Source: Roseburia sp.
GTDB taxonomy: Bacteria > Bacillota > Clostridia > Lachnospirales > Lachnospiraceae
Direction: 5' to 3'
Assembly (NCBI GenBank): GCA_023664685.1
Contig: JAMPFC010000007.1
Coordinates: 1 to 55,388, forward strand
Length of the DNA: 55,388 nt
This document shows, piece by piece, positions 1 through 55,388 of the stretch; position 1 is the first letter of the stretch, and the number at the start of each line of letters is the position of its first letter. The notes under the pieces were generated by a model. It did not search any database. It had not been told where the DNA came from and saw only the letters and a program-made list of their open reading frames with translations. The translations under genes were made by a program, and so were the position numbers.

Positions 1-1461
1 CGCTACTTCCTCTGCCAGATCTGCCATGCGCAGCACATCCTGACGCCAAGTAGGGACATGTACCAGTTTCTTTTCCCTGTCTACCGGAAGATCAACCATT
101 TCAAAATAGCTTATCATCTCGTCCTCGCTGATCTCTGTTCCCAAAAGCGCATTGATCCGGTCTGCATCATAAGCCACCGTTTTTTCCTCACGCTTCACCG
201 GATAGACATCCACACATCCTCCGATCACCGTTCCGGCGCCAAGCTCTTCGATCAACTGACAGGCACGGTTCATCGCCTCCATCGTCGTATTCGGATCCAG
301 TCCTTTTTCAAACTTTGCCTGCGCATCGGTACGCATACCAAGTTTTTTACCGGAAAGACGGATATTGGTTCCGTCAAAACAAGCCGCCTCAAAGAGCATC
401 GTTTTTACATCATCCGTGATCTTTGAATTTTCTCCACCCATGATCCCGGCAATTCCCACTGCCTTCTCACCATCGCAGATCATAAGAACGGAGTCATCCA
501 TTTCTCGTTCCTGACCATCTAATGTCGTAAATTTCTCTCCGTTTGCCGCATTTCTCACCACGATCTTTCTTCCGGAGATCGTATCTAAATCATATGCATG
601 CATCGGCTGGGAATATTCTTCCATCACATAGTTTGTGATATCTACGATATTATTGATCGGACGGATTCCGCATGCCGCAAGCCTTCTCTGCATCCACTCT
701 GGCGAAGGTGCGATCCGGATATCTTTGACTACTCTCGCCACATAACGGGAACAAAGCTCCGTATTGTCAATCTGCACTGAAATATAATCCTCCGCTTTTT
801 CCTCATTTCCTACTTCGGAAATAACCGGCGGGCAAAATGGCTTGCGAAATGTCGCTGCCGCCTCTCTGGCAATCCCGATTACGCCAAAACAATCCACACG
901 GTTTGACGTCACCTCATATTCAAAATTAGCATCTCTGAGACCAAGAAGCTCGATGGCATCACTGCCAACCGGCGCCTCCTTATATTCCTCATTGTCGCTG
1001 AGGATATAAATTCCATTTTCCGGTGCATCCGGATAAAAATCTCTGGATGAGCCGAGTTCTTCGATGGAACACATCATACCGCACGATTCCACACCGCGAA
1101 GCTTTCCCTTTTTGATCTTGATTCCGCCGGGTGTCTTAGAACCATCATGCCCGCCTGCCACACGTCCGCCATCAAGGACGACCGGAACCTTCTGACCTTC
1201 TTTTACATTGGAGGCGCCCGTCACGATCTGCACCTGCGTCCCCTTCTCGTCCACAGCCACTTGGCACACCACGAGCTTATCTGCATCCGGATGCTTCTCG
1301 ATCTTCTCTATTTTCCCGACAATGATCTGATCCAGATCAGCGTCAAATTTTTCATATCCCTCTACCTTTGTGCCGGAAAGTGTCATGGCGTCCATGTACT
1401 CTTTTTCCGTACAATCCAGTTCAGGAACATATGCTTTTATCCATGATAATGGTGTATTCAT
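1..1461 (-). CDS. pheT: Phenylalanyl-tRNA synthetase beta subunit (3' end beyond window)
   Basis: The reverse complement from the ATG at 1461 is open for 487 codons to the window edge. It reads MNTPLSWIKAYVPEL at the start, then a tRNA-binding (EMAP/OB-like) region, then the B3/B4 core with SNRVDC and the AGIMGG motif. With pheS it forms the alpha2beta2 enzyme that charges tRNA-Phe in the cytoplasm. The start is preceded by an AGGGA ribosome site and lies 38 bases after the pheS stop, so the two are co-transcribed from the T-box-controlled promoter. The C-terminal part (B5 and anticodon-binding domains) is largely outside the window. Identity is secure from order and motifs. Confidence 0.96.
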   Translation of the reverse strand, partial: MNTPLSWIKAYVPELDCTEKEYMDAMTLSGTKVEGYEKFDADLDQIIVGKIEKIEKHPDADKLVVCQVAVDEKGTQVQIVTGASNVKEGQKVPVVLDGGRVAGGHDGSKTPGGIKIKKGKLRGVESCGMMCSIEELGSSRDFYPDAPENGIYILSDNEEYKEAPVGSDAIELLGLRDANFEYEVTSNRVDCFGVIGIAREAAATFRKPFCPPVISEVGNEEKAEDYISVQIDNTELCSRYVARVVKDIRIAPSPEWMQRRLAACGIRPINNIVDITNYVMEEYSQPMHAYDLDTISGRKIVVRNAANGEKFTTLDGQEREMDDSVLMICDGEKAVGIAGIMGGENSKITDDVKTMLFEAACFDGTNIRLSGKKLGMRTDAQAKFEKGLDPNTTMEAMNRACQLIEELGAGTVIGGCVDVYPVKREEKTVAYDADRINALLGTEISEDEMISYFEMVDLPVDREKKLVHVPTWRQDVLRMADLAEEVA

Positions 1462-1499
1462 CTCTTTCCCTCATTTCTGCGCAGTCTTTGCGCACTTAT

Positions 1500-2519
1500 T
1501 TAAAATTGCTCCAGAAAACGCTTATCATTTTCATAAAGCAGTCTCATATCATCAATTTCATACTTCAAAAGTGCGATCCGCTCGAGGCCGACGCCGAAAG
1601 CAAATCCCGTATATTCCTCTGGGTCGATCTTGCTCATCTCAAGGACATGCGGGTGAACCATACCACATCCGAGAATCTCGATCCAGCCCTCTCCTTTACA
1701 AAAACGGCATCCTTTTCCTCCGCATTTAAAACAGGTCACATCCATTTCTGCACTTGGCTCTGTAAATGGGAAGTGGTGGGGACGGAATTTCACCTTTGTA
1801 TCCTCGCCAAAAAGTCCTTTGGCAAATTCTTCCAGTGTTCCCTTCAAATCCGCAAATGTTATGTTTTTGTCGATCACAAGCCCTTCAATCTGGTGAAACG
1901 ACGGAGAATGTGTCGCATCGACTTCATCGGAGCGGAATACTCTTCCCGGCGCGATCATCCGGATTGGAAGTTTCCCCTCCTCCATGACACGCACTTGAAC
2001 CGATGAGGTCTGCGTCCTCAAAAGGAATTTATCATTGATGTAAAAAGTATCCTGCTCATCCTTTGCCGGATGGTTTGCCGGTATGTTCAACGCCTCAAAG
2101 TTATAATAATCGTATTCGACCTCCGGGCCTTCGACTACTTCATATCCCAGACCGACAAAAATCCTTTCCACTTCTTCAAGCGCAATCGTATTTGGATGAC
2201 GGTGTCCGAGATTTGGTTTCTTTCCCGGCAAGGTGACGTCGATTACCTCCGCCTTCATCTTCTCCTCACGGAGTGCCTTTGCAAAAGCAGCCTTCTTCTG
2301 CTCCAGTCTGCTCTCGATATCTTTTCTCGCCTCGTTCACAAGCTGCCCGACTTTTGGCCGATCCTCCGGCGCCACATCCTTCATGGATTTGAGAACACTC
2401 GTGAGTTCACCCTTCTTTCCCAGAAAAGCCACACGGATTTCATTTAATTTATCCAGTTCTTCCGATTTTTCAATCTGGGATAAGGCCTCCTGCATGATTT
2501 TTTCCAATTTTTCTTTCAT
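1500..2519 (-). CDS. pheS: Phenylalanyl-tRNA synthetase alpha subunit
   Basis: This is the 339-residue catalytic subunit, the usual bacterial PheS length. It has an N-terminal coiled coil, class II motif 2 (around [16 protein letters not shown]) and motif 3 ([16 protein letters not shown]), plus a cysteine cluster [13 protein letters not shown] start it at 2519 rather than at the longer open frame from 2576. AGGAA lies 12 bases before this ATG, and the product then begins [10 protein letters not shown], as family members do. It is directly downstream of a T-box leader and upstream of pheT. Confidence 0.97.
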
Positions 2520-2591
2520 GATCTTTCTCATTCCTTTCGCATACACGATTTTTGTCAGGGGATGAACCTGCAACACAGCATATTTTTCTGC

Positions 2592-2646
2592 AAAAAGAGT
2601 CCATCCCCTCAGATATGTACTCCATATCGGTAAGGGACGGACTCTC
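2592..2646 (-). terminator. T-box attenuator hairpin
   Basis: On the minus strand GAGTCCGTCCCTT pairs with GGGGATGGACTC and is followed by TTTTT. It overlaps the region that would form the antiterminator with the T-box, so it is the regulated terminator of the leader. Confidence 0.9.
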
Positions 2647-2893
2647 TCCGCGGTACCACCCTGATTCCTATCATTATCATAACATATAATAGACTCTCAT
2701 TGTCGCTTAACGCGCAGCCACGTCACTTCCTACGATCCGCCCTGAAAACAGAGCTTTTTTCAAAAGTGAAACTCCAGTGTGAATTTCAGCAGCTAAAGGA
2801 ACCTGACAGGACTCTCAGCCGGTGATCCTGTCTCTCTGAAGGAAAATAACTGCCTGCGGGAATATCCCTGCACCTTCATCGTCTTTCAAAATT
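2592..2893 (-). ncRNA. T-box leader (tRNA-Phe-sensing) of pheST
   Basis: The minus strand contains the canonical T-box sequence AGGGTGGTACCGCG (2649-2662), followed by a terminator stem ending in a T-run. Upstream is about 230 bases of structured leader. A TTC triplet in GAAATTCACAC is a plausible phenylalanine specifier. Uncharged tRNA-Phe would pair with both the specifier and the T-box and block termination, raising pheST expression when charging is low. The specifier assignment is inferred; the T-box motif is seen directly. Confidence 0.93.
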
Positions 2894-2900
2894 TGGCTTT

Positions 2901-2930
2901 ATACTATCACAAAAATGGGGGATGTGTCAA
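2901..2930 (-). promoter_or_regulatory. pheST promoter
   Basis: On the minus strand TTGACA (2925-2930), an 18-base spacer and TAGTAT (2901-2906) lie just upstream of the T-box leader. The proposed element end begins only six bases upstream of the -35 box. Confidence 0.75.
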
Positions 2931-2935
2931 TGGTT

Positions 2936-2958
2936 TTTTCGCCACTATTACAGAAATT
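2936..2958. repeat. Putative attL direct repeat
   Basis: The core CCACTATTACAGAAATT (2942-2958) is identical to 38237-38253. A further TTTTC matches upstream of it, and one mismatch (G here, T at the right copy) lies between. It sits in the intergenic gap between the pheS promoter and the first element gene. A 23-base repeat spaced 35.3 kb apart exactly around the conjugative block is best explained as an attachment-site duplication. Confidence 0.72.
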
Positions 2959-3150
2959 GCAAATGTCAAGTTTTTCTGCACATTTAGGATAATATTTTTT
3001 GATTTACCTAAAATATGCTAAAAATATGCAGTTATTTGGATTTTTTAATTAGCAGGTATGTCTATATAATATTTAATATATATTTAGGGTATGTATTAAA
3101 AAAAGGCTGTCCTGTGTCAGCTTTTCAAACAATATTAAATTGTACCGCCT

Positions 3151-4203
3151 CTACATAGCCACCCTCCGTTGTTCATCTTGGAACACTTCTTCTGCACTCC
3201 TCCATCCAAACAGCTTACGTGGGTACTGGTTGATCCAATGCTCCAATTTCTTTATCTCATGTTGTGGTACGCTGTCAAAACTTCCGCCCTTTGGATAGAA
3301 CCTGCGAACCAGTTTATTATTGTTTTCATTAGAACCACGTTCACTACTGCAATATGGATGACAATAATACACCTTAGTACGCTTCTTCTTATTTCTCCTC
3401 GAACGCTCCATCCCCTGCCAGTCTGAAAACTCTGATCCATTATCCACCGTAATTGTCTTAAACATCTCCCGGAATCCTCTCTCGGTGAATTTTCTTTCCA
3501 GTTTATCCAAGATGCGGACTACCTCCGCCATTGTATGTTCGTTTAGCATCTCAATAATCTCTACCCTTGTTTTTCTTTCTGTAAGAACCAGAAAGGATTT
3601 CTTGGATTTTCCCTGCCCGCCAACAACCGTATCCATTTCCCAATTTCCTAACTCCTCACGTTTTAGTATTTCCACCGGTCTTTCCTCTATACTTGTACCT
3701 ACACTTAAACGTTTCTGCACCCTGCGCTTTTTCTTTCCCTTTTTCTTCGCCACACGGTATGGACAATCCATCATGGTAAGATTAAGAAATACCCCACCCT
3801 TAATATAATTGTACAGTGTCGTCAGACAGATCTTAGTATCAAACTTCAATCCTTTTCTTTTTATCTCTGCAAGTGCAACCGCCGGAGAGTTCTTTTCATC
3901 CCCAACTGTTTTTTCCACATATTTTACAAACTTATAATCACAGCCAACTTTCAGGGGACGTCCTTTTCTCCCTTTATTTTCATTTGCTTTCGCTTGTGCC
4001 AAATCTGGACTGTAGATTTCACTTTCCGTCCAGTCAGAATTTCTTTTTATTGTTTTTCCACGTTTCAATTCCCGATAAATACTGCTATGATGAAAACCAA
4101 GCAGATCAGCAATCTCCTGCGGTTTATGTCCTGCCCTGAGCAACGTTTCAATTCTAAGACGATCTTCCCATTTGATTGTTTTGTAAGCCTTCTCTTCTGT
4201 CAC
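3151..4203 (-). CDS. IS30-family DDE transposase
   Basis: This 350-residue protein is full length for the family. An N-terminal helix-turn-helix (about residues 8-50, with IADLLGFHHSSIYRELKRG) recognises the ends. The catalytic core shows all three acidic residues: D in NWEMDTV, D in TVDNGSEF and E in SERGSNEN. It starts at a GTG (4203) behind AAGGAGG. It reads toward attL and is the first element gene inside the repeat. I could not identify clear terminal inverted repeats, so whether it is an independent insertion sequence or a captured gene of the element is open. No frameshift is visible, so it is probably active. Confidence 0.9.
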   Translation of the reverse strand: MTEEKAYKTIKWEDRLRIETLLRAGHKPQEIADLLGFHHSSIYRELKRGKTIKRNSDWTESEIYSPDLAQAKANENKGRKGRPLKVGCDYKFVKYVEKTVGDEKNSPAVALAEIKRKGLKFDTKICLTTLYNYIKGGVFLNLTMMDCPYRVAKKKGKKKRRVQKRLSVGTSIEERPVEILKREELGNWEMDTVVGGQGKSKKSFLVLTERKTRVEIIEMLNEHTMAEVVRILDKLERKFTERGFREMFKTITVDNGSEFSDWQGMERSRRNKKKRTKVYYCHPYCSSERGSNENNNKLVRRFYPKGGSFDSVPQHEIKKLEHWINQYPRKLFGWRSAEEVFQDEQRRVAM

Positions 4204-4231
4204 TTTAACTAAACCTCCTTAAAACAGCAAT

Positions 4232-4253
4232 GGCGGAGAACCCTCTCTCCGCC
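4232..4253. other. Perfect 8-bp hairpin between IS30 and CAP genes
   Basis: GGCGGAGA and TCTCCGCC form a perfect stem with a six-base loop. It lies 3' of the CAP gene and 5' of the transposase. It could be a weak terminator for the CAP gene or a structure limiting read-through into the transposase. No T-run directly follows on the minus strand, so terminator function is uncertain. Confidence 0.5.
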
Positions 4254-4277
4254 AAAACCTGTTACACTTCGTTTCGT

Positions 4278-5345
4278 TTATCTTTTTTCACTAGATAACA
4301 CGATTTCAATTATACCTTCAGAGGCACCCCGGGCAGTAAAAGTTACATTTGCTGCTTTTCGATAGCCTTCTGGCACAGATATTTCAATAACTTTATATGT
4401 TTTTCCAATAACATATTCTTCAAATTCAAACAAACTATACGTACTGTTTTTAGATGGAGAACTGCTTCTACATACCTCATTACCATTTTCATCTACAACC
4501 ATTATTGCCGAACCCGAAATACCTTCTCCAGTAGTATTATCAGTTCTTGTGATTCTTAATATTACATTCTCCGTTTTCCAGTTTTCTATAACCGATAAAG
4601 ATTTTGAACTAAAGATTGCAACCCATGTGTTAGTTTTTTCGCAATACGCAATCGCTCCACATTGCCAATGGCTATCTATCATATTTCCATAATGCCCAGA
4701 AGAATTTTTCCATGCTTCTATTGCGGATATTGGATAGGTTGAACCTTTATACAAATTTTCACCTTCTGGCGGATTACCTATACTTATTCCATATAAACAG
4801 AAATATTCATCTGCTCGCTCATCCATGTTATGATGATAATCAAACCCATCTTTACTACCTCGAAGAGATGCGAATCTCCACAGCTCCTCCGACCATTCCA
4901 ACTCCTTTTTCCCTACTTTTTTTCTTTCCTCATTTTGAAGTTCAAATGCCTCTTGGGCCTTCTGCTTTTCACTTCCCCCAATGTCTGTATTGAACCAAAG
5001 CGTACTCACCTTCATCTTCCCAGATGTCAGCTTTCTTTTTACTTTTACATTGATCATTACACTGCCAATCTTTTTTCCCGTAACTTTTACACAGTACTTT
5101 TTACCACCGTTTGCCTTTGCCACCCTCACATTAGCAACCGATTTATTACTGGTCTTTGCTGTTACTTTTTTTAACGTGCCTTTTCCTTTTTGTTTCTTTT
5201 TTATTGTATAAATCGTTTTAGTTTTTCCTTTCTGTATCTCTGGAGCAATCCGTATCGTTTTTGCATCACAGCTAACCGTTCCCATAAATGCCAACAGTGT
5301 TCCTGCCATCAATAAAAAGAATAAATTTTTGATCCGCCTTTTCAT
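4278..5345 (-). CDS. Secreted CAP-domain protein with Cna-B-like C-terminal domain
   Basis: This is a 355-residue exported protein. A signal peptide with hydrophobic stretch (FFLLMAGTLLAFMG) ends near residue 25. A lysine-rich region of about 90 residues follows. A CAP/SCP-PR1 domain then spans about 130-255 (ELQNEERKKVGKKEL, HHNMDE, GENLYKG, SGHYGNM, WVAIFSS). The last 90 residues look like a prealbumin-type Cna-B fold. CAP proteins of Clostridia are surface or secreted factors whose activity is mostly unknown. I start at 5345, eight bases after AGGAG, not at the upstream GTG that overlaps that site. It is element cargo, and its promoter shares sequence with the parA promoter. Confidence 0.85.
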   Translation of the reverse strand: MKRRIKNLFFLLMAGTLLAFMGTVSCDAKTIRIAPEIQKGKTKTIYTIKKKQKGKGTLKKVTAKTSNKSVANVRVAKANGGKKYCVKVTGKKIGSVMINVKVKRKLTSGKMKVSTLWFNTDIGGSEKQKAQEAFELQNEERKKVGKKELEWSEELWRFASLRGSKDGFDYHHNMDERADEYFCLYGISIGNPPEGENLYKGSTYPISAIEAWKNSSGHYGNMIDSHWQCGAIAYCEKTNTWVAIFSSKSLSVIENWKTENVILRITRTDNTTGEGISGSAIMVVDENGNEVCRSSSPSKNSTYSLFEFEEYVIGKTYKVIEISVPEGYRKAANVTFTARGASEGIIEIVLSSEKR

Positions 5346-5377
5346 CTCAATCACTCCTTTACTTATATTATATAACT

Positions 5378-5406
5378 ATTATATATTATATAATGATTAT
5401 TGTCAA
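5378..5406 (-). promoter_or_regulatory. CAP gene promoter
   Basis: On the minus strand TTGACA (5401-5406), a 17-base spacer and TATAAT (5378-5383) form a consensus sigma-A promoter upstream of the CAP gene. Confidence 0.75.
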
Positions 5407-5414
5407 TAGTATTC

Positions 5415-5434
5415 TGCCATCTTTTTTGACAAAT
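5415..5434. repeat. 20-base promoter-associated repeat, copy 1
   Basis: TGCCATCTTTTTTGACAAAT here is identical to 8855-8874. In both places it lies eight bases upstream of the -35 box, pointing to a shared regulator or a duplicated promoter region. Confidence 0.7.
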
Positions 5435-5617
5435 TGTCTCTTACATACATGTTGCAGAAGTTTAAACATTATAACATAATTTCTTAAAAGCTTATGTCGA
5501 ATCTTGTCGAAAAATATTGATTTTCTTTATCCTTAAATCATAGACATTTCACGATACTTTAAATAGCCTCTGAAAGAAAATCTTCCAGAGACTATAATAT
5601 CTGCCTTGTTATGTTAC

Positions 5618-5633
5618 AGGTCACAAATGACCT
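5618..5633. promoter_or_regulatory. Dispersed palindrome, site 1
   Basis: AGGTCACAAATGACCT is a perfect 6-bp inverted repeat overlapping the stop codon of the gene at 5632-5994. Its central four bases read CAAA on the plus strand, opposite to most of the other sites. Confidence 0.85.
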
Positions 5634-5994
5634 ACTCCCTTTTTTCGATATTGATCCCAGTGCTGTCCATGCTGATCAGCAGCGCACAGTAATCAAGCAT
5701 AGCTTGAAAGAACACCTGTGATATCCTGCATCCCTTTTCTTCCGCCACTTCTTCCAACTGCTTTTTCTGTCCGTCCTCGATATAAACAGTCAGTAGTGAT
5801 TTCCGCTCAATGTAGTCCGGATCGCTCCGCTGGGTAAGCAGTATCCGGGGATCTATCCTCTTCTCACCCTCCATAAAGTTCCGGATCGCCCGCCTTGTAA
5901 AAACAACCTTGCTGATCTCCTCTCTGTCCGAAAGGTAGTTGACCAGTTCAAAAACTTCTCCTGATACATAGCCTGAAAAAAGTTTTTTTGCCAT
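5632..5994 (-). CDS. Small basic DNA-binding-like protein, last gene of par operon
   Basis: This 120-residue soluble protein has no recognised name. The C-terminal third (ERKSLLTVYIEDGQKKQLEEVAEEKG and on) has the strand-helix-helix look of ribbon-helix-helix proteins. The middle is rich in charged residues. The start at 5994 follows GAGGT by six bases; the upstream ATG at 6000 is too close to it. It lies 25 bases behind parB, with palindromes at both its ends (sites 1 and 2). By position it could be an auxiliary partition or repressor protein that binds those palindromes. That function is inferred. Confidence 0.7.
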   Translation of the reverse strand: MAKKLFSGYVSGEVFELVNYLSDREEISKVVFTRRAIRNFMEGEKRIDPRILLTQRSDPDYIERKSLLTVYIEDGQKKQLEEVAEEKGCRISQVFFQAMLDYCALLISMDSTGINIEKRE

Positions 5995-6016
5995 AACCAT
6001 ACCTCATCTTTTCTGG

Positions 6017-6032
6017 AGGTCATTTGTGACCC
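6017..6032. promoter_or_regulatory. Dispersed palindrome, site 2
   Basis: AGGTCATTTGTGACCC lies at the parB 3' end. It contains the parB stop codon, so the last ParB residues GGHK are encoded by the palindrome. Confidence 0.85.
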
Positions 6033-7006
6033 CCTATCAAATTTTCTATCTGCCTTATATAAAAATGATATTTTTCTTCTGCTGATTCGTCAAGTAAAAT
6101 TTTACTTTCTTCCAGATCTTTTATGATCCCTGCGATATCTTCCTGAAACATTTCCGGCGTGAGCTGTCTTGTTTTGACAGAAGTCTTTTTATAATTCTTT
6201 ACGTCTCCAGAACGGATATTTGTATTTTCAGATGCTTTGGCAAGCTTCTCCTGCTCGTCCTTGTTCAGAGCTTCCACTGCTTTTTCAGCCACGCTTACGG
6301 AAACCTTATTATTCAAAAGGGCATCCTTCAGGGCATCACTCCCCTGCTTGTCCACTTTCTCATATTTGTTGATCTGTCCTCTGGATAACCCGGTAGTCTT
6401 AGTAAGGATATCCCTCGTCGTCTGCCCTTTGATCTGGATCCTGCTTTCTTCTCCATCCTCATCTGAACCATCAATATATTCAATCCCTTTTTCCCGGAGT
6501 TCCTCGATGATGCTCTTCCATTCTTGGATTTCGATATACATATCACCGTCTGTATATTTTCTTGCCTCTTTATTTGTGATGATGATCGCATATCTTTCCT
6601 TATTCTCTTCGGAGAGCGGCAGCTTGATCAGTTCCGTACCCTTCTCCACACATGGGATCAGGGTATCCTCCGTCCAGTCAGAAACTTCTTTGTCTGCGAT
6701 CAGCCGGTCAATGGCTGCCAGTCTGCGTTCTCCGCCCAAGAGCAGATACCTTCCATCCGGTTTCCTGCTCACATGCAATGGTTCTACCAGAGTAAAATCC
6801 CGAATCGAATTTGCTAGTGATGCAATTCCTTTGATACTGTATTTGTTGTTTGGGTTTTTATCGATCAGGGTTCTTGGAACTTGGATCGTCTTAGCAGCCA
6901 CTTGGTTCTTGGATACTTCTGAAAGCAGTCCCGCACCAACCTGCACTCCTCCTTCCGGCTTATTTTTCGCTGCTCCTTTTATTGAATCAACACTAAATTT
7001 TCCCAT
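6020..7006 (-). CDS. parB: ParB-family partition protein
   Basis: This 328-residue protein has the ParB/Spo0J N-terminal domain with LLLGGERRLAAIDRL (about residues 89-103), the box II nucleotide-binding motif. The usual third arginine of GERRxRA is an alanine here. A central HTH (about 197-222, TRDILTKTTGLSRGQINKYEKV) follows, then a variable C-terminal dimerisation region. It would bind a centromere site and work with ParA in segregating the circular form. It starts at the second in-frame ATG (7006), eight bases after AAAGGA. It is preceded by two palindromes 83 bases apart (sites 3 and 4), and its 3' end is inside site 2. Confidence 0.9.
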   Translation of the reverse strand: MGKFSVDSIKGAAKNKPEGGVQVGAGLLSEVSKNQVAAKTIQVPRTLIDKNPNNKYSIKGIASLANSIRDFTLVEPLHVSRKPDGRYLLLGGERRLAAIDRLIADKEVSDWTEDTLIPCVEKGTELIKLPLSEENKERYAIIITNKEARKYTDGDMYIEIQEWKSIIEELREKGIEYIDGSDEDGEESRIQIKGQTTRDILTKTTGLSRGQINKYEKVDKQGSDALKDALLNNKVSVSVAEKAVEALNKDEQEKLAKASENTNIRSGDVKNYKKTSVKTRQLTPEMFQEDIAGIIKDLEESKILLDESAEEKYHFYIRQIENLIGGHK

Positions 7007-7027
7007 GCTCATCTTCCTTTCTGTTAC

Positions 7028-7043
7028 AGGTCATTTGTGACCT
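7028..7043. promoter_or_regulatory. Dispersed palindrome, site 3
   Basis: AGGTCATTTGTGACCT, a perfect 6-bp inverted repeat, lies 22 bases upstream of the parB start. It is embedded in CTGTTACAGGTCATTTG, a context repeated at site 4. Confidence 0.87.
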
Positions 7044-7110
7044 CCTGCCTCTCTGTATCTTAGTTCTGCTTTTGGAAACCATATCAGATATTAAAAATGC
7101 TTTCTGTTAC

Positions 7111-7126
7111 AGGTCATTTGTGACCC
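7111..7126. promoter_or_regulatory. Dispersed palindrome, site 4
   Basis: AGGTCATTTGTGACCC lies just downstream of the VapD stop codon in the parB upstream gap. The preceding CTGTTAC is shared with site 3. Confidence 0.87.
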
Positions 7127-7133
7127 CTTCTGT

Positions 7134-7574
7134 TTACCGTTCAAAATTTATTCCTTTCGGTTTCGGTTTTCTGCCCGGTATTTTGTTTGCCTTTTTTTGT
7201 TTCTCAAAAATATCTCTTAAATCCGGTTCTTTCTCCAGTCCGTTCCGTGCCAGTTCTTCTACATCCTGAAGGATGCCGGTAAGGTCATGTTCTTCTGAAA
7301 TCCTTGCATAACTCATCTTATTCACGCAGTCTTTCAGCCACGGTTTTTCTTCCTGTATTCCCTTTACTGTACGGATCACATCCACCTCATCCTTCTCGCC
7401 GGCAGAATGATAGACAGACCCCTGCTCATGTTCATACCCTTGTTTCTCCATAAATGAGCGTATCTCATAATATGCATTTGTGTAATGATTCCCGCTCATC
7501 GGCTCATAGATGTCTTTTAGTGACTGCACATCCAGATCAAAGTAAACGGAAACCCTGCTTTGGCTTTTTTCCAC
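7134..7574 (-). CDS. VapD-like endoribonuclease toxin
   Basis: This 146-residue protein has a VapD/Cas2-like ferredoxin fold pattern: an N-terminal YFDLDV strand, the NAYYEIRSFMEKQGYEHEQGSVY helix-strand unit typical of VapD, then PWLKDCV. About 50 further C-terminal residues are lysine-rich. VapD proteins are mRNA-cleaving toxins, usually of plasmids and accessory islands. A GTG start (7574) lies seven bases after GAGGT, ten bases after the preceding small gene. The position inside the par cluster suggests post-segregational killing that stabilises the element. VapD family membership is well supported; toxicity is inferred. Confidence 0.82.
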   Translation of the reverse strand: MEKSQSRVSVYFDLDVQSLKDIYEPMSGNHYTNAYYEIRSFMEKQGYEHEQGSVYHSAGEKDEVDVIRTVKGIQEEKPWLKDCVNKMSYARISEEHDLTGILQDVEELARNGLEKEPDLRDIFEKQKKANKIPGRKPKPKGINFER

Positions 7575-7584
7575 TTATGATACC

Positions 7585-7893
7585 TCATTTCTGTTGTCTG
7601 GCATCCCATGCTAACTTACTGGCCTTTATATCTTCCCGCCTGCCATCCGTCTCGTCATCCATATACCATTCGCTTACCAGTTCAAAAAACCAGTCCGTTC
7701 TTTCCAGTGTGAGCATGGCAACGCCAAATGAAGCCAGTTCCTTTGATGAAGTGATCCCGGTATAACGCCCCTCTCCCGTCTTTATGATCTCCGGTCTGTT
7801 ATAAACACGATCCACAAGTGCCATCACCTTATCATAATCAAGGTTCTGTTCTTCGACCTTTTTCCGGTCTAATTTTATCGTAACTTTAAACAT
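7585..7893 (-). CDS. Small protein upstream of vapD, possible antitoxin
   Basis: This 102-residue acidic/mixed protein is not confidently assigned to a family. It begins MFKVTIKLDRKKVEE. The start at 7893 is chosen because AAAGGAG lies seven bases upstream, while the ATG at 7899 almost abuts it. It lies immediately before vapD (gap 10 bases) and after parA (site 5 lies between). The paired arrangement fits an antitoxin-toxin module, which is the only basis for the suggestion. Confidence 0.65.
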   Translation of the reverse strand: MFKVTIKLDRKKVEEQNLDYDKVMALVDRVYNRPEIIKTGEGRYTGITSSKELASFGVAMLTLERTDWFFELVSEWYMDDETDGRREDIKASKLAWDARQQK

Positions 7894-7909
7894 GGCCATT
7901 CTCCTTTGC

Positions 7910-8749
7910 TCAAGAGGTCATTTGTGACCCCTTCTGGTTTTGGTTTAAAATATATTCCGTAAGTTTTAAATAATCCTGCGTTACCCTGCTCTTCTTTGCT
8001 CCCTTATCATAAGCGAGAAGGGGTTTCTGGACAAGGCTGCTTTCCTCTACATTTTTACTCTGGCTGATCGTGACAGGAATGATATGACTGCCAAAGATCT
8101 CACTCAGCAATTCATAAACTGCCTTTGATACATTTTTCCTTCCGTTCCACTGGGTAAAAAACATCCCGCCGATCTTCAGCCCGGCATCGTATTCCGATAC
8201 GGTTTCAAACAGATTCATGATGATGGAGGCCCCTAAAAGACTTCCCCCATCGCATCTCAATGGCACATAAACTTCATCCGATGCCACCAGTCCATTGATA
8301 TTGGTAATGGATATGGAGGGGCTGCTATCTATTATACAATAATCATACTCTTCCTGTACAGCCCCTAAATGTTTTTTTAACCGGAACTGCTGCGGGGATG
8401 TCACATCCGCTTTCATTCTCTCCTCCGCCTCTGATAAAGTTAGAAAACTTGGGATAATATCAAGATGCTCATATTCCGTATGCCGGATGCATTCATGTAT
8501 ATCCAGTTCCCGGTCTAGCAGAAGATCCTCCACGGATTTCTGTCTTTTTGCGCAGGTTCCCTGATAAATGCTGTTGAAGAGTTCGATAAAATCCACCTCA
8601 CTGAACATGCAGGTACTGTTCATCTGTGGATCCAGATCGATCAGCAGTACCTTTTTGTCATGCACTGCTGCAAGCATATGTGCCACTGTTGTCACACTGG
8701 CTGTCTTTCCAACACCGCCTTTGTTGTTTAAAAATAAGATTGTTTTCAT
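7910..8749 (-). CDS. parA: ParA-family partition ATPase
   Basis: This 279-residue protein has the deviant Walker A NNKGGVGKTASVTTVAHML at residues 8-26, motif A' (VLLIDLDPQMNSTC) and the switch II-like CIIDSSPSIS. There is no N-terminal HTH, so it is the short type Ib/soj-like form. It moves ParB-bound DNA by ATP-dependent nucleoid binding. AAAGGAG stands eight bases before the start. It has its own promoter (8818-8846), with a palindrome between promoter and start, suggesting autoregulation. Its last codons (GSQMTS) are encoded by site 5. Confidence 0.93.
   Translation of the reverse strand: MKTILFLNNKGGVGKTASVTTVAHMLAAVHDKKVLLIDLDPQMNSTCMFSEVDFIELFNSIYQGTCAKRQKSVEDLLLDRELDIHECIRHTEYEHLDIIPSFLTLSEAEERMKADVTSPQQFRLKKHLGAVQEEYDYCIIDSSPSISITNINGLVASDEVYVPLRCDGGSLLGASIIMNLFETVSEYDAGLKIGGMFFTQWNGRKNVSKAVYELLSEIFGSHIIPVTISQSKNVEESSLVQKPLLAYDKGAKKSRVTQDYLKLTEYILNQNQKGSQMTS
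7915..7930. promoter_or_regulatory. Dispersed palindrome, site 5
   Basis: AGGTCATTTGTGACCC lies within the last codons of parA and 22 bases upstream of the next gene start. Confidence 0.85.
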
Positions 8750-8782
8750 TTGTCTGCTCCTTTCTATCTGGAAAATCTAAAG

Positions 8783-8798
8783 AGGTCACAAATGACCC
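8783..8798. promoter_or_regulatory. Dispersed palindrome, site 6 (parA operator candidate)
   Basis: AGGTCACAAATGACCC lies between the parA -10 box and start codon, at a position expected for a repressor near the transcription start. Its centre is in the reverse orientation, as in site 1. Confidence 0.87.
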
Positions 8799-8817
8799 CT
8801 TTTTATTGTATGTAATA

Positions 8818-8846
8818 ATTATATAACTATTATATAATAAAGTCAA
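8818..8846 (-). promoter_or_regulatory. parA operon promoter
   Basis: On the minus strand TTGACT (8841-8846), a 17-base spacer and TATAAT (8818-8823) precede parA. An 18-base AT-rich stretch here (8819-8836) is identical to 5368-5385 at the CAP promoter. Confidence 0.72.
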
Positions 8847-8854
8847 TACAAAAT

Positions 8855-8874
8855 TGCCATCTTTTTTGACAAAT
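8855..8874. repeat. 20-base promoter-associated repeat, copy 2
   Basis: TGCCATCTTTTTTGACAAAT is identical to 5415-5434 and likewise eight bases upstream of the -35 box. Confidence 0.7.
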
Positions 8875-8887
8875 ATCCGGCCGGAAT

Positions 8888-10144
8888 TTACAGGTCATTC
8901 GTGACCCCCTTTTCAGCATCTGCCCCATACTGCATCATCCGCTCATGTTCCTGTTCATTTCTTGCCTTTTCCCATTCTGATTTCAAACCTTTCCGCATGC
9001 GGTTGATCGCCGATGCCAGCGACACTCCGCCCGCCACCTGCTTTGTATATTCCCGACTGCTTTTCCCAGCAGCAGCCTCCCTCTGTTCTGTATCATAATT
9101 CCGTATCTCTTTCAGTATTGCATTACCGAGCCTTGTGTACAGATCCTGCATCTTTCCCTCTTCATAACTTCTCCCGGTGGTTCCGTATGCTTCCTGATAT
9201 TTCTGATCCTGTACCCTGATCCGTTCTTTGAACTCCTCAAACTCCTTGCTATGATACTGGTTCAGGTAATGCGTACTCAGGTTATCTATATCACTTTTGA
9301 CAGATGCCATAATGGGATTGTTATAGTTCCACATATTGCGGCTGCAGTCCGGCATCTTCTGATAAAGTTTGATAAATTCATGTTTCAGTTTCCGGTCACT
9401 GGAAAGAGGATGTTTTTGTTTCTGTTCCAGAATGCTCCCCCGGATGATACGGTTGATCTGTTGGTTATTTTCCTTCTCGTGCAATATCTGGTTTACGATG
9501 CTCTTCCTGCATCCGTTGATACTCGACTGACGGAAACGCCCCTTATATTCTTCTTTCTTTATCACATTTCCTGAACCGTCCCTTTGAGGTTCATGGATCC
9601 TTTTCCCATCCACCACATGATACCGGTACTGGATATATTCCCTCCTCTCCCGCATCGGTTCCGGCTCTACGGTTGCTACATGCACATGGATATTATCGGT
9701 ATTGTAGTGGATCGCCCCGCTCCACACTGCATTCTCCAGTCCTTCAGATTTCAGCATTCCATTTATAGCATTTCTGGTGATGGACTTCATGCTTTCTTCA
9801 TCCAGTATCTGATTCTCTGCATCATATAAACCGTTCTTTTCAAGCCACCGGTTGTCAAAAGAAATCACTGTCTGCCACATGAGCGAACCATTTTCCTGTG
9901 CTTTTTCAAAAACACGTTTGAGCTGCAGCTTATCTGTCTCGGTAAGTTCATCTTTTCCATAAGTAAAAAGCCCGGTCGTCTTATCCGGATTTCCCATATA
10001 ATCCTGATACAGATTATACTTGCTGCTGTTTTCTGTCCGGGCAGCTTCTTTTCTGTCAATGTAATTAATGTAGGAAGTGAATCTGCCGGAACCTGCCCCG
10101 CAGAATTTCGTCACGACCACCACTCCTGCTTTGATATTTCCCAT
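8888..10144 (-). CDS. MobP-type relaxase (MobP2/MobL-like)
   Basis: This 418-residue protein is the DNA-nicking enzyme of conjugation. It begins with a strand VVVVTKFCGAGSGRFTSYINYIDR, whose tyrosines near residues 25-28 are candidates for the nucleophile. It has the metal-binding histidine motif in HYNTDNIHVHVATVEPEP (His146, His153, His155). The C-terminal half is charged and helical, with no helicase domain. This is the short MobP2-like form common in Firmicutes elements. AAAGGA lies seven bases before the ATG. It follows three small DNA-binding genes, a typical relaxosome operon. The last residues (GVTNDL) are encoded by palindrome site 7. Confidence 0.9.
   Translation of the reverse strand: MGNIKAGVVVVTKFCGAGSGRFTSYINYIDRKEAARTENSSKYNLYQDYMGNPDKTTGLFTYGKDELTETDKLQLKRVFEKAQENGSLMWQTVISFDNRWLEKNGLYDAENQILDEESMKSITRNAINGMLKSEGLENAVWSGAIHYNTDNIHVHVATVEPEPMRERREYIQYRYHVVDGKRIHEPQRDGSGNVIKKEEYKGRFRQSSINGCRKSIVNQILHEKENNQQINRIIRGSILEQKQKHPLSSDRKLKHEFIKLYQKMPDCSRNMWNYNNPIMASVKSDIDNLSTHYLNQYHSKEFEEFKERIRVQDQKYQEAYGTTGRSYEEGKMQDLYTRLGNAILKEIRNYDTEQREAAAGKSSREYTKQVAGGVSLASAINRMRKGLKSEWEKARNEQEHERMMQYGADAEKGVTNDL
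8892..8907. promoter_or_regulatory. Dispersed palindrome, site 7
   Basis: AGGTCATTCGTGACCC has conserved arms but a changed centre (TTCG). It lies inside the relaxase 3' end, upstream of the parA promoter region. Confidence 0.82.
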
Positions 10145-10168
10145 ATGGTTTTCCTTTCAAAAAACAGG

Positions 10169-10184
10169 AGGTCATTTGTGACCC
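10169..10184. promoter_or_regulatory. Dispersed palindrome, site 8
   Basis: AGGTCATTTGTGACCC lies 24 bases upstream of the relaxase start, between it and the preceding small gene. Confidence 0.87.
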
Positions 10185-10206
10185 CCTGCTTTTTATCTGC
10201 AATCAT

Positions 10207-10467
10207 TCAGGGGTCACGTGTGACCCCCGTGATCTTTTCCAATAAGATTGAGTTGCTTTCTATCACATCATTTGCCTGTTCCAGTCTTTGCGCCAGTACA
10301 CTTATCAGGTTGGCATACCGGCTGTCCAGTTCTTCAACATCCTGCACCGTAGCGTATCTGGACAGACACCTCAAAAGATACTGGTTCCGGCTCATATAAT
10401 GTTTTTTCGCCAGTTCGTCGATCTTTTTTACAATGACCGGATCCACATTTCTAATTTTTATTTCCAT
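10207..10467 (-). CDS. Ribbon-helix-helix-like mobilisation accessory protein
   Basis: This 86-residue protein starts MEIKIRNVDPVIVKKIDELAKKHYMSRNQYLLRCLSRYA, a strand followed by two helices typical of Arc/CopG/MobC-like DNA-binding proteins. A predicted helical tail follows. It overlaps the upstream gene by 17 bases, so translation is coupled, and it lies directly before the relaxase. It is probably a relaxosome component or autoregulator. Its last residues (GVTRDP) are encoded by palindrome site 9. Confidence 0.78.
   Translation of the reverse strand: MEIKIRNVDPVIVKKIDELAKKHYMSRNQYLLRCLSRYATVQDVEELDSRYANLISVLAQRLEQANDVIESNSILLEKITGVTRDP
10210..10227. promoter_or_regulatory. Dispersed palindrome, site 9 (variant)
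   Basis: GGGGTCACGTGTGACCCC is a perfect 7-bp inverted repeat with the arms of the family and a CGTG centre. It lies inside the 3' end of the gene at 10207-10467, 25 bases from site 8. Confidence 0.8.
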
Positions 10468-10675
10468 TCCTCGTCATTCTCCCCCGGCTGCCAGCTTTCT
10501 TATATTTTCTATCAAACTCTTCCCATACTGCTCTGGCGATACTTTTCTCCCTGCCTTCACTCTCCTGCCGGATCAGGGATGTGATCGCCTGACTGTCACT
10601 TTTTAAACCATTCTTTTCCCGGTATTCCCTTAACAGAAATAAATCTTCGTCTGTAATACTGATACATTTTTGCAT
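10451..10675 (-). CDS. Small mobilisation protein, paralogue of the 10819-11214 gene
   Basis: This 74-residue protein begins MQKCISITDEDLFLLREYRE. The start at 10675 has AAGGGAG eight bases upstream; the longer open frame to 10789 would read through palindrome site 10. Its N-terminal 35 residues align with the protein at 10819-11214 (MRKCFSLSEEDLALLEQYKK, then NDSQAV versus SDSQAI), so the two are diverged duplicates. The predicted fold is a short helical DNA-binding unit. The role in the relaxosome is inferred from position. Confidence 0.72.
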   Translation of the reverse strand: MQKCISITDEDLFLLREYREKNGLKSDSQAITSLIRQESEGREKSIARAVWEEFDRKYKKAGSRGRMTRNGNKN

Positions 10676-10698
10676 GTTATCCGCTCCCTTTTTCAAAG

Positions 10699-10714
10699 AG
10701 GTCATTTGTGACCC
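10699..10714. promoter_or_regulatory. Dispersed palindrome, site 10
   Basis: AGGTCATTTGTGACCC lies 23 bases upstream of the start of the 74-residue gene. Confidence 0.87.
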
Positions 10715-10802
10715 CTTCTGATTTTTACAAAAAACACACTCCACAGGCTGCAAATCCCGCACTGGATTCTGCATGGCCTGTAACACCATCTCCCATAGCA
10801 GG

Positions 10803-10818
10803 AGGTCATTTGTGACCC
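10803..10818. promoter_or_regulatory. Dispersed palindrome, site 11
   Basis: AGGTCATTTGTGACCC immediately follows the stop codon of the first gene of the mobilisation operon. Confidence 0.87.
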
Positions 10819-11214
10819 CTAAGTATTTTCCTTGCTTTTTCGCTCATCACTCTTCTGCTTGAAGTATGCAATTTTTTCTTTGATACGGTCTTGGCTTTGC
10901 TTTACAACTGGATGAGCTGCCATCTCCACTGGAATACATGCATCTGCTTTCAGCATATGCAGCAGCGTATTTACCGCATCCAATATCACAATACTGTTCT
11001 GCTCCGCTGTCTTGGTCGCCCACCGGATCCGTTCTTTGGGAAGATAGTTCTTTTCCAGTTCTTCACGGATAACGATGGCAAGCTGCTCCCGGTTATTCTG
11101 GTTCTGACGTAAAAGCAATGAAACCGCCTGACTGTCATTTCTAATGCTGTTTTCCTTTTTATACTGCTCCAACAATGCCAGATCTTCTTCGGATAAGCTG
11201 AAACATTTCCGCAT
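10819..11214 (-). CDS. Mobilisation operon first gene, putative relaxosome/regulatory protein
   Basis: This 131-residue protein begins MRKCFSLSEEDLALLEQYKKENSIRND. The start at 11214 follows AAAGGTG by seven bases; the open frame continues upstream but has no ribosome site. The N-terminal segment is paralogous to the 74-residue gene downstream. The rest is helical, with an alanine/glutamine-rich middle and a lysine-rich tail. It is the first gene after a strong promoter and borders the oriT candidate, as MobC-like nick-accessory proteins often do. No family name is assigned. Confidence 0.7.
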   Translation of the reverse strand: MRKCFSLSEEDLALLEQYKKENSIRNDSQAVSLLLRQNQNNREQLAIVIREELEKNYLPKERIRWATKTAEQNSIVILDAVNTLLHMLKADACIPVEMAAHPVVKQSQDRIKEKIAYFKQKSDERKSKENT

Positions 11215-11245
11215 AACATCACACCTTTTTGTTTGTACTATATTT

Positions 11246-11274
11246 ACTATATAATATGTTGCGATTTTTTTCAA
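11246..11274 (-). promoter_or_regulatory. Mobilisation operon promoter
   Basis: On the minus strand TTGAAA (11269-11274), a 17-base spacer and TATAGT (11246-11251) precede the gene starting at 11214. Confidence 0.7.
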
Positions 11275-11369
11275 GTAATTTTATTCATTTTTATTACTTT
11301 CTGCCTTTTTTCCTCCATTTTTGTTATTCTTTTTTATTCCATCCGCTTATTTTATGTCCCCATGAAAAC

Positions 11370-11473
11370 GTTAGGCTTTGCCTAACCCCCACAGCCTTGT
11401 GGGGTCAGATTTCCCTTATGCTCTTTTTCAATTTTTCTCAGGCGGTTGGTTTCCCAACTGAAAAAAATTGAAA
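11370..11473. other. Hairpin cluster, candidate oriT
   Basis: Three consecutive inverted repeats lie here: GTTAGGC-TTT-GCCTAAC (11370-11386), CCCCACA-GCCT-TGTGGGG (11387-11404), and a long imperfect hairpin (11426-11473). In the last, TTTCAATTTTT pairs with AAAAATTGAAA and an inner GTTGG pairs with CCAAC. The region is non-coding and sits between the relaxosome operon and the oppositely oriented kinase gene. Hairpins next to the operon of the relaxase are the usual look of an oriT; no nic site can be read out. Confidence 0.55.
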
Positions 11474-11564
11474 CTAAGCAGCAGAACTGTGGGGCTTGTG
11501 CGATAACCGGAATGTTTTTGGATCTGTGGGTAAGTTGGTGGCAGCTTAGGTTTTCAAGTTGTCA

Positions 11565-11604
11565 CTGGCTTATCCATATATCCAAGCCAGTTATCCATCA
11601 AATC
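11565..11604. other. Inverted repeat with DnaA-box-like repeats
   Basis: CTGGCTT (11565-11571) pairs with AAGCCAG (11584-11590) around a 12-base loop. TTATCCAT occurs twice in direct orientation (about 11570 and 11591), one or two bases away from the DnaA-box consensus. It could belong to oriT or to a replication origin. The remainder of 11275-11741 shows no gene. Confidence 0.4.
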
Positions 11605-11741
11605 CACGGTTATGGTTTTGGATCAAGAATGATCTTAGGCATTTAGTATAACTGTTGCCGACCAGTAAAAGAAAAAAATATTTACATCTCATTTCTATCA
11701 TAGTACAATAAATTTACACTAAAATGCTAGGAGATGATTTT

Positions 11742-13148
11742 ATGAATTTATCAAGATGTGAAAAGGGTCATTTTTATGATAAAGAAAAGTTCCCAACATG
11801 TCCACATTGCAATCCACATTACAGTTTAAAACCTGAAGTGCAATTAAACAAAAAATATACCATTATTGAAACTATTGGTCATGGTGCAACTTCTATTGTA
11901 TACAAGGCAACAGATAGTAAAGGACATATATTTGCAATTAAAGAATTATTTTTAAGGGAAAATTTAAGAAGTAGCACTAGTAATGATATAGTTGTATATA
12001 ACGATGATGATTTTCAAATTGCGAAAAAGCATCGTATAAGCGAAATTGAAAAATACAAATTACTGAACGAAACAAATGCCACTCCAAAAATATATGATAT
12101 ATTTGAAGAAAATAATACTATTTACTGTGTAATGGATTATTTAACAGGATATTCTTTAGGTGCATTGTTACATGAATTTGAGCAAAAATTTGACCATGAT
12201 TTGAAAATGAATATAATTTATTGTGTCCTATATAACTTAAAAAAAGTTCATGACAAAAATATTCTTATATTAGACATTGCCCCAAATAATATTTTTATTA
12301 AAGCGGATGGCAATATTGTATTTTGTGATTTGGGAAATATGTACGTTGAAAAGAACGATACTGAAAAAAAATATGAAGCCTCTATCACAGTGTCGACAAA
12401 ATTTGCCCCGCCAGAATTATATAATGCACGAAAAGAAATTGGTACATATAGTGATGTCTATGCTATAGCTTCAGTGATTTATACTATTCTATTTGAAATC
12501 GAGCCAACAGATAGTATTACGAGATTGATTTCCTCCAAAGATATTTTTGAATTTAATGACATTGAATATAATATTAAAAATGCATTACAACATGCTTTGG
12601 AACTTAATATACGTTCAAGAACTCAAACTATTGATATCTTTATCGCTGAATTATTTGGATATAATCCAAATACATTACCAACCCCAAAACACAAATCCAT
12701 CTCTTCTTTTATAAGACCATTTACAACGGACAATAAAAAATTTAAATTCTCATCCTCTACCCAACCATCTATTATGCCTTCAGCAACTTCTTCATTTAAT
12801 TCATCTAACTCAACTTCTATATTTTACGAAATAGGAATTGATCCTGATGATGTAGAAAAGGTAGATATAAGTGAAATTCCAAAAGAAACACAATCTTATA
12901 AAATGCTTATGAATCAGTTTAAAGCTGTCAGTCAAAAGTACGATGAAAGTTGTTCAAAAGTTACTGAACTTGAAAAAAAGTTGGAAGACAAAAAAAATTC
13001 AACAGTAATGATGACCATAGGTGAAATTGTTTTATCGCTAGGAACAATTTTTATCCATGATTTATCACCTCAATCAATAATAACAGTTCTTGCTGGTATT
13101 TTAATTACTGTTTATGCATTGTATTTAAACTTCCGAGATAAAGCATAA
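11742..13148 (+). CDS. Zinc-ribbon Ser/Thr protein kinase, membrane-anchored
   Basis: This 468-residue protein is on the opposite strand to the rest of the element. An N-terminal zinc ribbon (CEKGHF and CPHC) is followed by a Hanks-type kinase domain at about 35-310. It has glycine loop IGHGATSIVYKA, Lys67 in FAIKE, a catalytic loop LILDIAPNN (Asp178, Asn183, with His-Arg of HRD missing), DLG at 196 and an APPE-type motif. A Ser/Thr-rich linker, a coiled coil and a C-terminal membrane hairpin follow. The start has AGGAG eight bases upstream. Base composition is far more AT-rich than its neighbours, so it was probably acquired separately. Function is unknown; a cargo role in phage or stress response is only a guess. 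Confidence 0.83.
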   Translation: MNLSRCEKGHFYDKEKFPTCPHCNPHYSLKPEVQLNKKYTIIETIGHGATSIVYKATDSKGHIFAIKELFLRENLRSSTSNDIVVYNDDDFQIAKKHRISEIEKYKLLNETNATPKIYDIFEENNTIYCVMDYLTGYSLGALLHEFEQKFDHDLKMNIIYCVLYNLKKVHDKNILILDIAPNNIFIKADGNIVFCDLGNMYVEKNDTEKKYEASITVSTKFAPPELYNARKEIGTYSDVYAIASVIYTILFEIEPTDSITRLISSKDIFEFNDIEYNIKNALQHALELNIRSRTQTIDIFIAELFGYNPNTLPTPKHKSISSFIRPFTTDNKKFKFSSSTQPSIMPSATSSFNSSNSTSIFYEIGIDPDDVEKVDISEIPKETQSYKMLMNQFKAVSQKYDESCSKVTELEKKLEDKKNSTVMMTIGEIVLSLGTIFIHDLSPQSIITVLAGILITVYALYLNFRDKA

Positions 13149-13484
13149 CTCACTATAACAAACCTATCACACCTAATTGATGAGTATATTATTTTTTATA
13201 CCTCTATTTCTTAGTATCACTTTTTTCTTTTTTACCGTCCTTCTCATCCCATGACCTCTTTCCCCCCCTTCAGAAAAGTCCTCTTTTCAGCTCCAACAAA
13301 TTAAAACTCCCTACGCAAGTCTCCAAGATTTCTCTCCCCATCACTGGCACGTTCCACACGTGCATCCCAGACAAAGAAGTTATTTAATAAAAGAGTGAAT
13401 ATAATAAAAAGGATAAATATGCTCTCCACACAAAAAACTCTTTTCCACCCGAAAAACCGCCAACTTTGCGTATCACAAGCCGGA

Positions 13485-13597
13485 AAATATTTAGACTTCT
13501 TTTTCCATTTTTTACCTTAAAAATAGACTGCCTTTCCGGTAAAAGGAAAAAATTTAGACTTTCTTTCCTATTTTTTGCCTCTTTTTTAGACTTCCAT
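13485..13597. repeat. Four iteron-like repeats (TAGACT core, 31-32 bp period)
   Basis: TAGACT occurs at 13492, 13524, 13555 and 13587, i.e. at intervals of 32, 31 and 32 bases. Flanks are similar: an AT-rich run before, TTC or GCC after, and copies 1 and 3 share ATTTAGACTT with ATTTTTT and CC further on. Regular three-helical-turn spacing next to the probable Rep gene is what plasmid iterons look like. The surrounding 13149-13745 holds no convincing gene. Confidence 0.65.
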
Positions 13598-13608
13598 TGT
13601 CCAAAAAA

Positions 13609-13643
13609 ACCTTTCGATGGAAGTATTTTATCCATCAAAAGGT
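13609..13643. other. 12/13-bp hairpin beside the iterons
   Basis: ACCTTTCGATGGA (13609-13621) pairs with TCCATCAAAAGGT (13631-13643) with one mismatch and a nine-base loop. It lies between the iterons and the 3' end of the Rep gene. It may be a terminator for rep or a structural part of the origin. Confidence 0.5.
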
Positions 13644-13745
13644 CTTTGGCGGTTCCGGTACATCGCATATGGGAGGTAAGAATTGCCCGGATCCGTACAA
13701 TATTTTCATCTATGCAAACACAAAGAAACCTCTTTCCAGAGATTT

Positions 13746-14582
13746 TTAAATGTGCAGCATATTTCTTGTCAGCATATGTATATGTTTTGGGTTCAAGATG
13801 CGGTCTTTCGGCTGTTCTTTCTCCAGTGCAGCCTGCCGGATCGCAATCCTGAGAATCTCATAAATACTGTGTTTCTGTCTTTCTGCCTCTTTCCGGTATT
13901 GCTTGATCAGCCCTGCTGTATCCCCGATCTGTCCCTCGGATGCATTCCGGATCTTATTTCTTCGGCAGCATACCCGGATAAAGTTTTCATGTTCAAGAGC
14001 CTCTGTTCCTATACTCGCTACTGACTGAAAAACACTGTGCTTATATGTGATATAGTAAAGCCCATTCTTGATCCCTACAGAAAAGAAATCACGCAGGGAA
14101 TGGAGATAATACCGCACCATACGTTCCGTTACATGAAAAACAGAAGCAAATTTTTCGTAAAACATCCGGGTTCCAATCCGGTATGAACTGCTGTTTTCAT
14201 GGGTGATCTTCAGAAAATACATGAGCATGTACTTCTCTCTCGCCTTCAGGGATTGAAACTTTTTTGTGTGGAACACTTTGCGCTGAAGATTCACATATCC
14301 TTCTTGAAAAGCACCCTCGTAACTGAAATCATTATCCAGAATCGTAATGTCATAATCAATATCCGTTGCCCGGAATATCCGGATCAGCCCTTTTTTCTCC
14401 AATCCTCTCATCGAAGTGTAGAAACTCTGCTTACACATACCTGTATTCCTGACTACATCCTGATTATAAACTCCGGGAACAAAACCTTTAATATCCTGTT
14501 TTTTAGCAATATATATAAGAAAATCCATCTCTGTGGATGTCAGATTTGACATTTTCTCCAGTAAATGATATTTTATCCGCAT
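13746..14582 (-). CDS. Probable replication initiator (winged-helix type)
   Basis: This 278-residue protein begins MRIKYHLLEKMSNLTSTEMDFLIYIA. A winged-helix unit follows (YNQDVVRNTGMCKQSFYTSMRGLEKKGLIRI, about residues 41-75). A second HTH-like segment lies around 142-170 (FASVFHVTERMVRYYLHSLRDFF). Two winged helices plus a basic C-terminal half fit plasmid Rep proteins, and the iteron array lies immediately downstream. It starts at 14582 with AAAGGA six bases upstream. An AT-rich promoter-like sequence lies at about 14610-14660. A transcription regulator is the alternative. Confidence 0.6.
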   Translation of the reverse strand: MRIKYHLLEKMSNLTSTEMDFLIYIAKKQDIKGFVPGVYNQDVVRNTGMCKQSFYTSMRGLEKKGLIRIFRATDIDYDITILDNDFSYEGAFQEGYVNLQRKVFHTKKFQSLKAREKYMLMYFLKITHENSSSYRIGTRMFYEKFASVFHVTERMVRYYLHSLRDFFSVGIKNGLYYITYKHSVFQSVASIGTEALEHENFIRVCCRRNKIRNASEGQIGDTAGLIKQYRKEAERQKHSIYEILRIAIRQAALEKEQPKDRILNPKHIHMLTRNMLHI

Positions 14583-14696
14583 ATTTTTTCCTTTCGCTCT
14601 TGACAAATATAATTTTTGCTATATAATTATAAATGTATATTTTTTCAAAACTTGACTTAAATCGAGTAGAGGGGGCATCTTGCAGGGATGCCTTCT

Positions 14697-15446
14697 TTAC
14701 TTTGTGCTTTCATGTGCTGTATCTTCCCACTCTTTTTGCCCGGACAATACACTCTGAAGAAGCCTTCTCCTTGCACTGACCGATGAACATGTACTCAGCG
14801 TAAGTATCTTTTCACCGGTACTCAAAGAAATCCCCTGCCTTACATGTCCGTTCCCCGGCTCTGCAATGACCCTTTGGTACTCTCTTATCTGCTTTTCCTT
14901 TTGGAAAAATCCATAATGCTGAAGGATATTTCTGTTATCCGATTCATAATAAGATATGATCCGGTACGTAAGCCTCTCCTCTGGCGTAAAAATATACACC
15001 GTATCATGGTTCTCAAAAAATTGTCTGTCAGCAAATTTTTTTAATCCGGCAAACATCGAACCGTTTATCATATTATGTCCATATAAAACAGTAACAGGAT
15101 CACTGAAATCCCTTGCGTTTTCTTTCTGGCTGTATATCGTCCCAGCAAATTCATATGCCTTCCGGAAATTGTGGTTCAGATAGTAATCTTCTTTTTCTTT
15201 CCCCTGAACACTTACCACCGGATAATCGATCGGCGTTCCCGGCACCCGGATCCATGCATAGATATCCGGATTTATCCTTTGGAGTTTCTCAAAGTCGATG
15301 GGATTTTTCATTTCTTCCGTACTGTATTCTGTGCAGAAATCTTTTAAATCTCCTCCGTCTGATAGAAAGATAACTCCAAGCAGCAGTCCAGAACTGCAGA
15401 ACACCAAAAGACAAACCGCCAAAAGTACTTTCCGTATTTTTTTCAT
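14697..15446 (-). CDS. srtB: Class B sortase
   Basis: This 249-residue membrane-anchored transpeptidase has a signal anchor at residues 7-28. The sortase fold carries His124 (LYGHNM), catalytic Cys220 (LTLSTCSS) and an arginine cluster at 226-228. The long N-terminal helical part and the LSTC signature are class B features. It is the last gene of the transfer operon. The large adhesin of the same element ends in SPKTG followed by a membrane helix and a basic tail. SPKTG is a known substrate motif of clostridial class B sortases, so the adhesin is its likely substrate. Confidence 0.93.
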   Translation of the reverse strand: MKKIRKVLLAVCLLVFCSSGLLLGVIFLSDGGDLKDFCTEYSTEEMKNPIDFEKLQRINPDIYAWIRVPGTPIDYPVVSVQGKEKEDYYLNHNFRKAYEFAGTIYSQKENARDFSDPVTVLYGHNMINGSMFAGLKKFADRQFFENHDTVYIFTPEERLTYRIISYYESDNRNILQHYGFFQKEKQIREYQRVIAEPGNGHVRQGISLSTGEKILTLSTCSSVSARRRLLQSVLSGQKEWEDTAHESTK

Positions 15447-15465
15447 AACAAGACAGCACCCTCTT

Positions 15466-15774
15466 TCATATAAAAGGCAGAAAACGAACCAATTCCTGAT
15501 ACATGTTGTAGGTCTGGCGGAACAGTTCCATCCGGGATGCCGGATAAATCAGGGCAGCCAGTCCAGCAACCGATAAAAAGAAAATCAGTATATTGGCAGC
15601 GATCCGGATCACTCTGGCAAGTGTCCTTATTAAAAATTTAACAAGATTGCTCTTTTCAACAATGACAACATCCTCCTGATCCACTCCATATTTTTCTTTC
15701 AAAAGGAGCTGTTCTTTCTGCATTTCATTCTCTGCCCGGATCTGCTTTACGAGTTCTCCATTAAACTTTTTCAC
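15466..15774 (-). CDS. Small membrane protein of the transfer operon
   Basis: This 102-residue protein has a charged N-terminal half and one long hydrophobic segment (ILIFFLSVAGLAALIYPA, about residues 63-80), then a short tail. I start at the GTG 15774, ten bases after GAGG. This makes a 14-base overlap with the preceding gene, in keeping with the tight operon. It has no recognised family. It lies directly before the sortase gene. Confidence 0.65.
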   Translation of the reverse strand: MKKFNGELVKQIRAENEMQKEQLLLKEKYGVDQEDVVIVEKSNLVKFLIRTLARVIRIAANILIFFLSVAGLAALIYPASRMELFRQTYNMYQELVRFLPFI

Positions 15775-16354
15775 GTCTTTTATACCTCTCCCTCTCTTTT
15801 TTGGAAAATGTTTCTTCAAAATCCTTTTCGGAAGAATACCAGAAACAATAGGTGTCCTCACATGTGAAATAGTCTATGGCTTTCTGGAACCGCTCTATTT
15901 TGGATTCTGCATAATTTACTACGCTGTCGGCTTCAACCAACTTGCGGTATCTTCCCTTCTGCCCTCTCAGCATGGGAGAATATGTGACGTTCAGAAAACT
16001 ATTTTCACACAGGTAATGGACACTCTGCCGGCTTCTCTGAAAAAGGAATGCCACTTGCGGAATCGTAAGATACCCCTTTGTCGTCGTCTGGCTACCCCGG
16101 TAGCCGGACTGCCTCCAATACCTTTCCTGATCCACTGCTTCCCTCCATTCAACAACTCTCTGGTACTTCCCGATCTGCTTGTCCACATATTTTTTTAATT
16201 CTGATGATCTTATCAGTCTGCGGTGTTTCCCATCAACTGCCAAAAGTACACCAGTCATAATAAGTTTCTCGGTAGAAGATCTGGAACGTCCCAAAAGATA
16301 TGCAGCCTGCGGGACAATAAGCAGCTCATCCTCATGTCTCATTTCAACCATCAT
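15761..16354 (-). CDS. Tandem helix-turn-helix (excisionase-like) protein
   Basis: This 197-residue protein has two similar HTH units: LLIVPQAAYLLGRSRSSTEKLI near the start and LTIPQVAFLFQRSRQSVHYLC about 90 residues later. Each is followed by a segment ending in a lysine/arginine wing and a helix (KYVDKQIGKYQRVVEWREA versus NYAESKIERFQKAIDYFTC). This looks like an internal duplication of a MerR/Xis-like DNA-binding domain. The start at 16354 follows GAGGTG and lies 11 bases after the upstream stop. The role is unknown; it could regulate transfer or act as a directionality factor. Confidence 0.72.
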   Translation of the reverse strand: MMVEMRHEDELLIVPQAAYLLGRSRSSTEKLIMTGVLLAVDGKHRRLIRSSELKKYVDKQIGKYQRVVEWREAVDQERYWRQSGYRGSQTTTKGYLTIPQVAFLFQRSRQSVHYLCENSFLNVTYSPMLRGQKGRYRKLVEADSVVNYAESKIERFQKAIDYFTCEDTYCFWYSSEKDFEETFSKKERERYKRREKV

Positions 16355-16365
16355 AACCAAACACC

Positions 16366-19218
16366 TCATTTCATCCGTTCCCAATGCCTTTTTACCGGCT
16401 TGGATGCCCCCTGACGGTTCCGTTCCCTGTTGATTTGCTTCTGTATCGTATTCAGCACTTCATCATGGCAATTTCCCATTGCATGTTCTGGATGCGGAAG
16501 GTATCCTTCCTCCTGAGCGAAAATTCCATTCAGTTTTTCCTGATAATTTAGGAACTCTTTTTCAAGTGTACAAGCCTCTTCCAACTGTTCTGCCGCCTTC
16601 TGATACCTGACCCCGCCAGTTTCTTTTAAAAATTCGATCATGGAACCATCCCCATCTCCAATATCCTGTCTTTCACTGATCATTTCTCCCTCAGCTGACA
16701 GATTTACCTGAAACTTAACTTTGGCATACCCGATATCATCCTCGCCTCCACGATTATTTTTGCACCATTCTTCATCTGATTTTTCCATCTTTTCATTAAA
16801 TTCAGATACCATGTACGTTTTTCCGTCATCAAAACAATCATGTTCACTCCACTCACATGTGACCGTAGGAAAAAATTCTTTTTTCATGCATTCTGCAAAA
16901 TCCGCTTTCCGAACATAGAACGTTTCTTCCCTCCCCGCCCTGTACAGTTCTGCCCGGGAATCAATTACATGTGCATCCTCTCCCTGCCCTATGTAAATGC
17001 TGCATTCCTCATCCCAAAGCTTCCCTGCCAGATTTTCAGATACCACCATATATTTTTCTTCCATTTCCGCCTTTAGTTCCTGTTCGAAAACCCCATTCCG
17101 TTTTTCCTGATAGTCCATAAATTCTTTTTCCCATGCTGTCATCTCTTTCAACTGGTCCAGTACATCCTTATTTCTGCCATCTGATCTCATTAACGCACTC
17201 GTTATGGAATTCCATATTCCCACCACACCTTTGTTTGTAATACTGTCCCCATCTGCTGACAGATTTACCTTATATTGATAATGATAGACATTATATGGGC
17301 GTGGGCTTGTTTCTACCATCTTCTTGTTAAATTCCGAAATCAGGTATGTTTTTCCACCAGAAAAAGCATGGTCTTCACTCCACTCACATGTGACCGTAGG
17401 AAAAAAATCTTTCTTCATGCATTCTGCAAAATCCGCTTCCCGCACATAAAGTGTGTTCCACTTTCCCGCCTTGTGCAGTTCTGCCCGGGAATCAATTAAA
17501 TGTGTAGCCTCTCCTTCCCTCGTATAAATACCGTATTTCTCATCCCAAAGCTTCCCTGCCAGATTTTCTGCTACTGCCATAAATTTTTCTTCTATTTCCG
17601 GCTTTACTTCTTTCGAAATTTTATCTGCACTATTTTCAAGGACAGACTCTTTTTTCTCTCCATCTCTTTCCGAGTTCAGCCGGTCATATGTAGTAACTGC
17701 ATTCTGTACTACCTTTCCGATCGTCTCATGCGTATATGTTCCATAATAAATATCATTATTCTTCAAAAGTTCCTGTATTTCCTTATCCTTCAGAATGCTT
17801 TCCTCGAGATTTTGAATCCGGCCTTCCTGTTGGAAGGATGAGCTATCCCGTTCCACAAAAAAGGAAAAATTATGATACTGGCTGTGAAGCTCCTGAATCA
17901 TCTCACTATATTCAGCGGTTAGTTCCTGATTGTATATGGTGTTCAATAAAACCGGGGAATCCGTGACAATAAAGTCAGTTTGTCCATATAACCGATCCAT
18001 CCGGTGCATCTGTTCTTTCAATATTTCAAACTGATGTGCCTCCGAACCATCCAACAGCTCCCAGTTTTTATCATATACAAGTTCTTTTGCATATTCCTGA
18101 ACATATTCTGCATTGTAACCCAGTTTTTTCAACTGTTGGCAGATATCCATGCACGCTGTGCTTTTTCCGCTTCCCGGCCCGCCAAATGCATTGATCACCA
18201 CCGGCGTTTTTTCCAGTGGTATTTTTTCAAGCTCCTTCCGGTGATCTGTTACATACTGTTGTTTCTGCATATCCAGCTCCGCTTTCTGTTGTTTTTCCGG
18301 AAAAAACTCGCCCTTTTCGATCAGATAGTCTGAAATCTTTTCTGCCTCTTTGATCGCCCGGAACAATTCATCTGGTTCATCTTTCAGAATGCGGATCCAC
18401 GACTGGACGTATGCTTTGTGGTTTTCCATATGGCTCTCACTCTGTGGAATGTGCAGCGTCTGGGCAGTAAAAGCGGATGCGATCTCAGCACGAAGTTCCT
18501 CTTTGGCATACTCCGGCGAACCGAACTTATTTCCTTTCGGACGGTTCAATCTGCTCTCATGTCCCGTGGCATGTCCTGCCTCATGCAGCAGCGTCGACAT
18601 ATAGGCATATTCGCTTTCAAACCGCTCAATTTCCGGAAGGTGGATGCAGTCCTCTGACGGACGGTAAAAAGCTTTTTCGCCACCTTCCTGAAAATGAACC
18701 TCCATATTTTCTACCAAAACTGTCCTCGCATGGATAAGCCCGCCCTCATCAAGTTCATATATTTGCAGTTCGGGTTCCGACAGCTTCGGGATTCCCTCGA
18801 GCTGTTCTGCATTGAATACCGTATAGTTATTTGCTACCGGCTTTATCCTCTCTTCATATTCCTCCTGCGACAACTCCTGCCGGAGAGTTCCTGCCTCTTT
18901 ATCGCTGATTGTCTTTTTGTTTTCCCAGTCATATAACGACCAAAATTCAATATGAGTACCCTTTTCTCCTTTTTTTACATGCCAGCCATTTTCCTTCGCC
19001 TGCTTGAATGTACACCATCTTGGATCTGAGTATCCATTCTGCTCTGCTGTATAAAACAACCAGAAACGGTTCACGCCCCGGTACTCCGTTCCTTTTGCCG
19101 CATTGCGTGGAGGCATCGTCTGCGCAGCAGACCATGTCTTATGCCACGGTATCCTGTCCTCCTGCAAAGCGTTCAGGAAAGCGTCGACCATTTCCTCCCT
19201 CATCTTATTCTTTGCCAT
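16366..19218 (-). CDS. ArdC-type antirestriction protein fused to P-loop kinase and duplicated domains
   Basis: This is an unusually long 950-residue fusion. Residues 1-145 are an ArdC ssDNA-binding N-terminal domain (IPWHKTW, YRGVNRFWL, GWHVKKGEKGTHIEFW). Residues 170-305 are a zincin-like metallopeptidase with HEAGHATGHE at 212-221. Residues 338-510 are an AAA/NadR-like kinase with Walker A GGPGSGKST at 346-354. Two copies of a roughly 170-residue domain (about 539-706 and 717-895) share NLAGKLWDE, IDSRAEL, DFAECMKK and FFPTVTCEWSE. ArdC proteins protect incoming single-stranded DNA from restriction. The start at 19218 follows AAGGAG. It overlaps the small gene before it by 14 bases. Confidence 0.85.
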   Translation of the reverse strand: MAKNKMREEMVDAFLNALQEDRIPWHKTWSAAQTMPPRNAAKGTEYRGVNRFWLFYTAEQNGYSDPRWCTFKQAKENGWHVKKGEKGTHIEFWSLYDWENKKTISDKEAGTLRQELSQEEYEERIKPVANNYTVFNAEQLEGIPKLSEPELQIYELDEGGLIHARTVLVENMEVHFQEGGEKAFYRPSEDCIHLPEIERFESEYAYMSTLLHEAGHATGHESRLNRPKGNKFGSPEYAKEELRAEIASAFTAQTLHIPQSESHMENHKAYVQSWIRILKDEPDELFRAIKEAEKISDYLIEKGEFFPEKQQKAELDMQKQQYVTDHRKELEKIPLEKTPVVINAFGGPGSGKSTACMDICQQLKKLGYNAEYVQEYAKELVYDKNWELLDGSEAHQFEILKEQMHRMDRLYGQTDFIVTDSPVLLNTIYNQELTAEYSEMIQELHSQYHNFSFFVERDSSSFQQEGRIQNLEESILKDKEIQELLKNNDIYYGTYTHETIGKVVQNAVTTYDRLNSERDGEKKESVLENSADKISKEVKPEIEEKFMAVAENLAGKLWDEKYGIYTREGEATHLIDSRAELHKAGKWNTLYVREADFAECMKKDFFPTVTCEWSEDHAFSGGKTYLISEFNKKMVETSPRPYNVYHYQYKVNLSADGDSITNKGVVGIWNSITSALMRSDGRNKDVLDQLKEMTAWEKEFMDYQEKRNGVFEQELKAEMEEKYMVVSENLAGKLWDEECSIYIGQGEDAHVIDSRAELYRAGREETFYVRKADFAECMKKEFFPTVTCEWSEHDCFDDGKTYMVSEFNEKMEKSDEEWCKNNRGGEDDIGYAKVKFQVNLSAEGEMISERQDIGDGDGSMIEFLKETGGVRYQKAAEQLEEACTLEKEFLNYQEKLNGIFAQEEGYLPHPEHAMGNCHDEVLNTIQKQINRERNRQGASKPVKRHWERMK

Positions 19219-19357
19219 ATTCCTCATCTCCTTCCCATCCGTCAAATATTATGCTTTCCTCCGGTGTCTCATCCCGGAACTCATCCGGAATGCCAAACTC
19301 CGCACCTTTTCTTTGCATAAACGCTTTTATCAGATTTTCATTTTCCTGTCCTCTCAT
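19205..19357 (-). CDS. 50-residue acidic protein coupled to ArdC gene
   Basis: A short frame beginning MRGQENENLIKAFMQRKGAE lies between two real genes. Its ATG overlaps the stop of the upstream gene in an ATGA junction, AAGGGGG lies upstream, and its 3' end overlaps the ArdC start by 14 bases. It is acidic with no membrane segment. The double overlap argues it is translated. The family is not recognised. Confidence 0.65.
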   Translation of the reverse strand: MRGQENENLIKAFMQRKGAEFGIPDEFRDETPEESIIFDGWEGDEEYGKE

Positions 19358-20442
19358 CTGTTTTTCCCCCTTCTGAAAAATCCTGTTTTTTTATTCTGTT
19401 CAGCATTCCGGCTTTTAAGAGGAATGATCTTTCCATAAATACCATCTTCCCCATCATAGGAAAAAGGATCTCTTACTTCTCCGGCAAAAAAGGTATCTTC
19501 TGCCTTTTCTTCCATGAGTTCCAACAGATCCTTCTTCTCTGTCTCTGCTGTAAAATTGAATATGTAATAATTGTGATTATAAAAATTGTTTTTAACGACC
19601 TGATACGTTTTATCAAATTCTCCCGGTTTGCTCCCTACTACAAAGATCTGTATCTCCTTCTCCAGAAAGGAAATCTTATTAAAATCATGTTCACTGAACA
19701 CGCCATAATCATATACATAATACTCATATTGGTTCAACACATCCTGAAGGCGATCCAGACGATAATACATATCAACGCCCTGATAAGAGACCAACCCTTT
19801 CTCCGGGTCATGTTCTGTCTCCGAGTATGCCTCCTTCAGCTGCTCCACCCATTCATGACTGTTCATCTGTATATAGGCAGCACGCCAGCCGATAAAATGA
19901 AGATATTTCACGAACTGGATCGCCTGTGTCGTTGTTCCCATTCTGGCAACCGCTCCGGCGATGCCGATCGTCTTTCCACGTCTTTCCTGCTTTTCTGTTT
20001 TTTCCTCTGCTTTCTCTTCTTTTTTCTCAAATGAAATCCCCCGCTTTTCATAGCCGAAAGATTCAAAATATCCATCCATGCAGAGTTCAAGATCTTCTTT
20101 CTGTTCCGCCAGATACACAGAAAATATAAAATTTTTTATCCCCCTGCAGTACAGCCCATTGATGATTTTACTTTCTGAAGAATATCCCGGTGCAAAAATA
20201 ATAACTTTTACCCCTATTGCGTCCTGAATCTTTAAGATCCAGTTCTCAATCTCCTGTGGCTCATCAGCGTACTGCTCAATATCAAAAACAGCATATTTTG
20301 CTTCTTCCTTATAACGCAGCACTTGCTTTGCCTGATTTTCAATATGCAGATTTTCCGCTACATACGCACATTTCAGATTTCTCTGTTCTGCCACATCCTC
20401 ACAGAAGAAACCTCTTTCCTGTTTTCCTACAAATAAAATCAC
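19354..20442 (-). CDS. CpaE/TadZ-like SIMIBI ATPase homologue with altered Walker A
   Basis: This 362-residue cytosolic protein has a receiver-like N-terminal half, a charged Glu/Lys linker (about 140-158) and a MinD/CpaE-like domain beginning TIGIAGAVARMGTTTQAIQFVKYL. The P-loop keeps GTTTQ, but the signature lysines of KGGVGKT are replaced, so ATP hydrolysis may be weak. Related proteins position secretion or pilus machines at the membrane. The start is a GTG behind GGAGG. It sits in the transfer operon before the coupled 50-residue gene. Confidence 0.68.
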   Translation of the reverse strand: MILFVGKQERGFFCEDVAEQRNLKCAYVAENLHIENQAKQVLRYKEEAKYAVFDIEQYADEPQEIENWILKIQDAIGVKVIIFAPGYSSESKIINGLYCRGIKNFIFSVYLAEQKEDLELCMDGYFESFGYEKRGISFEKKEEKAEEKTEKQERRGKTIGIAGAVARMGTTTQAIQFVKYLHFIGWRAAYIQMNSHEWVEQLKEAYSETEHDPEKGLVSYQGVDMYYRLDRLQDVLNQYEYYVYDYGVFSEHDFNKISFLEKEIQIFVVGSKPGEFDKTYQVVKNNFYNHNYYIFNFTAETEKKDLLELMEEKAEDTFFAGEVRDPFSYDGEDGIYGKIIPLKSRNAEQNKKTGFFRRGKNR

Positions 20443-20478
20443 TTATTTTCCTCCTTTTTCAAAACTCCATTTCTTTTA

Positions 20479-20880
20479 CTAATCCACCATAAAAATAATA
20501 TAATCGGATTTCATATACTCTATCCGGTCTAAATAATCGTTAAATGCCTTAGAGGAAAAGCAACTTTTTGCATTCTTTTTTCGACGACTTAATACTTTAC
20601 ACCATCGGTCATAAAGATTCATCAAAGCAAAAGTCCGGTATTCTATAAGATTGGTATCTTTACCTCGTATATGAGTATAATATACTGGACACAAATGTAT
20701 CGTAATACAACTCCCATTTCCGTATATACCCTGCCTGTCCTTATAAGATGTATTAGCTGCCAATGTATCCAAAAATACATTGTTCCCCTGTATCAATAAC
20801 ACTCCTAACGGATTATTAGCTAGCATATCCTGCACCAATTCATCTGATCCATAATTATTATCTACAATTTTCATGCTCAT
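20479..20880 (-). CDS. Hypothetical protein
   Basis: This 133-residue protein begins MSMKIVDNNYGSDELVQDML and has no clear motif. It is mixed alpha/beta in appearance, with two cysteines and a tyrosine-rich end (YLDRIEYMKSDYIIFMVD). Its start overlaps the upstream stop in an ATGA junction, so it is translated with the primase-like gene. It is more AT-rich than the genes around it. No function is assigned. Confidence 0.65.
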   Translation of the reverse strand: MSMKIVDNNYGSDELVQDMLANNPLGVLLIQGNNVFLDTLAANTSYKDRQGIYGNGSCITIHLCPVYYTHIRGKDTNLIEYRTFALMNLYDRWCKVLSRRKKNAKSCFSSKAFNDYLDRIEYMKSDYIIFMVD

Positions 20881-21827
20881 TTTTGAATCCTCCTGACGAG
20901 TACCTCATTCCAGTCTTTTCCCATCTCCGGCTGTGGAACATCGCAAATGATCTTTAGATCACTTCGTTTTTTCTTTACATTTTCTGCGATTGTTCTCATT
21001 GCGTTTTGTCCCGGCTCATCATTATCCGTTCCGATCCAGAGTTCCTTCAGCATCGGATCCGTAATATAGTTCATTACTGCTCCCCATTTCCCGGTACTCG
21101 CCAGTGCTAGATAGTTCCATCTTCTGTATTCCCCATAACGAAATGTCATAACCGACATGGCATCAATGACACTCTCTGTCACATATAACCGTTCTGCCTG
21201 ATTATCTACATAAAAGCATTTGGAGTAGTCGCAGCCCTCCATATCTCCGTAAAAAGGCTTGTATGTATTTGTCCCCCGGCGGCAGGCAAATACCGCCTTT
21301 CCATCTTCCCCAGCCTCATACGACACAAAGACACAGTTTCCATATATGTCCTGATACAACTGTCTGCGGTTTACCATATCCTGCACGATCTCCTGCCGGA
21401 TGCACCGTGTTTTTATCAAATAGGCAAATACCTTCCGCATGTTGTTATCCTTTCCGGGAAGCCTTAATTTCGTCCCTGCATATCCCTCCGTTTTCCCCGG
21501 GCAGATTTGATCATCTTTTTTCCTCGCCTTGACCGGAATACCTGCCACCCTTTTTTCCAAAAGACTTATTGCCTCGCTCAGTGAAACATGATCAAATTCC
21601 ATGACAAAATCAATGATCGAACCACCAAATGCTCCTCCGCTCCCAGCCCTTCCCGGCACAGAGTTCCTCCAAAAACAATTCCGCTGCGGATCGATCCGGA
21701 CACTGTCATGTTCCTTTAAACTGTAATATTTTCCTTTCCTTACAAGCGTATAACCGATCTCGTCCGCATAATCAGAAATGAGAACCGTCTCTTTTATCCG
21801 CTGATATAATTCGTTGTGTCTGTCCAT
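20877..21827 (-). CDS. TOPRIM/DUF3991-type primase-like protein
   Basis: This 316-residue protein has an N-terminal segment resembling a primase zinc-less CHC2-type fold (YYSLKEHDSVRIDPQRNCFWRNS, GGSIIDFVMEFDHVSLSEAI). A TOPRIM domain follows, with YVTESVIDAMSV and ELWIGTDNDEPGQNAM carrying the conserved Glu and Asp residues. Such proteins accompany relaxases and are thought to prime or process transferred single strands. It follows the upstream stop directly (TAA then ATG with GGAGGG upstream). Confidence 0.82.
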   Translation of the reverse strand: MDRHNELYQRIKETVLISDYADEIGYTLVRKGKYYSLKEHDSVRIDPQRNCFWRNSVPGRAGSGGAFGGSIIDFVMEFDHVSLSEAISLLEKRVAGIPVKARKKDDQICPGKTEGYAGTKLRLPGKDNNMRKVFAYLIKTRCIRQEIVQDMVNRRQLYQDIYGNCVFVSYEAGEDGKAVFACRRGTNTYKPFYGDMEGCDYSKCFYVDNQAERLYVTESVIDAMSVMTFRYGEYRRWNYLALASTGKWGAVMNYITDPMLKELWIGTDNDEPGQNAMRTIAENVKKKRSDLKIICDVPQPEMGKDWNEVLVRRIQK

Positions 21828-22631
21828 TTATGATCCCTCCTCCATCTGTTTCTGTGTCAAGGTGATCCTTTCATTCATTTCTGCAATTTCCGTCTGTTTT
21901 TTACTGATTTCCGTCTCCGCACTCTTATATTTGCTCTCTGCTTCTGTGACTGCCCGCTCAGTAGCAGCCTGCTGTTCCTCTGTCTGATATTGTCTTTCCG
22001 CCTGTAGCCTTGTGATCTCGCTGTTTATTTCCTGCTTTTCTTTCTCCAGATTCTGGATCTCTTCCTGAAGGGAACCAATCGTACTCCGATACGAAGCAAT
22101 CTGCGTTTCAAATCTCACTTTCAGATAACCGGCTCTGTCTTTTCTTACGATACGGTCTACGCAGTGTACATCATTCACATTTGTATAAAGTTTCAGAAGT
22201 CCCATGCTTTCCGCATCTTCTTTCATATCCATACGGAGTGAAATTTCACTCCAACGCCTAGGCAGATCCGTGATCTGGAGAATGACCCAGTCAGCCTCTT
22301 CAAGCACGGTTTTAACAGATAGATTTTTTCCCTGTTTCTCCATTGCGGAGTACTCATAAGTATTCTGCCCGTCATAGGACGTGTTCCGGATCGCCAGTTC
22401 TACTTCCATCGTTCCTGAATTTTCACAATAATCCCACCGTATTACAGACACCGTACGCCCATTCCATTCGCTCTCCTGTCCAGTCGGAGTAAGGGCATCC
22501 GCAGAACTCCCCGCAGGCATCCATGAATTTGATGTAAAGAAAAATAAGTAACCTCCGGCAAAAATAAAAAGTATAAGAAAAAAATGCAAGTTTCCCTTTT
22601 TCTGATAAAAATAATGTTTTTCTTTTATCAT
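21828..22631 (-). CDS. Membrane-anchored coiled-coil protein of the transfer operon
   Basis: This 267-residue protein has one N-terminal membrane helix (FFLILFIFAGGYLFFFT, about residues 17-33), an extracytoplasmic beta-rich domain (about 55-170) and a long C-terminal coiled coil (about 178-265) rich in Glu, Gln and Lys. It may contact the T4SS channel or peptidoglycan. It begins in a TAATG junction with the upstream gene. No family is recognised with confidence. Confidence 0.68.
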   Translation of the reverse strand: MIKEKHYFYQKKGNLHFFLILFIFAGGYLFFFTSNSWMPAGSSADALTPTGQESEWNGRTVSVIRWDYCENSGTMEVELAIRNTSYDGQNTYEYSAMEKQGKNLSVKTVLEEADWVILQITDLPRRWSEISLRMDMKEDAESMGLLKLYTNVNDVHCVDRIVRKDRAGYLKVRFETQIASYRSTIGSLQEEIQNLEKEKQEINSEITRLQAERQYQTEEQQAATERAVTEAESKYKSAETEISKKQTEIAEMNERITLTQKQMEEGS

Positions 22632-22945
22632 TACCGTCCATTCTCCCTTTCTTCCATTCGCTGCCTGTCATGTGTACTGTGCCGGATCAGCGTTTCATAG
22701 ATGTCCTGACTGATCAGGTTTTCATTGACCTGATGAACCGGTATGCCTCTTTCCTGTATTTCCTTGATTTCTTTCTGCATCTGTCCTGTTGGCTCTCCGA
22801 TCACATAGGCAGCCTCCGCCTCCCTGTAATCCCGCACTGGTGTTACATACTCACCAAGCATCTGTTTTACTTTATTGCAAAAGAAGTCCTTTTGTGCTTC
22901 ATGACAACAAACATACATCTTTTTTAAAGGTTTCTTTAACTCCAT
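22631..22945 (-). CDS. Small cytosolic transfer-operon protein
   Basis: This 104-residue protein begins MELKKPLKKMYVCCHEAQKDFF. The pattern strand-YVIGEPTG-helix-GIPVHQVNE resembles a small Rossmann-like (DUF4406/SLOG-type) fold, but the match is weak. An AAGGAAGG ribosome site is present, and it is coupled to the next gene by TAATG. Confidence 0.6.
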   Translation of the reverse strand: MELKKPLKKMYVCCHEAQKDFFCNKVKQMLGEYVTPVRDYREAEAAYVIGEPTGQMQKEIKEIQERGIPVHQVNENLISQDIYETLIRHSTHDRQRMEERENGR

Positions 22946-22963
22946 ACAAAATCCTTCCTTTCT

Positions 22964-23485
22964 CTACCACGGTTCAATACGAAATGTTTTCCTTTTCCGC
23001 TGAAAAATAACATTAAATTTATAGGTTCCTGTTTCCGGCAATTCAAAATAGAACACAACACTTACCGTATCCTTTTTGTGGTCGATCACAGTCTCTCCAT
23101 AATAGGAAACTTCTGTCATGCCGGCAAAGCCATATCCATTTGCAAAAATCCGGATTTCCTTTGCCAGACGTTCTTTTGTAACATTCATAAGCGACAGCAC
23201 TTCCTGATCAAGACCTTTAATGTCCATCCCTGTCCCTGAATACTCTCCATGTTCCAGTTCCTCTGTCTCTTCCGACGGTTCTAATAACTGTCCTTCTGCG
23301 GTCTCCCTTGGCTGAACCACATTTACTTCATAGCCGGAAACTGCGGAAGATACTGCCCCTGTCTCCCCGCCGGGTTCTACCCCATAGTTGTCCCCATCTT
23401 CTGCCCTCTGTCTGTAAATAAAGGCTGCCGCCAATACCACCGCAACAAGCAGACAACATATACCGATGATCTTCTCTTTGTTCAA
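22964..23485 (-). CDS. Membrane-anchored conjugation protein (hypothetical)
   Basis: This 173-residue protein has one N-terminal membrane segment (IIGICCLLVAVVLAAAFIY), an acidic Glu-rich linker and a C-terminal alpha/beta domain from about 88 (DQEVLSLMNVTKERLAKEIRIFANGYG, then beta strands). The arrangement fits a single-pass T4SS accessory such as a VirB8-like or TcpC-like subunit, but no diagnostic motif is seen. It starts at TTG, nine bases after GGAGGG. Confidence 0.62.
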   Translation of the reverse strand: MNKEKIIGICCLLVAVVLAAAFIYRQRAEDGDNYGVEPGGETGAVSSAVSGYEVNVVQPRETAEGQLLEPSEETEELEHGEYSGTGMDIKGLDQEVLSLMNVTKERLAKEIRIFANGYGFAGMTEVSYYGETVIDHKKDTVSVVFYFELPETGTYKFNVIFQRKRKTFRIEPW

Positions 23486-23505
23486 CTCTTGTTTCCCTCC
23501 TTGTT

Positions 23506-24675
23506 CTAATGATTTGTATATGTAAAATGCATGGGGTCAAAATACGCAGAACTCCAGTCCCCGCCCCAATAGAATCCATGACTTTTCCATATGTTCACAA
23601 TCTTCTGCGTCACACTAAACTCATCCTTGCCCGGCTGATACCCCCAGCTCGTATAAGATGCCCCATTGCTTGTCCAGTTTACATCCACCACGCATCCATA
23701 GGAATGATGGGAAATATTTGAACTGTTGCTTGCCATCGTTCTCCAGTTATATCCTGCGGTCTCTTCCGATTTTATTTTAAAGCCGGTTTTTTTTATGTCC
23801 TTAAATACCTCTTTGATCTCACTGGCAAGTTTTTTATGTACTGTTAAGATCATGGTCGTTGGCCTGCCATTTTTATCAAGGATGGGAACTGTGATCTGCG
23901 TCAGGTATTTCTGCATTCCGCTCGGCGAAGATGGCAGCCCATCCGGAAACAGCCAGTCAAGACGCTGGTCTAACGCTACTTTTGCCGCCTCTCCTGCTGC
24001 TATATTTTCTCCCTGTTCTGTTCCAGACTGGTAATAACGCAGTATATGAGCTGTGTAATACTGGTCTCCATAATGCCAAGGGCCTAACTGTTCTGCCCTG
24101 CTTCCTGTATTCTTTACGCCTCCTGACTTTTCTTTCGCATATGCAAATGTGTTTTCCTGCGTCCATTTCCCATCCTTTTCTTTCGCATAATCAATATAAG
24201 CACCACCAAAGTTATAGCCCTGAAGCGCCAGACGGATATGTTCCAAATCTTCCGGTGATGTTACTCCGGCTTTCCCGATCATCCCAGACAGATACTTTAC
24301 CCCCTGTTCGATACTTTTGTTCACATCAAGGGTATTCGGTGGCAGTCCGAGAGATTCCGATGCCTGAAAGATGTCCCCTCCCTGCCCGCCGGATTCCTGC
24401 ATGACGACTGCCAGAAACAGCTCTATGTATGCCTCGGTGCCATACTTTTTTGCCTCTTTTAATATCAGCTCCCTGTATTTTTCCACATCTGGACTGAGGT
24501 TCAATGACACCGTGACCGCATGCCCGCCTTCCGTTCCCTCTTCTTCACCGCCTCCTACAAGCACCGCTGAAATCTGTGATGTGATACTTCCTATAACGGA
24601 TATTAGCAGCATGACACTGATCAGGACAGCAATACAGATCCCAGCTCCCTTCTTCCCGATACTCTCCATCGTCAT
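23506..24675 (-). CDS. Two-domain wall hydrolase: lysozyme-like plus M15 peptidase
   Basis: This 389-residue protein has an N-terminal membrane anchor (about 12-36). A CwlT-type lysozyme-like domain spans about 60-205, with the catalytic glutamate in AVVMQESGG and the LQGYNFGGAYIDYA motif. The C-terminal VanY/peptidase M15 domain (about 255-389) has zinc ligands in HHSYGCVVDVNW and DPMHF. It opens peptidoglycan for the transfer channel, as TrsG/VirB1-like proteins do. The usual partner domain in Gram-positive systems is CHAP or NlpC/P60, so M15 is notable. It overlaps virB4 by the ATGA junction. Confidence 0.88.
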   Translation of the reverse strand: MTMESIGKKGAGICIAVLISVMLLISVIGSITSQISAVLVGGGEEEGTEGGHAVTVSLNLSPDVEKYRELILKEAKKYGTEAYIELFLAVVMQESGGQGGDIFQASESLGLPPNTLDVNKSIEQGVKYLSGMIGKAGVTSPEDLEHIRLALQGYNFGGAYIDYAKEKDGKWTQENTFAYAKEKSGGVKNTGSRAEQLGPWHYGDQYYTAHILRYYQSGTEQGENIAAGEAAKVALDQRLDWLFPDGLPSSPSGMQKYLTQITVPILDKNGRPTTMILTVHKKLASEIKEVFKDIKKTGFKIKSEETAGYNWRTMASNSSNISHHSYGCVVDVNWTSNGASYTSWGYQPGKDEFSVTQKIVNIWKSHGFYWGGDWSSAYFDPMHFTYTNH

Positions 24676-26579
24676 ACACCTCCCTGAAAGATCTTCTCTT
24701 CCTCCGTAGTAAGATGCACTTTAAATTCCAGATTCCGGTCAGAGGCAATACACAAAATATTTTCGCCCACCTCAAGTTTCGGAATCCGTGAAATTTGTGA
24801 CTGCGTCAGGACGTTTTCAAAAATGGTATTCATCATCGGTGTCACGTTGCTGTCCTGATGAAATATGAACTTGTACTGTGTTAATTCAAAGATTGTTTTT
24901 ATCTTGTCAATTTCAGCATTCTGTGACCCCTCTGGAACATAGTCACGGATACTCTGGCTCGCAAGTCCGATTCCCCCAAAATATTTCCGTGCCTCTCTTA
25001 GATAAACAGTGATCAGGTCAAGGGCATGCGGCTTTTTTGCATTGACCCAGCGGTGCGATTCATCAATGAGGATCAATGACTTTACAATATCCCAATTCGT
25101 GATCTCTTCCCGGTCAAGCATCTGCATCATAAGTTTTCCATTCGTAACACAGTTGTCCCAACATAAGGAAACCATGTTAAAGATCTGGGCATCAAATATT
25201 TCTGCTTTCAGTTCCTTCAGGGTAGAAATATCAAATGTCACGATCTGCTCATCGAGGATATTATCAATACTCGTATGCCCATTAAAAAGATTTCCATAAG
25301 TATTTACAATATTTTCAATGACCTTGCGTATCTTATCCATTCTCAAAAGATTCTTCTTAACCAGTTCAATCTTCACATCATCATACTCTGCCTCCTGCAT
25401 TTCCTGCATTCTTCTTTTCAGGAACACTAACATATCCGAAAATGTCGGATATTTATCTGCCGGCAGTCCGGTGATCTTTCCCCCGCCCTCTCCGCTTTTT
25501 ACTTCAAAACCAAATTCACGGTAAAGCTCACGCAGAATCTCTTCAAACTCAATAACTTCTTCCATATCTGCCTGCCCGCCGACAAGAAAACGGTATATGG
25601 TACTCACTTTTGAAATATGTCTGGTAAAGCTTACGCCATCATCATCCCCGGCACGCAGGATTTCCAATGGATTTAAAATCCCTCCCGTTCCATCCAGATT
25701 GATAACCTTTCCTCCCAAAACTTTCGTAAGGGTCGAAAATTCACCGGAAATATCAAATGTCCTGACATAGTTTCCTAGTACCGCATTGGAAAGAAACTGC
25801 TTTTTTAATAACGTACTCTTCCCTGAACCCATCGTCCCCACACACAGGAAATTATAATAAAGACGACTTCCTGATTTTGTGAACAGATCAAAAAGCACAT
25901 TTCCGCCACATGGTGTTTTTCCCAAAAATGTTCCTGTCTTATCTTCTAGGGAAGAAAAGTGGAACGGATTCCCGGCAGCGACTGCATTGGATGTCAAAGG
26001 CTGCCCATAAATAAAGAATAGTTCTTCCTTCTGCGTCAGGTATGACCGGTACATGCTTGTCCATTCCGTTTTTGCTTCGTTAAGATAAATGGTGGACTGA
26101 AACCCATTGCTTTCAAGCCCTGCCATTATGTTCTTGATCTTGTCCTCCAGTGCCACCCATGAACGGTCTGCCACAAAGATCCTGATATGTAATAATTTGA
26201 TCACTTCGCCCAAGGAATTTATTTCATCAAAGAGCTTCTCCATTTCCTGCCATCGTTTCTGTGCATCATATTTCTCCTGATAATCATTTGCCTCCCTGTA
26301 CCGGTAATTCTGCTCTTTCATGGAACGGTTTATATTCTTTTTGACTTCTATGATGTTATCCGTAGAAATGTCCACGGTCACAACCGTATTATTGATGTTG
26401 CATACTCTTGCAAGCCAGTAATCATCTAAAGTTTTTGGAAATTCATATACATGGATGCATGCTTCATACCCGCCACCAACAGAAATGAATTTCGCATCCG
26501 AAAAAGCGATCCCGCCCTGCGGCTGTATCTTCTCCATCAAAAATAAGTCTGCTGTATTCTTGTTCTTTTCCTTTTTCAT
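24672..26579 (-). CDS. virB4: VirB4-like T4SS ATPase (TrsE/TraE family)
   Basis: This 635-residue protein has an N-terminal VirB4 region (IQPQGGIAFSDAKFIS, YEACIHVYEFPKTLDDYW) and a C-terminal RecA-like motor. The motor has Walker A VGTMGSGKSTLLKK (about 246-259) and Walker B LILIDESHRW (about 507-516). It powers assembly of the transfer apparatus at the membrane. GGGGG precedes the start. The gene order of small membrane protein, TrsD-like, this, then wall hydrolase, matches the staphylococcal pSK41/pGO1 trs operon. Confidence 0.93.
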   Translation of the reverse strand: MKKEKNKNTADLFLMEKIQPQGGIAFSDAKFISVGGGYEACIHVYEFPKTLDDYWLARVCNINNTVVTVDISTDNIIEVKKNINRSMKEQNYRYREANDYQEKYDAQKRWQEMEKLFDEINSLGEVIKLLHIRIFVADRSWVALEDKIKNIMAGLESNGFQSTIYLNEAKTEWTSMYRSYLTQKEELFFIYGQPLTSNAVAAGNPFHFSSLEDKTGTFLGKTPCGGNVLFDLFTKSGSRLYYNFLCVGTMGSGKSTLLKKQFLSNAVLGNYVRTFDISGEFSTLTKVLGGKVINLDGTGGILNPLEILRAGDDDGVSFTRHISKVSTIYRFLVGGQADMEEVIEFEEILRELYREFGFEVKSGEGGGKITGLPADKYPTFSDMLVFLKRRMQEMQEAEYDDVKIELVKKNLLRMDKIRKVIENIVNTYGNLFNGHTSIDNILDEQIVTFDISTLKELKAEIFDAQIFNMVSLCWDNCVTNGKLMMQMLDREEITNWDIVKSLILIDESHRWVNAKKPHALDLITVYLREARKYFGGIGLASQSIRDYVPEGSQNAEIDKIKTIFELTQYKFIFHQDSNVTPMMNTIFENVLTQSQISRIPKLEVGENILCIASDRNLEFKVHLTTEEEKIFQGGV

Positions 26580-26592
26580 TTACACGTTCCCC

Positions 26593-27138
26593 CTAATTCA
26601 TCATGCTGCATTTATTTGCGAGCCGAAACAGGATCTTCCTTTTCTTTTCTTCCGAAAGTGCGGAAAGCAGACCAGTTTTCCCCCTGCCTAACGTATTATT
26701 CAAAAGAAGTGTGTTCTTTTCCAGTTCCTCTGCATCTTTTGCAAATATCATGTAATAATACTCCCTTGTCGTATCATGTTTGCCAAGCCAGACCAGTTCA
26801 TCCAGTTTTCTCTGCAAAAAATTTTTATATACTGGATTCGTCTGTTTTTGTGTCCTGTATTCGATGTAACGCTGCTGTTCCGTCGTGTCACAGGGAAAGT
26901 TCATGGTTATGACCTTAATATCCTCTGCGTACAATTTGTACAGCCTCGCAAACCGCAGACAATCATATTCCACTTCATCATCCGATGAATTTACTAAATC
27001 TTTTGATACGATCTGGATGATATTCATATACCCACCGTCCTTCATCCGGTAACAGTCTCTTTCTTTGTCGTATCCCTGAATATCGATCAGTTCCAAAACA
27101 CTTTTCTTTACCCCTTTTACTGTTTTTTTCTTCTCCAT
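26593..27138 (-). CDS. TrsD/TraD-like conjugative transfer protein
   Basis: This 181-residue protein begins MEKKKTVKGVKKSVLELIDIQGYD. The start at 27138 follows GGAGGAG by seven bases; the open frame extends upstream without a ribosome site. The content resembles the N-terminal non-ATPase part of VirB4 proteins, and it stands directly before virB4, as TrsD does before TrsE. It could be a split-off N-terminal VirB4 segment. It has no membrane helix. Confidence 0.75.
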   Translation of the reverse strand: MEKKKTVKGVKKSVLELIDIQGYDKERDCYRMKDGGYMNIIQIVSKDLVNSSDDEVEYDCLRFARLYKLYAEDIKVITMNFPCDTTEQQRYIEYRTQKQTNPVYKNFLQRKLDELVWLGKHDTTREYYYMIFAKDAEELEKNTLLLNNTLGRGKTGLLSALSEEKKRKILFRLANKCSMMN

Positions 27139-27142
27139 CCGT

Positions 27143-27442
27143 TTACTCCTCCATTTCCTTTCCTCTGCCCTGCACCGGCTGGTACACTTCCGTATCTTTT
27201 CGCAGAAAAAGAATGATGCTTTCATAGTTACGTCGTTTTCGGTTCACATGGCTCTTTGCTGTCAGAAAAAGAGCACAACCAAAGGAAAATACATAAAAAG
27301 GCACGGTCAGGCTTTCATGGACAGCAGATGCGAGAACAAAAGAAATGCCAAAATATACCGCTACGAAAAACAAGTCAAATAAGTAAATGCTCTTTCCCAC
27401 CTTAGTTTCCGACTTGATCTCCTGTGCAACAACATATCTCAC
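27143..27442 (-). CDS. VirB3/PrgI-like membrane protein (DUF5592-like)
   Basis: This 99-residue protein has two membrane segments (about 22-40 and 48-62), then a basic RKRRNYES tail. Small two-helix proteins just upstream of VirB4-type ATPases are VirB3-like inner-membrane parts of the channel. It has a GTG start, nine bases after GGAGGG, and overlaps nothing. Family assignment is from position, size and topology. Confidence 0.75.
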   Translation of the reverse strand: MRYVVAQEIKSETKVGKSIYLFDLFFVAVYFGISFVLASAVHESLTVPFYVFSFGCALFLTAKSHVNRKRRNYESIILFLRKDTEVYQPVQGRGKEMEE

Positions 27443-27445
27443 CGC

Positions 27446-29518
27446 TTACATCCCTCCTTCCTTTCGTTCCTGCTCATTCTTCAATACTTCCCTTGCCATC
27501 CGGTTTTCCGCTTTCTGCCCCGGCATCTGACTGCTTCCTTCCGCTGTGGGCGGAGTTCTCTGGGATAACATACTCCCGCCCGCATCCAAAGGTTTGTGTT
27601 CCCCATAACCAGAGGAAAGCACTCCTCCATTCTCCAGTCCCAGTTCCTTTTCCATGCTCCGCATCTCCTCCACCGGACTTTCTCCCCTGCCGGACTGTAT
27701 CCCATTCAGGGCATCCGCTTTGCCCTGAAGGTTTTTCCCGATACCGTCCATCTGGTAGTTCTGGTCTTTCATGCTGCGGTCTTGTTTCATAGCACTTGAA
27801 CCCGGATGGGCATCTTTTCCCCCGTCAGAAGCACTCAGGGAGGACATTTCTTTTGGACTGGCATCATCCGGCGGAATATGCCCGCTTTCCGGCTGATTTA
27901 CGGAAGAAGCAAATTCCCCTCTTTCCAGACTTTCCTGCCCCTGCTTCATCTCCTGTCCTTCTCCGCCCATCATATGGTTCTGTTCACTGATGGAAGCATT
28001 CTGATCCTGATCATTGCTAATATTATTCTGATTGAATTTATCCCCGGTACGGTTCTCTTCGTTCTGGTTCTGGCTCACGTTACTGTCATCCGCACCACCC
28101 GGACTTCCATCCGGCATATCTCCATTCCCACCTGCCATGCTTTCCTCAAAAGCAGCTTTTCCACTAGCAGCATGGTTCATGGCATGGTCTTTTACAAACC
28201 TGCCTCCCTTTCCAACTATACCGGCTCCTGCTCCGACCACTCCTGCTCCCGCCCTTACGACACTGCCCGCCATCTGGCTGCCATAAAACATTGTCATCAG
28301 TTTTCCCATACCGTCTGACAGCCCGGCATCGATGCCAGTCAGTTTCTGTACCAGATTCGGCCCATCAATCACGACAAACGCAATAAAAAGAAGAATGATG
28401 CCTTTGGATATTCCTGAAATCTGCCACCCGGAAATAAATTTGCAGGCAAGCAAATACAATTTGATGCAGACCGTAGTCATGATCAGGACGATATAGCTGT
28501 CCTTTAGGCTGTCGAGTATTTTTAAGATTTTCTGGTTATTCGTCAGGTTGGCTGAATACAGATAGGCGAGCAGACGATGCACCACGATCTCAAACAAAAG
28601 GCGTATCACTTTATATGACATGAACAGATAGACGATGATGAGCGACAGCAGCTCCAGATAAACCACGAACCAGTCTACGGTATACCGGTAATAATACTCA
28701 TTTAACAGATCCGTCCATGCCACTCCGTCATAGACGGAGGCAATACTGTAAACGGTTTTTAAATTTTCATATTTCATGCTCACTTCTTTTTCCACAATAT
28801 CCTGAGATTCATCCTTTACAGAATCCCCATCCACAGTCTCGTTGATATCAAGTGTCATAAACTGTTCCTCCGTAAAGGAATCATACGTGATTTCTGAGTT
28901 GTTTATCCCGCCTGTCATGCCATCCAGATTACTCAGCCCCACTTTGGCATCCAGATAAAGCAGATCATGAATGTTGCTTCCGATCGTTTCATAGACCATC
29001 CCGCTCGATCTGTCATTTCCCATGATCTCACTGCGGACATCAGATGCAAGGAAGCCATTCATGGAATCTATGATAAAGCTCGAAGATGACACCACCAGTA
29101 CCGCTATGACCAGATTCATAACAAATTTTGGTTTTTTATCCTGCCAGAAAACCAACAGTATCCCTAAAAAAACAAGAGAGGCACAGATAAGGGCAATAAA
29201 GACTGGTTTAAAATCATTGATAAATGCCGTAACTCTGTCATACGAAGTAAAATCCACAAAACCAAAACACGTATCATACAGATCTGCACAGGCAGACCCT
29301 AACAGGGCAAGCAGAAACAGCAGCCCCCAGCCGATCGTCCGCAATACAGAACCGGCAATCGAATTGTTTGTAAACAGGTCTTTGTTTTTCACAAGAATCT
29401 CTGTTATCTGTTCATCTGACAAAGCTGCCCTTATATCCTTATGAAACAGGACTATCCCGGTTAAAATAAGCCCTGTACTTATTATCAGCATTTTCCCTAA
29501 TTGCTTTCTTCTGTTCAT
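27446..29518 (-). CDS. VirB6-like polytopic channel protein
   Basis: This 690-residue protein has an N-terminal hydrophobic helix, further membrane helices around 60-80, 107-130, 136-155, 290-310 and 320-395, and a long hydrophilic tail from about 470. The tail is rich in Gly, Ser, Asn and Gln with MGG and GGxG patches. This is the build of the CD3337/EF1877/TrsL group of Gram-positive conjugation channel proteins. The disordered tail would lie on one side of the membrane. GGAG is eight bases before the ATG. Confidence 0.82.
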   Translation of the reverse strand: MNRRKQLGKMLIISTGLILTGIVLFHKDIRAALSDEQITEILVKNKDLFTNNSIAGSVLRTIGWGLLFLLALLGSACADLYDTCFGFVDFTSYDRVTAFINDFKPVFIALICASLVFLGILLVFWQDKKPKFVMNLVIAVLVVSSSSFIIDSMNGFLASDVRSEIMGNDRSSGMVYETIGSNIHDLLYLDAKVGLSNLDGMTGGINNSEITYDSFTEEQFMTLDINETVDGDSVKDESQDIVEKEVSMKYENLKTVYSIASVYDGVAWTDLLNEYYYRYTVDWFVVYLELLSLIIVYLFMSYKVIRLLFEIVVHRLLAYLYSANLTNNQKILKILDSLKDSYIVLIMTTVCIKLYLLACKFISGWQISGISKGIILLFIAFVVIDGPNLVQKLTGIDAGLSDGMGKLMTMFYGSQMAGSVVRAGAGVVGAGAGIVGKGGRFVKDHAMNHAASGKAAFEESMAGGNGDMPDGSPGGADDSNVSQNQNEENRTGDKFNQNNISNDQDQNASISEQNHMMGGEGQEMKQGQESLERGEFASSVNQPESGHIPPDDASPKEMSSLSASDGGKDAHPGSSAMKQDRSMKDQNYQMDGIGKNLQGKADALNGIQSGRGESPVEEMRSMEKELGLENGGVLSSGYGEHKPLDAGGSMLSQRTPPTAEGSSQMPGQKAENRMAREVLKNEQERKEGGM

Positions 29519-29548
29519 CCTCTCATCTCCAGTCTTTATATTTTTTCA

Positions 29549-31750
29549 TCAGGAAACTGCCCGGCTCCCAATACTGAGCAGACTGAGAAGGGATTCCTTT
29601 TCAGCCGGCTTTATGTCCGCTCTGGTGATCAGACCGATCAAATGATCAATCGTTGTATCTTCCGGTATCTGTTCCAACCCTGCTGCATTCTTCAAGGCAT
29701 CCAGCATCTGTTCTTTGTTGCTAAGTCCTGCGATCGTCAGCTGAACACCCGCTTCCTGCATCTGCCCGAACATCTGAAAAGAATCTTTCGGATCCCATAC
29801 CCGTTCCTTCAGATCAATATAACCCCTGTCCTCTGTGATAACCTTGTCAAAGCCGATCGTATCCGGATCAGGAAACGTGTCTGCCAGATACTCATAACGG
29901 AACTGAAAACGCTTTCCGGATGCAGTACTGTTAAAAATAGGGGTAGGCCGGATCTTATTCCCTTTTTTATCTGTCCGTTTCATTACACGCTTTACCACGC
30001 ATTCCCCCTCGTAGAGTTCCATGAGTTCATTTGCATTCAGCAGCGGCTTTTCCTGCGTGTTTTCCATAAAATGCTTATGAGTGGATATCCGCTCACCCGA
30101 CCGCTGCATGTCTATGATCGTTTCATTTCCCAACAATTTTGAAAAACTCTCTGCGGTGTTCTCATCGTCTGTCAAAATATAAATCTGGTTTCCGCAGTTT
30201 CCGATGATCGTTTCATCATTTTCCCCATACAATTTCTTCAGCTGGGAATATGACTGTATGACAAGATCAAAGGAGATATTGCGTCCTAAGCACACGGTAA
30301 TGATATTTTCCATCCCCTCGATCGCCGGAATGTTTCCAAACTCATCCGCAATCACTTTAACTTTCCTTTTACATTTTCCGGATCTGCTCCGGGTCGCCTT
30401 TTTTGCCAGAACAAAATACATCTGCCTTATGAAAACCGATGCCAGAAAATGATTGGATTTATCATAATCCGGGATTCCTAAAAATACTGCTACCGGTTTC
30501 TCTCCAAATCCAATATCCTCTAAATGGATACTGCTTTCTGCGGTCATCCTTGCCACATTTTCAAAGGTAAATACCGTCAGCTTAGACAGCATCGTAGAAA
30601 AGATAGAGGACTTTGTCCGGTACCCCGCAATCTCCACACCTGCATATTTGAGTTTTGCCCGGTTTAAAGCCGGACGTTTGTTAAAATAGCCATCCAGTAA
30701 GTTAATGTCCGGATCGTCTTGGTCTTTGATCCTTGCCAGTTCCGTAAACGTATTGATGATGGAATACATCGTTATCTTTTTTGTATTTTCATAAGATGGC
30801 TGATACGGTTCCGTATGCCCCGCCCTCTCCCATTCCTCTCTTTTTCGCCTGTTCACCATCTCATCCATCCGGGTGCAGTCCTCTAAATGGGCCAGAATAA
30901 GGGCAGTCAGTAAACTGGACGCCATATCATTCCAAAATGTATCCGAGCTTGTCGGTTTATCCGGATTAAAGATGGAATAACTGAGTGCCTGTGCCAACAG
31001 CTCCGCATTGGCATAATCTTCTTCCAGATACAGTTTTACGATCTGTTCGAGGGGGTTAAATCCCATCGAATGAAGCGGATCATCCAGATTCAGGAGATAC
31101 ACCTCATACCCCCGCTCTTCCAGTGTCCTTTTGGAACTTTTGTACAATTCCATCTTTGGATCACAGACAACCAGAGACGTCTTTTCTTCTGCCCTTGAAT
31201 ACACATCAATGCTTGGGAATACGAACATTTCACCTTTTCCGGAACGTGTGATGCCGATGATCAGGTTATTGACCGGGCTTGTGTCAAGATAAAGCCTGTC
31301 CCCGATCCGGGATATGATCGTCCCGCCTGTCCCGGTAAAAGGTATATCCTTATCTGGAATCTCCTTATACTGTTCTTTGATCTCCTGATTGGTCGTCCAC
31401 CTCGCCACACCCTTCTGTCCCAAATTAAATCCTTTTTCACTGAACGCTGTCCTCATCTGATATGCCTGCCGGACATTAATGATAAGACAGACGATCATAT
31501 ACAACACCAGAAGCAGAAGATACCACTGCCTATACCTGCTTACCATCTCGATCCGTGGGAATAGATTTCTTAACCCGATATATTTCAATGGATGGTCTAG
31601 ATCCTGCACTACCATAGGCAGATATAAGATCAGGTTGAACACATAATTTACTGCCATAAAGATCAGGGCATCAATCAATATGTTTACGGTAACAACTGCT
31701 CGCCACGTTCCTAGCAGACGTTCCAGTTTCATCACTTTTTCTTTTTTCAT
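29549..31750 (-). CDS. virD4: VirD4/TraG-type coupling protein
   Basis: This 733-residue protein has two N-terminal membrane helices (about 18-40 and 75-95), then a TraG/TraD motor. Walker A is in LIIGITRSGKGEMFVFPS and Walker B is KVIADEFGNIP. It docks the relaxase-DNA complex and feeds it to the T4SS. The start at 31750 follows CAGGAG by six bases; the open frame upstream to 31948 has no ribosome site and crosses another small gene. A C-terminal extension of about 60 residues is of the TrsK kind. Confidence 0.93.
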   Translation of the reverse strand: MKKEKVMKLERLLGTWRAVVTVNILIDALIFMAVNYVFNLILYLPMVVQDLDHPLKYIGLRNLFPRIEMVSRYRQWYLLLLVLYMIVCLIINVRQAYQMRTAFSEKGFNLGQKGVARWTTNQEIKEQYKEIPDKDIPFTGTGGTIISRIGDRLYLDTSPVNNLIIGITRSGKGEMFVFPSIDVYSRAEEKTSLVVCDPKMELYKSSKRTLEERGYEVYLLNLDDPLHSMGFNPLEQIVKLYLEEDYANAELLAQALSYSIFNPDKPTSSDTFWNDMASSLLTALILAHLEDCTRMDEMVNRRKREEWERAGHTEPYQPSYENTKKITMYSIINTFTELARIKDQDDPDINLLDGYFNKRPALNRAKLKYAGVEIAGYRTKSSIFSTMLSKLTVFTFENVARMTAESSIHLEDIGFGEKPVAVFLGIPDYDKSNHFLASVFIRQMYFVLAKKATRSRSGKCKRKVKVIADEFGNIPAIEGMENIITVCLGRNISFDLVIQSYSQLKKLYGENDETIIGNCGNQIYILTDDENTAESFSKLLGNETIIDMQRSGERISTHKHFMENTQEKPLLNANELMELYEGECVVKRVMKRTDKKGNKIRPTPIFNSTASGKRFQFRYEYLADTFPDPDTIGFDKVITEDRGYIDLKERVWDPKDSFQMFGQMQEAGVQLTIAGLSNKEQMLDALKNAAGLEQIPEDTTIDHLIGLITRADIKPAEKESLLSLLSIGSRAVS

Positions 31751-31857
31751 TCCTGTCTCCTGTTTCCTTTTTATCTCTATTTGCAGAAAGACTGCCCTTT
31801 GGACACTGTCTCTCTGCAAATAAAAAGCTGCCTCGTTACTATTCCTTGATACATGCT

Positions 31858-31974
31858 TTATCCAAAGAATCCCCAACGTGAGTTCATAATGGCAACAAAT
31901 AATAGTATCAAAAAAATAAGAACATGAATCACTATAATTTTGCCCCATGTATTATTATCACTGTTCCTCTTCAT
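31858..31974 (-). CDS. 38-residue single-span membrane protein
   Basis: A small frame reads MKRNSDNNTWGKIIVIHVLI and continues as a hydrophobic helix (about residues 12-30), ending NSRWGFFG. GGAGG stands nine bases before the ATG. It lies between the pilin-like gene and virD4. The strong ribosome site and membrane helix make it a likely gene, perhaps a small T4SS subunit. Confidence 0.6.
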   Translation of the reverse strand: MKRNSDNNTWGKIIVIHVLIFLILLFVAIMNSRWGFFG

Positions 31975-31991
31975 ACTACTACCTCCATTGC

Positions 31992-32219
31992 TTAAAAAGT
32001 GATTTTAGCAAATATCCAGTCTCCAATATAGATCGCCCCTGCTATCAGAAGCGTTCCGACAATGATCCACGGGGCGCTTGCTTTTGCTTTCTCCCTTGCC
32101 TTTTCTGAAGGGATCGCAAACATAACTCCTATGGTTATCAGTCCTACTACAATAAGTACCCATGCATAGGGCTGCACCGCAGCGATCAGTGTCTTTATAT
32201 TGTCTGCAAATTTGTCCAT
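31992..32219 (-). CDS. VirB2/TrbC-like pilin subunit
   Basis: This 75-residue protein has two membrane segments (about 16-36 and 51-69) separated by a short basic loop (SEKAREKAKASAP). That is the topology of VirB2/TrbC-type pilins, with no long signal peptide. It has an AAGGAGG ribosome site. It is the first of the channel genes after the surface proteins. Confidence 0.72.
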   Translation of the reverse strand: MDKFADNIKTLIAAVQPYAWVLIVVGLITIGVMFAIPSEKAREKAKASAPWIIVGTLLIAGAIYIGDWIFAKITF

Positions 32220-32291
32220 GCCTTATCCTCCTTTCCACATGGCAGCCTGCTGACTGCCATGCTGTATTTTTCCGTGATGTAAAAAGGTGCT

Positions 32292-33371
32292 TTATCTGTT
32301 CATGGTCTCATATTTACTTCCTGCTCTCTTGGCCTTGTCCTTCTCCGCCTTCTGTTTTTTCAGGATGAATATGATCCCAACAACAATCAGTAAGAACAGA
32401 AGGATCCCGATCGTGATTCCCGCAGCCGGAATCCTTTTCTGTTTTTCATACGTTGCAACAGCCCGGATCGTATAGTTCCGTTTTCCGCTGTCTGTTTCTT
32501 TTAATCCAGTGTATACGGAAGTATACACGGTTCCCTTTACTTCCTCCACCTTCCGTTTTCCGCTGTAATTTACCCGGTAATGTGATACTTTTTTTCTTAC
32601 CTGCGCCCTTGCCTTCCGGCAGAGGACGCCCTTTGCATTTTTATATGCCTTCCCATTCCATGAAACATTCCGGATCCGGTAATTCTTCCTGTTTCCCCCG
32701 ACACTCTCAAGCAGCTCCTTTTCATACCCCTTGAGCGGGTTCTTTGTGTTTTTGGGAACAGTAACCTTATTCCAGAGAAATGTATCTGCATCATAAGATA
32801 CGAAAGTGATGTCAATATAGGTATCTTCCCATGTGTCAGCCCGTTTCGTAATACCGTCGTAACTGCATTTCATCGTGATATTTTTCCCTGTCCTCCGGTC
32901 TGTGGCTGTTACCATTTTTGTTTCCGGAGCAGACTGGGCCTCTGCCAGACTGTTATATTCAGAATACCCTGACACTTTCTGGGTATAACCCTCTTCTGTT
33001 ACCACTTCATTCTCCGTAGTTTGTGAAAGCTGATATGTGATACCGTCTTTCGTGACGGTCTCTTCCGGTATATATGTTTCTCCGGCATTTACCACACCGC
33101 TCTTTACTATTTCTGTTACCGGTTCCGAAACCATAACAGGTTTTTCCGTGACTGTCTCATAGCGAATGCCCTGAAGATTCCATGTACTTCCATCCTCCAC
33201 GATCTTTTCCGGAAAATAGTCATCCGCTTTTTTGTCTTTCTCTTCCCCTTGATACTCTACTTCCTTTGTCATCGTGCTTCCATCGGAAGCAGCATATGCT
33301 GCTCCATGCGGCAAAAGGAAAAAAACCACTGCCGCCATTACAGCCAAAGCCTTAACTATGTATCGTCTCAT
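32292..33371 (-). CDS. Exported single-span protein paired with the adhesin
   Basis: This 359-residue protein has a signal peptide ending AAYAAS (about 28), an extracellular region with repeated VxxxxTV-type strands, and a C-terminal membrane helix (ITIGILLFLLIVVGIIFIL, about 318-336). A Lys/Arg-rich cytoplasmic tail follows. It has no sortase motif. Its start lies inside the last 20 bases of the adhesin gene, so the two are translationally coupled. A surface mating-contact role is inferred. Confidence 0.72.
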   Translation of the reverse strand: MRRYIVKALAVMAAVVFFLLPHGAAYAASDGSTMTKEVEYQGEEKDKKADDYFPEKIVEDGSTWNLQGIRYETVTEKPVMVSEPVTEIVKSGVVNAGETYIPEETVTKDGITYQLSQTTENEVVTEEGYTQKVSGYSEYNSLAEAQSAPETKMVTATDRRTGKNITMKCSYDGITKRADTWEDTYIDITFVSYDADTFLWNKVTVPKNTKNPLKGYEKELLESVGGNRKNYRIRNVSWNGKAYKNAKGVLCRKARAQVRKKVSHYRVNYSGKRKVEEVKGTVYTSVYTGLKETDSGKRNYTIRAVATYEKQKRIPAAGITIGILLFLLIVVGIIFILKKQKAEKDKAKRAGSKYETMNR

Positions 33372-36300
33372 GTACTTTTTTCCTCCTCCATATGCGGTAT
33401 GCAGCAGTACCGGATACTGCCATAAGCACAGTTAACAGCATGACCAGAACCATATATCCGGTCTTTGGCGAAATGGCATCTCCGCCTTCCGAAAAATCAT
33501 CCGGTGTCTTTGTCACGATCTTTCCTGCCTTCCGCTTATCCACTACTTTTAGTTTCTGCACTTTCCCGGTATCTTTTACCGTGATCTTTATATCCGCAGC
33601 CTTTTCATAATTCTCCGGTGCTTTCTTTTCTCTGAAAGTATAGGTCTCCCCGGCTGCCAGTTTTCCTTCGATCATCACCGCTCTCTTCGCTTTGGTCTTG
33701 AACGAATATACTTTTTTCCCTTTTTTATCGTAAACGTTATATTCTGCCCCCGGTAAAAGTTTCTTCGTGTCGGATGCTGTTTTATGGAACTGGATCTTGG
33801 TCGTATCATCCTTCATCCAGACTTTCTGCACTTCTCCTGTGTCTTGGATCACAAAGTCAATATCAGCCGCAGTCGCATAACCATCCGCCGGACGTTTCTC
33901 TGTAAGTGTGTAGGTTTCCCCGACTGCCAGTTTTCCCTCGATCCGGTGCGGCTCCTTTCCGGATATCCATTCCTCGACCATGCTGCCATCCGTCTTTCTG
34001 GTTATTATCAACTGGCATCCTTCGATTTCCTTACTGCCGGTAATGGAAGTCTTTGAAAGGTCGATCTTGGTCGTATCATCATACATCCGCACTACGTTGT
34101 CATCCAAAGAGGTAAAAGAACCGTCAGGGCTGTTTTTAATTTCTGCAACCGTGACTGTCTGTGTTTCAACCGATGCGGTCTCTGCGGATGGAACCTCCGC
34201 CTGAAGCAGTTTCCTTCCATCTCCGGCAGGGGCCGCTAAAGCCATCTGATTCTGTCCTGCTCTTAATAAACGGAACCCATCGTCCCCACACACAGGAAAC
34301 AGCCTTTCCGCTTTTAATGCATCTGCCCCGCTGCTGGCTGCTGAAATGAGATACTGTTTTTTTACCAGTTGGAAACAGATCTCTCTTGCGGTCACATATC
34401 CGTCTGCCGGCCTGCTCTCTGCCAATACATATGCTTTATCATGCAGCAGACCCCGGATCATAAGGTTTCCCTTTTCATTCATCTCAGCCCGGAAGTTTAC
34501 ATATCCAAGTACTTTTAACTTGTCACTTATGCTTATGCTGTCTTTCTCTCCCGATACCCATGAAAGGATCTCATTTCCTTCACTGTCCGTCACTTTCATA
34601 CTGCATCCTGCCAATTCTACAGAACCGGCAAGGGTAAGTTTATCAACCTCTGCTTCTGTCGCAAGGTTTTCTGCTTTCGCCTCCACCTTTATGACAGACG
34701 TTCCCGAATCCTTGTATTCTGCATTTACCGGTATTTCCGTTTCATCCAGATAATAACTGTCCGATACCGAAAGTTCTTTCAGGTAATACCTTCCAGAATT
34801 TATCTTCCGCTCTTTTTCCGTTTCTGCGGTAACTGCACCTCCGCTTACACTGTCCCCTTTCTCATATCCTTCCGACATGAGAGGCAGATCCGGCGTTGTT
34901 TTTGCAGTGCCATCTTCCCCGGTCGTGATCTCACCGATCTGTGTTCCTGCCTTTACGATCCGTTCTCCATCTGCATTATAAATATCATCCTGCGTATATA
35001 CTCCGAAAACCGCACCACTGACCGGAGCCTTGTTCTGCTCATCTGTCTTTACGATCCCAACTTCCGCCTTTGCCCTCTCGTTCCAGACATTAAGGATGCC
35101 TTCCTTGTCCGTTGCCTCTGTTGAATTAATGACATACTCATCCCAGCTGTTATTCCATGTGAAGTTTACCTTCCATTCTGCTTTTTCCGGCAGTGCATAA
35201 CCATATGGCGCATACACTTCCCTGACGGAATATGCCCCCAATGGCAGCGTTACTGTCACCTTTCCATCACCGCCGGTCTCATAACCGGTAACATCATGGA
35301 TGTCTCTGGTAAACTCTGCCCCGGTACCGCTTGTGACCGTGGCAACGAGTTCCCCGTCCTCAAACCATTTTGTTCCCTGTGCATCCTGTGTGAGAATGTC
35401 CCCATCTGCATAGATTTCAAAAACTGCACCGTCAAGGGTTCTGTCCTCATATAAAAACTTATTTTTTTCTTTATCGAACCCTGCCAAAACTTCACCGGTC
35501 TTTGCCAGTGTCATCCGTCCTTTTGTTTCCGTGTTGATATATGTCCCCTCTGTGATCTGGTATGTGATCCCCTGCTCATCGGTATAGATCTTACAGTCAT
35601 CGTTCTTACTGTTGAGCGTGATCTCGATATATTTTGTCTCGATCCGAAGTCCCGGTGCAGAATCCCTTTCATACACACGGTAGGTTCCACTCTTAAGCGG
35701 TTTGTATGTCATGATCTGGCCGGATTCATCCGTCAAATATTCAGATACGGAGACGATATCCTTCCCATTGCTGTAGCTCTGTGTCACAAGGGTTTCCTTC
35801 CCCTTATCATCCACTTTATAGATCTGGTAAACGGTACCGGCTTTGAGAACCGATTTTCCAGTCTGTTTGTCAACTTTAGTTACACGGAGATACGATGTAA
35901 AATCTTCATTGAATGCCACTTCGGTATATCCTTTAGGCCTGCTCTGGATATCCTCACTGATCATCATCGAAAAATCTCCAGCTAATTCCGTATCCAGCCC
36001 ATCCCCGCATTTTGTCTGATGTACCTTATAAGTACCATAAGCAAGCCGCTTAGTAGTGGCAACCCCTTCTCCATTGCAGACAATGGTATCTCTTTCGTAC
36101 CTGTCATCAGCAGCCTCATAACTCCCTGCGGATTCCAGATAGACTTGGAACACAGCCCCCTTTTCTCCGATCAGCAGCCCCGTCGGGCTGTCTCCTGTAT
36201 TGCTCTCATCCCGGCAGTATTTAACAATACTGAGCGTATTAAAAATCTCAGGTTCCTCAGCTTGGAATGTGACAGCATCCGGTGTCCACTCTACAGGATA

Positions 36301-37911
36301 GGGTGTTCCGTCCACGCTTATAGGGATCACCTCATCGCTCAGCAGAAACCCCTCCGGAGGAGTCACTTCCTTGGCATAGTACGTTACCCCGCACCGCAGA
36401 TAATCCGTATCCAGTTTGCCATTTTCATCTGTTGTGTACCCTGTACACGTTTTGGTATAAGTCCCATTTTCACCCGTGTAGACCGTCGCCGGCTGCGTAC
36501 ACGCAGCATCACTGTAGAGCATGTAGACCGCTCCTGCCAAGGTAGCATCCCCATAGGCTTTTCCGTCAACCGTGTTGCCGGCTTTCTTCCTCCCAACAAC
36601 CGTCACTTTCTTATATTTATTTGTGACTGTCCCTACAAGATAAGTCATGTCCAGAGGATTTCCCTGATCGTCTGTTTTCAGCCCAAGATCATCCTCCCAT
36701 CCTTCCGTGCCTCCCATATCGCTGGATTTCAGATAGTACACGTTCTGGCTGCTGTTTACTGTAAATCCTTGTCCGGCTGCATACTCCGCCCCTGCGATCA
36801 GGTTTCCGTTGCCGGTGGCAGTCTCGGTCAGGATATAGTTGGAAGGGATCGCCTTCACTTTGCTCTCCAGTTCTTCATATGCCAGTCCCTTTCCAGAACC
36901 GCTCGTCATGTCAGATGCGTAATGCCATTCCTTTTTATCAAACCTGCCCTTTACTTGCGCCAGTGTATCATCGTCCAGACCGTCATTTCCCTGATGTTCG
37001 GTTCCAGCACTATCCGTCCATGTGATGTAATAATATTTGGAAGAGGAGCATTCATACATCAGTGTAAAGAGGATCTCCCCATTGGCATCGGTCACAGCGT
37101 CGATCTCATAGCCCCCGTCATCCACAGCGGTCTCCAGACTTGTCCCATTCTGGTCTGTCACGATGAAGGAACTCAGATCGTCATTTTCCACGGACAATGT
37201 AAAACTGGCCCCTGCCAGTGCATTCCCATCCTCATCTACTTTCTTGATCTTTACTTTCTGCCGGAACTTCAGTGTATCCTGATAAGAATGCTCAGTCACT
37301 GGTGACGTCGTTGGGACAGAATCGACTGTCATCAGTTCCTGCCATCCCCTTGATGCCCCAGACTTTTTCCATAACTGTACCGTAGCAGAAAAAGCATCCG
37401 CCGTTTCAAAGATATCAGAATACAGCTGTTCTGCTGACTTGCTTGGAAAATATCCATTGTTTGCTTTGATTTCCTGAATGATGTTCGTCAGGGCTGTCCT
37501 GCCTGTCGCCCCTTCCTTTACACTCCAGAAAAGCCCCTGTGCGATCACCCATGCACTTTTGGAACCCTCCTGTTTTGTGTCATACCAGTATATGATCTTC
37601 CCCATCAGCAGGTCATCTCCCGTACTGGTGTTGGTATAAGTTGCCTGCCCGCCATTCACCTCATAGGTGGCGCCACGGGAACACTTTCCTCCCAGTGTCA
37701 TACAGAACCCGGTGCTGTTATTCAGCTCCCACTTGAACCAGTTGCCGGACTTGGTCTTTCCGCCAATGTTGTATGAACCATTTACATACACCCGGTCGTA
37801 GCCCACGCTTGCAGCATGTACCGTCCGGCTTTTCATCTGCGGGCAGACCGTAAGCACTATGACTGCCGCCAGTATGCCCGCCATAAATCGTTTCCATTTC
37901 CTCTTCATCAT
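33352..37911 (-). CDS. Giant Cna-B/thioester surface adhesin, sortase substrate
   Basis: This 1519-residue protein has a signal peptide at about 1-34. The N-terminal domain resembles a thioester domain, with candidate Cys70 in TGFCMTLGG and Gln125 in WVIAQGLFW. About nine Cna-B/SpaA-like repeats follow, many opening with a KxD/K strand and continuing G(A/T)xY/F. The C-terminus is SPKTG, a membrane helix and basic RRKK. SPKTG fits class B sortases, and one is encoded at 14697-15446. Thioester domains can bind host or partner-cell amines covalently. AAAGGA precedes two adjacent ATGs (37911 or 37908). The long antisense open frame inside it is a shadow. Confidence 0.88.
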   Translation of the reverse strand: MMKRKWKRFMAGILAAVIVLTVCPQMKSRTVHAASVGYDRVYVNGSYNIGGKTKSGNWFKWELNNSTGFCMTLGGKCSRGATYEVNGGQATYTNTSTGDDLLMGKIIYWYDTKQEGSKSAWVIAQGLFWSVKEGATGRTALTNIIQEIKANNGYFPSKSAEQLYSDIFETADAFSATVQLWKKSGASRGWQELMTVDSVPTTSPVTEHSYQDTLKFRQKVKIKKVDEDGNALAGASFTLSVENDDLSSFIVTDQNGTSLETAVDDGGYEIDAVTDANGEILFTLMYECSSSKYYYITWTDSAGTEHQGNDGLDDDTLAQVKGRFDKKEWHYASDMTSGSGKGLAYEELESKVKAIPSNYILTETATGNGNLIAGAEYAAGQGFTVNSSQNVYYLKSSDMGGTEGWEDDLGLKTDDQGNPLDMTYLVGTVTNKYKKVTVVGRKKAGNTVDGKAYGDATLAGAVYMLYSDAACTQPATVYTGENGTYTKTCTGYTTDENGKLDTDYLRCGVTYYAKEVTPPEGFLLSDEVIPISVDGTPYPVEWTPDAVTFQAEEPEIFNTLSIVKYCRDESNTGDSPTGLLIGEKGAVFQVYLESAGSYEAADDRYERDTIVCNGEGVATTKRLAYGTYKVHQTKCGDGLDTELAGDFSMMISEDIQSRPKGYTEVAFNEDFTSYLRVTKVDKQTGKSVLKAGTVYQIYKVDDKGKETLVTQSYSNGKDIVSVSEYLTDESGQIMTYKPLKSGTYRVYERDSAPGLRIETKYIEITLNSKNDDCKIYTDEQGITYQITEGTYINTETKGRMTLAKTGEVLAGFDKEKNKFLYEDRTLDGAVFEIYADGDILTQDAQGTKWFEDGELVATVTSGTGAEFTRDIHDVTGYETGGDGKVTVTLPLGAYSVREVYAPYGYALPEKAEWKVNFTWNNSWDEYVINSTEATDKEGILNVWNERAKAEVGIVKTDEQNKAPVSGAVFGVYTQDDIYNADGERIVKAGTQIGEITTGEDGTAKTTPDLPLMSEGYEKGDSVSGGAVTAETEKERKINSGRYYLKELSVSDSYYLDETEIPVNAEYKDSGTSVIKVEAKAENLATEAEVDKLTLAGSVELAGCSMKVTDSEGNEILSWVSGEKDSISISDKLKVLGYVNFRAEMNEKGNLMIRGLLHDKAYVLAESRPADGYVTAREICFQLVKKQYLISAASSGADALKAERLFPVCGDDGFRLLRAGQNQMALAAPAGDGRKLLQAEVPSAETASVETQTVTVAEIKNSPDGSFTSLDDNVVRMYDDTTKIDLSKTSITGSKEIEGCQLIITRKTDGSMVEEWISGKEPHRIEGKLAVGETYTLTEKRPADGYATAADIDFVIQDTGEVQKVWMKDDTTKIQFHKTASDTKKLLPGAEYNVYDKKGKKVYSFKTKAKRAVMIEGKLAAGETYTFREKKAPENYEKAADIKITVKDTGKVQKLKVVDKRKAGKIVTKTPDDFSEGGDAISPKTGYMVLVMLLTVLMAVSGTAAYRIWRRKKVHETIHS

Positions 37912-37941
37912 TGAATCCTTTCCTGTGGCTGTCCCACAAAT

Positions 37942-38133
37942 TTATTTTAATGAAAGCTGTGCTTTTTCTGCACTGTATCTTTTTTCTGGCTTGACCCATC
38001 CGAGTGCTTTTTCTCTCTTCAGCTGCTGCGTACTGATCCCCAGATGCTTACAGATCTCAAAACCAGATTTTTTAATCTTTAATGCATACTCAAGATACAG
38101 CCTTTGTTCATAAGAGAGCCTTGCCCTTGGCAT
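37942..38133 (-). CDS. Small HTH protein, IS30-N-terminus-like
   Basis: This 63-residue protein begins MPRARLSYEQRLYLEYALKI, with a helix-turn-helix (FEICKHLGISTQQLKRE) like the DNA-binding head of IS30 transposases but no catalytic part. AGGAGGGG lies before the ATG at 38133. It is the first gene inside the right end of the element, upstream of the adhesin. It could regulate the transfer operon or bind the element end. Confidence 0.7.
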   Translation of the reverse strand: MPRARLSYEQRLYLEYALKIKKSGFEICKHLGISTQQLKREKALGWVKPEKRYSAEKAQLSLK

Positions 38134-38166
38134 CTTTTCCCCTCCTTTTTTGTACAGTTTTTTCCC

Positions 38167-38196
38167 AAAAACAAAAAAAGAGTGCAAAAAGCACTC
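38167..38196 (-). terminator. Terminator at the right end of the element
   Basis: On the minus strand GAGTGC-TTTTT-GCACTC is followed by TTTTTTTG. It lies between attR and the first element gene and would block read-through from the chromosome into the transfer operon. Confidence 0.75.
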
Positions 38197-38230
38197 CGGT
38201 TTTTGGTACTTTTCGCACTATATATTAACA

Positions 38231-38253
38231 TTTTCTCCACTATTACAGAAATT
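38231..38253. repeat. Putative attR direct repeat
   Basis: CCACTATTACAGAAATT (38237-38253), with TTTTC before it, matches attL except one base. Host sequence with a hairpin element and an Rpn-type gene follows. Confidence 0.72.
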
Positions 38254-38293
38254 AATTTATTGGTTGTTAAAATAAAAGAACAATTAATTTCGT

Positions 38294-38487
38294 AAAAAAT
38301 GGGAATATTGCCGGATCCGGACCCGCTTTCGCTAGGTAAACTTGTAGCGGTACTAAGGCTGCAAGGTGCAAAAGCACCTCGTGCAAAAGCACCTCGTGCA
38401 AAAGCACCTCGTGCAAAAACGCACCTTATACGCAGCCTAAGAACCGACACGTTTACAAGGTCCTCCTCTGGCAATATTCCCATTTTT
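38294..38487. repeat. Nested terminator-hairpin repeat, copy 1
   Basis: A 194-base hairpin has outer arms AAAAATGGGAATATTGCC and its complement, ending in a T-run on the minus strand 3' of the Rpn gene. The inner core (GTAGCGGTACTAAGGCTGC and GCAGCCTAAGAACCGACA) matches copy 2 at 50541-50712. The loop holds three tandem 15-base units of GTGCAAAAGCACCTC. The outer arms are unlike those of copy 2. Confidence 0.82.
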
Positions 38488-38542
38488 CACGAATTTTCCT
38501 TTGCAGTTTATGAATTGCAACAACCAATCAAAATTGTCCTCT

Positions 38543-39542
38543 TTAATGTGTTCTTTCAATATGTTTCTTCGAATCGCATAATCCCGGCAAACGTCTGGGG
38601 ATCCCATACTCCTCCATCAATTTTTTCTGTAAAATGTGATCGGCCGCAGAACGCACCACATCCTCTACCCTGCCATCTGCTATCAATCTGGCATTTAAAA
38701 GATTTATTTTCCCGATTCCTTTTTCCACTCCATCCTGAACCATTTCATCAATCGCAAGACACATATTCATCTCTCCTTTCGCTTTGACCGTTTGCTTTTT
38801 TATGACAAATCCTCTTGTTCCACTCAAAGATGCAATCACATCATAGGCATCCTGCCGCAGATGTGTGAACTCCTCATGATCATCTACATAGTTTCTCAGT
38901 GCTTCTCTGTCATTCTGACGCATCAGAAATCCAAATACTTCTTTGAGATCCGTAACAAACGCATCACTGGATGCCAACTGGTTAACATCTACTAGATTTA
39001 TCCGGAAATCATTACAACAAGACCGCAACACATCCTGAATCTCTTTTGGATAAGAATCTACCTCCAACATTTCAGATAAGGATCGTGGTGCATTCCACTT
39101 TTCTTTTCCATGATACAGAACAATCGTCACAACTGGTATGAGCCGGTCTGTCTGATTTTGCAAAACCACAAACATATTCCTTACTGGTAAGATCCTGCTT
39201 TTTCCAGTGTTCCTTTTGGATCTGTTTATAATCCTTATCGTAGTAAATTGATTCATAGTTCATCAATTTTACCGGCAATGCATAATGCACGGAATCCTCT
39301 GGTTCCAACCCTAACACAACCCGACTGGAACCACATTTCCATTGCTTTAGATGATCGCGAACAAACTCCTTATCGCCATTCCCTCTGGCATGGTTTCCAC
39401 AGCGTCTTGCCTTTGTATCCAAATCCGACAAATCCTTTGCAAGTACCACCTGCTTTCCACCAAAAACAACGACATTAAACAAATCCGCAAACCTCTCGTT
39501 GTCAGCCAGAAATTCATTCATTGCTACATTGATTCTTCCCAA
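38543..39542 (-). pseudogene. Rpn-family nuclease/transposase-like gene, frameshifted
   Basis: Two overlapping minus-strand frames together make one Rpn (PD-(D/E)XK, recombination-promoting nuclease) protein. The first (39072-39542) gives MGRINVAMNEFLADNERFAD through EYVCGFAKSD. The second gives DRLIPVVTIVLYHGKEKWNAP to the C-terminus. The break is at 39148-39155, where the coding strand reads AGACAGAC. Removing one AGAC restores the frame as SDRLIPV. The nuclease core spans the break, so the product is probably inactive unless the repeat slips back. Confidence 0.85.
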
Positions 39543-39770
39543 TTAACCACTTCCTAACTTTATTATACTATATAGTTTTGTTTTGTCAACTATAAATTTG
39601 TTTTTGGAATCCTTCACGATAGTGAGAAAGATCATTCCGAATAAAAAAGAACTTTTTTATAAACAGATTATAACACGAATTTTCTATTTCGTAAAGACAT
39701 CAAATTTGGGGGATTATACTCGTAATACGATTCTCATAAGAAAAAAAGCGGTATCAACGCTCTTTTTTTC

Positions 39771-40031
39771 TCACCACCTTGCCCGCACATGCGGACAGTA
39801 TCCAGTCTTCCTGACTGCCCGGACTGCCACATAGCATCCACACTGTCCGCAAAGGCCTCCCCGCAATTCACTGCATCTGTCACAGAGCATAAGCCGCTTC
39901 TCGTACTCCTGATCCGAGACCTTATCTTCCTGCGGTATGTTGGCGATATAATCCTGAAGCTTCATCTGCTCCTTTTCTAACATTTCCTTCGTCCACGTAC
40001 ACTTTGGACAAAATCTGATCTGCTTCTCCAC
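39771..40031 (-). CDS. DUF6171-like small zinc-ribbon protein
   Basis: This 86-residue protein has a cysteine pair CPKCT near the start, then CDRC and CGQCGC, ending CPHVRARW. It is a metal-binding small protein of unknown role found in Clostridia. I place the start at the GTG 40031, seven bases after GGGAG; longer frames lack a ribosome site. It lies 43 bases after the arabinofuranosidase gene and is likely co-transcribed with it. Confidence 0.72.
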   Translation of the reverse strand: MEKQIRFCPKCTWTKEMLEKEQMKLQDYIANIPQEDKVSDQEYEKRLMLCDRCSELRGGLCGQCGCYVAVRAVRKTGYCPHVRARW

Positions 40032-40074
40032 CACAACTCTCCCTTTTACAATCATAGCCCGGCATAGCATCCGG

Positions 40075-41553
40075 CTATTTAAGCACCAGCGTCACAATAC
40101 TACACGGAGGCATTTTCACTATAAGCGTGCTGTCCGTCAAAGATGCGCCATCAAATCCGGCAGGCTGCACCACATCCAGCTTTTCAAAGGTGTTACGGTC
40201 ATCCATTTTCCCAGTAAGGATCGTTCCGCTGACAGAAGAAAACTTTCCTACTACTTCTGTAGAAATATCCATTTCCTCCGTAAGCGATGTATTGGCAAGA
40301 GTAATCGTAAGTTCTCCGCTGTCATTCATCGACGCCGACGAAGAAACCAACGGAATCTCAAATCCCTCACATTTTTCTACCGGCACATCCAAAAAACAGT
40401 CAACCAGCATAGCATTCTGATGCCGCTTATACATCTCAAACACATAATACGTCGGCGTCTTCACGATCTTGGCTCCCTCTGTGAGAATCACCGCCTGAAG
40501 TACATTGACTACCTGTGCGATATTTGCCATCGCGATCCGGTCACAGTGGCGGTTGAAAATATTCAGATTAAGTGCCGCCACCATCGCATCGCGCATCGTA
40601 TTCTGCTGATACAAAAATCCCGGATTCGTTCCCTCTTCCACCTGAAACCACGTTCCCCATTCATCGACAATGAGCTTGACCTTATGTTCCGGGTCATATT
40701 TCCCCATGATCTCTAAGTGACGATCGATCATTTCCTCGATCCGGAGAGTCGCCTCGATGGTTTCATAATACTTTTTCTTATCAAATTGTGTGGCGGAGCC
40801 TTTCTCATCCCAGCCGCCCGGCACGGTATAATAATGCATACTGATCGCATCGGCATATTTATCACCAATGATACTCATCAGCTTATCCGTCCACGCATAG
40901 TCCCCCGCATCCGGCCCGCAGGCGATCTTATATAACTGATTGTCACCGTAATTGCGGCAATATGTCTGATACCTGCGGTATGTATTTGCATAATATTCAG
41001 GTGTCATATTTCCGCCACAGCCCCAGTTCTCATTTCCGACACCAAAATATTTTACCTTCCACGGTTCTTTTCTTCCATTTTCTGCGCGCAGCTTTGCCAT
41101 CGGGGACTCTCCGTCAAACGTCATATATTCGATCCACTCCGACATTTCCTGTACCGTACCGCTTCCCACATTTCCATTGATATACGGTTCACAGCCAAGC
41201 TGATCACATAATTCAAAAAACTCATGGGTTCCAAAACGATTATCCTCTACCACACCGCCCCAGTGAGTATTGATCATGCGTTTTCTATTTTCTTTTGGGC
41301 CAATGCCATCCCGCCAGTGATACTCATCCGCAAAACAGCCGCCCGGCCAGCGAAGCACCGGCAAGTCCAGATTTTTCAGTGCCTCCACGACGTCATTTCT
41401 CATTCCATTCGTATTGGGAATCTCTGAATCCTCCCCGACATAAATCCCCTCATAAATACAGCGCCCCAGATGCTCGGAAAAATGCCCATAAATCTCTTTA
41501 TTGATCTTACCAAGCTTTCTTTTTGTGTTGATCAGTCCTTCCACTTTTTTCAT
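40075..41553 (-). CDS. abfA: Alpha-L-arabinofuranosidase, GH51
   Basis: This 492-residue intracellular enzyme has no signal peptide. It has a GH51 TIM barrel with acid/base glutamate in [11 protein letters not shown] and nucleophile glutamate in [10 protein letters not shown], then a beta-sandwich domain. It removes terminal arabinose from arabinan or arabinoxylan oligosaccharides, a plant-fibre trait of gut bacteria. The start at 41553 follows GGAGG by seven bases. Confidence 0.94.
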
Positions 41554-41683
41554 GATGATCCTCCATTTTTCATTCTGACTTTGCAAAACAATTTCAATGC
41601 TTCATTCAAACTGACCCTATCATAAAACAAAAGACAGCCAAATAAAATGGATTATTTTGCTGCCCTTTTGTATTATTTTGTTC

Positions 41684-42877
41684 TCACCCAAAATATCCCT
41701 TAAATTCAATCCGGTATTTTCCCTCCGGAAACAACTCATGATACAGCGCAAGCAGATAGTCATCCGTCATACTGGAAATGAAATCGACAACCACCTGATC
41801 CGGCTCCTCCTCCAGATACTGTTCCTGAAACTTCACATCTTTTCGCAGATATGCCACATGATGCTTGTATAAAATGGAATTTTTATCATGTTCTTTTGCC
41901 TGCGAAAGAAGTTCCTCATAAATTGCCTCAAACATCGGCTCGACCGTTTTATAGATTGAATCCACCCGCGGATTCCCATAGATCAGTTCATAATTTTCCT
42001 GTTTTGCTCTGGAAAATGCCTCATAATAGACACGCTCCATGCAGATAAATGGCTTGCCATAGCTGTTCTCAACGATATTTACGATCATATTGTTGATGAT
42101 CTCCGCATTCGTGCTGCCGATCTCGCCGCCGGAAAACACCTCGTCGCCGCTTAAGATTTCCACCTTCTTTGCGTCCTGTCTGTCTTTTCCGAGATAGGCA
42201 ATGATATCACTGACACGCATGACACATGCCTCTAGCGTTGACGGTATCTGCCTTTTATTTGCCTCCGGATCTGTATAACATTCCTCAACCTGGGCGTCAA
42301 ATTCTGCAAATGACGACAAGGCGGCGGGCCGGTACTCCGACATTTCCATCTCGCCATTGTGGCACAGCACTCCGTCAAGTACCTGAAGGCTGATATTCCA
42401 GTTTACCATCTTATCAAGCACCCTCACGCTCTGCACATTGTGGTTAAAATACCGTCCCGTGTGTTCATGATAGATCCGGTTTAAAAACCGCTCACCCGCA
42501 TGGCCAAACGGCGTATGCCCGATATCGTGTCCAAGCGAAATCGCCTCGATCAGATCCACATTCAGCCCGAGAAGCTGACCAATATTCCTTGCGATCCGCG
42601 ACACTAACTGCACATGAAGGGCGCGGCGTGAAATATCATCGTTCTGATACCCGGAAAGCACCTGTGTCTTATCCGAATACCGGTTATAATATGGATTATG
42701 TAATATTTTCTCACAGTCGCGGATAAACGCAGGACGCCACAGATTCGCCTTGTCATGATCCATCCGTCTCCGGATGACATTTTCGTCCCGAAACGCATAC
42801 GGATTGACCGCATGGGCGCTCCGGTCAGCCCGGATCCTGTCCTGCAGCTGCCCCGAAAGGGAATGATAATTCGCCAT
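41684..42877 (-). CDS. dgt: dGTPase-like HD-domain triphosphohydrolase
   Basis: This 397-residue protein has the HD metal-binding motif LGHDIGHTPFGHAGE (about 118-132), preceded by SRIARNIGQLLGLN as in dNTP triphosphohydrolases. It would cut dGTP or other dNTPs to nucleoside and triphosphate, controlling dNTP pools. GGAGG precedes the ATG. It ends 130 bases upstream of the abfA start. Confidence 0.9.
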   Translation of the reverse strand: MANYHSLSGQLQDRIRADRSAHAVNPYAFRDENVIRRRMDHDKANLWRPAFIRDCEKILHNPYYNRYSDKTQVLSGYQNDDISRRALHVQLVSRIARNIGQLLGLNVDLIEAISLGHDIGHTPFGHAGERFLNRIYHEHTGRYFNHNVQSVRVLDKMVNWNISLQVLDGVLCHNGEMEMSEYRPAALSSFAEFDAQVEECYTDPEANKRQIPSTLEACVMRVSDIIAYLGKDRQDAKKVEILSGDEVFSGGEIGSTNAEIINNMIVNIVENSYGKPFICMERVYYEAFSRAKQENYELIYGNPRVDSIYKTVEPMFEAIYEELLSQAKEHDKNSILYKHHVAYLRKDVKFQEQYLEEEPDQVVVDFISSMTDDYLLALYHELFPEGKYRIEFKGYFG

Positions 42878-42897
42878 TTGACACCTCCACCAATTTT

Positions 42898-43734
42898 CTA
42901 TTTTAACCGATACAATACTTCTTCAAAACATACCCCGTCTGTCTCCGGAATATCAAATTTTTCCGTCACCAGAATGCAGTCCCGCACAAAAGCCGCCGCC
43001 TTTCTCACAGACTCCTCAAAACCGATGCCATTGACACAGTCTGCAGCAATGATAGCTGCAAAAATATCTCCTGTCCCGGATCGCACTTTTCCCACCCGTT
43101 TCTGTCTCAGCACCTTGAGTTCTCCCGGTCTCTCGCTCAGTGCATTGGAAATAAACTTCCCAGAAGAAAAGCCCGATACCACAATTTTCCCAGCACCCAG
43201 ACTTCGGAGTTTTTCCATCATGGCAAGCAATTCCTTCCGGCTCCACCCGCTTTCCTTATAGGGCATACCGGTGAGCATACATGCTTCCGTCACATTCGGC
43301 GTAAGAATATCTGCAAATTCCACAAGTTCCTTCATTTTATCACACATTTCCTCCGTATAAGTCGGATATGCTTTGCCATTCTCACCCATCACCGGATCAA
43401 TGATGACATGGGTCCGTTCATCCCGAAACTGCCGGATAAACTCCCGCACGATCTGAATCTGTTCAGCTGACCCAAGAAATCCACTGCTGATGCCTTCAAA
43501 CCGAAGATCCAATTTTTTCCATTCCGCCATATAATCCCGCATCCGGTCGGTATAATCCTCATAAAAAAACGAGGAAAAGCCTGTATGATTAGAAAAAATC
43601 GAAGTAGGCAGTACACATCCCTGAACTTTCATATGGGAGATCACCGGAAGAGCCACTGCTATCGAACACCTTCCAAAACCGGATATATCATTTATGACCG
43701 CTATTTTCTTTTGATTATTATGAGCCATCGTCAT
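42898..43734 (-). CDS. pdxY: Pyridoxal/pyridoxamine kinase
   Basis: This 278-residue ribokinase-fold enzyme has INDISGFGRCSIAVALPVIS near the start, the DPVMGENGKAY motif, LTPNVTEACMLTG and the C-terminal anion-hole GTGDIFAAIIAA. It phosphorylates vitamin B6 forms to make PLP or PMP. I start it at 43734, six bases after AGGAAAG. PdxK-like is an equally good label. Confidence 0.85.
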   Translation of the reverse strand: MTMAHNNQKKIAVINDISGFGRCSIAVALPVISHMKVQGCVLPTSIFSNHTGFSSFFYEDYTDRMRDYMAEWKKLDLRFEGISSGFLGSAEQIQIVREFIRQFRDERTHVIIDPVMGENGKAYPTYTEEMCDKMKELVEFADILTPNVTEACMLTGMPYKESGWSRKELLAMMEKLRSLGAGKIVVSGFSSGKFISNALSERPGELKVLRQKRVGKVRSGTGDIFAAIIAADCVNGIGFEESVRKAAAFVRDCILVTEKFDIPETDGVCFEEVLYRLK

Positions 43735-43805
43735 TTCACACTTTCCTGTATTTTCATACACAACATTTATCCCATAAAAAATAATACCGATTCTGCAAAA
43801 GAATG

Positions 43806-44024
43806 TCAAGTAAACAAGTCATCCATCAACTCCTCCACCTCTCTCTGGATCTCTTCCTTCCTTTTTTCATCCTTCTGATAACCTGTCTCTTTGTCAAAAA
43901 TAACGCAGTCGCCCTCACTCACTTCAAATCCAAACGAAGCGGCATCTATTTCCTCAAAACCGCCATCCTCTCTCTCGCAGACAGCAATTTTTCCCTCTTC
44001 GATCCGGTCTATGATATAACGCAT
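43806..44024 (-). CDS. DUF3006 protein
   Basis: This 72-residue protein begins MRYIIDRIEEGKIAVCERED, a small beta-barrel type protein that in Firmicutes nearly always follows a ComEC-like metallo-hydrolase, as here. The start at 44024 is placed by TGGAG ten bases upstream and lies four bases after the preceding stop. The C-terminal helix is highly charged. The function is unknown. Confidence 0.82.
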   Translation of the reverse strand: MRYIIDRIEEGKIAVCEREDGGFEEIDAASFGFEVSEGDCVIFDKETGYQKDEKRKEEIQREVEELMDDLFT

Positions 44025-44028
44025 TATC

Positions 44029-45096
44029 TTATTCTCCATTTCCGATACATACTTTACACGCACTGTACCCTGCTTTTTTCACCTCGGACAGTTTCTTTTT
44101 CACACTGCTCTTTGTCAAATACCGGCAGCCCTGTCGATGGTATTTTTTTCCGCTTCCCGTAACATACACATATTCTTTTTCCCCGGACGACGCCAGATTC
44201 TCCTGTGGCGCGATCTTCTCTGCTATCGGTTTCGTATTAAACGTGATCTTTTTTCCGTTTGATACAGCAATAATCGTCCCTTTTTTATCCGTGCGGAAAT
44301 ACTTCACCTTCTGCTCTGAAAGAATCTGCAGCACCGCCTCCGCCGGGTGTCCATAGGAATTTCCTGCCCCTACGCTGATCACAGCATACGAGGGGCGCAC
44401 CTTTTTCACCCACGCCGAAGTCGTACTATTTGCCGACCCATGATGCCCGCACATAAGCACATCCGACTTGATCTTCATACCGTTCCCCATAATATCCGCA
44501 ATCGCATTTTCCTCACAGTCCCCGACAAACATAAAACTGTTTTTGCCATAAACCAGACGGAATGCCACTGAATAATTATTGATATTCGATCCGTACTGGT
44601 AAGAATTTGGCGCAAGGAGAGTAAAAGAAGCCTGTCCCAATTTATATGCCGCTCCCGGCTTCGCCTCCGTTATTTTCATTCCCTTTGCTTGAATCTTCTT
44701 TAAAAGATCCACATATGTTTTTGTCGTGTGGCTCTTTCTCGACATGATGATTCTGCCGACCGAAAAATTCTCTATCACATCCGCCATTCCGCCGATATGG
44801 TCTGCGTGGGGATGCGTAGCAATGACATAATCCAGTTTTTTTACCCCCTGCGACTTTAGATAGTTGACGATCTTATCACCATCTCCCACATCTCCGGCAT
44901 CAACAAGCATGTTTTTGTTTTTCTGCCGGATCAGCACACAATCGGACTGGCCGACATCAATATAGTGAACCTTCAATTTGTCTGACGCCGCCTGCAGCGT
45001 CCTGCTCTCCTCCGGCGCAAGGAACATAACCGCGCATACTGCCATAAAAATAACAACTGCGATATGACAGACCGTTTTTTTCACATATGAATACAT
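44029..45096 (-). CDS. ComEC-like secreted metallo-beta-lactamase-fold hydrolase
   Basis: This 355-residue protein has an N-terminal membrane/signal segment (about 8-27). The MBL fold shows YIDVGQSDCVLI, the metal site THPHADHIGG, VGDCEENAI and CGHHGSANS. A C-terminal extension has paired cysteines (HRQGCRYL and CKVC), possibly a zinc knuckle. It resembles the C-terminal domain of ComEC without the channel. It may be a nuclease or phosphodiesterase outside the membrane. It is coupled to the DUF3006 gene. Confidence 0.87.
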   Translation of the reverse strand: MYSYVKKTVCHIAVVIFMAVCAVMFLAPEESRTLQAASDKLKVHYIDVGQSDCVLIRQKNKNMLVDAGDVGDGDKIVNYLKSQGVKKLDYVIATHPHADHIGGMADVIENFSVGRIIMSRKSHTTKTYVDLLKKIQAKGMKITEAKPGAAYKLGQASFTLLAPNSYQYGSNINNYSVAFRLVYGKNSFMFVGDCEENAIADIMGNGMKIKSDVLMCGHHGSANSTTSAWVKKVRPSYAVISVGAGNSYGHPAEAVLQILSEQKVKYFRTDKKGTIIAVSNGKKITFNTKPIAEKIAPQENLASSGEKEYVYVTGSGKKYHRQGCRYLTKSSVKKKLSEVKKAGYSACKVCIGNGE

Positions 45097-45298
45097 CCGT
45101 TTCCTCCTATTTCTGCCCTGACTGATATCTGCTTTCTATTATATTCTATTTTTTTTTGAGGTTCAATGCATTTATCACTTTCCTTTTTGAAAAAAACTTG
45201 TTATAATGGAAAAAATATAAATTTTTTGTAAAATATTTCTATAGAAAGAGGACAAAGCGGCTTATATACGAATTACATTAAAAATAGGGGGATTTCAC

Positions 45299-46570
45299 AT
45301 GATAAAAGAGGTAAAATATGCCACGTATGCCGTCAGCCACCACGATGATCTGCGTATCATATCCTTTGACGATGGGTTTCTTGAACTCACTGGCTATGAA
45401 GAAACAGACATCCACGACAAAAAATTAACATTACGGGACCTGATTCCGCCAGAACTCTGGGAGGAATATCTGGCTGTCATGAATCAGGCAAACCGCTCTG
45501 GAAATGGCTCAGGCTATCTGGAGCATCCAATTCTAAGAAAAGACGGAAGCAGTATCGTTGTTCTTTGTTTTCGAAGAAAGCGGGAAGATGGTTCCGGTGT
45601 TTCTGACGTTCTCATTACTGATGTGACAAATCACATCAAAGCACAAAATATTATTTTAGAACAAGCAGTAGAAAATCGTCTGTGGCTGAAAAAATTAAGT
45701 TTCATTTCTGAAAATGAAGAAGAGTACATAGTTGACTACAGTTGTAGAAACGACCATCTGAACATCACCATTATAAAAGATGGGGAGGCAAACCATATCC
45801 ATTCGATCGACAATTACTCTGCCTCTCTTTCCGACTTGTCAACCATGCACCCGGATGACAGGGAAGAATACCGCAATATTTTTCATGCCGCTCCTTCCAT
45901 ACAGAAAAAGGCTGTTTTTGATTTCCGGAGTACCCTTTTTAATGGAGAATACAACTGGTACCGCTCTACCTATGCCCCTTATCATGACAAAGAGACGGGG
46001 GATACGCATATCATCGGCAGGATCATAAACATTGATCAGGAGGTTCTGAGAAATGAGGAGCTTCAAAGGCATGCCCAGATTGACGTCGTGACGTCACTGT
46101 ACAATCAGGGAGCGTGCCGCACGATGATCGACGAAATCGCACTGGAAAATCCCGAACACTGTAAAAACGCTTTTATCCTGATGGATCTGGACAATTTCAG
46201 GGAGTTCAACGACCGTTTCGGACACGCCAAAGGCGACGATGTCCTGAAAAAAGTCGGCGATATCCTGAGAAACTTCTTTAATTTCGGCCCGGATATCATC
46301 GGCCGGCCGGGAGGCGATGAATTTATCATATTCGTACAGGATATTCCCTCCGCTGAACTGGTTCAGAAGTACTGTGAAGACCTGTGTTTAGAGATCAGCA
46401 GCTCGTATTTTGGCGTGAAAAATAAGTTCCCGCTCACAGCCAGCATCGGCGTCGTGATCCAAGACAATGGCCCGGACAGTTTCGATTACCTTTACCGCTG
46501 TGCAGACGAAGCTCTTTATAATCAGAAAGAGTACGCAAAAAACGGGGTCTGCTTTTACAAACCCCGTTAA
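45299..46570 (+). CDS. PAS-GGDEF diguanylate cyclase
   Basis: This 423-residue cytosolic protein has two PAS-like sensor regions (about 10-120 and 135-255) and a GGDEF domain (about 262-423) with an intact active site GGDEF at 338-342. It makes c-di-GMP. The RxxD inhibitory site that usually stands five residues before the motif reads FGPD, so product inhibition is probably lost. It has a GGGGG ribosome site, and an extended -10 (TGTTATAAT) lies at about 45199-45207. It is the only plus-strand host gene and converges on trkH. Confidence 0.92.
   Translation: MIKEVKYATYAVSHHDDLRIISFDDGFLELTGYEETDIHDKKLTLRDLIPPELWEEYLAVMNQANRSGNGSGYLEHPILRKDGSSIVVLCFRRKREDGSGVSDVLITDVTNHIKAQNIILEQAVENRLWLKKLSFISENEEEYIVDYSCRNDHLNITIIKDGEANHIHSIDNYSASLSDLSTMHPDDREEYRNIFHAAPSIQKKAVFDFRSTLFNGEYNWYRSTYAPYHDKETGDTHIIGRIINIDQEVLRNEELQRHAQIDVVTSLYNQGACRTMIDEIALENPEHCKNAFILMDLDNFREFNDRFGHAKGDDVLKKVGDILRNFFNFGPDIIGRPGGDEFIIFVQDIPSAELVQKYCEDLCLEISSSYFGVKNKFPLTASIGVVIQDNGPDSFDYLYRCADEALYNQKEYAKNGVCFYKPR
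46536..46569 (-). terminator. trkAH terminator inside the cyclase 3' end
   Basis: On the minus strand AACGGGGT pairs with ACCCCGTT, followed by TTTTTTG. It follows the trkH stop by 16 bases but lies wholly within the last codons of the convergent diguanylate cyclase gene. Confidence 0.85.
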
Positions 46571-46584
46571 AGAACTGCAATATA

Positions 46585-48024
46585 TTATTTTTTCCATGTA
46601 CTCGGCGAGAACAACAAAAGCAATGGGAATAATTCCAGTCTGCCGGCGATCATATCAAAAATCAGTACAAGCTTGGAAAGCGGGGAAAACAGCGCAAAAT
46701 TTTCCATCGGCCCTACCGCACTAAATCCCGGCCCTACGTTATTGATCGTGGCTGCGACCCCCGTAAAGTTTGTCGTAAAATCAAAACCATCCCGGCTCAC
46801 GATCAGAACAGACGCCAGATAGACAAGGATATACGCCACAAGAAATACATTGACCGAGCGCACCGTTTCATGCTCTACCTTTCTTCCATCCACAGAAACT
46901 TTATACACATTTCTTGGATGGATCATTACCTTTAATTCTTTCAAAAAAGTCTTGATCCATATGATCGCACGGGATACCTTCATGCCTCCTCCGGTACTTC
47001 CGGCACAGGCTCCCACAAACATCAATATCAGAAGTATCATCTTGGAAAATTCCGGCCACTGGTTAAAATCTACTGTAGAAAAACCAGTCGTCGTTATGAT
47101 GGAACCGACTTGGAACACGGCATGTTTTACCGTCTCAAATACATTTCCAAACATGCGGTAAACATCCATGCTGATCAGCGCTGCCGCCACTACAATAATT
47201 CCAAAATAAGCTCTTACCTCTGTCATCTTAAACGCATCTTTCCAACGCTTTTCGAAAATAAGCAGGTAATAAAACGTAAAATTCACTCCAAAGGCAATCA
47301 TAAACACCGTAACCACGATCTGGATATACGAGGAAAAACTGGCAAGGCTGTCGTTATATATTCCAAATCCACCAGTACCGGCTGTACCAAACGTAGTTGT
47401 GACCGCATCATAGACACTCATTTTCCCCGCCACAAGAAAAATAAACTCAATAACAGAAAGCGCAATATACATCCCATACAAAAGCTTTGCGGTGGACTTG
47501 ATCCGTGGCACCAGTTTTCCGACTGTCGGGCCGGGACTCTCCGCCTTCATCAGATACATATTCCGTCCATCTGCAAGCGGGACGATCGCCATCATAAACA
47601 CAAGTACTCCCATACCGCCGATCCAGTGTGTGAATGTCCGCCAAAAATTCACGCTTTTTGACATTTCCTCCACACTCGAGAGAATCGTGGCTCCCGTCGT
47701 CGTAAATCCGGACGCCGTCTCAAAAAGCGCATCAATATAAGAAGGAATCGCTCCCGACATCACAAATGGCAGCGCCCCAAACAAACTGAGCAAAAACCAA
47801 CTGATCCCGACGATAACAAATCCCTCTCTGGCATATAATGATTTGTCTTTTGGCTTAAATCGCGTTATGATAAATCCGAGTACAAGACAGATCAGAGACG
47901 TCAGTGCAAAGTAAAATGCATCGCTCTCTCCATAAATGATCCCAACCAGACATGGCAGGATCAGAAAACATCCCTCAAAATCCAAAAGCCACCCAAGAAA
48001 GTATATGACAATTCGATGATTCAT
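46585..48024 (-). CDS. trkH: Trk/Ktr-type potassium channel subunit
   Basis: This 479-residue membrane protein has about ten helices and four pore loops with selectivity-filter glycines (ASGFTTTGAT, TFGTAGTGGFG, TTTGFST, TINNVGPG). It carries K+ into the cell, gated by the cytosolic TrkA ring encoded just upstream (gap 14 bases). GAGG lies eight bases before the ATG. Confidence 0.94.
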   Translation of the reverse strand: MNHRIVIYFLGWLLDFEGCFLILPCLVGIIYGESDAFYFALTSLICLVLGFIITRFKPKDKSLYAREGFVIVGISWFLLSLFGALPFVMSGAIPSYIDALFETASGFTTTGATILSSVEEMSKSVNFWRTFTHWIGGMGVLVFMMAIVPLADGRNMYLMKAESPGPTVGKLVPRIKSTAKLLYGMYIALSVIEFIFLVAGKMSVYDAVTTTFGTAGTGGFGIYNDSLASFSSYIQIVVTVFMIAFGVNFTFYYLLIFEKRWKDAFKMTEVRAYFGIIVVAAALISMDVYRMFGNVFETVKHAVFQVGSIITTTGFSTVDFNQWPEFSKMILLILMFVGACAGSTGGGMKVSRAIIWIKTFLKELKVMIHPRNVYKVSVDGRKVEHETVRSVNVFLVAYILVYLASVLIVSRDGFDFTTNFTGVAATINNVGPGFSAVGPMENFALFSPLSKLVLIFDMIAGRLELFPLLLLFSPSTWKK

Positions 48025-48038
48025 CTATCTTTACCTCG

Positions 48039-49406
48039 CTACTGCTTTCCTACACGGATCACATCCCGGATATCTTTCAGTCCAAGTGTGGTCGTGACGA
48101 TTACGACAGAATCTCCTACCTGCATCTCATCTTTACCACGGGGGATAATGATATCCCGGCCCCGTATGATGCAGGCAACAAGTGTGTTTTCTTTGATCTG
48201 CAGTTCTTCCAGAGGAACCCCCGGAAGTTCTGAATTTTCTTTTACGACAAATTCCAATGCCTCTGCCTTGTCATCCAAAATACGATACATCGTCTCCACA
48301 TTGCAGCCGATGGAATTTTTCATCGCCCTCACAAACTGAAGGATGTACTGTGCGGTGATCCTCTTCGGATAAACCGTCGTATCAAGATCCAGTTCCCGGA
48401 TCACTTGGTCAAAATCCATACGGTTTACCTTCGTTGCGATCTTGCCCTCGGACTGGCTTCTCGCAAACAGGGACAGGATTACATTTTCTTCGTCGATATT
48501 CGTCAAGGCGACAAACGCCTCCGCTTGTCCAACGCCCTCCTCGATCAATACATTCTGTTTGGAACCATCCCCGCATATAATCTGCGCTTTTGGCAAAAGT
48601 TCGGAAAGCTTATCGCACATATCCGGATCCCGCTCGATCAGTTTTACGTTGATCCCCATCGGCAGAAGAAGTCTGGCAAGATAATATGCGGTATCGCCGC
48701 CCCCTACGATCATCGTATCCTTTACCTGATGCGTCTCGATCCCAATCTTTTTAAAGAAATCACTCGCCTTCTTCGGTCTGGCTATAATCGACACCACATC
48801 TTTTCCCTGAAGCCGGAAATCTCCCTTTGGAATAAAAATCTCTCCCTCACGCTCTACCGCACAGACAAGGATATCCGCTCCTAATTTGGGCGCAATGCTC
48901 ATCACTAGCATACCATCCAGACTGGAGTCCGCAGGAACCCTGAATTTAAGCATCTCCACACGCCCTTTGGCAAATGTGTCGATCCGGATCGCCGATGGAA
49001 AACGAAGCACTCTTGCAATCTCCTGCGCCGCCGCAAATTCAGGATTTATCGTCATGGCAAGCCCGAGCGCCCCTTTTACAAAATTGATCTCATCGCTGTA
49101 TTCCGGATTTCTCACACGCGCGATCGTCTGACAGTTTCCGGCTCTTTTTGCAATCAGACAGCAGAGAAGATTCAACTCATCCGAGCCGGTCACAGCGATC
49201 AGTATATCTGCCTTTTCGATCCCAGCCTCCATCTGCGTCTTATAACTCGCCCCGTTTCCTGCCACACCCATCACGTCAAATTTATTTGACATTTCCTCAA
49301 CTGCGGCATATCTGCGGTCAATCACCGTGACCTCATTATCTTCTTTATTTAACTCCTCAGCCAGTGTACTTCCAACCTTACCACAGCCAACTATGATAAT
49401 CTTCAT
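48039..49406 (-). CDS. trkA: Trk potassium uptake regulator (two RCK modules)
   Basis: This 455-residue protein has two tandem RCK units, each with a Rossmann fold and a C-terminal TrkA_C part: MKIIIVGCGKVGSTLAEELN at the start and TMIVGGGDTAYYLARLLLPMG near 235. It binds NAD(H) or ATP and gates TrkH. It is the first gene of the trkAH operon. Confidence 0.94.
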   Translation of the reverse strand: MKIIIVGCGKVGSTLAEELNKEDNEVTVIDRRYAAVEEMSNKFDVMGVAGNGASYKTQMEAGIEKADILIAVTGSDELNLLCCLIAKRAGNCQTIARVRNPEYSDEINFVKGALGLAMTINPEFAAAQEIARVLRFPSAIRIDTFAKGRVEMLKFRVPADSSLDGMLVMSIAPKLGADILVCAVEREGEIFIPKGDFRLQGKDVVSIIARPKKASDFFKKIGIETHQVKDTMIVGGGDTAYYLARLLLPMGINVKLIERDPDMCDKLSELLPKAQIICGDGSKQNVLIEEGVGQAEAFVALTNIDEENVILSLFARSQSEGKIATKVNRMDFDQVIRELDLDTTVYPKRITAQYILQFVRAMKNSIGCNVETMYRILDDKAEALEFVVKENSELPGVPLEELQIKENTLVACIIRGRDIIIPRGKDEMQVGDSVVIVTTTLGLKDIRDVIRVGKQ

Positions 49407-49466
49407 CCTTTTTCCACATGCCTTTCTTTCAGCGTACTCAAAAAAGAGCAGTCTTTTCTACAACAT

Positions 49467-49495
49467 AAATTAACATAATATGTGGAAAAAGTCAA
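49467..49495 (-). promoter_or_regulatory. trkAH promoter
   Basis: On the minus strand TTGACT (49490-49495), a 17-base spacer and TAATTT (49467-49472) precede trkA. The -35 box overlaps the stop codon of the upstream lipoprotein gene. Confidence 0.55.
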
Positions 49496-50409
49496 TCAAG
49501 GGAAAACCCTACATCTTCCTGTTTCAAATAAGCTTCTTTCCAGAATAACCGACTGCCTCCACCTGCCGCATGTGTGGCATATCTCACGCCGATCAATCCC
49601 TCTCCCCGTTTCCAGACAAACTGCAGAATATTGATTCCTTCATACCCCTCTCCTTTGGAGGTATAGGAACGATAACAGCGAATATCCTCCCCATGTTTTT
49701 CGATCCACTGATGCTCCCCTTCCTCCGTCTCCTTTAAAGGGTCTTCCATCTCCTCTTCCTGACAGACCAAAAGGGCATATTCCGGAAGTTCCCCATGAAC
49801 TGCCAGACGGAGCTTCTGATCTTCATCCTCTTCTTCCTCATAATCAGAATCAGCAGGGTCTTCTCCACAATTTTCGGTTTCCTCTGCATCACTTCCTTCA
49901 TAAGAATAGAAGCGGGAAATATAATAAATCTCTGTATCCGTTACCCATAGATAGAAATAAAATTCCTCAAATGTTTCTTCAACATACTCTTTTTCGTCCT
50001 CCTCAGAGAAGCCCTCCTCCGAAAAATCTGAAATCCACTGACTCGACACTTCCCGGGGATCACAGTATGTCACCCGATACAAGACACCCTCGTTTCCCCG
50101 CAATTCCTCCTGTATCCGCATCGTTGCCTTTCCCCCACTTACTAACTCTAATAGATAGCTGACCTCTGCGTCACCGGTTGCCGTCTTTGGGAAGAATGGA
50201 TTGTCCGGAACTTTTTCATTTGAGGCATAAATGCCGGATTGATTCCGTGATTCCTCCACACGTCTGCGGGATGTTTCCTCTGACAAATCTTTTTCCGGAT
50301 CGGAATGGACTCCACCACATCCAGACAGACTGACTGCGATCGATGCAATTATCAAAATCAATACACCATATCTGACATGGCTTTTGGCTGACATTGTTTG
50401 TTTCCTCAT
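49492..50409 (-). CDS. Lipoprotein of unknown function
   Basis: This 305-residue protein has a signal peptide ending in the lipobox LSGC (about residue 25), so it is lipid-anchored outside the membrane. The mature part is strongly acidic, with an Asp/Glu run (about 187-200). No domain is recognised. I start at 50409, eight bases after AGGAGG; the upstream start at 50442 lacks a site. Confidence 0.72.
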   Translation of the reverse strand: MRKQTMSAKSHVRYGVLILIIASIAVSLSGCGGVHSDPEKDLSEETSRRRVEESRNQSGIYASNEKVPDNPFFPKTATGDAEVSYLLELVSGGKATMRIQEELRGNEGVLYRVTYCDPREVSSQWISDFSEEGFSEEDEKEYVEETFEEFYFYLWVTDTEIYYISRFYSYEGSDAEETENCGEDPADSDYEEEEDEDQKLRLAVHGELPEYALLVCQEEEMEDPLKETEEGEHQWIEKHGEDIRCYRSYTSKGEGYEGINILQFVWKRGEGLIGVRYATHAAGGGSRLFWKEAYLKQEDVGFSLD

Positions 50410-50447
50410 AACTGCTGCCTCCTCCTGTTTTTTAATTGTCAACCTTA

Positions 50448-50475
50448 ATTATAACATGATGGTTTACTTTGTCAA
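50448..50475 (-). promoter_or_regulatory. Lipoprotein gene promoter
   Basis: On the minus strand TTGACA (50470-50475), a 16-base spacer and TATAAT (50448-50453) are consensus boxes. Confidence 0.78.
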
Positions 50476-50540
50476 CCTCTATTGTATCCCACTACCCTTT
50501 TGAACTGTTTGCATTTTATAGAAAGTCAACAAGACTTCGC

Positions 50541-50712
50541 ATAAAAATAAGAATAGCTCCCGGATGAGGACCTTATAAACATGTCGGTTCTTAGGCTGCG
50601 TATTAGGTGCTATTTTAGCACGAAGTGCAAAAATTGCACTTTGCAGCCTTAGTACCGCTACATGTTTATATAGCGAGAGCGGATCCTCATCGGGAGCTAT
50701 TCTTATTTTGTG
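50541..50712. repeat. Nested terminator-hairpin repeat, copy 2
   Basis: A 172-base hairpin has outer arms AAAATAAGAATAGCTCCCG and its complement. Its core, read on the minus strand, matches copy 1 (GTAGCGGTACTAAGGCTGC, GCAGCCTAAGAACCGACA). It lies 3' of the ABC transporter operon, ending in a T-rich run on the minus strand, and so probably is its terminator. Confidence 0.82.
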
Positions 50713-50745
50713 CAGGATTATTGTTCTCTATAAAACATGCCATCT

Positions 50746-52596
50746 TTAATAATACTGCGCCTGTGCCGTCCAGAGCGAATGATACAGCCCCTCCGGCTCC
50801 TTCATCAACTTTTCATGACTGCCTCTCTGCACGATCTTTCCCTGATCGAACACGACAATATCATTGCAGAAGCGGCAGGACGAAAGCCGGTGCGAGATAT
50901 AGACCGCTGTCTTGCTGCCGACCATCTCATTAAATGCCGAGTAGATTTCGTATTCAGCCACCGGGTCAAGCGCTGCTGTCGGCTCATCTAGCAGGATAAA
51001 CGGAGAAGCCCGGTACAATGCGCGGGCGATCGCAATCTTTTGCTTCTCTCCGCCGGACATTTTCACGCCCTCATCATACTGCTCACCCACGTATGTATCG
51101 ATTCCATTCTCCAACTCCTCCAGACGTTTGCCAAACCCCGCCCTCACAAGGCAGTCCCGGATCTGCTCTTCGTCATATTCAGAAGATGTGGCAACATTTT
51201 CTGCGATGGAAAAATCAAACATCGAAAAATCCTGAAATACGATTGAAAATAATTTCATATATTCCCGATAATCAAATTTTCTCACATCCACGCCATTTAA
51301 AAGGATTTCGCCCTCTGTCGGGTCATACAGCCGACATAAAAGCTTGATCATCGTCGTCTTTCCGGAACCATTCTTTCCGACTAGTGCCATCTTCTCCCCA
51401 ATCCTCATTTTCAGGGAAAAATCTTTCAACGCATACTCCTCGCTTCCCGGATATCGGAATGACACATTGCGAAACTCGATCTCATACTCGTTATCCCGCC
51501 GCTTTTCGACCGGAAGCGTTCCGTGATACAGCTTTCCCTCCGAATCCAGAAATTCAAATGTCGAACTCTGGCGGCGCGCGACCAGTAAAAAGCCCATAAG
51601 ATTGCTGATAACCTGTTGGATCGATGTCGTCAGGCGCTCAAAGCAGGCGACATAGCGGACGAGATCTCCGACTAATATACTTCCGCCGACTGCCATCAGC
51701 GTCAGAAAAAAATAACAGACTCCGCTGACTCCGGCACTAAATACATTTCCAAACACATCCTTTTTCCCACTTTCTTTCGCCATGTCCTCTTCTTTTTGCT
51801 TAATCCATTCTTTCCCATGCTCAAACACATATTCTTCCAATAATGGTCTTGCATGATATAGTTTGATATCCTTACGAATCTCTGGCGTGCCATTATACAT
51901 AAAATACCACATCAGATTGATCTTCTCCGGTTCATTTTTAGGCCATCTCTGCATGATCTTATGCAACTTTTCCCCAAAATAATTTGTCCCAGCTGCATTT
52001 ACAACGATCATAACGATCAGCACACCAAAATAAACATAGGTAAGAAGACTTCGGTTTTCCCACAACTGATGCATCACCGGAACCATCATTCCGATTGCAA
52101 ACAGCACATTACATATATGGAGAAAAAAATCCTCGATACACCGATACGCACCATATATTCCATCTCCCCAGTTATTATCCTCCTGCATCCGGCTATACAG
52201 TTCGTTGACATAGGGACTTTCAAAATCCGGCCAGTCCATTTCCATGCTTTTCCCATTTTTCCGGACTGCCACCCCATCCCATGAACTCATTTTGATGCGT
52301 TCGCATTTTTTCCGAACCCACCCGGACAGAATACTCAGCACGAACCCGACAGCCAGCCAGAAAATTGTCCGGTACACTAACTCTCTCATGGATATTTCAG
52401 TTACCAGACCATTTAACACCATCGCTGACACATAAATCCCGATATAGCTTCCGGCAGTCGTCAAAATCTGCAGAAGCGCTGTCATCGGTACAAAACTGCG
52501 ATCCAACTGGCATACCTCCTGCCACAGCCTGCGGCAGACTTGGATTTTCTCATGAAACGTCAGAGCATCGGTCAGCTTTTTACTCATAACACTCAT
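50746..52596 (-). CDS. ABC exporter half-transporter (second of pair)
   Basis: This protein of about 616 residues has an N-terminal six-helix exporter domain and a C-terminal ATPase with Walker A VGKNGSGKTTMIK, signature MSGGEKQKIAIARAL, Walker B FILLDEPTAALD and the ISHRL switch. Start 52596 or 52587 is possible; both lie inside the end of the upstream gene, so translation is coupled. With its partner it likely forms a heterodimer exporting a peptide or drug; the substrate is unknown. Confidence 0.9.
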   Translation of the reverse strand: MSVMSKKLTDALTFHEKIQVCRRLWQEVCQLDRSFVPMTALLQILTTAGSYIGIYVSAMVLNGLVTEISMRELVYRTIFWLAVGFVLSILSGWVRKKCERIKMSSWDGVAVRKNGKSMEMDWPDFESPYVNELYSRMQEDNNWGDGIYGAYRCIEDFFLHICNVLFAIGMMVPVMHQLWENRSLLTYVYFGVLIVMIVVNAAGTNYFGEKLHKIMQRWPKNEPEKINLMWYFMYNGTPEIRKDIKLYHARPLLEEYVFEHGKEWIKQKEEDMAKESGKKDVFGNVFSAGVSGVCYFFLTLMAVGGSILVGDLVRYVACFERLTTSIQQVISNLMGFLLVARRQSSTFEFLDSEGKLYHGTLPVEKRRDNEYEIEFRNVSFRYPGSEEYALKDFSLKMRIGEKMALVGKNGSGKTTMIKLLCRLYDPTEGEILLNGVDVRKFDYREYMKLFSIVFQDFSMFDFSIAENVATSSEYDEEQIRDCLVRAGFGKRLEELENGIDTYVGEQYDEGVKMSGGEKQKIAIARALYRASPFILLDEPTAALDPVAEYEIYSAFNEMVGSKTAVYISHRLSSCRFCNDIVVFDQGKIVQRGSHEKLMKEPEGLYHSLWTAQAQYY

Positions 52597-54412
52597 TTCC
52601 TTCGCCCCCTTCCTCTCCGCTAAGATTATAATAATGACTCTGGACTTCGTATAGATCCGCATAATCGCCGCCCCGTTCCATCAGCTCCCAATGCGTCCCG
52701 ACCTCCGCGATCGTGCCGTCCTTCATAAAGAAGATCCGATCTGAAAACTGCGTACTTGCCAGACGGTGCGAAATAAATACCGCTGTCTTGCCGCCGCAAA
52801 ATTCCTCATATCTCTCATAAATTTCCTTTTCGGCAAGCGGATCCAGACTAGCAGTCGGCTCATCCAGTAAGAGAACCGGCGCCTCCTTATATAAAGCCCT
52901 TGCAAGCAAAAGCTTTTGGTTCTGGCCTCCTGACAAAAATACCCCCTCGTCCGTCAGTTCTTTTGCCATATACGAGTCCGGCGTAATCCCCTTTTCCTCC
53001 AATTCTTCCCATAAACCTGCCTTTTTCAGCACTTCTACAACACGCTCTCTGTCAATCTGCGTCTTGGGCTGAAGTGCAACATTTTCATCCAGCATAAATG
53101 GAAAAATTGCAATATCCTGAAATACTGCCGCATACAATGCATACACATCCCTTTTCCCCAAGCTTCGTATGTCCACCCCATTGATCCTGACCTGCCCGGA
53201 GGTTGGCTCATAAAAACCGATCATCAATTTGATCAGCGTCGTTTTTCCTGCCCCATTCAACCCGACAAGCGCAACATGCTCCCCCTTCTTTATCGTAAAA
53301 CTCAAATCCCGGATTGTCGGCTCCTTGCTGCCCGGATAATAAAATGTCACATGGTCAAATACGATCTCCACACCCCCGGAAGCATCCGGCATCTCCTCTT
53401 CCCCCGCCTTCATGTCCTCCGGCGGCACCGCTAAATACTCCCTCAAATCATTGACTCCCACATTTGCAGTCCTGAGACTGCTGACCTGCCTCACCATCTG
53501 CTGGATCCAGTTGGAAAACCCGACGATCGCGCCAAAATAAAGCATAAAATCCCCTACGCCGATCTCCCCCTGAATCGTTCGCATGATCAGGTATACATAT
53601 GCCAGACTGTCCCGGAGAAATCCAAGCACACAGTTCATAATGTGTGTATAAAATTCCTGCCTGCCCCTCTCCTTCCGAATCTTATTTCCCTCTCCCTGCC
53701 ACTTTTTCATCAACCCGGTCAGCCATTCCTGCATATGATAAACACGGATATCCTTTCCGGCCCATCTGCCACAGTTGATGCAATAATATAATTTCTTCTG
53801 GATCTTTGCAAATAAATCCTTTGTCCGTTCATAACACGCAGTCTCCCTTTTCTGAAACCAGTATGTCACCGCAGAGGATAACAGCAATAAGACCACGACC
53901 AGAACATGAAGCGATGAAAGGATCCCCGTATACAAAAAGAAGCAGCAAAAGCTGATCACAAGCTGAGGCACCACCTGATAAAACCGCGAAGTCGCCCCAG
54001 AATCTCCTTGATTTACTACATTTAGCGCCCGCTGATATTTCTCGAGCGATTTTCCGTTTTCCGCTTCTGAATAATCACAGTCGATCGAAGCGAAAAATAT
54101 TTTTTGCAAAAATACATTCCTCATATCATTGAAATAAAAATATTTGGCACTGCTTACATATCCATTTACTGCCTGCAAGACAAAAAGACTCCCCACCAAA
54201 ACTGCAAGTGTCCCTGCGATCTGCATCACCTCCGCCTTTTGCACAAAAAGGTCTACTGCCGCCTTTGGTAGATAGATTTGAAACACCGGCAGAAAAATAC
54301 CGGTCACGATCGAAATCAAAGAAAAAATCAAAATTCTTTTATCATAGAGCCAGCTTTCCTTTGTCAGATAAACGATATTTTTAATGATGCTATAGTTCTT
54401 CCTTTTATCCAT
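52580..54412 (-). CDS. ABC exporter half-transporter (first of pair)
   Basis: This 610-residue protein has an exporter membrane domain followed by an ATPase with Walker A VGLNGAGKTTLIK, signature LSGGQNQKLLLARAL, Walker B VLLLDEPTASLD and FISHRL. Both proteins of the pair keep the catalytic glutamate, so both sites may be active. I start at 54412, seven bases after AGGAGG. The histidine kinase gene lies upstream, beyond the palindromic repeat. Confidence 0.9.
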   Translation of the reverse strand: MDKRKNYSIIKNIVYLTKESWLYDKRILIFSLISIVTGIFLPVFQIYLPKAAVDLFVQKAEVMQIAGTLAVLVGSLFVLQAVNGYVSSAKYFYFNDMRNVFLQKIFFASIDCDYSEAENGKSLEKYQRALNVVNQGDSGATSRFYQVVPQLVISFCCFFLYTGILSSLHVLVVVLLLLSSAVTYWFQKRETACYERTKDLFAKIQKKLYYCINCGRWAGKDIRVYHMQEWLTGLMKKWQGEGNKIRKERGRQEFYTHIMNCVLGFLRDSLAYVYLIMRTIQGEIGVGDFMLYFGAIVGFSNWIQQMVRQVSSLRTANVGVNDLREYLAVPPEDMKAGEEEMPDASGGVEIVFDHVTFYYPGSKEPTIRDLSFTIKKGEHVALVGLNGAGKTTLIKLMIGFYEPTSGQVRINGVDIRSLGKRDVYALYAAVFQDIAIFPFMLDENVALQPKTQIDRERVVEVLKKAGLWEELEEKGITPDSYMAKELTDEGVFLSGGQNQKLLLARALYKEAPVLLLDEPTASLDPLAEKEIYERYEEFCGGKTAVFISHRLASTQFSDRIFFMKDGTIAEVGTHWELMERGGDYADLYEVQSHYYNLSGEEGGEGNECYE

Positions 54413-54561
54413 TCCCAATCCTCCTACTCGTTTTGCAAAATAATCCCCGGGATTCCTGACTGCTTCTAAAGTATAACACATATTTTCCCAAAACAAAAAA
54501 TCGCGCACAAAAGGTTCTCTCCTGTACACGAGTGGTAAATCCATCTGCTTTTTTGCAGCAC

Positions 54562-54729
54562 ACTAGTGTGGTGACCTGTTGATATTTGATAAAACTACGA
54601 AGAATATTTACGCATCGGCAAGGCGGATGAACGAGTCGTAGCGGTGTCTACGTCGAGTGAATCCAACACAGTCCGATGGTGTAAATAGACAAGTAGTTTT
54701 GTTAATTATGAACAGGTCACCACACTAGT
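54562..54729. mobile_element. MITE-like 168-bp palindromic element
   Basis: Terminal inverted repeats ACTAGTGTGGTGACCTGTT (54562-54580) and the exact complement (54711-54729) continue as imperfect arms (GATAAAACTAC with GTAGTTTTGTTA, ATTTACGCATCGG with CCGATGGTGTAAAT). No gene lies inside. The TAG stop of the kinase gene falls in the right terminal repeat. Confidence 0.75.
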
Positions 54730-55388
54730 CCAAACGGAGCATGATCTCCGTCGCAAATACCCCATCTTCGTTCTGGCGGTTGATATAACCTCCATATTTC
54801 TCCACAACCTTGTCCACACGCAGCAATCCAAAACCATGTCCGCCCCGTTTGGTCGTCAAATAAGCTTTTCCCTGCCTGCGTATATCGTTTGTCATAGAAT
54901 TTGATATATAAATATAAAGCTGCCCCTTTAATATATCAATGTATACTCGGATAAATCTCTTTTCACGGTCGGCCTCTTTCCGGCATGCCTCAATCGCATT
55001 ATCCAAAAGATTTCCGATGATGATGCAAAGATCCACCTCTGACACCAGCAGTTCCTTCGGTACGATCGCCTTTGCATTAACATGAATCCCATGCTGTTTT
55101 GCCACCCCGAGCTTGCTGTTTAAGACCGCATCGATCCGGACATTTCCCGTCTTGATCACCGCATCCACCGCCGTCAGGTCAACGTCGAGTTCATTCAAAA
55201 ACGACTCCAGTTCTTCATACTGCCCCATCACAAGGTGCGCCTTCATCGTCTGGATGTGATGCTTGTAATCGTGCCGCCATCCTCTCACCTGCCGGTACAT
55301 ATTTTCTACCTCTTCGCAGTGCTTCTCAATCAGGTCGCTCTGATAGAAGACAATCCTTTGATCCACTACCCGGAACATGACCGACCGG
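54725..55388 (-). CDS. GHKL sensor histidine kinase, AgrC-like (5' part beyond window)
   Basis: The frame is open to the window edge, so the N-terminal membrane sensor lies outside. Visible are the phospho-acceptor motif WRHDYKHHIQ, N-box LLDNAIEAC and G-box GHGFGLLRV, the class HPK10/GHKL layout used by peptide-sensing AgrC/FsrC kinases. Its stop codon TAG is provided by the terminal repeat of the adjacent palindromic element, but the C-terminus is of normal length. It may control the neighbouring exporter pair; the response regulator is not in the window. Confidence 0.88.
   Translation of the reverse strand, partial: RSVMFRVVDQRIVFYQSDLIEKHCEEVENMYRQVRGWRHDYKHHIQTMKAHLVMGQYEELESFLNELDVDLTAVDAVIKTGNVRIDAVLNSKLGVAKQHGIHVNAKAIVPKELLVSEVDLCIIIGNLLDNAIEACRKEADREKRFIRVYIDILKGQLYIYISNSMTNDIRRQGKAYLTTKRGGHGFGLLRVDKVVEKYGGYINRQNEDGVFATEIMLRLD

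Follow-up and report, generated by a model that had tools for sequence, protein, structure and literature searches.

A partition and mobilization block with dispersed palindromes

The window analysed here, a stretch of 55,388 nt, contains a par–mob block in which 11 palindromes are spread over nine genes, all nine encoded on one strand (Table 1). The ParB protein matches the Pfam family ParB_N with an E value of 2.6e-5 and 24.6 bits, slightly below the cut-off of 26.3, and TIGR00180 also below cut-off; it carries a GGERR motif and matches PDB ParB/Noc profiles with E values down to 5.8e-13. ParA matches AAA_31 (E = 4.8e-42), and parA and parB are separated by two small genes. When examined as a ParABS system, the block was found to encode a ParB with ParB_N and a GERR box and, near parB, a ParA ATPase, along with palindromic candidate parS sites near parAB that are matched to their own ParB by sequence only. 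A search of the window against Rfam at gathering scores returned no matches.

Table 1 Genes, promoter and palindromes of the par–mob block
Feature	Position	Strand	Remarks
Palindrome 1	5619..5632		GGTCA-CAAA-TGACC on +; end of 122-aa gene
122-aa small protein gene	5632..6000	-	
Palindrome 2	6018..6031		Overlaps parB stop, before 122-aa gene; preceded by 10/12 promoter match (6093-6065, minus)
parB	6020..7012	-	330 aa; ParB_N, GERR box; recognition helix SRGQINKYE; proposed site reader
Palindrome 3	7029..7042		Immediately before parB start
Palindrome 4	7112..7125		Between VapD-like gene and parB
VapD-like protein	7134..7574	-	Below family cut-off
104-aa protein	7585..7899	-	Function not assigned; block member
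parA	7910..8749	-	279-aa ATPase; KGGVGK at start, no N-terminal extension
Palindrome 5	7916..7929		parA 3' end
Palindrome 6	8784..8797		Follows parA promoter and precedes parA start; about +13 to +28 of estimated start point
parA promoter TTGACT-17-TATAAT	8818..8846	-	11/12 promoter match
Relaxase, MobP2/MobL	8888..10144	-	
Palindrome 7	8893..8906		Centre TTCG; 3' end of relaxase gene
Palindrome 8	10170..10183		Before relaxase start
86-aa RHH-like protein	10207..10467	-	Weak VapB and NikA-like matches, below cut-offs
Palindrome 9	10212..10225		Centre CGTG; 86-aa gene 3' end, 42 bp from palindrome 8
Small RHH-like protein	10451..10675	-	Paralogue of 151-aa protein
Palindrome 10	10700..10713		25 bp before likely start (10675) of small RHH-like gene
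Palindrome 11	10804..10817		Directly after 151-aa gene
151-aa protein	10819..11274	-	RHH-like by eye; no family match above cut-off

An exact pattern scan found GGTCA-N4-TGACC at 11 places between 5619 and 10817 and nowhere else in the window, in agreement with the first-pass annotation, which had listed these same sites. The longer form given there, AGGTCA-N4-TGACC, is exact at 10 of the 11; the site at 10210 reads GGGGTCA-CGTG-TGACCCC, with G as the first arm base. The 3.0-Mb host genome holds one further copy (on C37, centre CATT), and the control pattern, the motif read backwards, occurs in it twice. Chance was assessed by taking from each shuffled sequence the best single 5-base arm with at least three different letters at any spacing from 0 to 12. 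The maximum was four copies in 60 shuffles of the whole window and two copies in 300 shuffles of 5601–10850, compared with the 11 observed. Degenerate copies with up to three mismatches show no clear excess (122 versus 107.6 expected, with 17 of 100 shuffles as high).

By mechanical open reading frame (ORF) calls, 10 of the 11 sites lie at gene junctions, compared with 20% of random positions, and one falls between the parA promoter and its start, both as initially described. The eleventh (10700) is inside ORF 10451–10789 but, by our own reading, ahead of the likely true start. Read on the coding strand, the centres are CAAA (seven), TTTG (two), CGAA and CACG (one each), a tally that agrees with the earlier observation of reversed centres at sites 1 and 6. 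The base outside the arm, again on the coding strand, is G..T at eight of 11 sites and A..C at none (sign test, p = 0.008). This strand bias counts against ParB as the reader, since strand-blind binding does not predict it.

Conservation in near and distant ParB loci

The same palindrome recurs in four ParB relatives, with seven copies in L001, ten in L002, two in L003 and eight in L004. L003 has the 122-aa gene along with parA and parB, and of its two sites one precedes parA and the other lies at the parB end; of its relaxase only a tail is left, as judged by eye. The site at the parA promoter keeps its place in L002 and is not conserved in L001. Six of nine L004 sites lie at junctions (this tally takes in nine sites, the palindrome count eight), and three are within a 45-bp in-frame tandem repeat inside the relaxase gene. 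A homologue of the 122-aa protein follows parB in all nine near loci, directly in eight and within about 1 kb in L028, where it weakly matches DUF6290 (E = 0.006, below cut-off); the 122-aa protein is possibly a partner of ParB.

In farther copies of the block, the 7-N4-7 frame is the same and the arms are different. Plasmid G695:C3 (62.6 kb, probably circular) carries GGTGCTA-N4-TAGCACC 12 times, always at gene junctions, with ten sites in 7.6–22.5 kb and single sites near 44.9 and near 52.7 kb. Its genes lie on both strands, and five of the 12 sites are between convergent ORFs, an arrangement that speaks against a role confined to translation or promoters. L023 (arm CGTGTCA) and L027 (arm GGTGTCC) have one site each; a recurrent palindrome was sought in both and none was found, so they are informative through these single sites only. 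Arms differ between elements and are uniform within each, and the core arms are kept although the flanks differ (by eye). The exact 16-base motif was found in none of 298 other family genomes searched. Nine viral contigs contain one motif match each, and a ParB profile search of viral contigs confirmed no relative. Plasmid records gave no match for the ParB of the window or of L028; MobP2 relatives on plasmids number 1,069 records.

Among 39 distant ParB loci, 21 contain GTGTC-N7-GACAC, in 34 sites against 0.63 expected under equal base frequencies, and the exact pattern is absent from the other 18. The first 26 loci contributed 26 sites and the 13 fetched later contributed eight; the reversed control pattern occurred once and not at all, respectively. 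Sites lie within 500 bp of parB in 18 of the 39 loci and inside parB in 15. None of the 39 stretches, each covering about 7–20 kb around parB, yielded a homologue of the 122-, 86- or 151-aa protein or of the relaxase. Two loci, L061 and L062, were set apart by another pattern, ATACTTAT palindromes. Canonical chromosomal parS is a 16-bp palindrome without a spacer, TGTTTCAC–GTGAAACA, and was ruled out for the window, whose sites are 7-N4-7 with different arms. A further locus with another pattern, L082, has two copies of a palindrome 6 kb from its ParB match, which we take to resemble this canonical parS.

A recognition-helix residue of ParB tracks the palindrome arm

One residue of the ParB recognition helix varies together with the arm: Gln occurs with A in 11 of 13 loci and Arg with C in eight of eight. 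Counted over half-sites of exact sites, the sixth arm base with Gln is A in 29, T in four, G in one and C in none, and with Arg it is C in 34 of 34. The code was first noticed on the first 35 loci; four of five later loci with exact sites fit, and in the remaining one (L104, Gln) the two half-sites differ, with T in one and A in the other. L107 (Arg), whose site is imperfect, is split between an A half and a C half. L072 (Gln) is tied between A and T, and L064 (Glu) and L077 (Thr) are mixed. L024 breaks the code, combining Arg with GTGGAA arms, whose last base is A, although a second ParB-like protein is encoded there as well. The window ParB has Lys at this position, outside the Gln/Arg rule.

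With the helix columns omitted, a tree was built from 46 of 48 rows (L081 and L082 left out); on it, the 19 loci with a clear base show four changes of each trait, occurring together. All four independent pairs agree, giving p = 0.125, and p = 0.05 is out of reach with this number. The code residue aligns with Caulobacter ParB N178 (via 4umk, counting from S172), which the available portion of PMC7383237 lists as a parS contact; the same source describes ParB variants in which Gln at one position prefers A and Arg at another prefers C.

Alternative readers and roles

The first-pass annotation had envisaged a combined operator and partition network read either by ParB or by a ribbon-helix-helix (RHH)-like protein. 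Co-variation of motif and ParB in relatives, a kind of evidence that annotation had called for, supports the first of these readers well, and the RHH-like proteins are the poorer candidates. Such proteins usually bind palindromic operators, their genes are present in the block, and the 122-aa homologue is a constant companion of parB in near loci. On the other hand, 21 of the 39 distant stretches have palindromes with no RHH-like homologue found, although genes farther off are possible; the 17 kb of L003 include sites and yet lack an 86- or 151-aa homologue; and, in an alignment judged by eye, the window and L004 share identical arms but have 122-aa proteins with differing segments. That the sites are operators of the 122-, 86- or 151-aa protein is therefore quite unlikely. 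ParB is the likely reader, because its helix residue tracks the arm and homologues of the other candidates were not found in the 39 stretches.

We also consider it unlikely that the palindromes act as mRNA hairpins in intercistronic processing, translational control or termination, even though the outer-base bias would fit such a role. In L028, out-of-arm sequences at seven of eight sites vary yet stay self-complementary (one via a G-T pair), and four of 15 listed terminator-like sites contain palindromes. Against this stand the reversed centres, the co-variation of the arms with the ParB helix residue, the sites inside distant parB genes and those between convergent ORFs on G695:C3. Window stems are mostly 5–7 bp; by eye, an extended stem with a coding-strand T-run is seen at 10170 alone. 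A terminator scan of the window marked seven of the 11 sites as terminator-like, all opposite the gene strand, and listed none with a stem and T-run on the coding (minus) strand. Spread by copying of functionless REP-like repeats, to which the several copies alike in centre and orientation and the L004 tandem repeat might point, is very improbable: core arms stay constant while flanks differ, arms are element-specific, and sites keep to junctions on the plasmid (12/12) and in the window (10/11), though less so in L004 (6/9). RNA-only and silent-repeat explanations were both set aside.

A probable dispersed parS set on a conjugative element

We conclude, with a probability of roughly 80%, that the palindromes are where the ParB encoded by this MobP2 conjugative element loads, and that together they form a dispersed parS set. 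Against this reading stand the exception L024, the 18 distant loci without an exact site and the outer-base strand bias. Each recognition helix of the ParB dimer would read one arm. By analogy with ParB biology, ParB would be loaded at every site as a CTP clamp and then spread. In this way the 11 sites, all within 5.2 kb, may turn the par–mob block into one partition complex, which ParA would move once the element has excised as a circle. These sites would thereby have a centromere role. Less certainly, ParB may control parA, whose product lacks the N-terminal extension, through the site immediately following the parA promoter. Lying at gene borders, most sites would stay clear of coding sequence, and this placement may in addition serve to mark transcription boundaries.

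Silencing of the block, a further part of the original proposal, is at best tentative: promoter matches lie at two of the 11 sites (11/12 at parA and 10/12 at 6018), the others not clearly showing the promoter position typical of KorB operators, and five of the 12 G695:C3 sites are between convergent ORFs, a place ill suited to a promoter operator. Clamps at the remaining borders could still, again less certainly, damp block transcription as KorB does on RK2.

The SopB sites of N15 presumably combine dispersal with an operator role. As far as the available portions of the cited sources go, its centromere IR1–4 (PMC7205306) resembles the present set in that several ParB palindromes stand apart and do not form a single array, but comprises four sites of unrelated sequence on a linear phage-plasmid. 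The KorB operators (OB) of the IncP plasmid RK2 (PMC11790492) share a ParB-family reader and palindromes dispersed over maintenance and transfer genes, a likeness extended by the 12 sites over 62.6 kb of G695:C3. The palindrome and bacterial group differ, and here the element is integrated and sites are mostly not at recognisable promoters. In NAH7 (PMC12421886), parS repeats near partition and transfer genes likewise couple both functions, but its ParB activates transfer genes and the plasmids are proteobacterial. Chromosomal ParB/parS and Noc/NBS (PMC7383237) have a palindrome of similar length, a helix-turn-helix reader and few specificity residues; here the residue that seems to co-vary with the site is a different one, six-base arms are separated by an N4 (near group) or N5 spacer, and the sites are on a mobile element.

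A broader and speculative proposal is a family of conjugative elements and plasmids with a KorB-like ParB network, in which clamps at border parS sites might form transcription boundaries that can move; in some members (L028), the palindrome would be part of the terminator stem itself. The 122-aa protein might be a clamp-locking partner, and helix switches (Gln-A, Arg-C, Lys) might create separate compatibility groups.

The best-known cases in which control by ParB links inheritance with transfer are proteobacterial plasmids, RK2 and NAH7 among them. Our analysis provides sequence evidence for a comparable layout on a conjugative element and a plasmid of another group, and names likely sites for several elements. 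No description of parS sites for this ParB group was found in the literature searched. The residue-to-base rule, Gln with A and Arg with C, is simple and directly testable, and parS prediction for this ParB group would become feasible.

Palindromes at gene borders of the par-mob block

The window carries an integrated conjugative element with genes for a MobP2 relaxase, a CD1115-type VirD4 protein, an ArdC-like polyvalent protein and a sortase, these being all on the minus strand; pheS and other chromosomal genes lie outside it. The par-mob block, in the order of transcription, encodes the 151-aa, small RHH-like, 86-aa RHH-like, relaxase, ParA, 104-aa, VapD-like, ParB and 122-aa proteins. An exact search found 11 copies of GGTCA-N4-TGACC at 5619-10817 and none in the rest of the window, as the first-pass annotation had it, and one additional copy in the remainder of the 3.0 Mb genome. 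In dinucleotide-preserving shuffles, the best 5-base arm at spacings of 0 to 12 reached at most 4 copies in the shuffled window (60 shuffles) and at most 2 in the shuffled block (300). Degenerate palindromes with up to three mismatches showed no clear excess (122 versus 107.6 expected). The same annotation placed the palindromes at nearly every gene junction, which mechanical ORF calls bear out for 10 of 11, compared with 20% for random positions; the eleventh lies 25 bp upstream of its gene's likely true start.

Features of the window and related loci
Feature	Location	Strand	Context
CAP and SpaA-type domain gene	window 4278-5354		consensus promoter upstream
17-bp element TGCCATCTTTTTTGACA	window 5415-5431 and 8855-8871	sequence on +	just upstream of the -35 of two promoters
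10-of-12 promoter match	window 6093-6065		upstream of site 6018 and the 122-aa gene
VapD-like protein gene	window 7134-7574		between parA and parB, beside 104-aa partner
Further 10-of-12 promoter match	window 8360-8331		no adjoining palindrome
Protein kinase-like gene	window 11724-13148	+, opposite to block genes	adjoins block
Identical 15-mer CACTCACATGTGACC	window 16850-16864 and 17381-17395		531 bp apart, within ArdC-like polyvalent gene
Clustered ATACTTAT palindromes	L061 12102-12185; L062 6539-6620		about 2-3 kb from other ParB genes

Sites and arms in related elements

A genome-contig scan with the window ParB yielded four close relatives, L001 to L004, with ParB identities over the best segment of 83%, 91%, 57% and 53% and with 7, 10, 2 and 8 copies of GGTCA-N4-TGACC, respectively. 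A ninth copy in L004, mismatched at one base, is upstream of its 125-aa gene; only six of these nine sites are at junctions because three sit within the relaxase coding sequence, where they form an in-frame tandem repeat of 45 bp (L004 4941-5048). The relaxases of L004 and L024, a further near-group locus, bear a long repetitive C-terminal extension, Sel1-like in appearance. L003 has parA, parB and the 122-aa gene as well as the two palindromes; by eye, only a tail of the relaxase is left, and a CAP-like protein follows the 122-aa gene.

Profile searches (3 of 397 family and 4 of 392 order genomes drawn, own genome included) brought in elements with other arms. L028 has a related gene set with eight copies of GGTGCTA-N4-TAGCACC (L028 5825-18956 of contig G695:C3). 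This 62,645-bp contig is probably circular, since its first 100 bases are found again close to its end; it carries genes for a Rep_3 initiator, RelB/YoeB and a resolvase, and is probably a 62.6 kb plasmid whose par-mob block is related to that of the window's integrated element. Its 12 copies of the palindrome all lie at junctions, 5 of them between convergent ORFs. L024 carries three copies of GTGGAA-N4-TTCCAC on its 60 kb contig, and L023 and L027 have single sites, CGTGTCA-N4-TGACACG and GGTGTCC-N4-GGACACC. In L023, the VapD-like and 104-aa homologues are located after parB, and parA is truncated. Across elements the frame is constant, and within one element the core arms are uniform, as would be expected of a reader co-evolving with its sites.

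Matches to a wider ParB profile (A2) came from 27 of 348 genomes of the family (E to 1e-15) and from 18 of 392 of the order (E to 1e-20), counts that include own and near-group genomes, and 39 further places were fetched. GTGTC-N7-GACAC is present in 21 of these 39 distant loci, at 34 sites in all where equal base frequencies predict 0.63; 22 sites, in 18 loci, are no more than 500 bp from parB, and 17 sites, in 15 loci, fall inside it. The first 26 loci (26 sites, reversed control 1) served to choose the pattern, and the 13 loci fetched later have it in 5, with 8 sites against 0.22 expected and a reversed control of 0. The exact pattern is absent from 18 of the 39, some of which have related imperfect palindromes or other palindromes. 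The ATACTTAT clusters are possibly another centromere type.

ParB as the probable reader of the sites

The first-pass annotation left the reader as either ParB or an RHH-like protein. Near loci encode homologues of the relaxase and of the 122-, 86- and 151-aa proteins, and none was found within the 39 distant stretches; ParB is thus the sole block candidate common to all loci, and the small proteins, whose genes may still lie farther out, are poorer candidates. The annotation also proposed looking for co-variation of motif and protein in relatives, and for ParB this is seen: arms change between elements, and one recognition-helix residue follows the sixth arm base. In GTGTC loci with Gln (n=13), half-sites have 29 A, 4 T, 1 G and 0 C, A being commonest in 11 and tied with T in 2, while those with Arg (n=8) have C in 34/34; L064 (Glu) and L077 (Thr) are mixed. 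Among later loci with exact sites, 4 of 5 fit and L104 half fits; where the sites are imperfect, L108 agrees and L107 is mixed. In a tree of 46 ParBs from which the helix columns had been left out, each trait changes four times among the 19 loci that have Gln or Arg together with an unambiguous A or C; the four independent pairs are all concordant, and the lowest p attainable with four pairs is 0.125. L028 (Gln, A) agrees, the window (Lys, A) falls outside the Gln/Arg rule, and L024 (Arg, A), which also encodes a second ParB-like protein, contradicts it. When chain 4umk is aligned, weakly, through the HTH and positions are counted from S172, the residue corresponds to Caulobacter ParB N178, among those listed as contacting parS in PMC7383237. 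The same paper offers a precedent for such pairing at other positions, with A going with Gln at 173 and C with Arg at 201.

The pair of bases that flanks the arms does not fit this picture. Read on the coding strand, 8 of the 11 window sites have G..T there and none has A..C (p 0.008), and across all five GGTCA elements G..T at 18 and A..C at 1 of 38 sites, which are not independent; this bias favours RNA pairing, or descent from one oriented copy. At 7 of 8 L028 sites the outside-arm sequences vary while self-complementarity is retained, and the palindrome forms part of 4 of the 15 terminator-like sites listed for L028, so some of the L028 palindromes probably double as terminator stems, whereas in the window only site 10170 looks like one by eye. 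The bias and the L028 stems leave room for a second function, RNA-level or boundary, beside ParB reading.

Promoters and regulation

Within the block, TTGACT-17-TATAAT upstream of parA is the best match to a promoter, and a palindrome stands directly downstream of it, in agreement with the site first described between the parA promoter and start. L002 keeps this palindrome in place; in L001, a parA-type promoter precedes a different gene, with no palindrome after it and the preceding one decayed by one base. TGCCATCTTTTTTGACA adjoins the parA and CAP/SpaA surface-protein gene promoters (two window matches versus 0.01 expected), with one copy each in L001 and L002 upstream of such a promoter, and is probably a second regulator's site, separate from the palindromes.

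Members of the ParB family act as CTP clamps, which load at their palindrome and then slide. With 11 such loading sites within 5.2 kb, the par-mob block of the excised circle would become a single partition complex. Autoregulation of parA is suggested by the palindrome that follows its promoter, and ParB control of the remaining block genes is possible in either direction: KorB can slide as far as 1.5 kb to reach promoters, which it represses when KorA-locked (PMC11790492), and NAH7 ParB, opposite to KorB, activates transfer genes from parS (PMC12421886).

Five palindrome words had no match in the open-licence literature, and among the papers listed by further searches neither these palindromes nor a parS for this ParB group is described in titles or abstract openings. 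Dispersed ParB sites uniting partition and regulation are already known; what appears to be new is the family of elements, the sequences of their sites, the position of these at gene borders and the residue-to-base switches that occur naturally.
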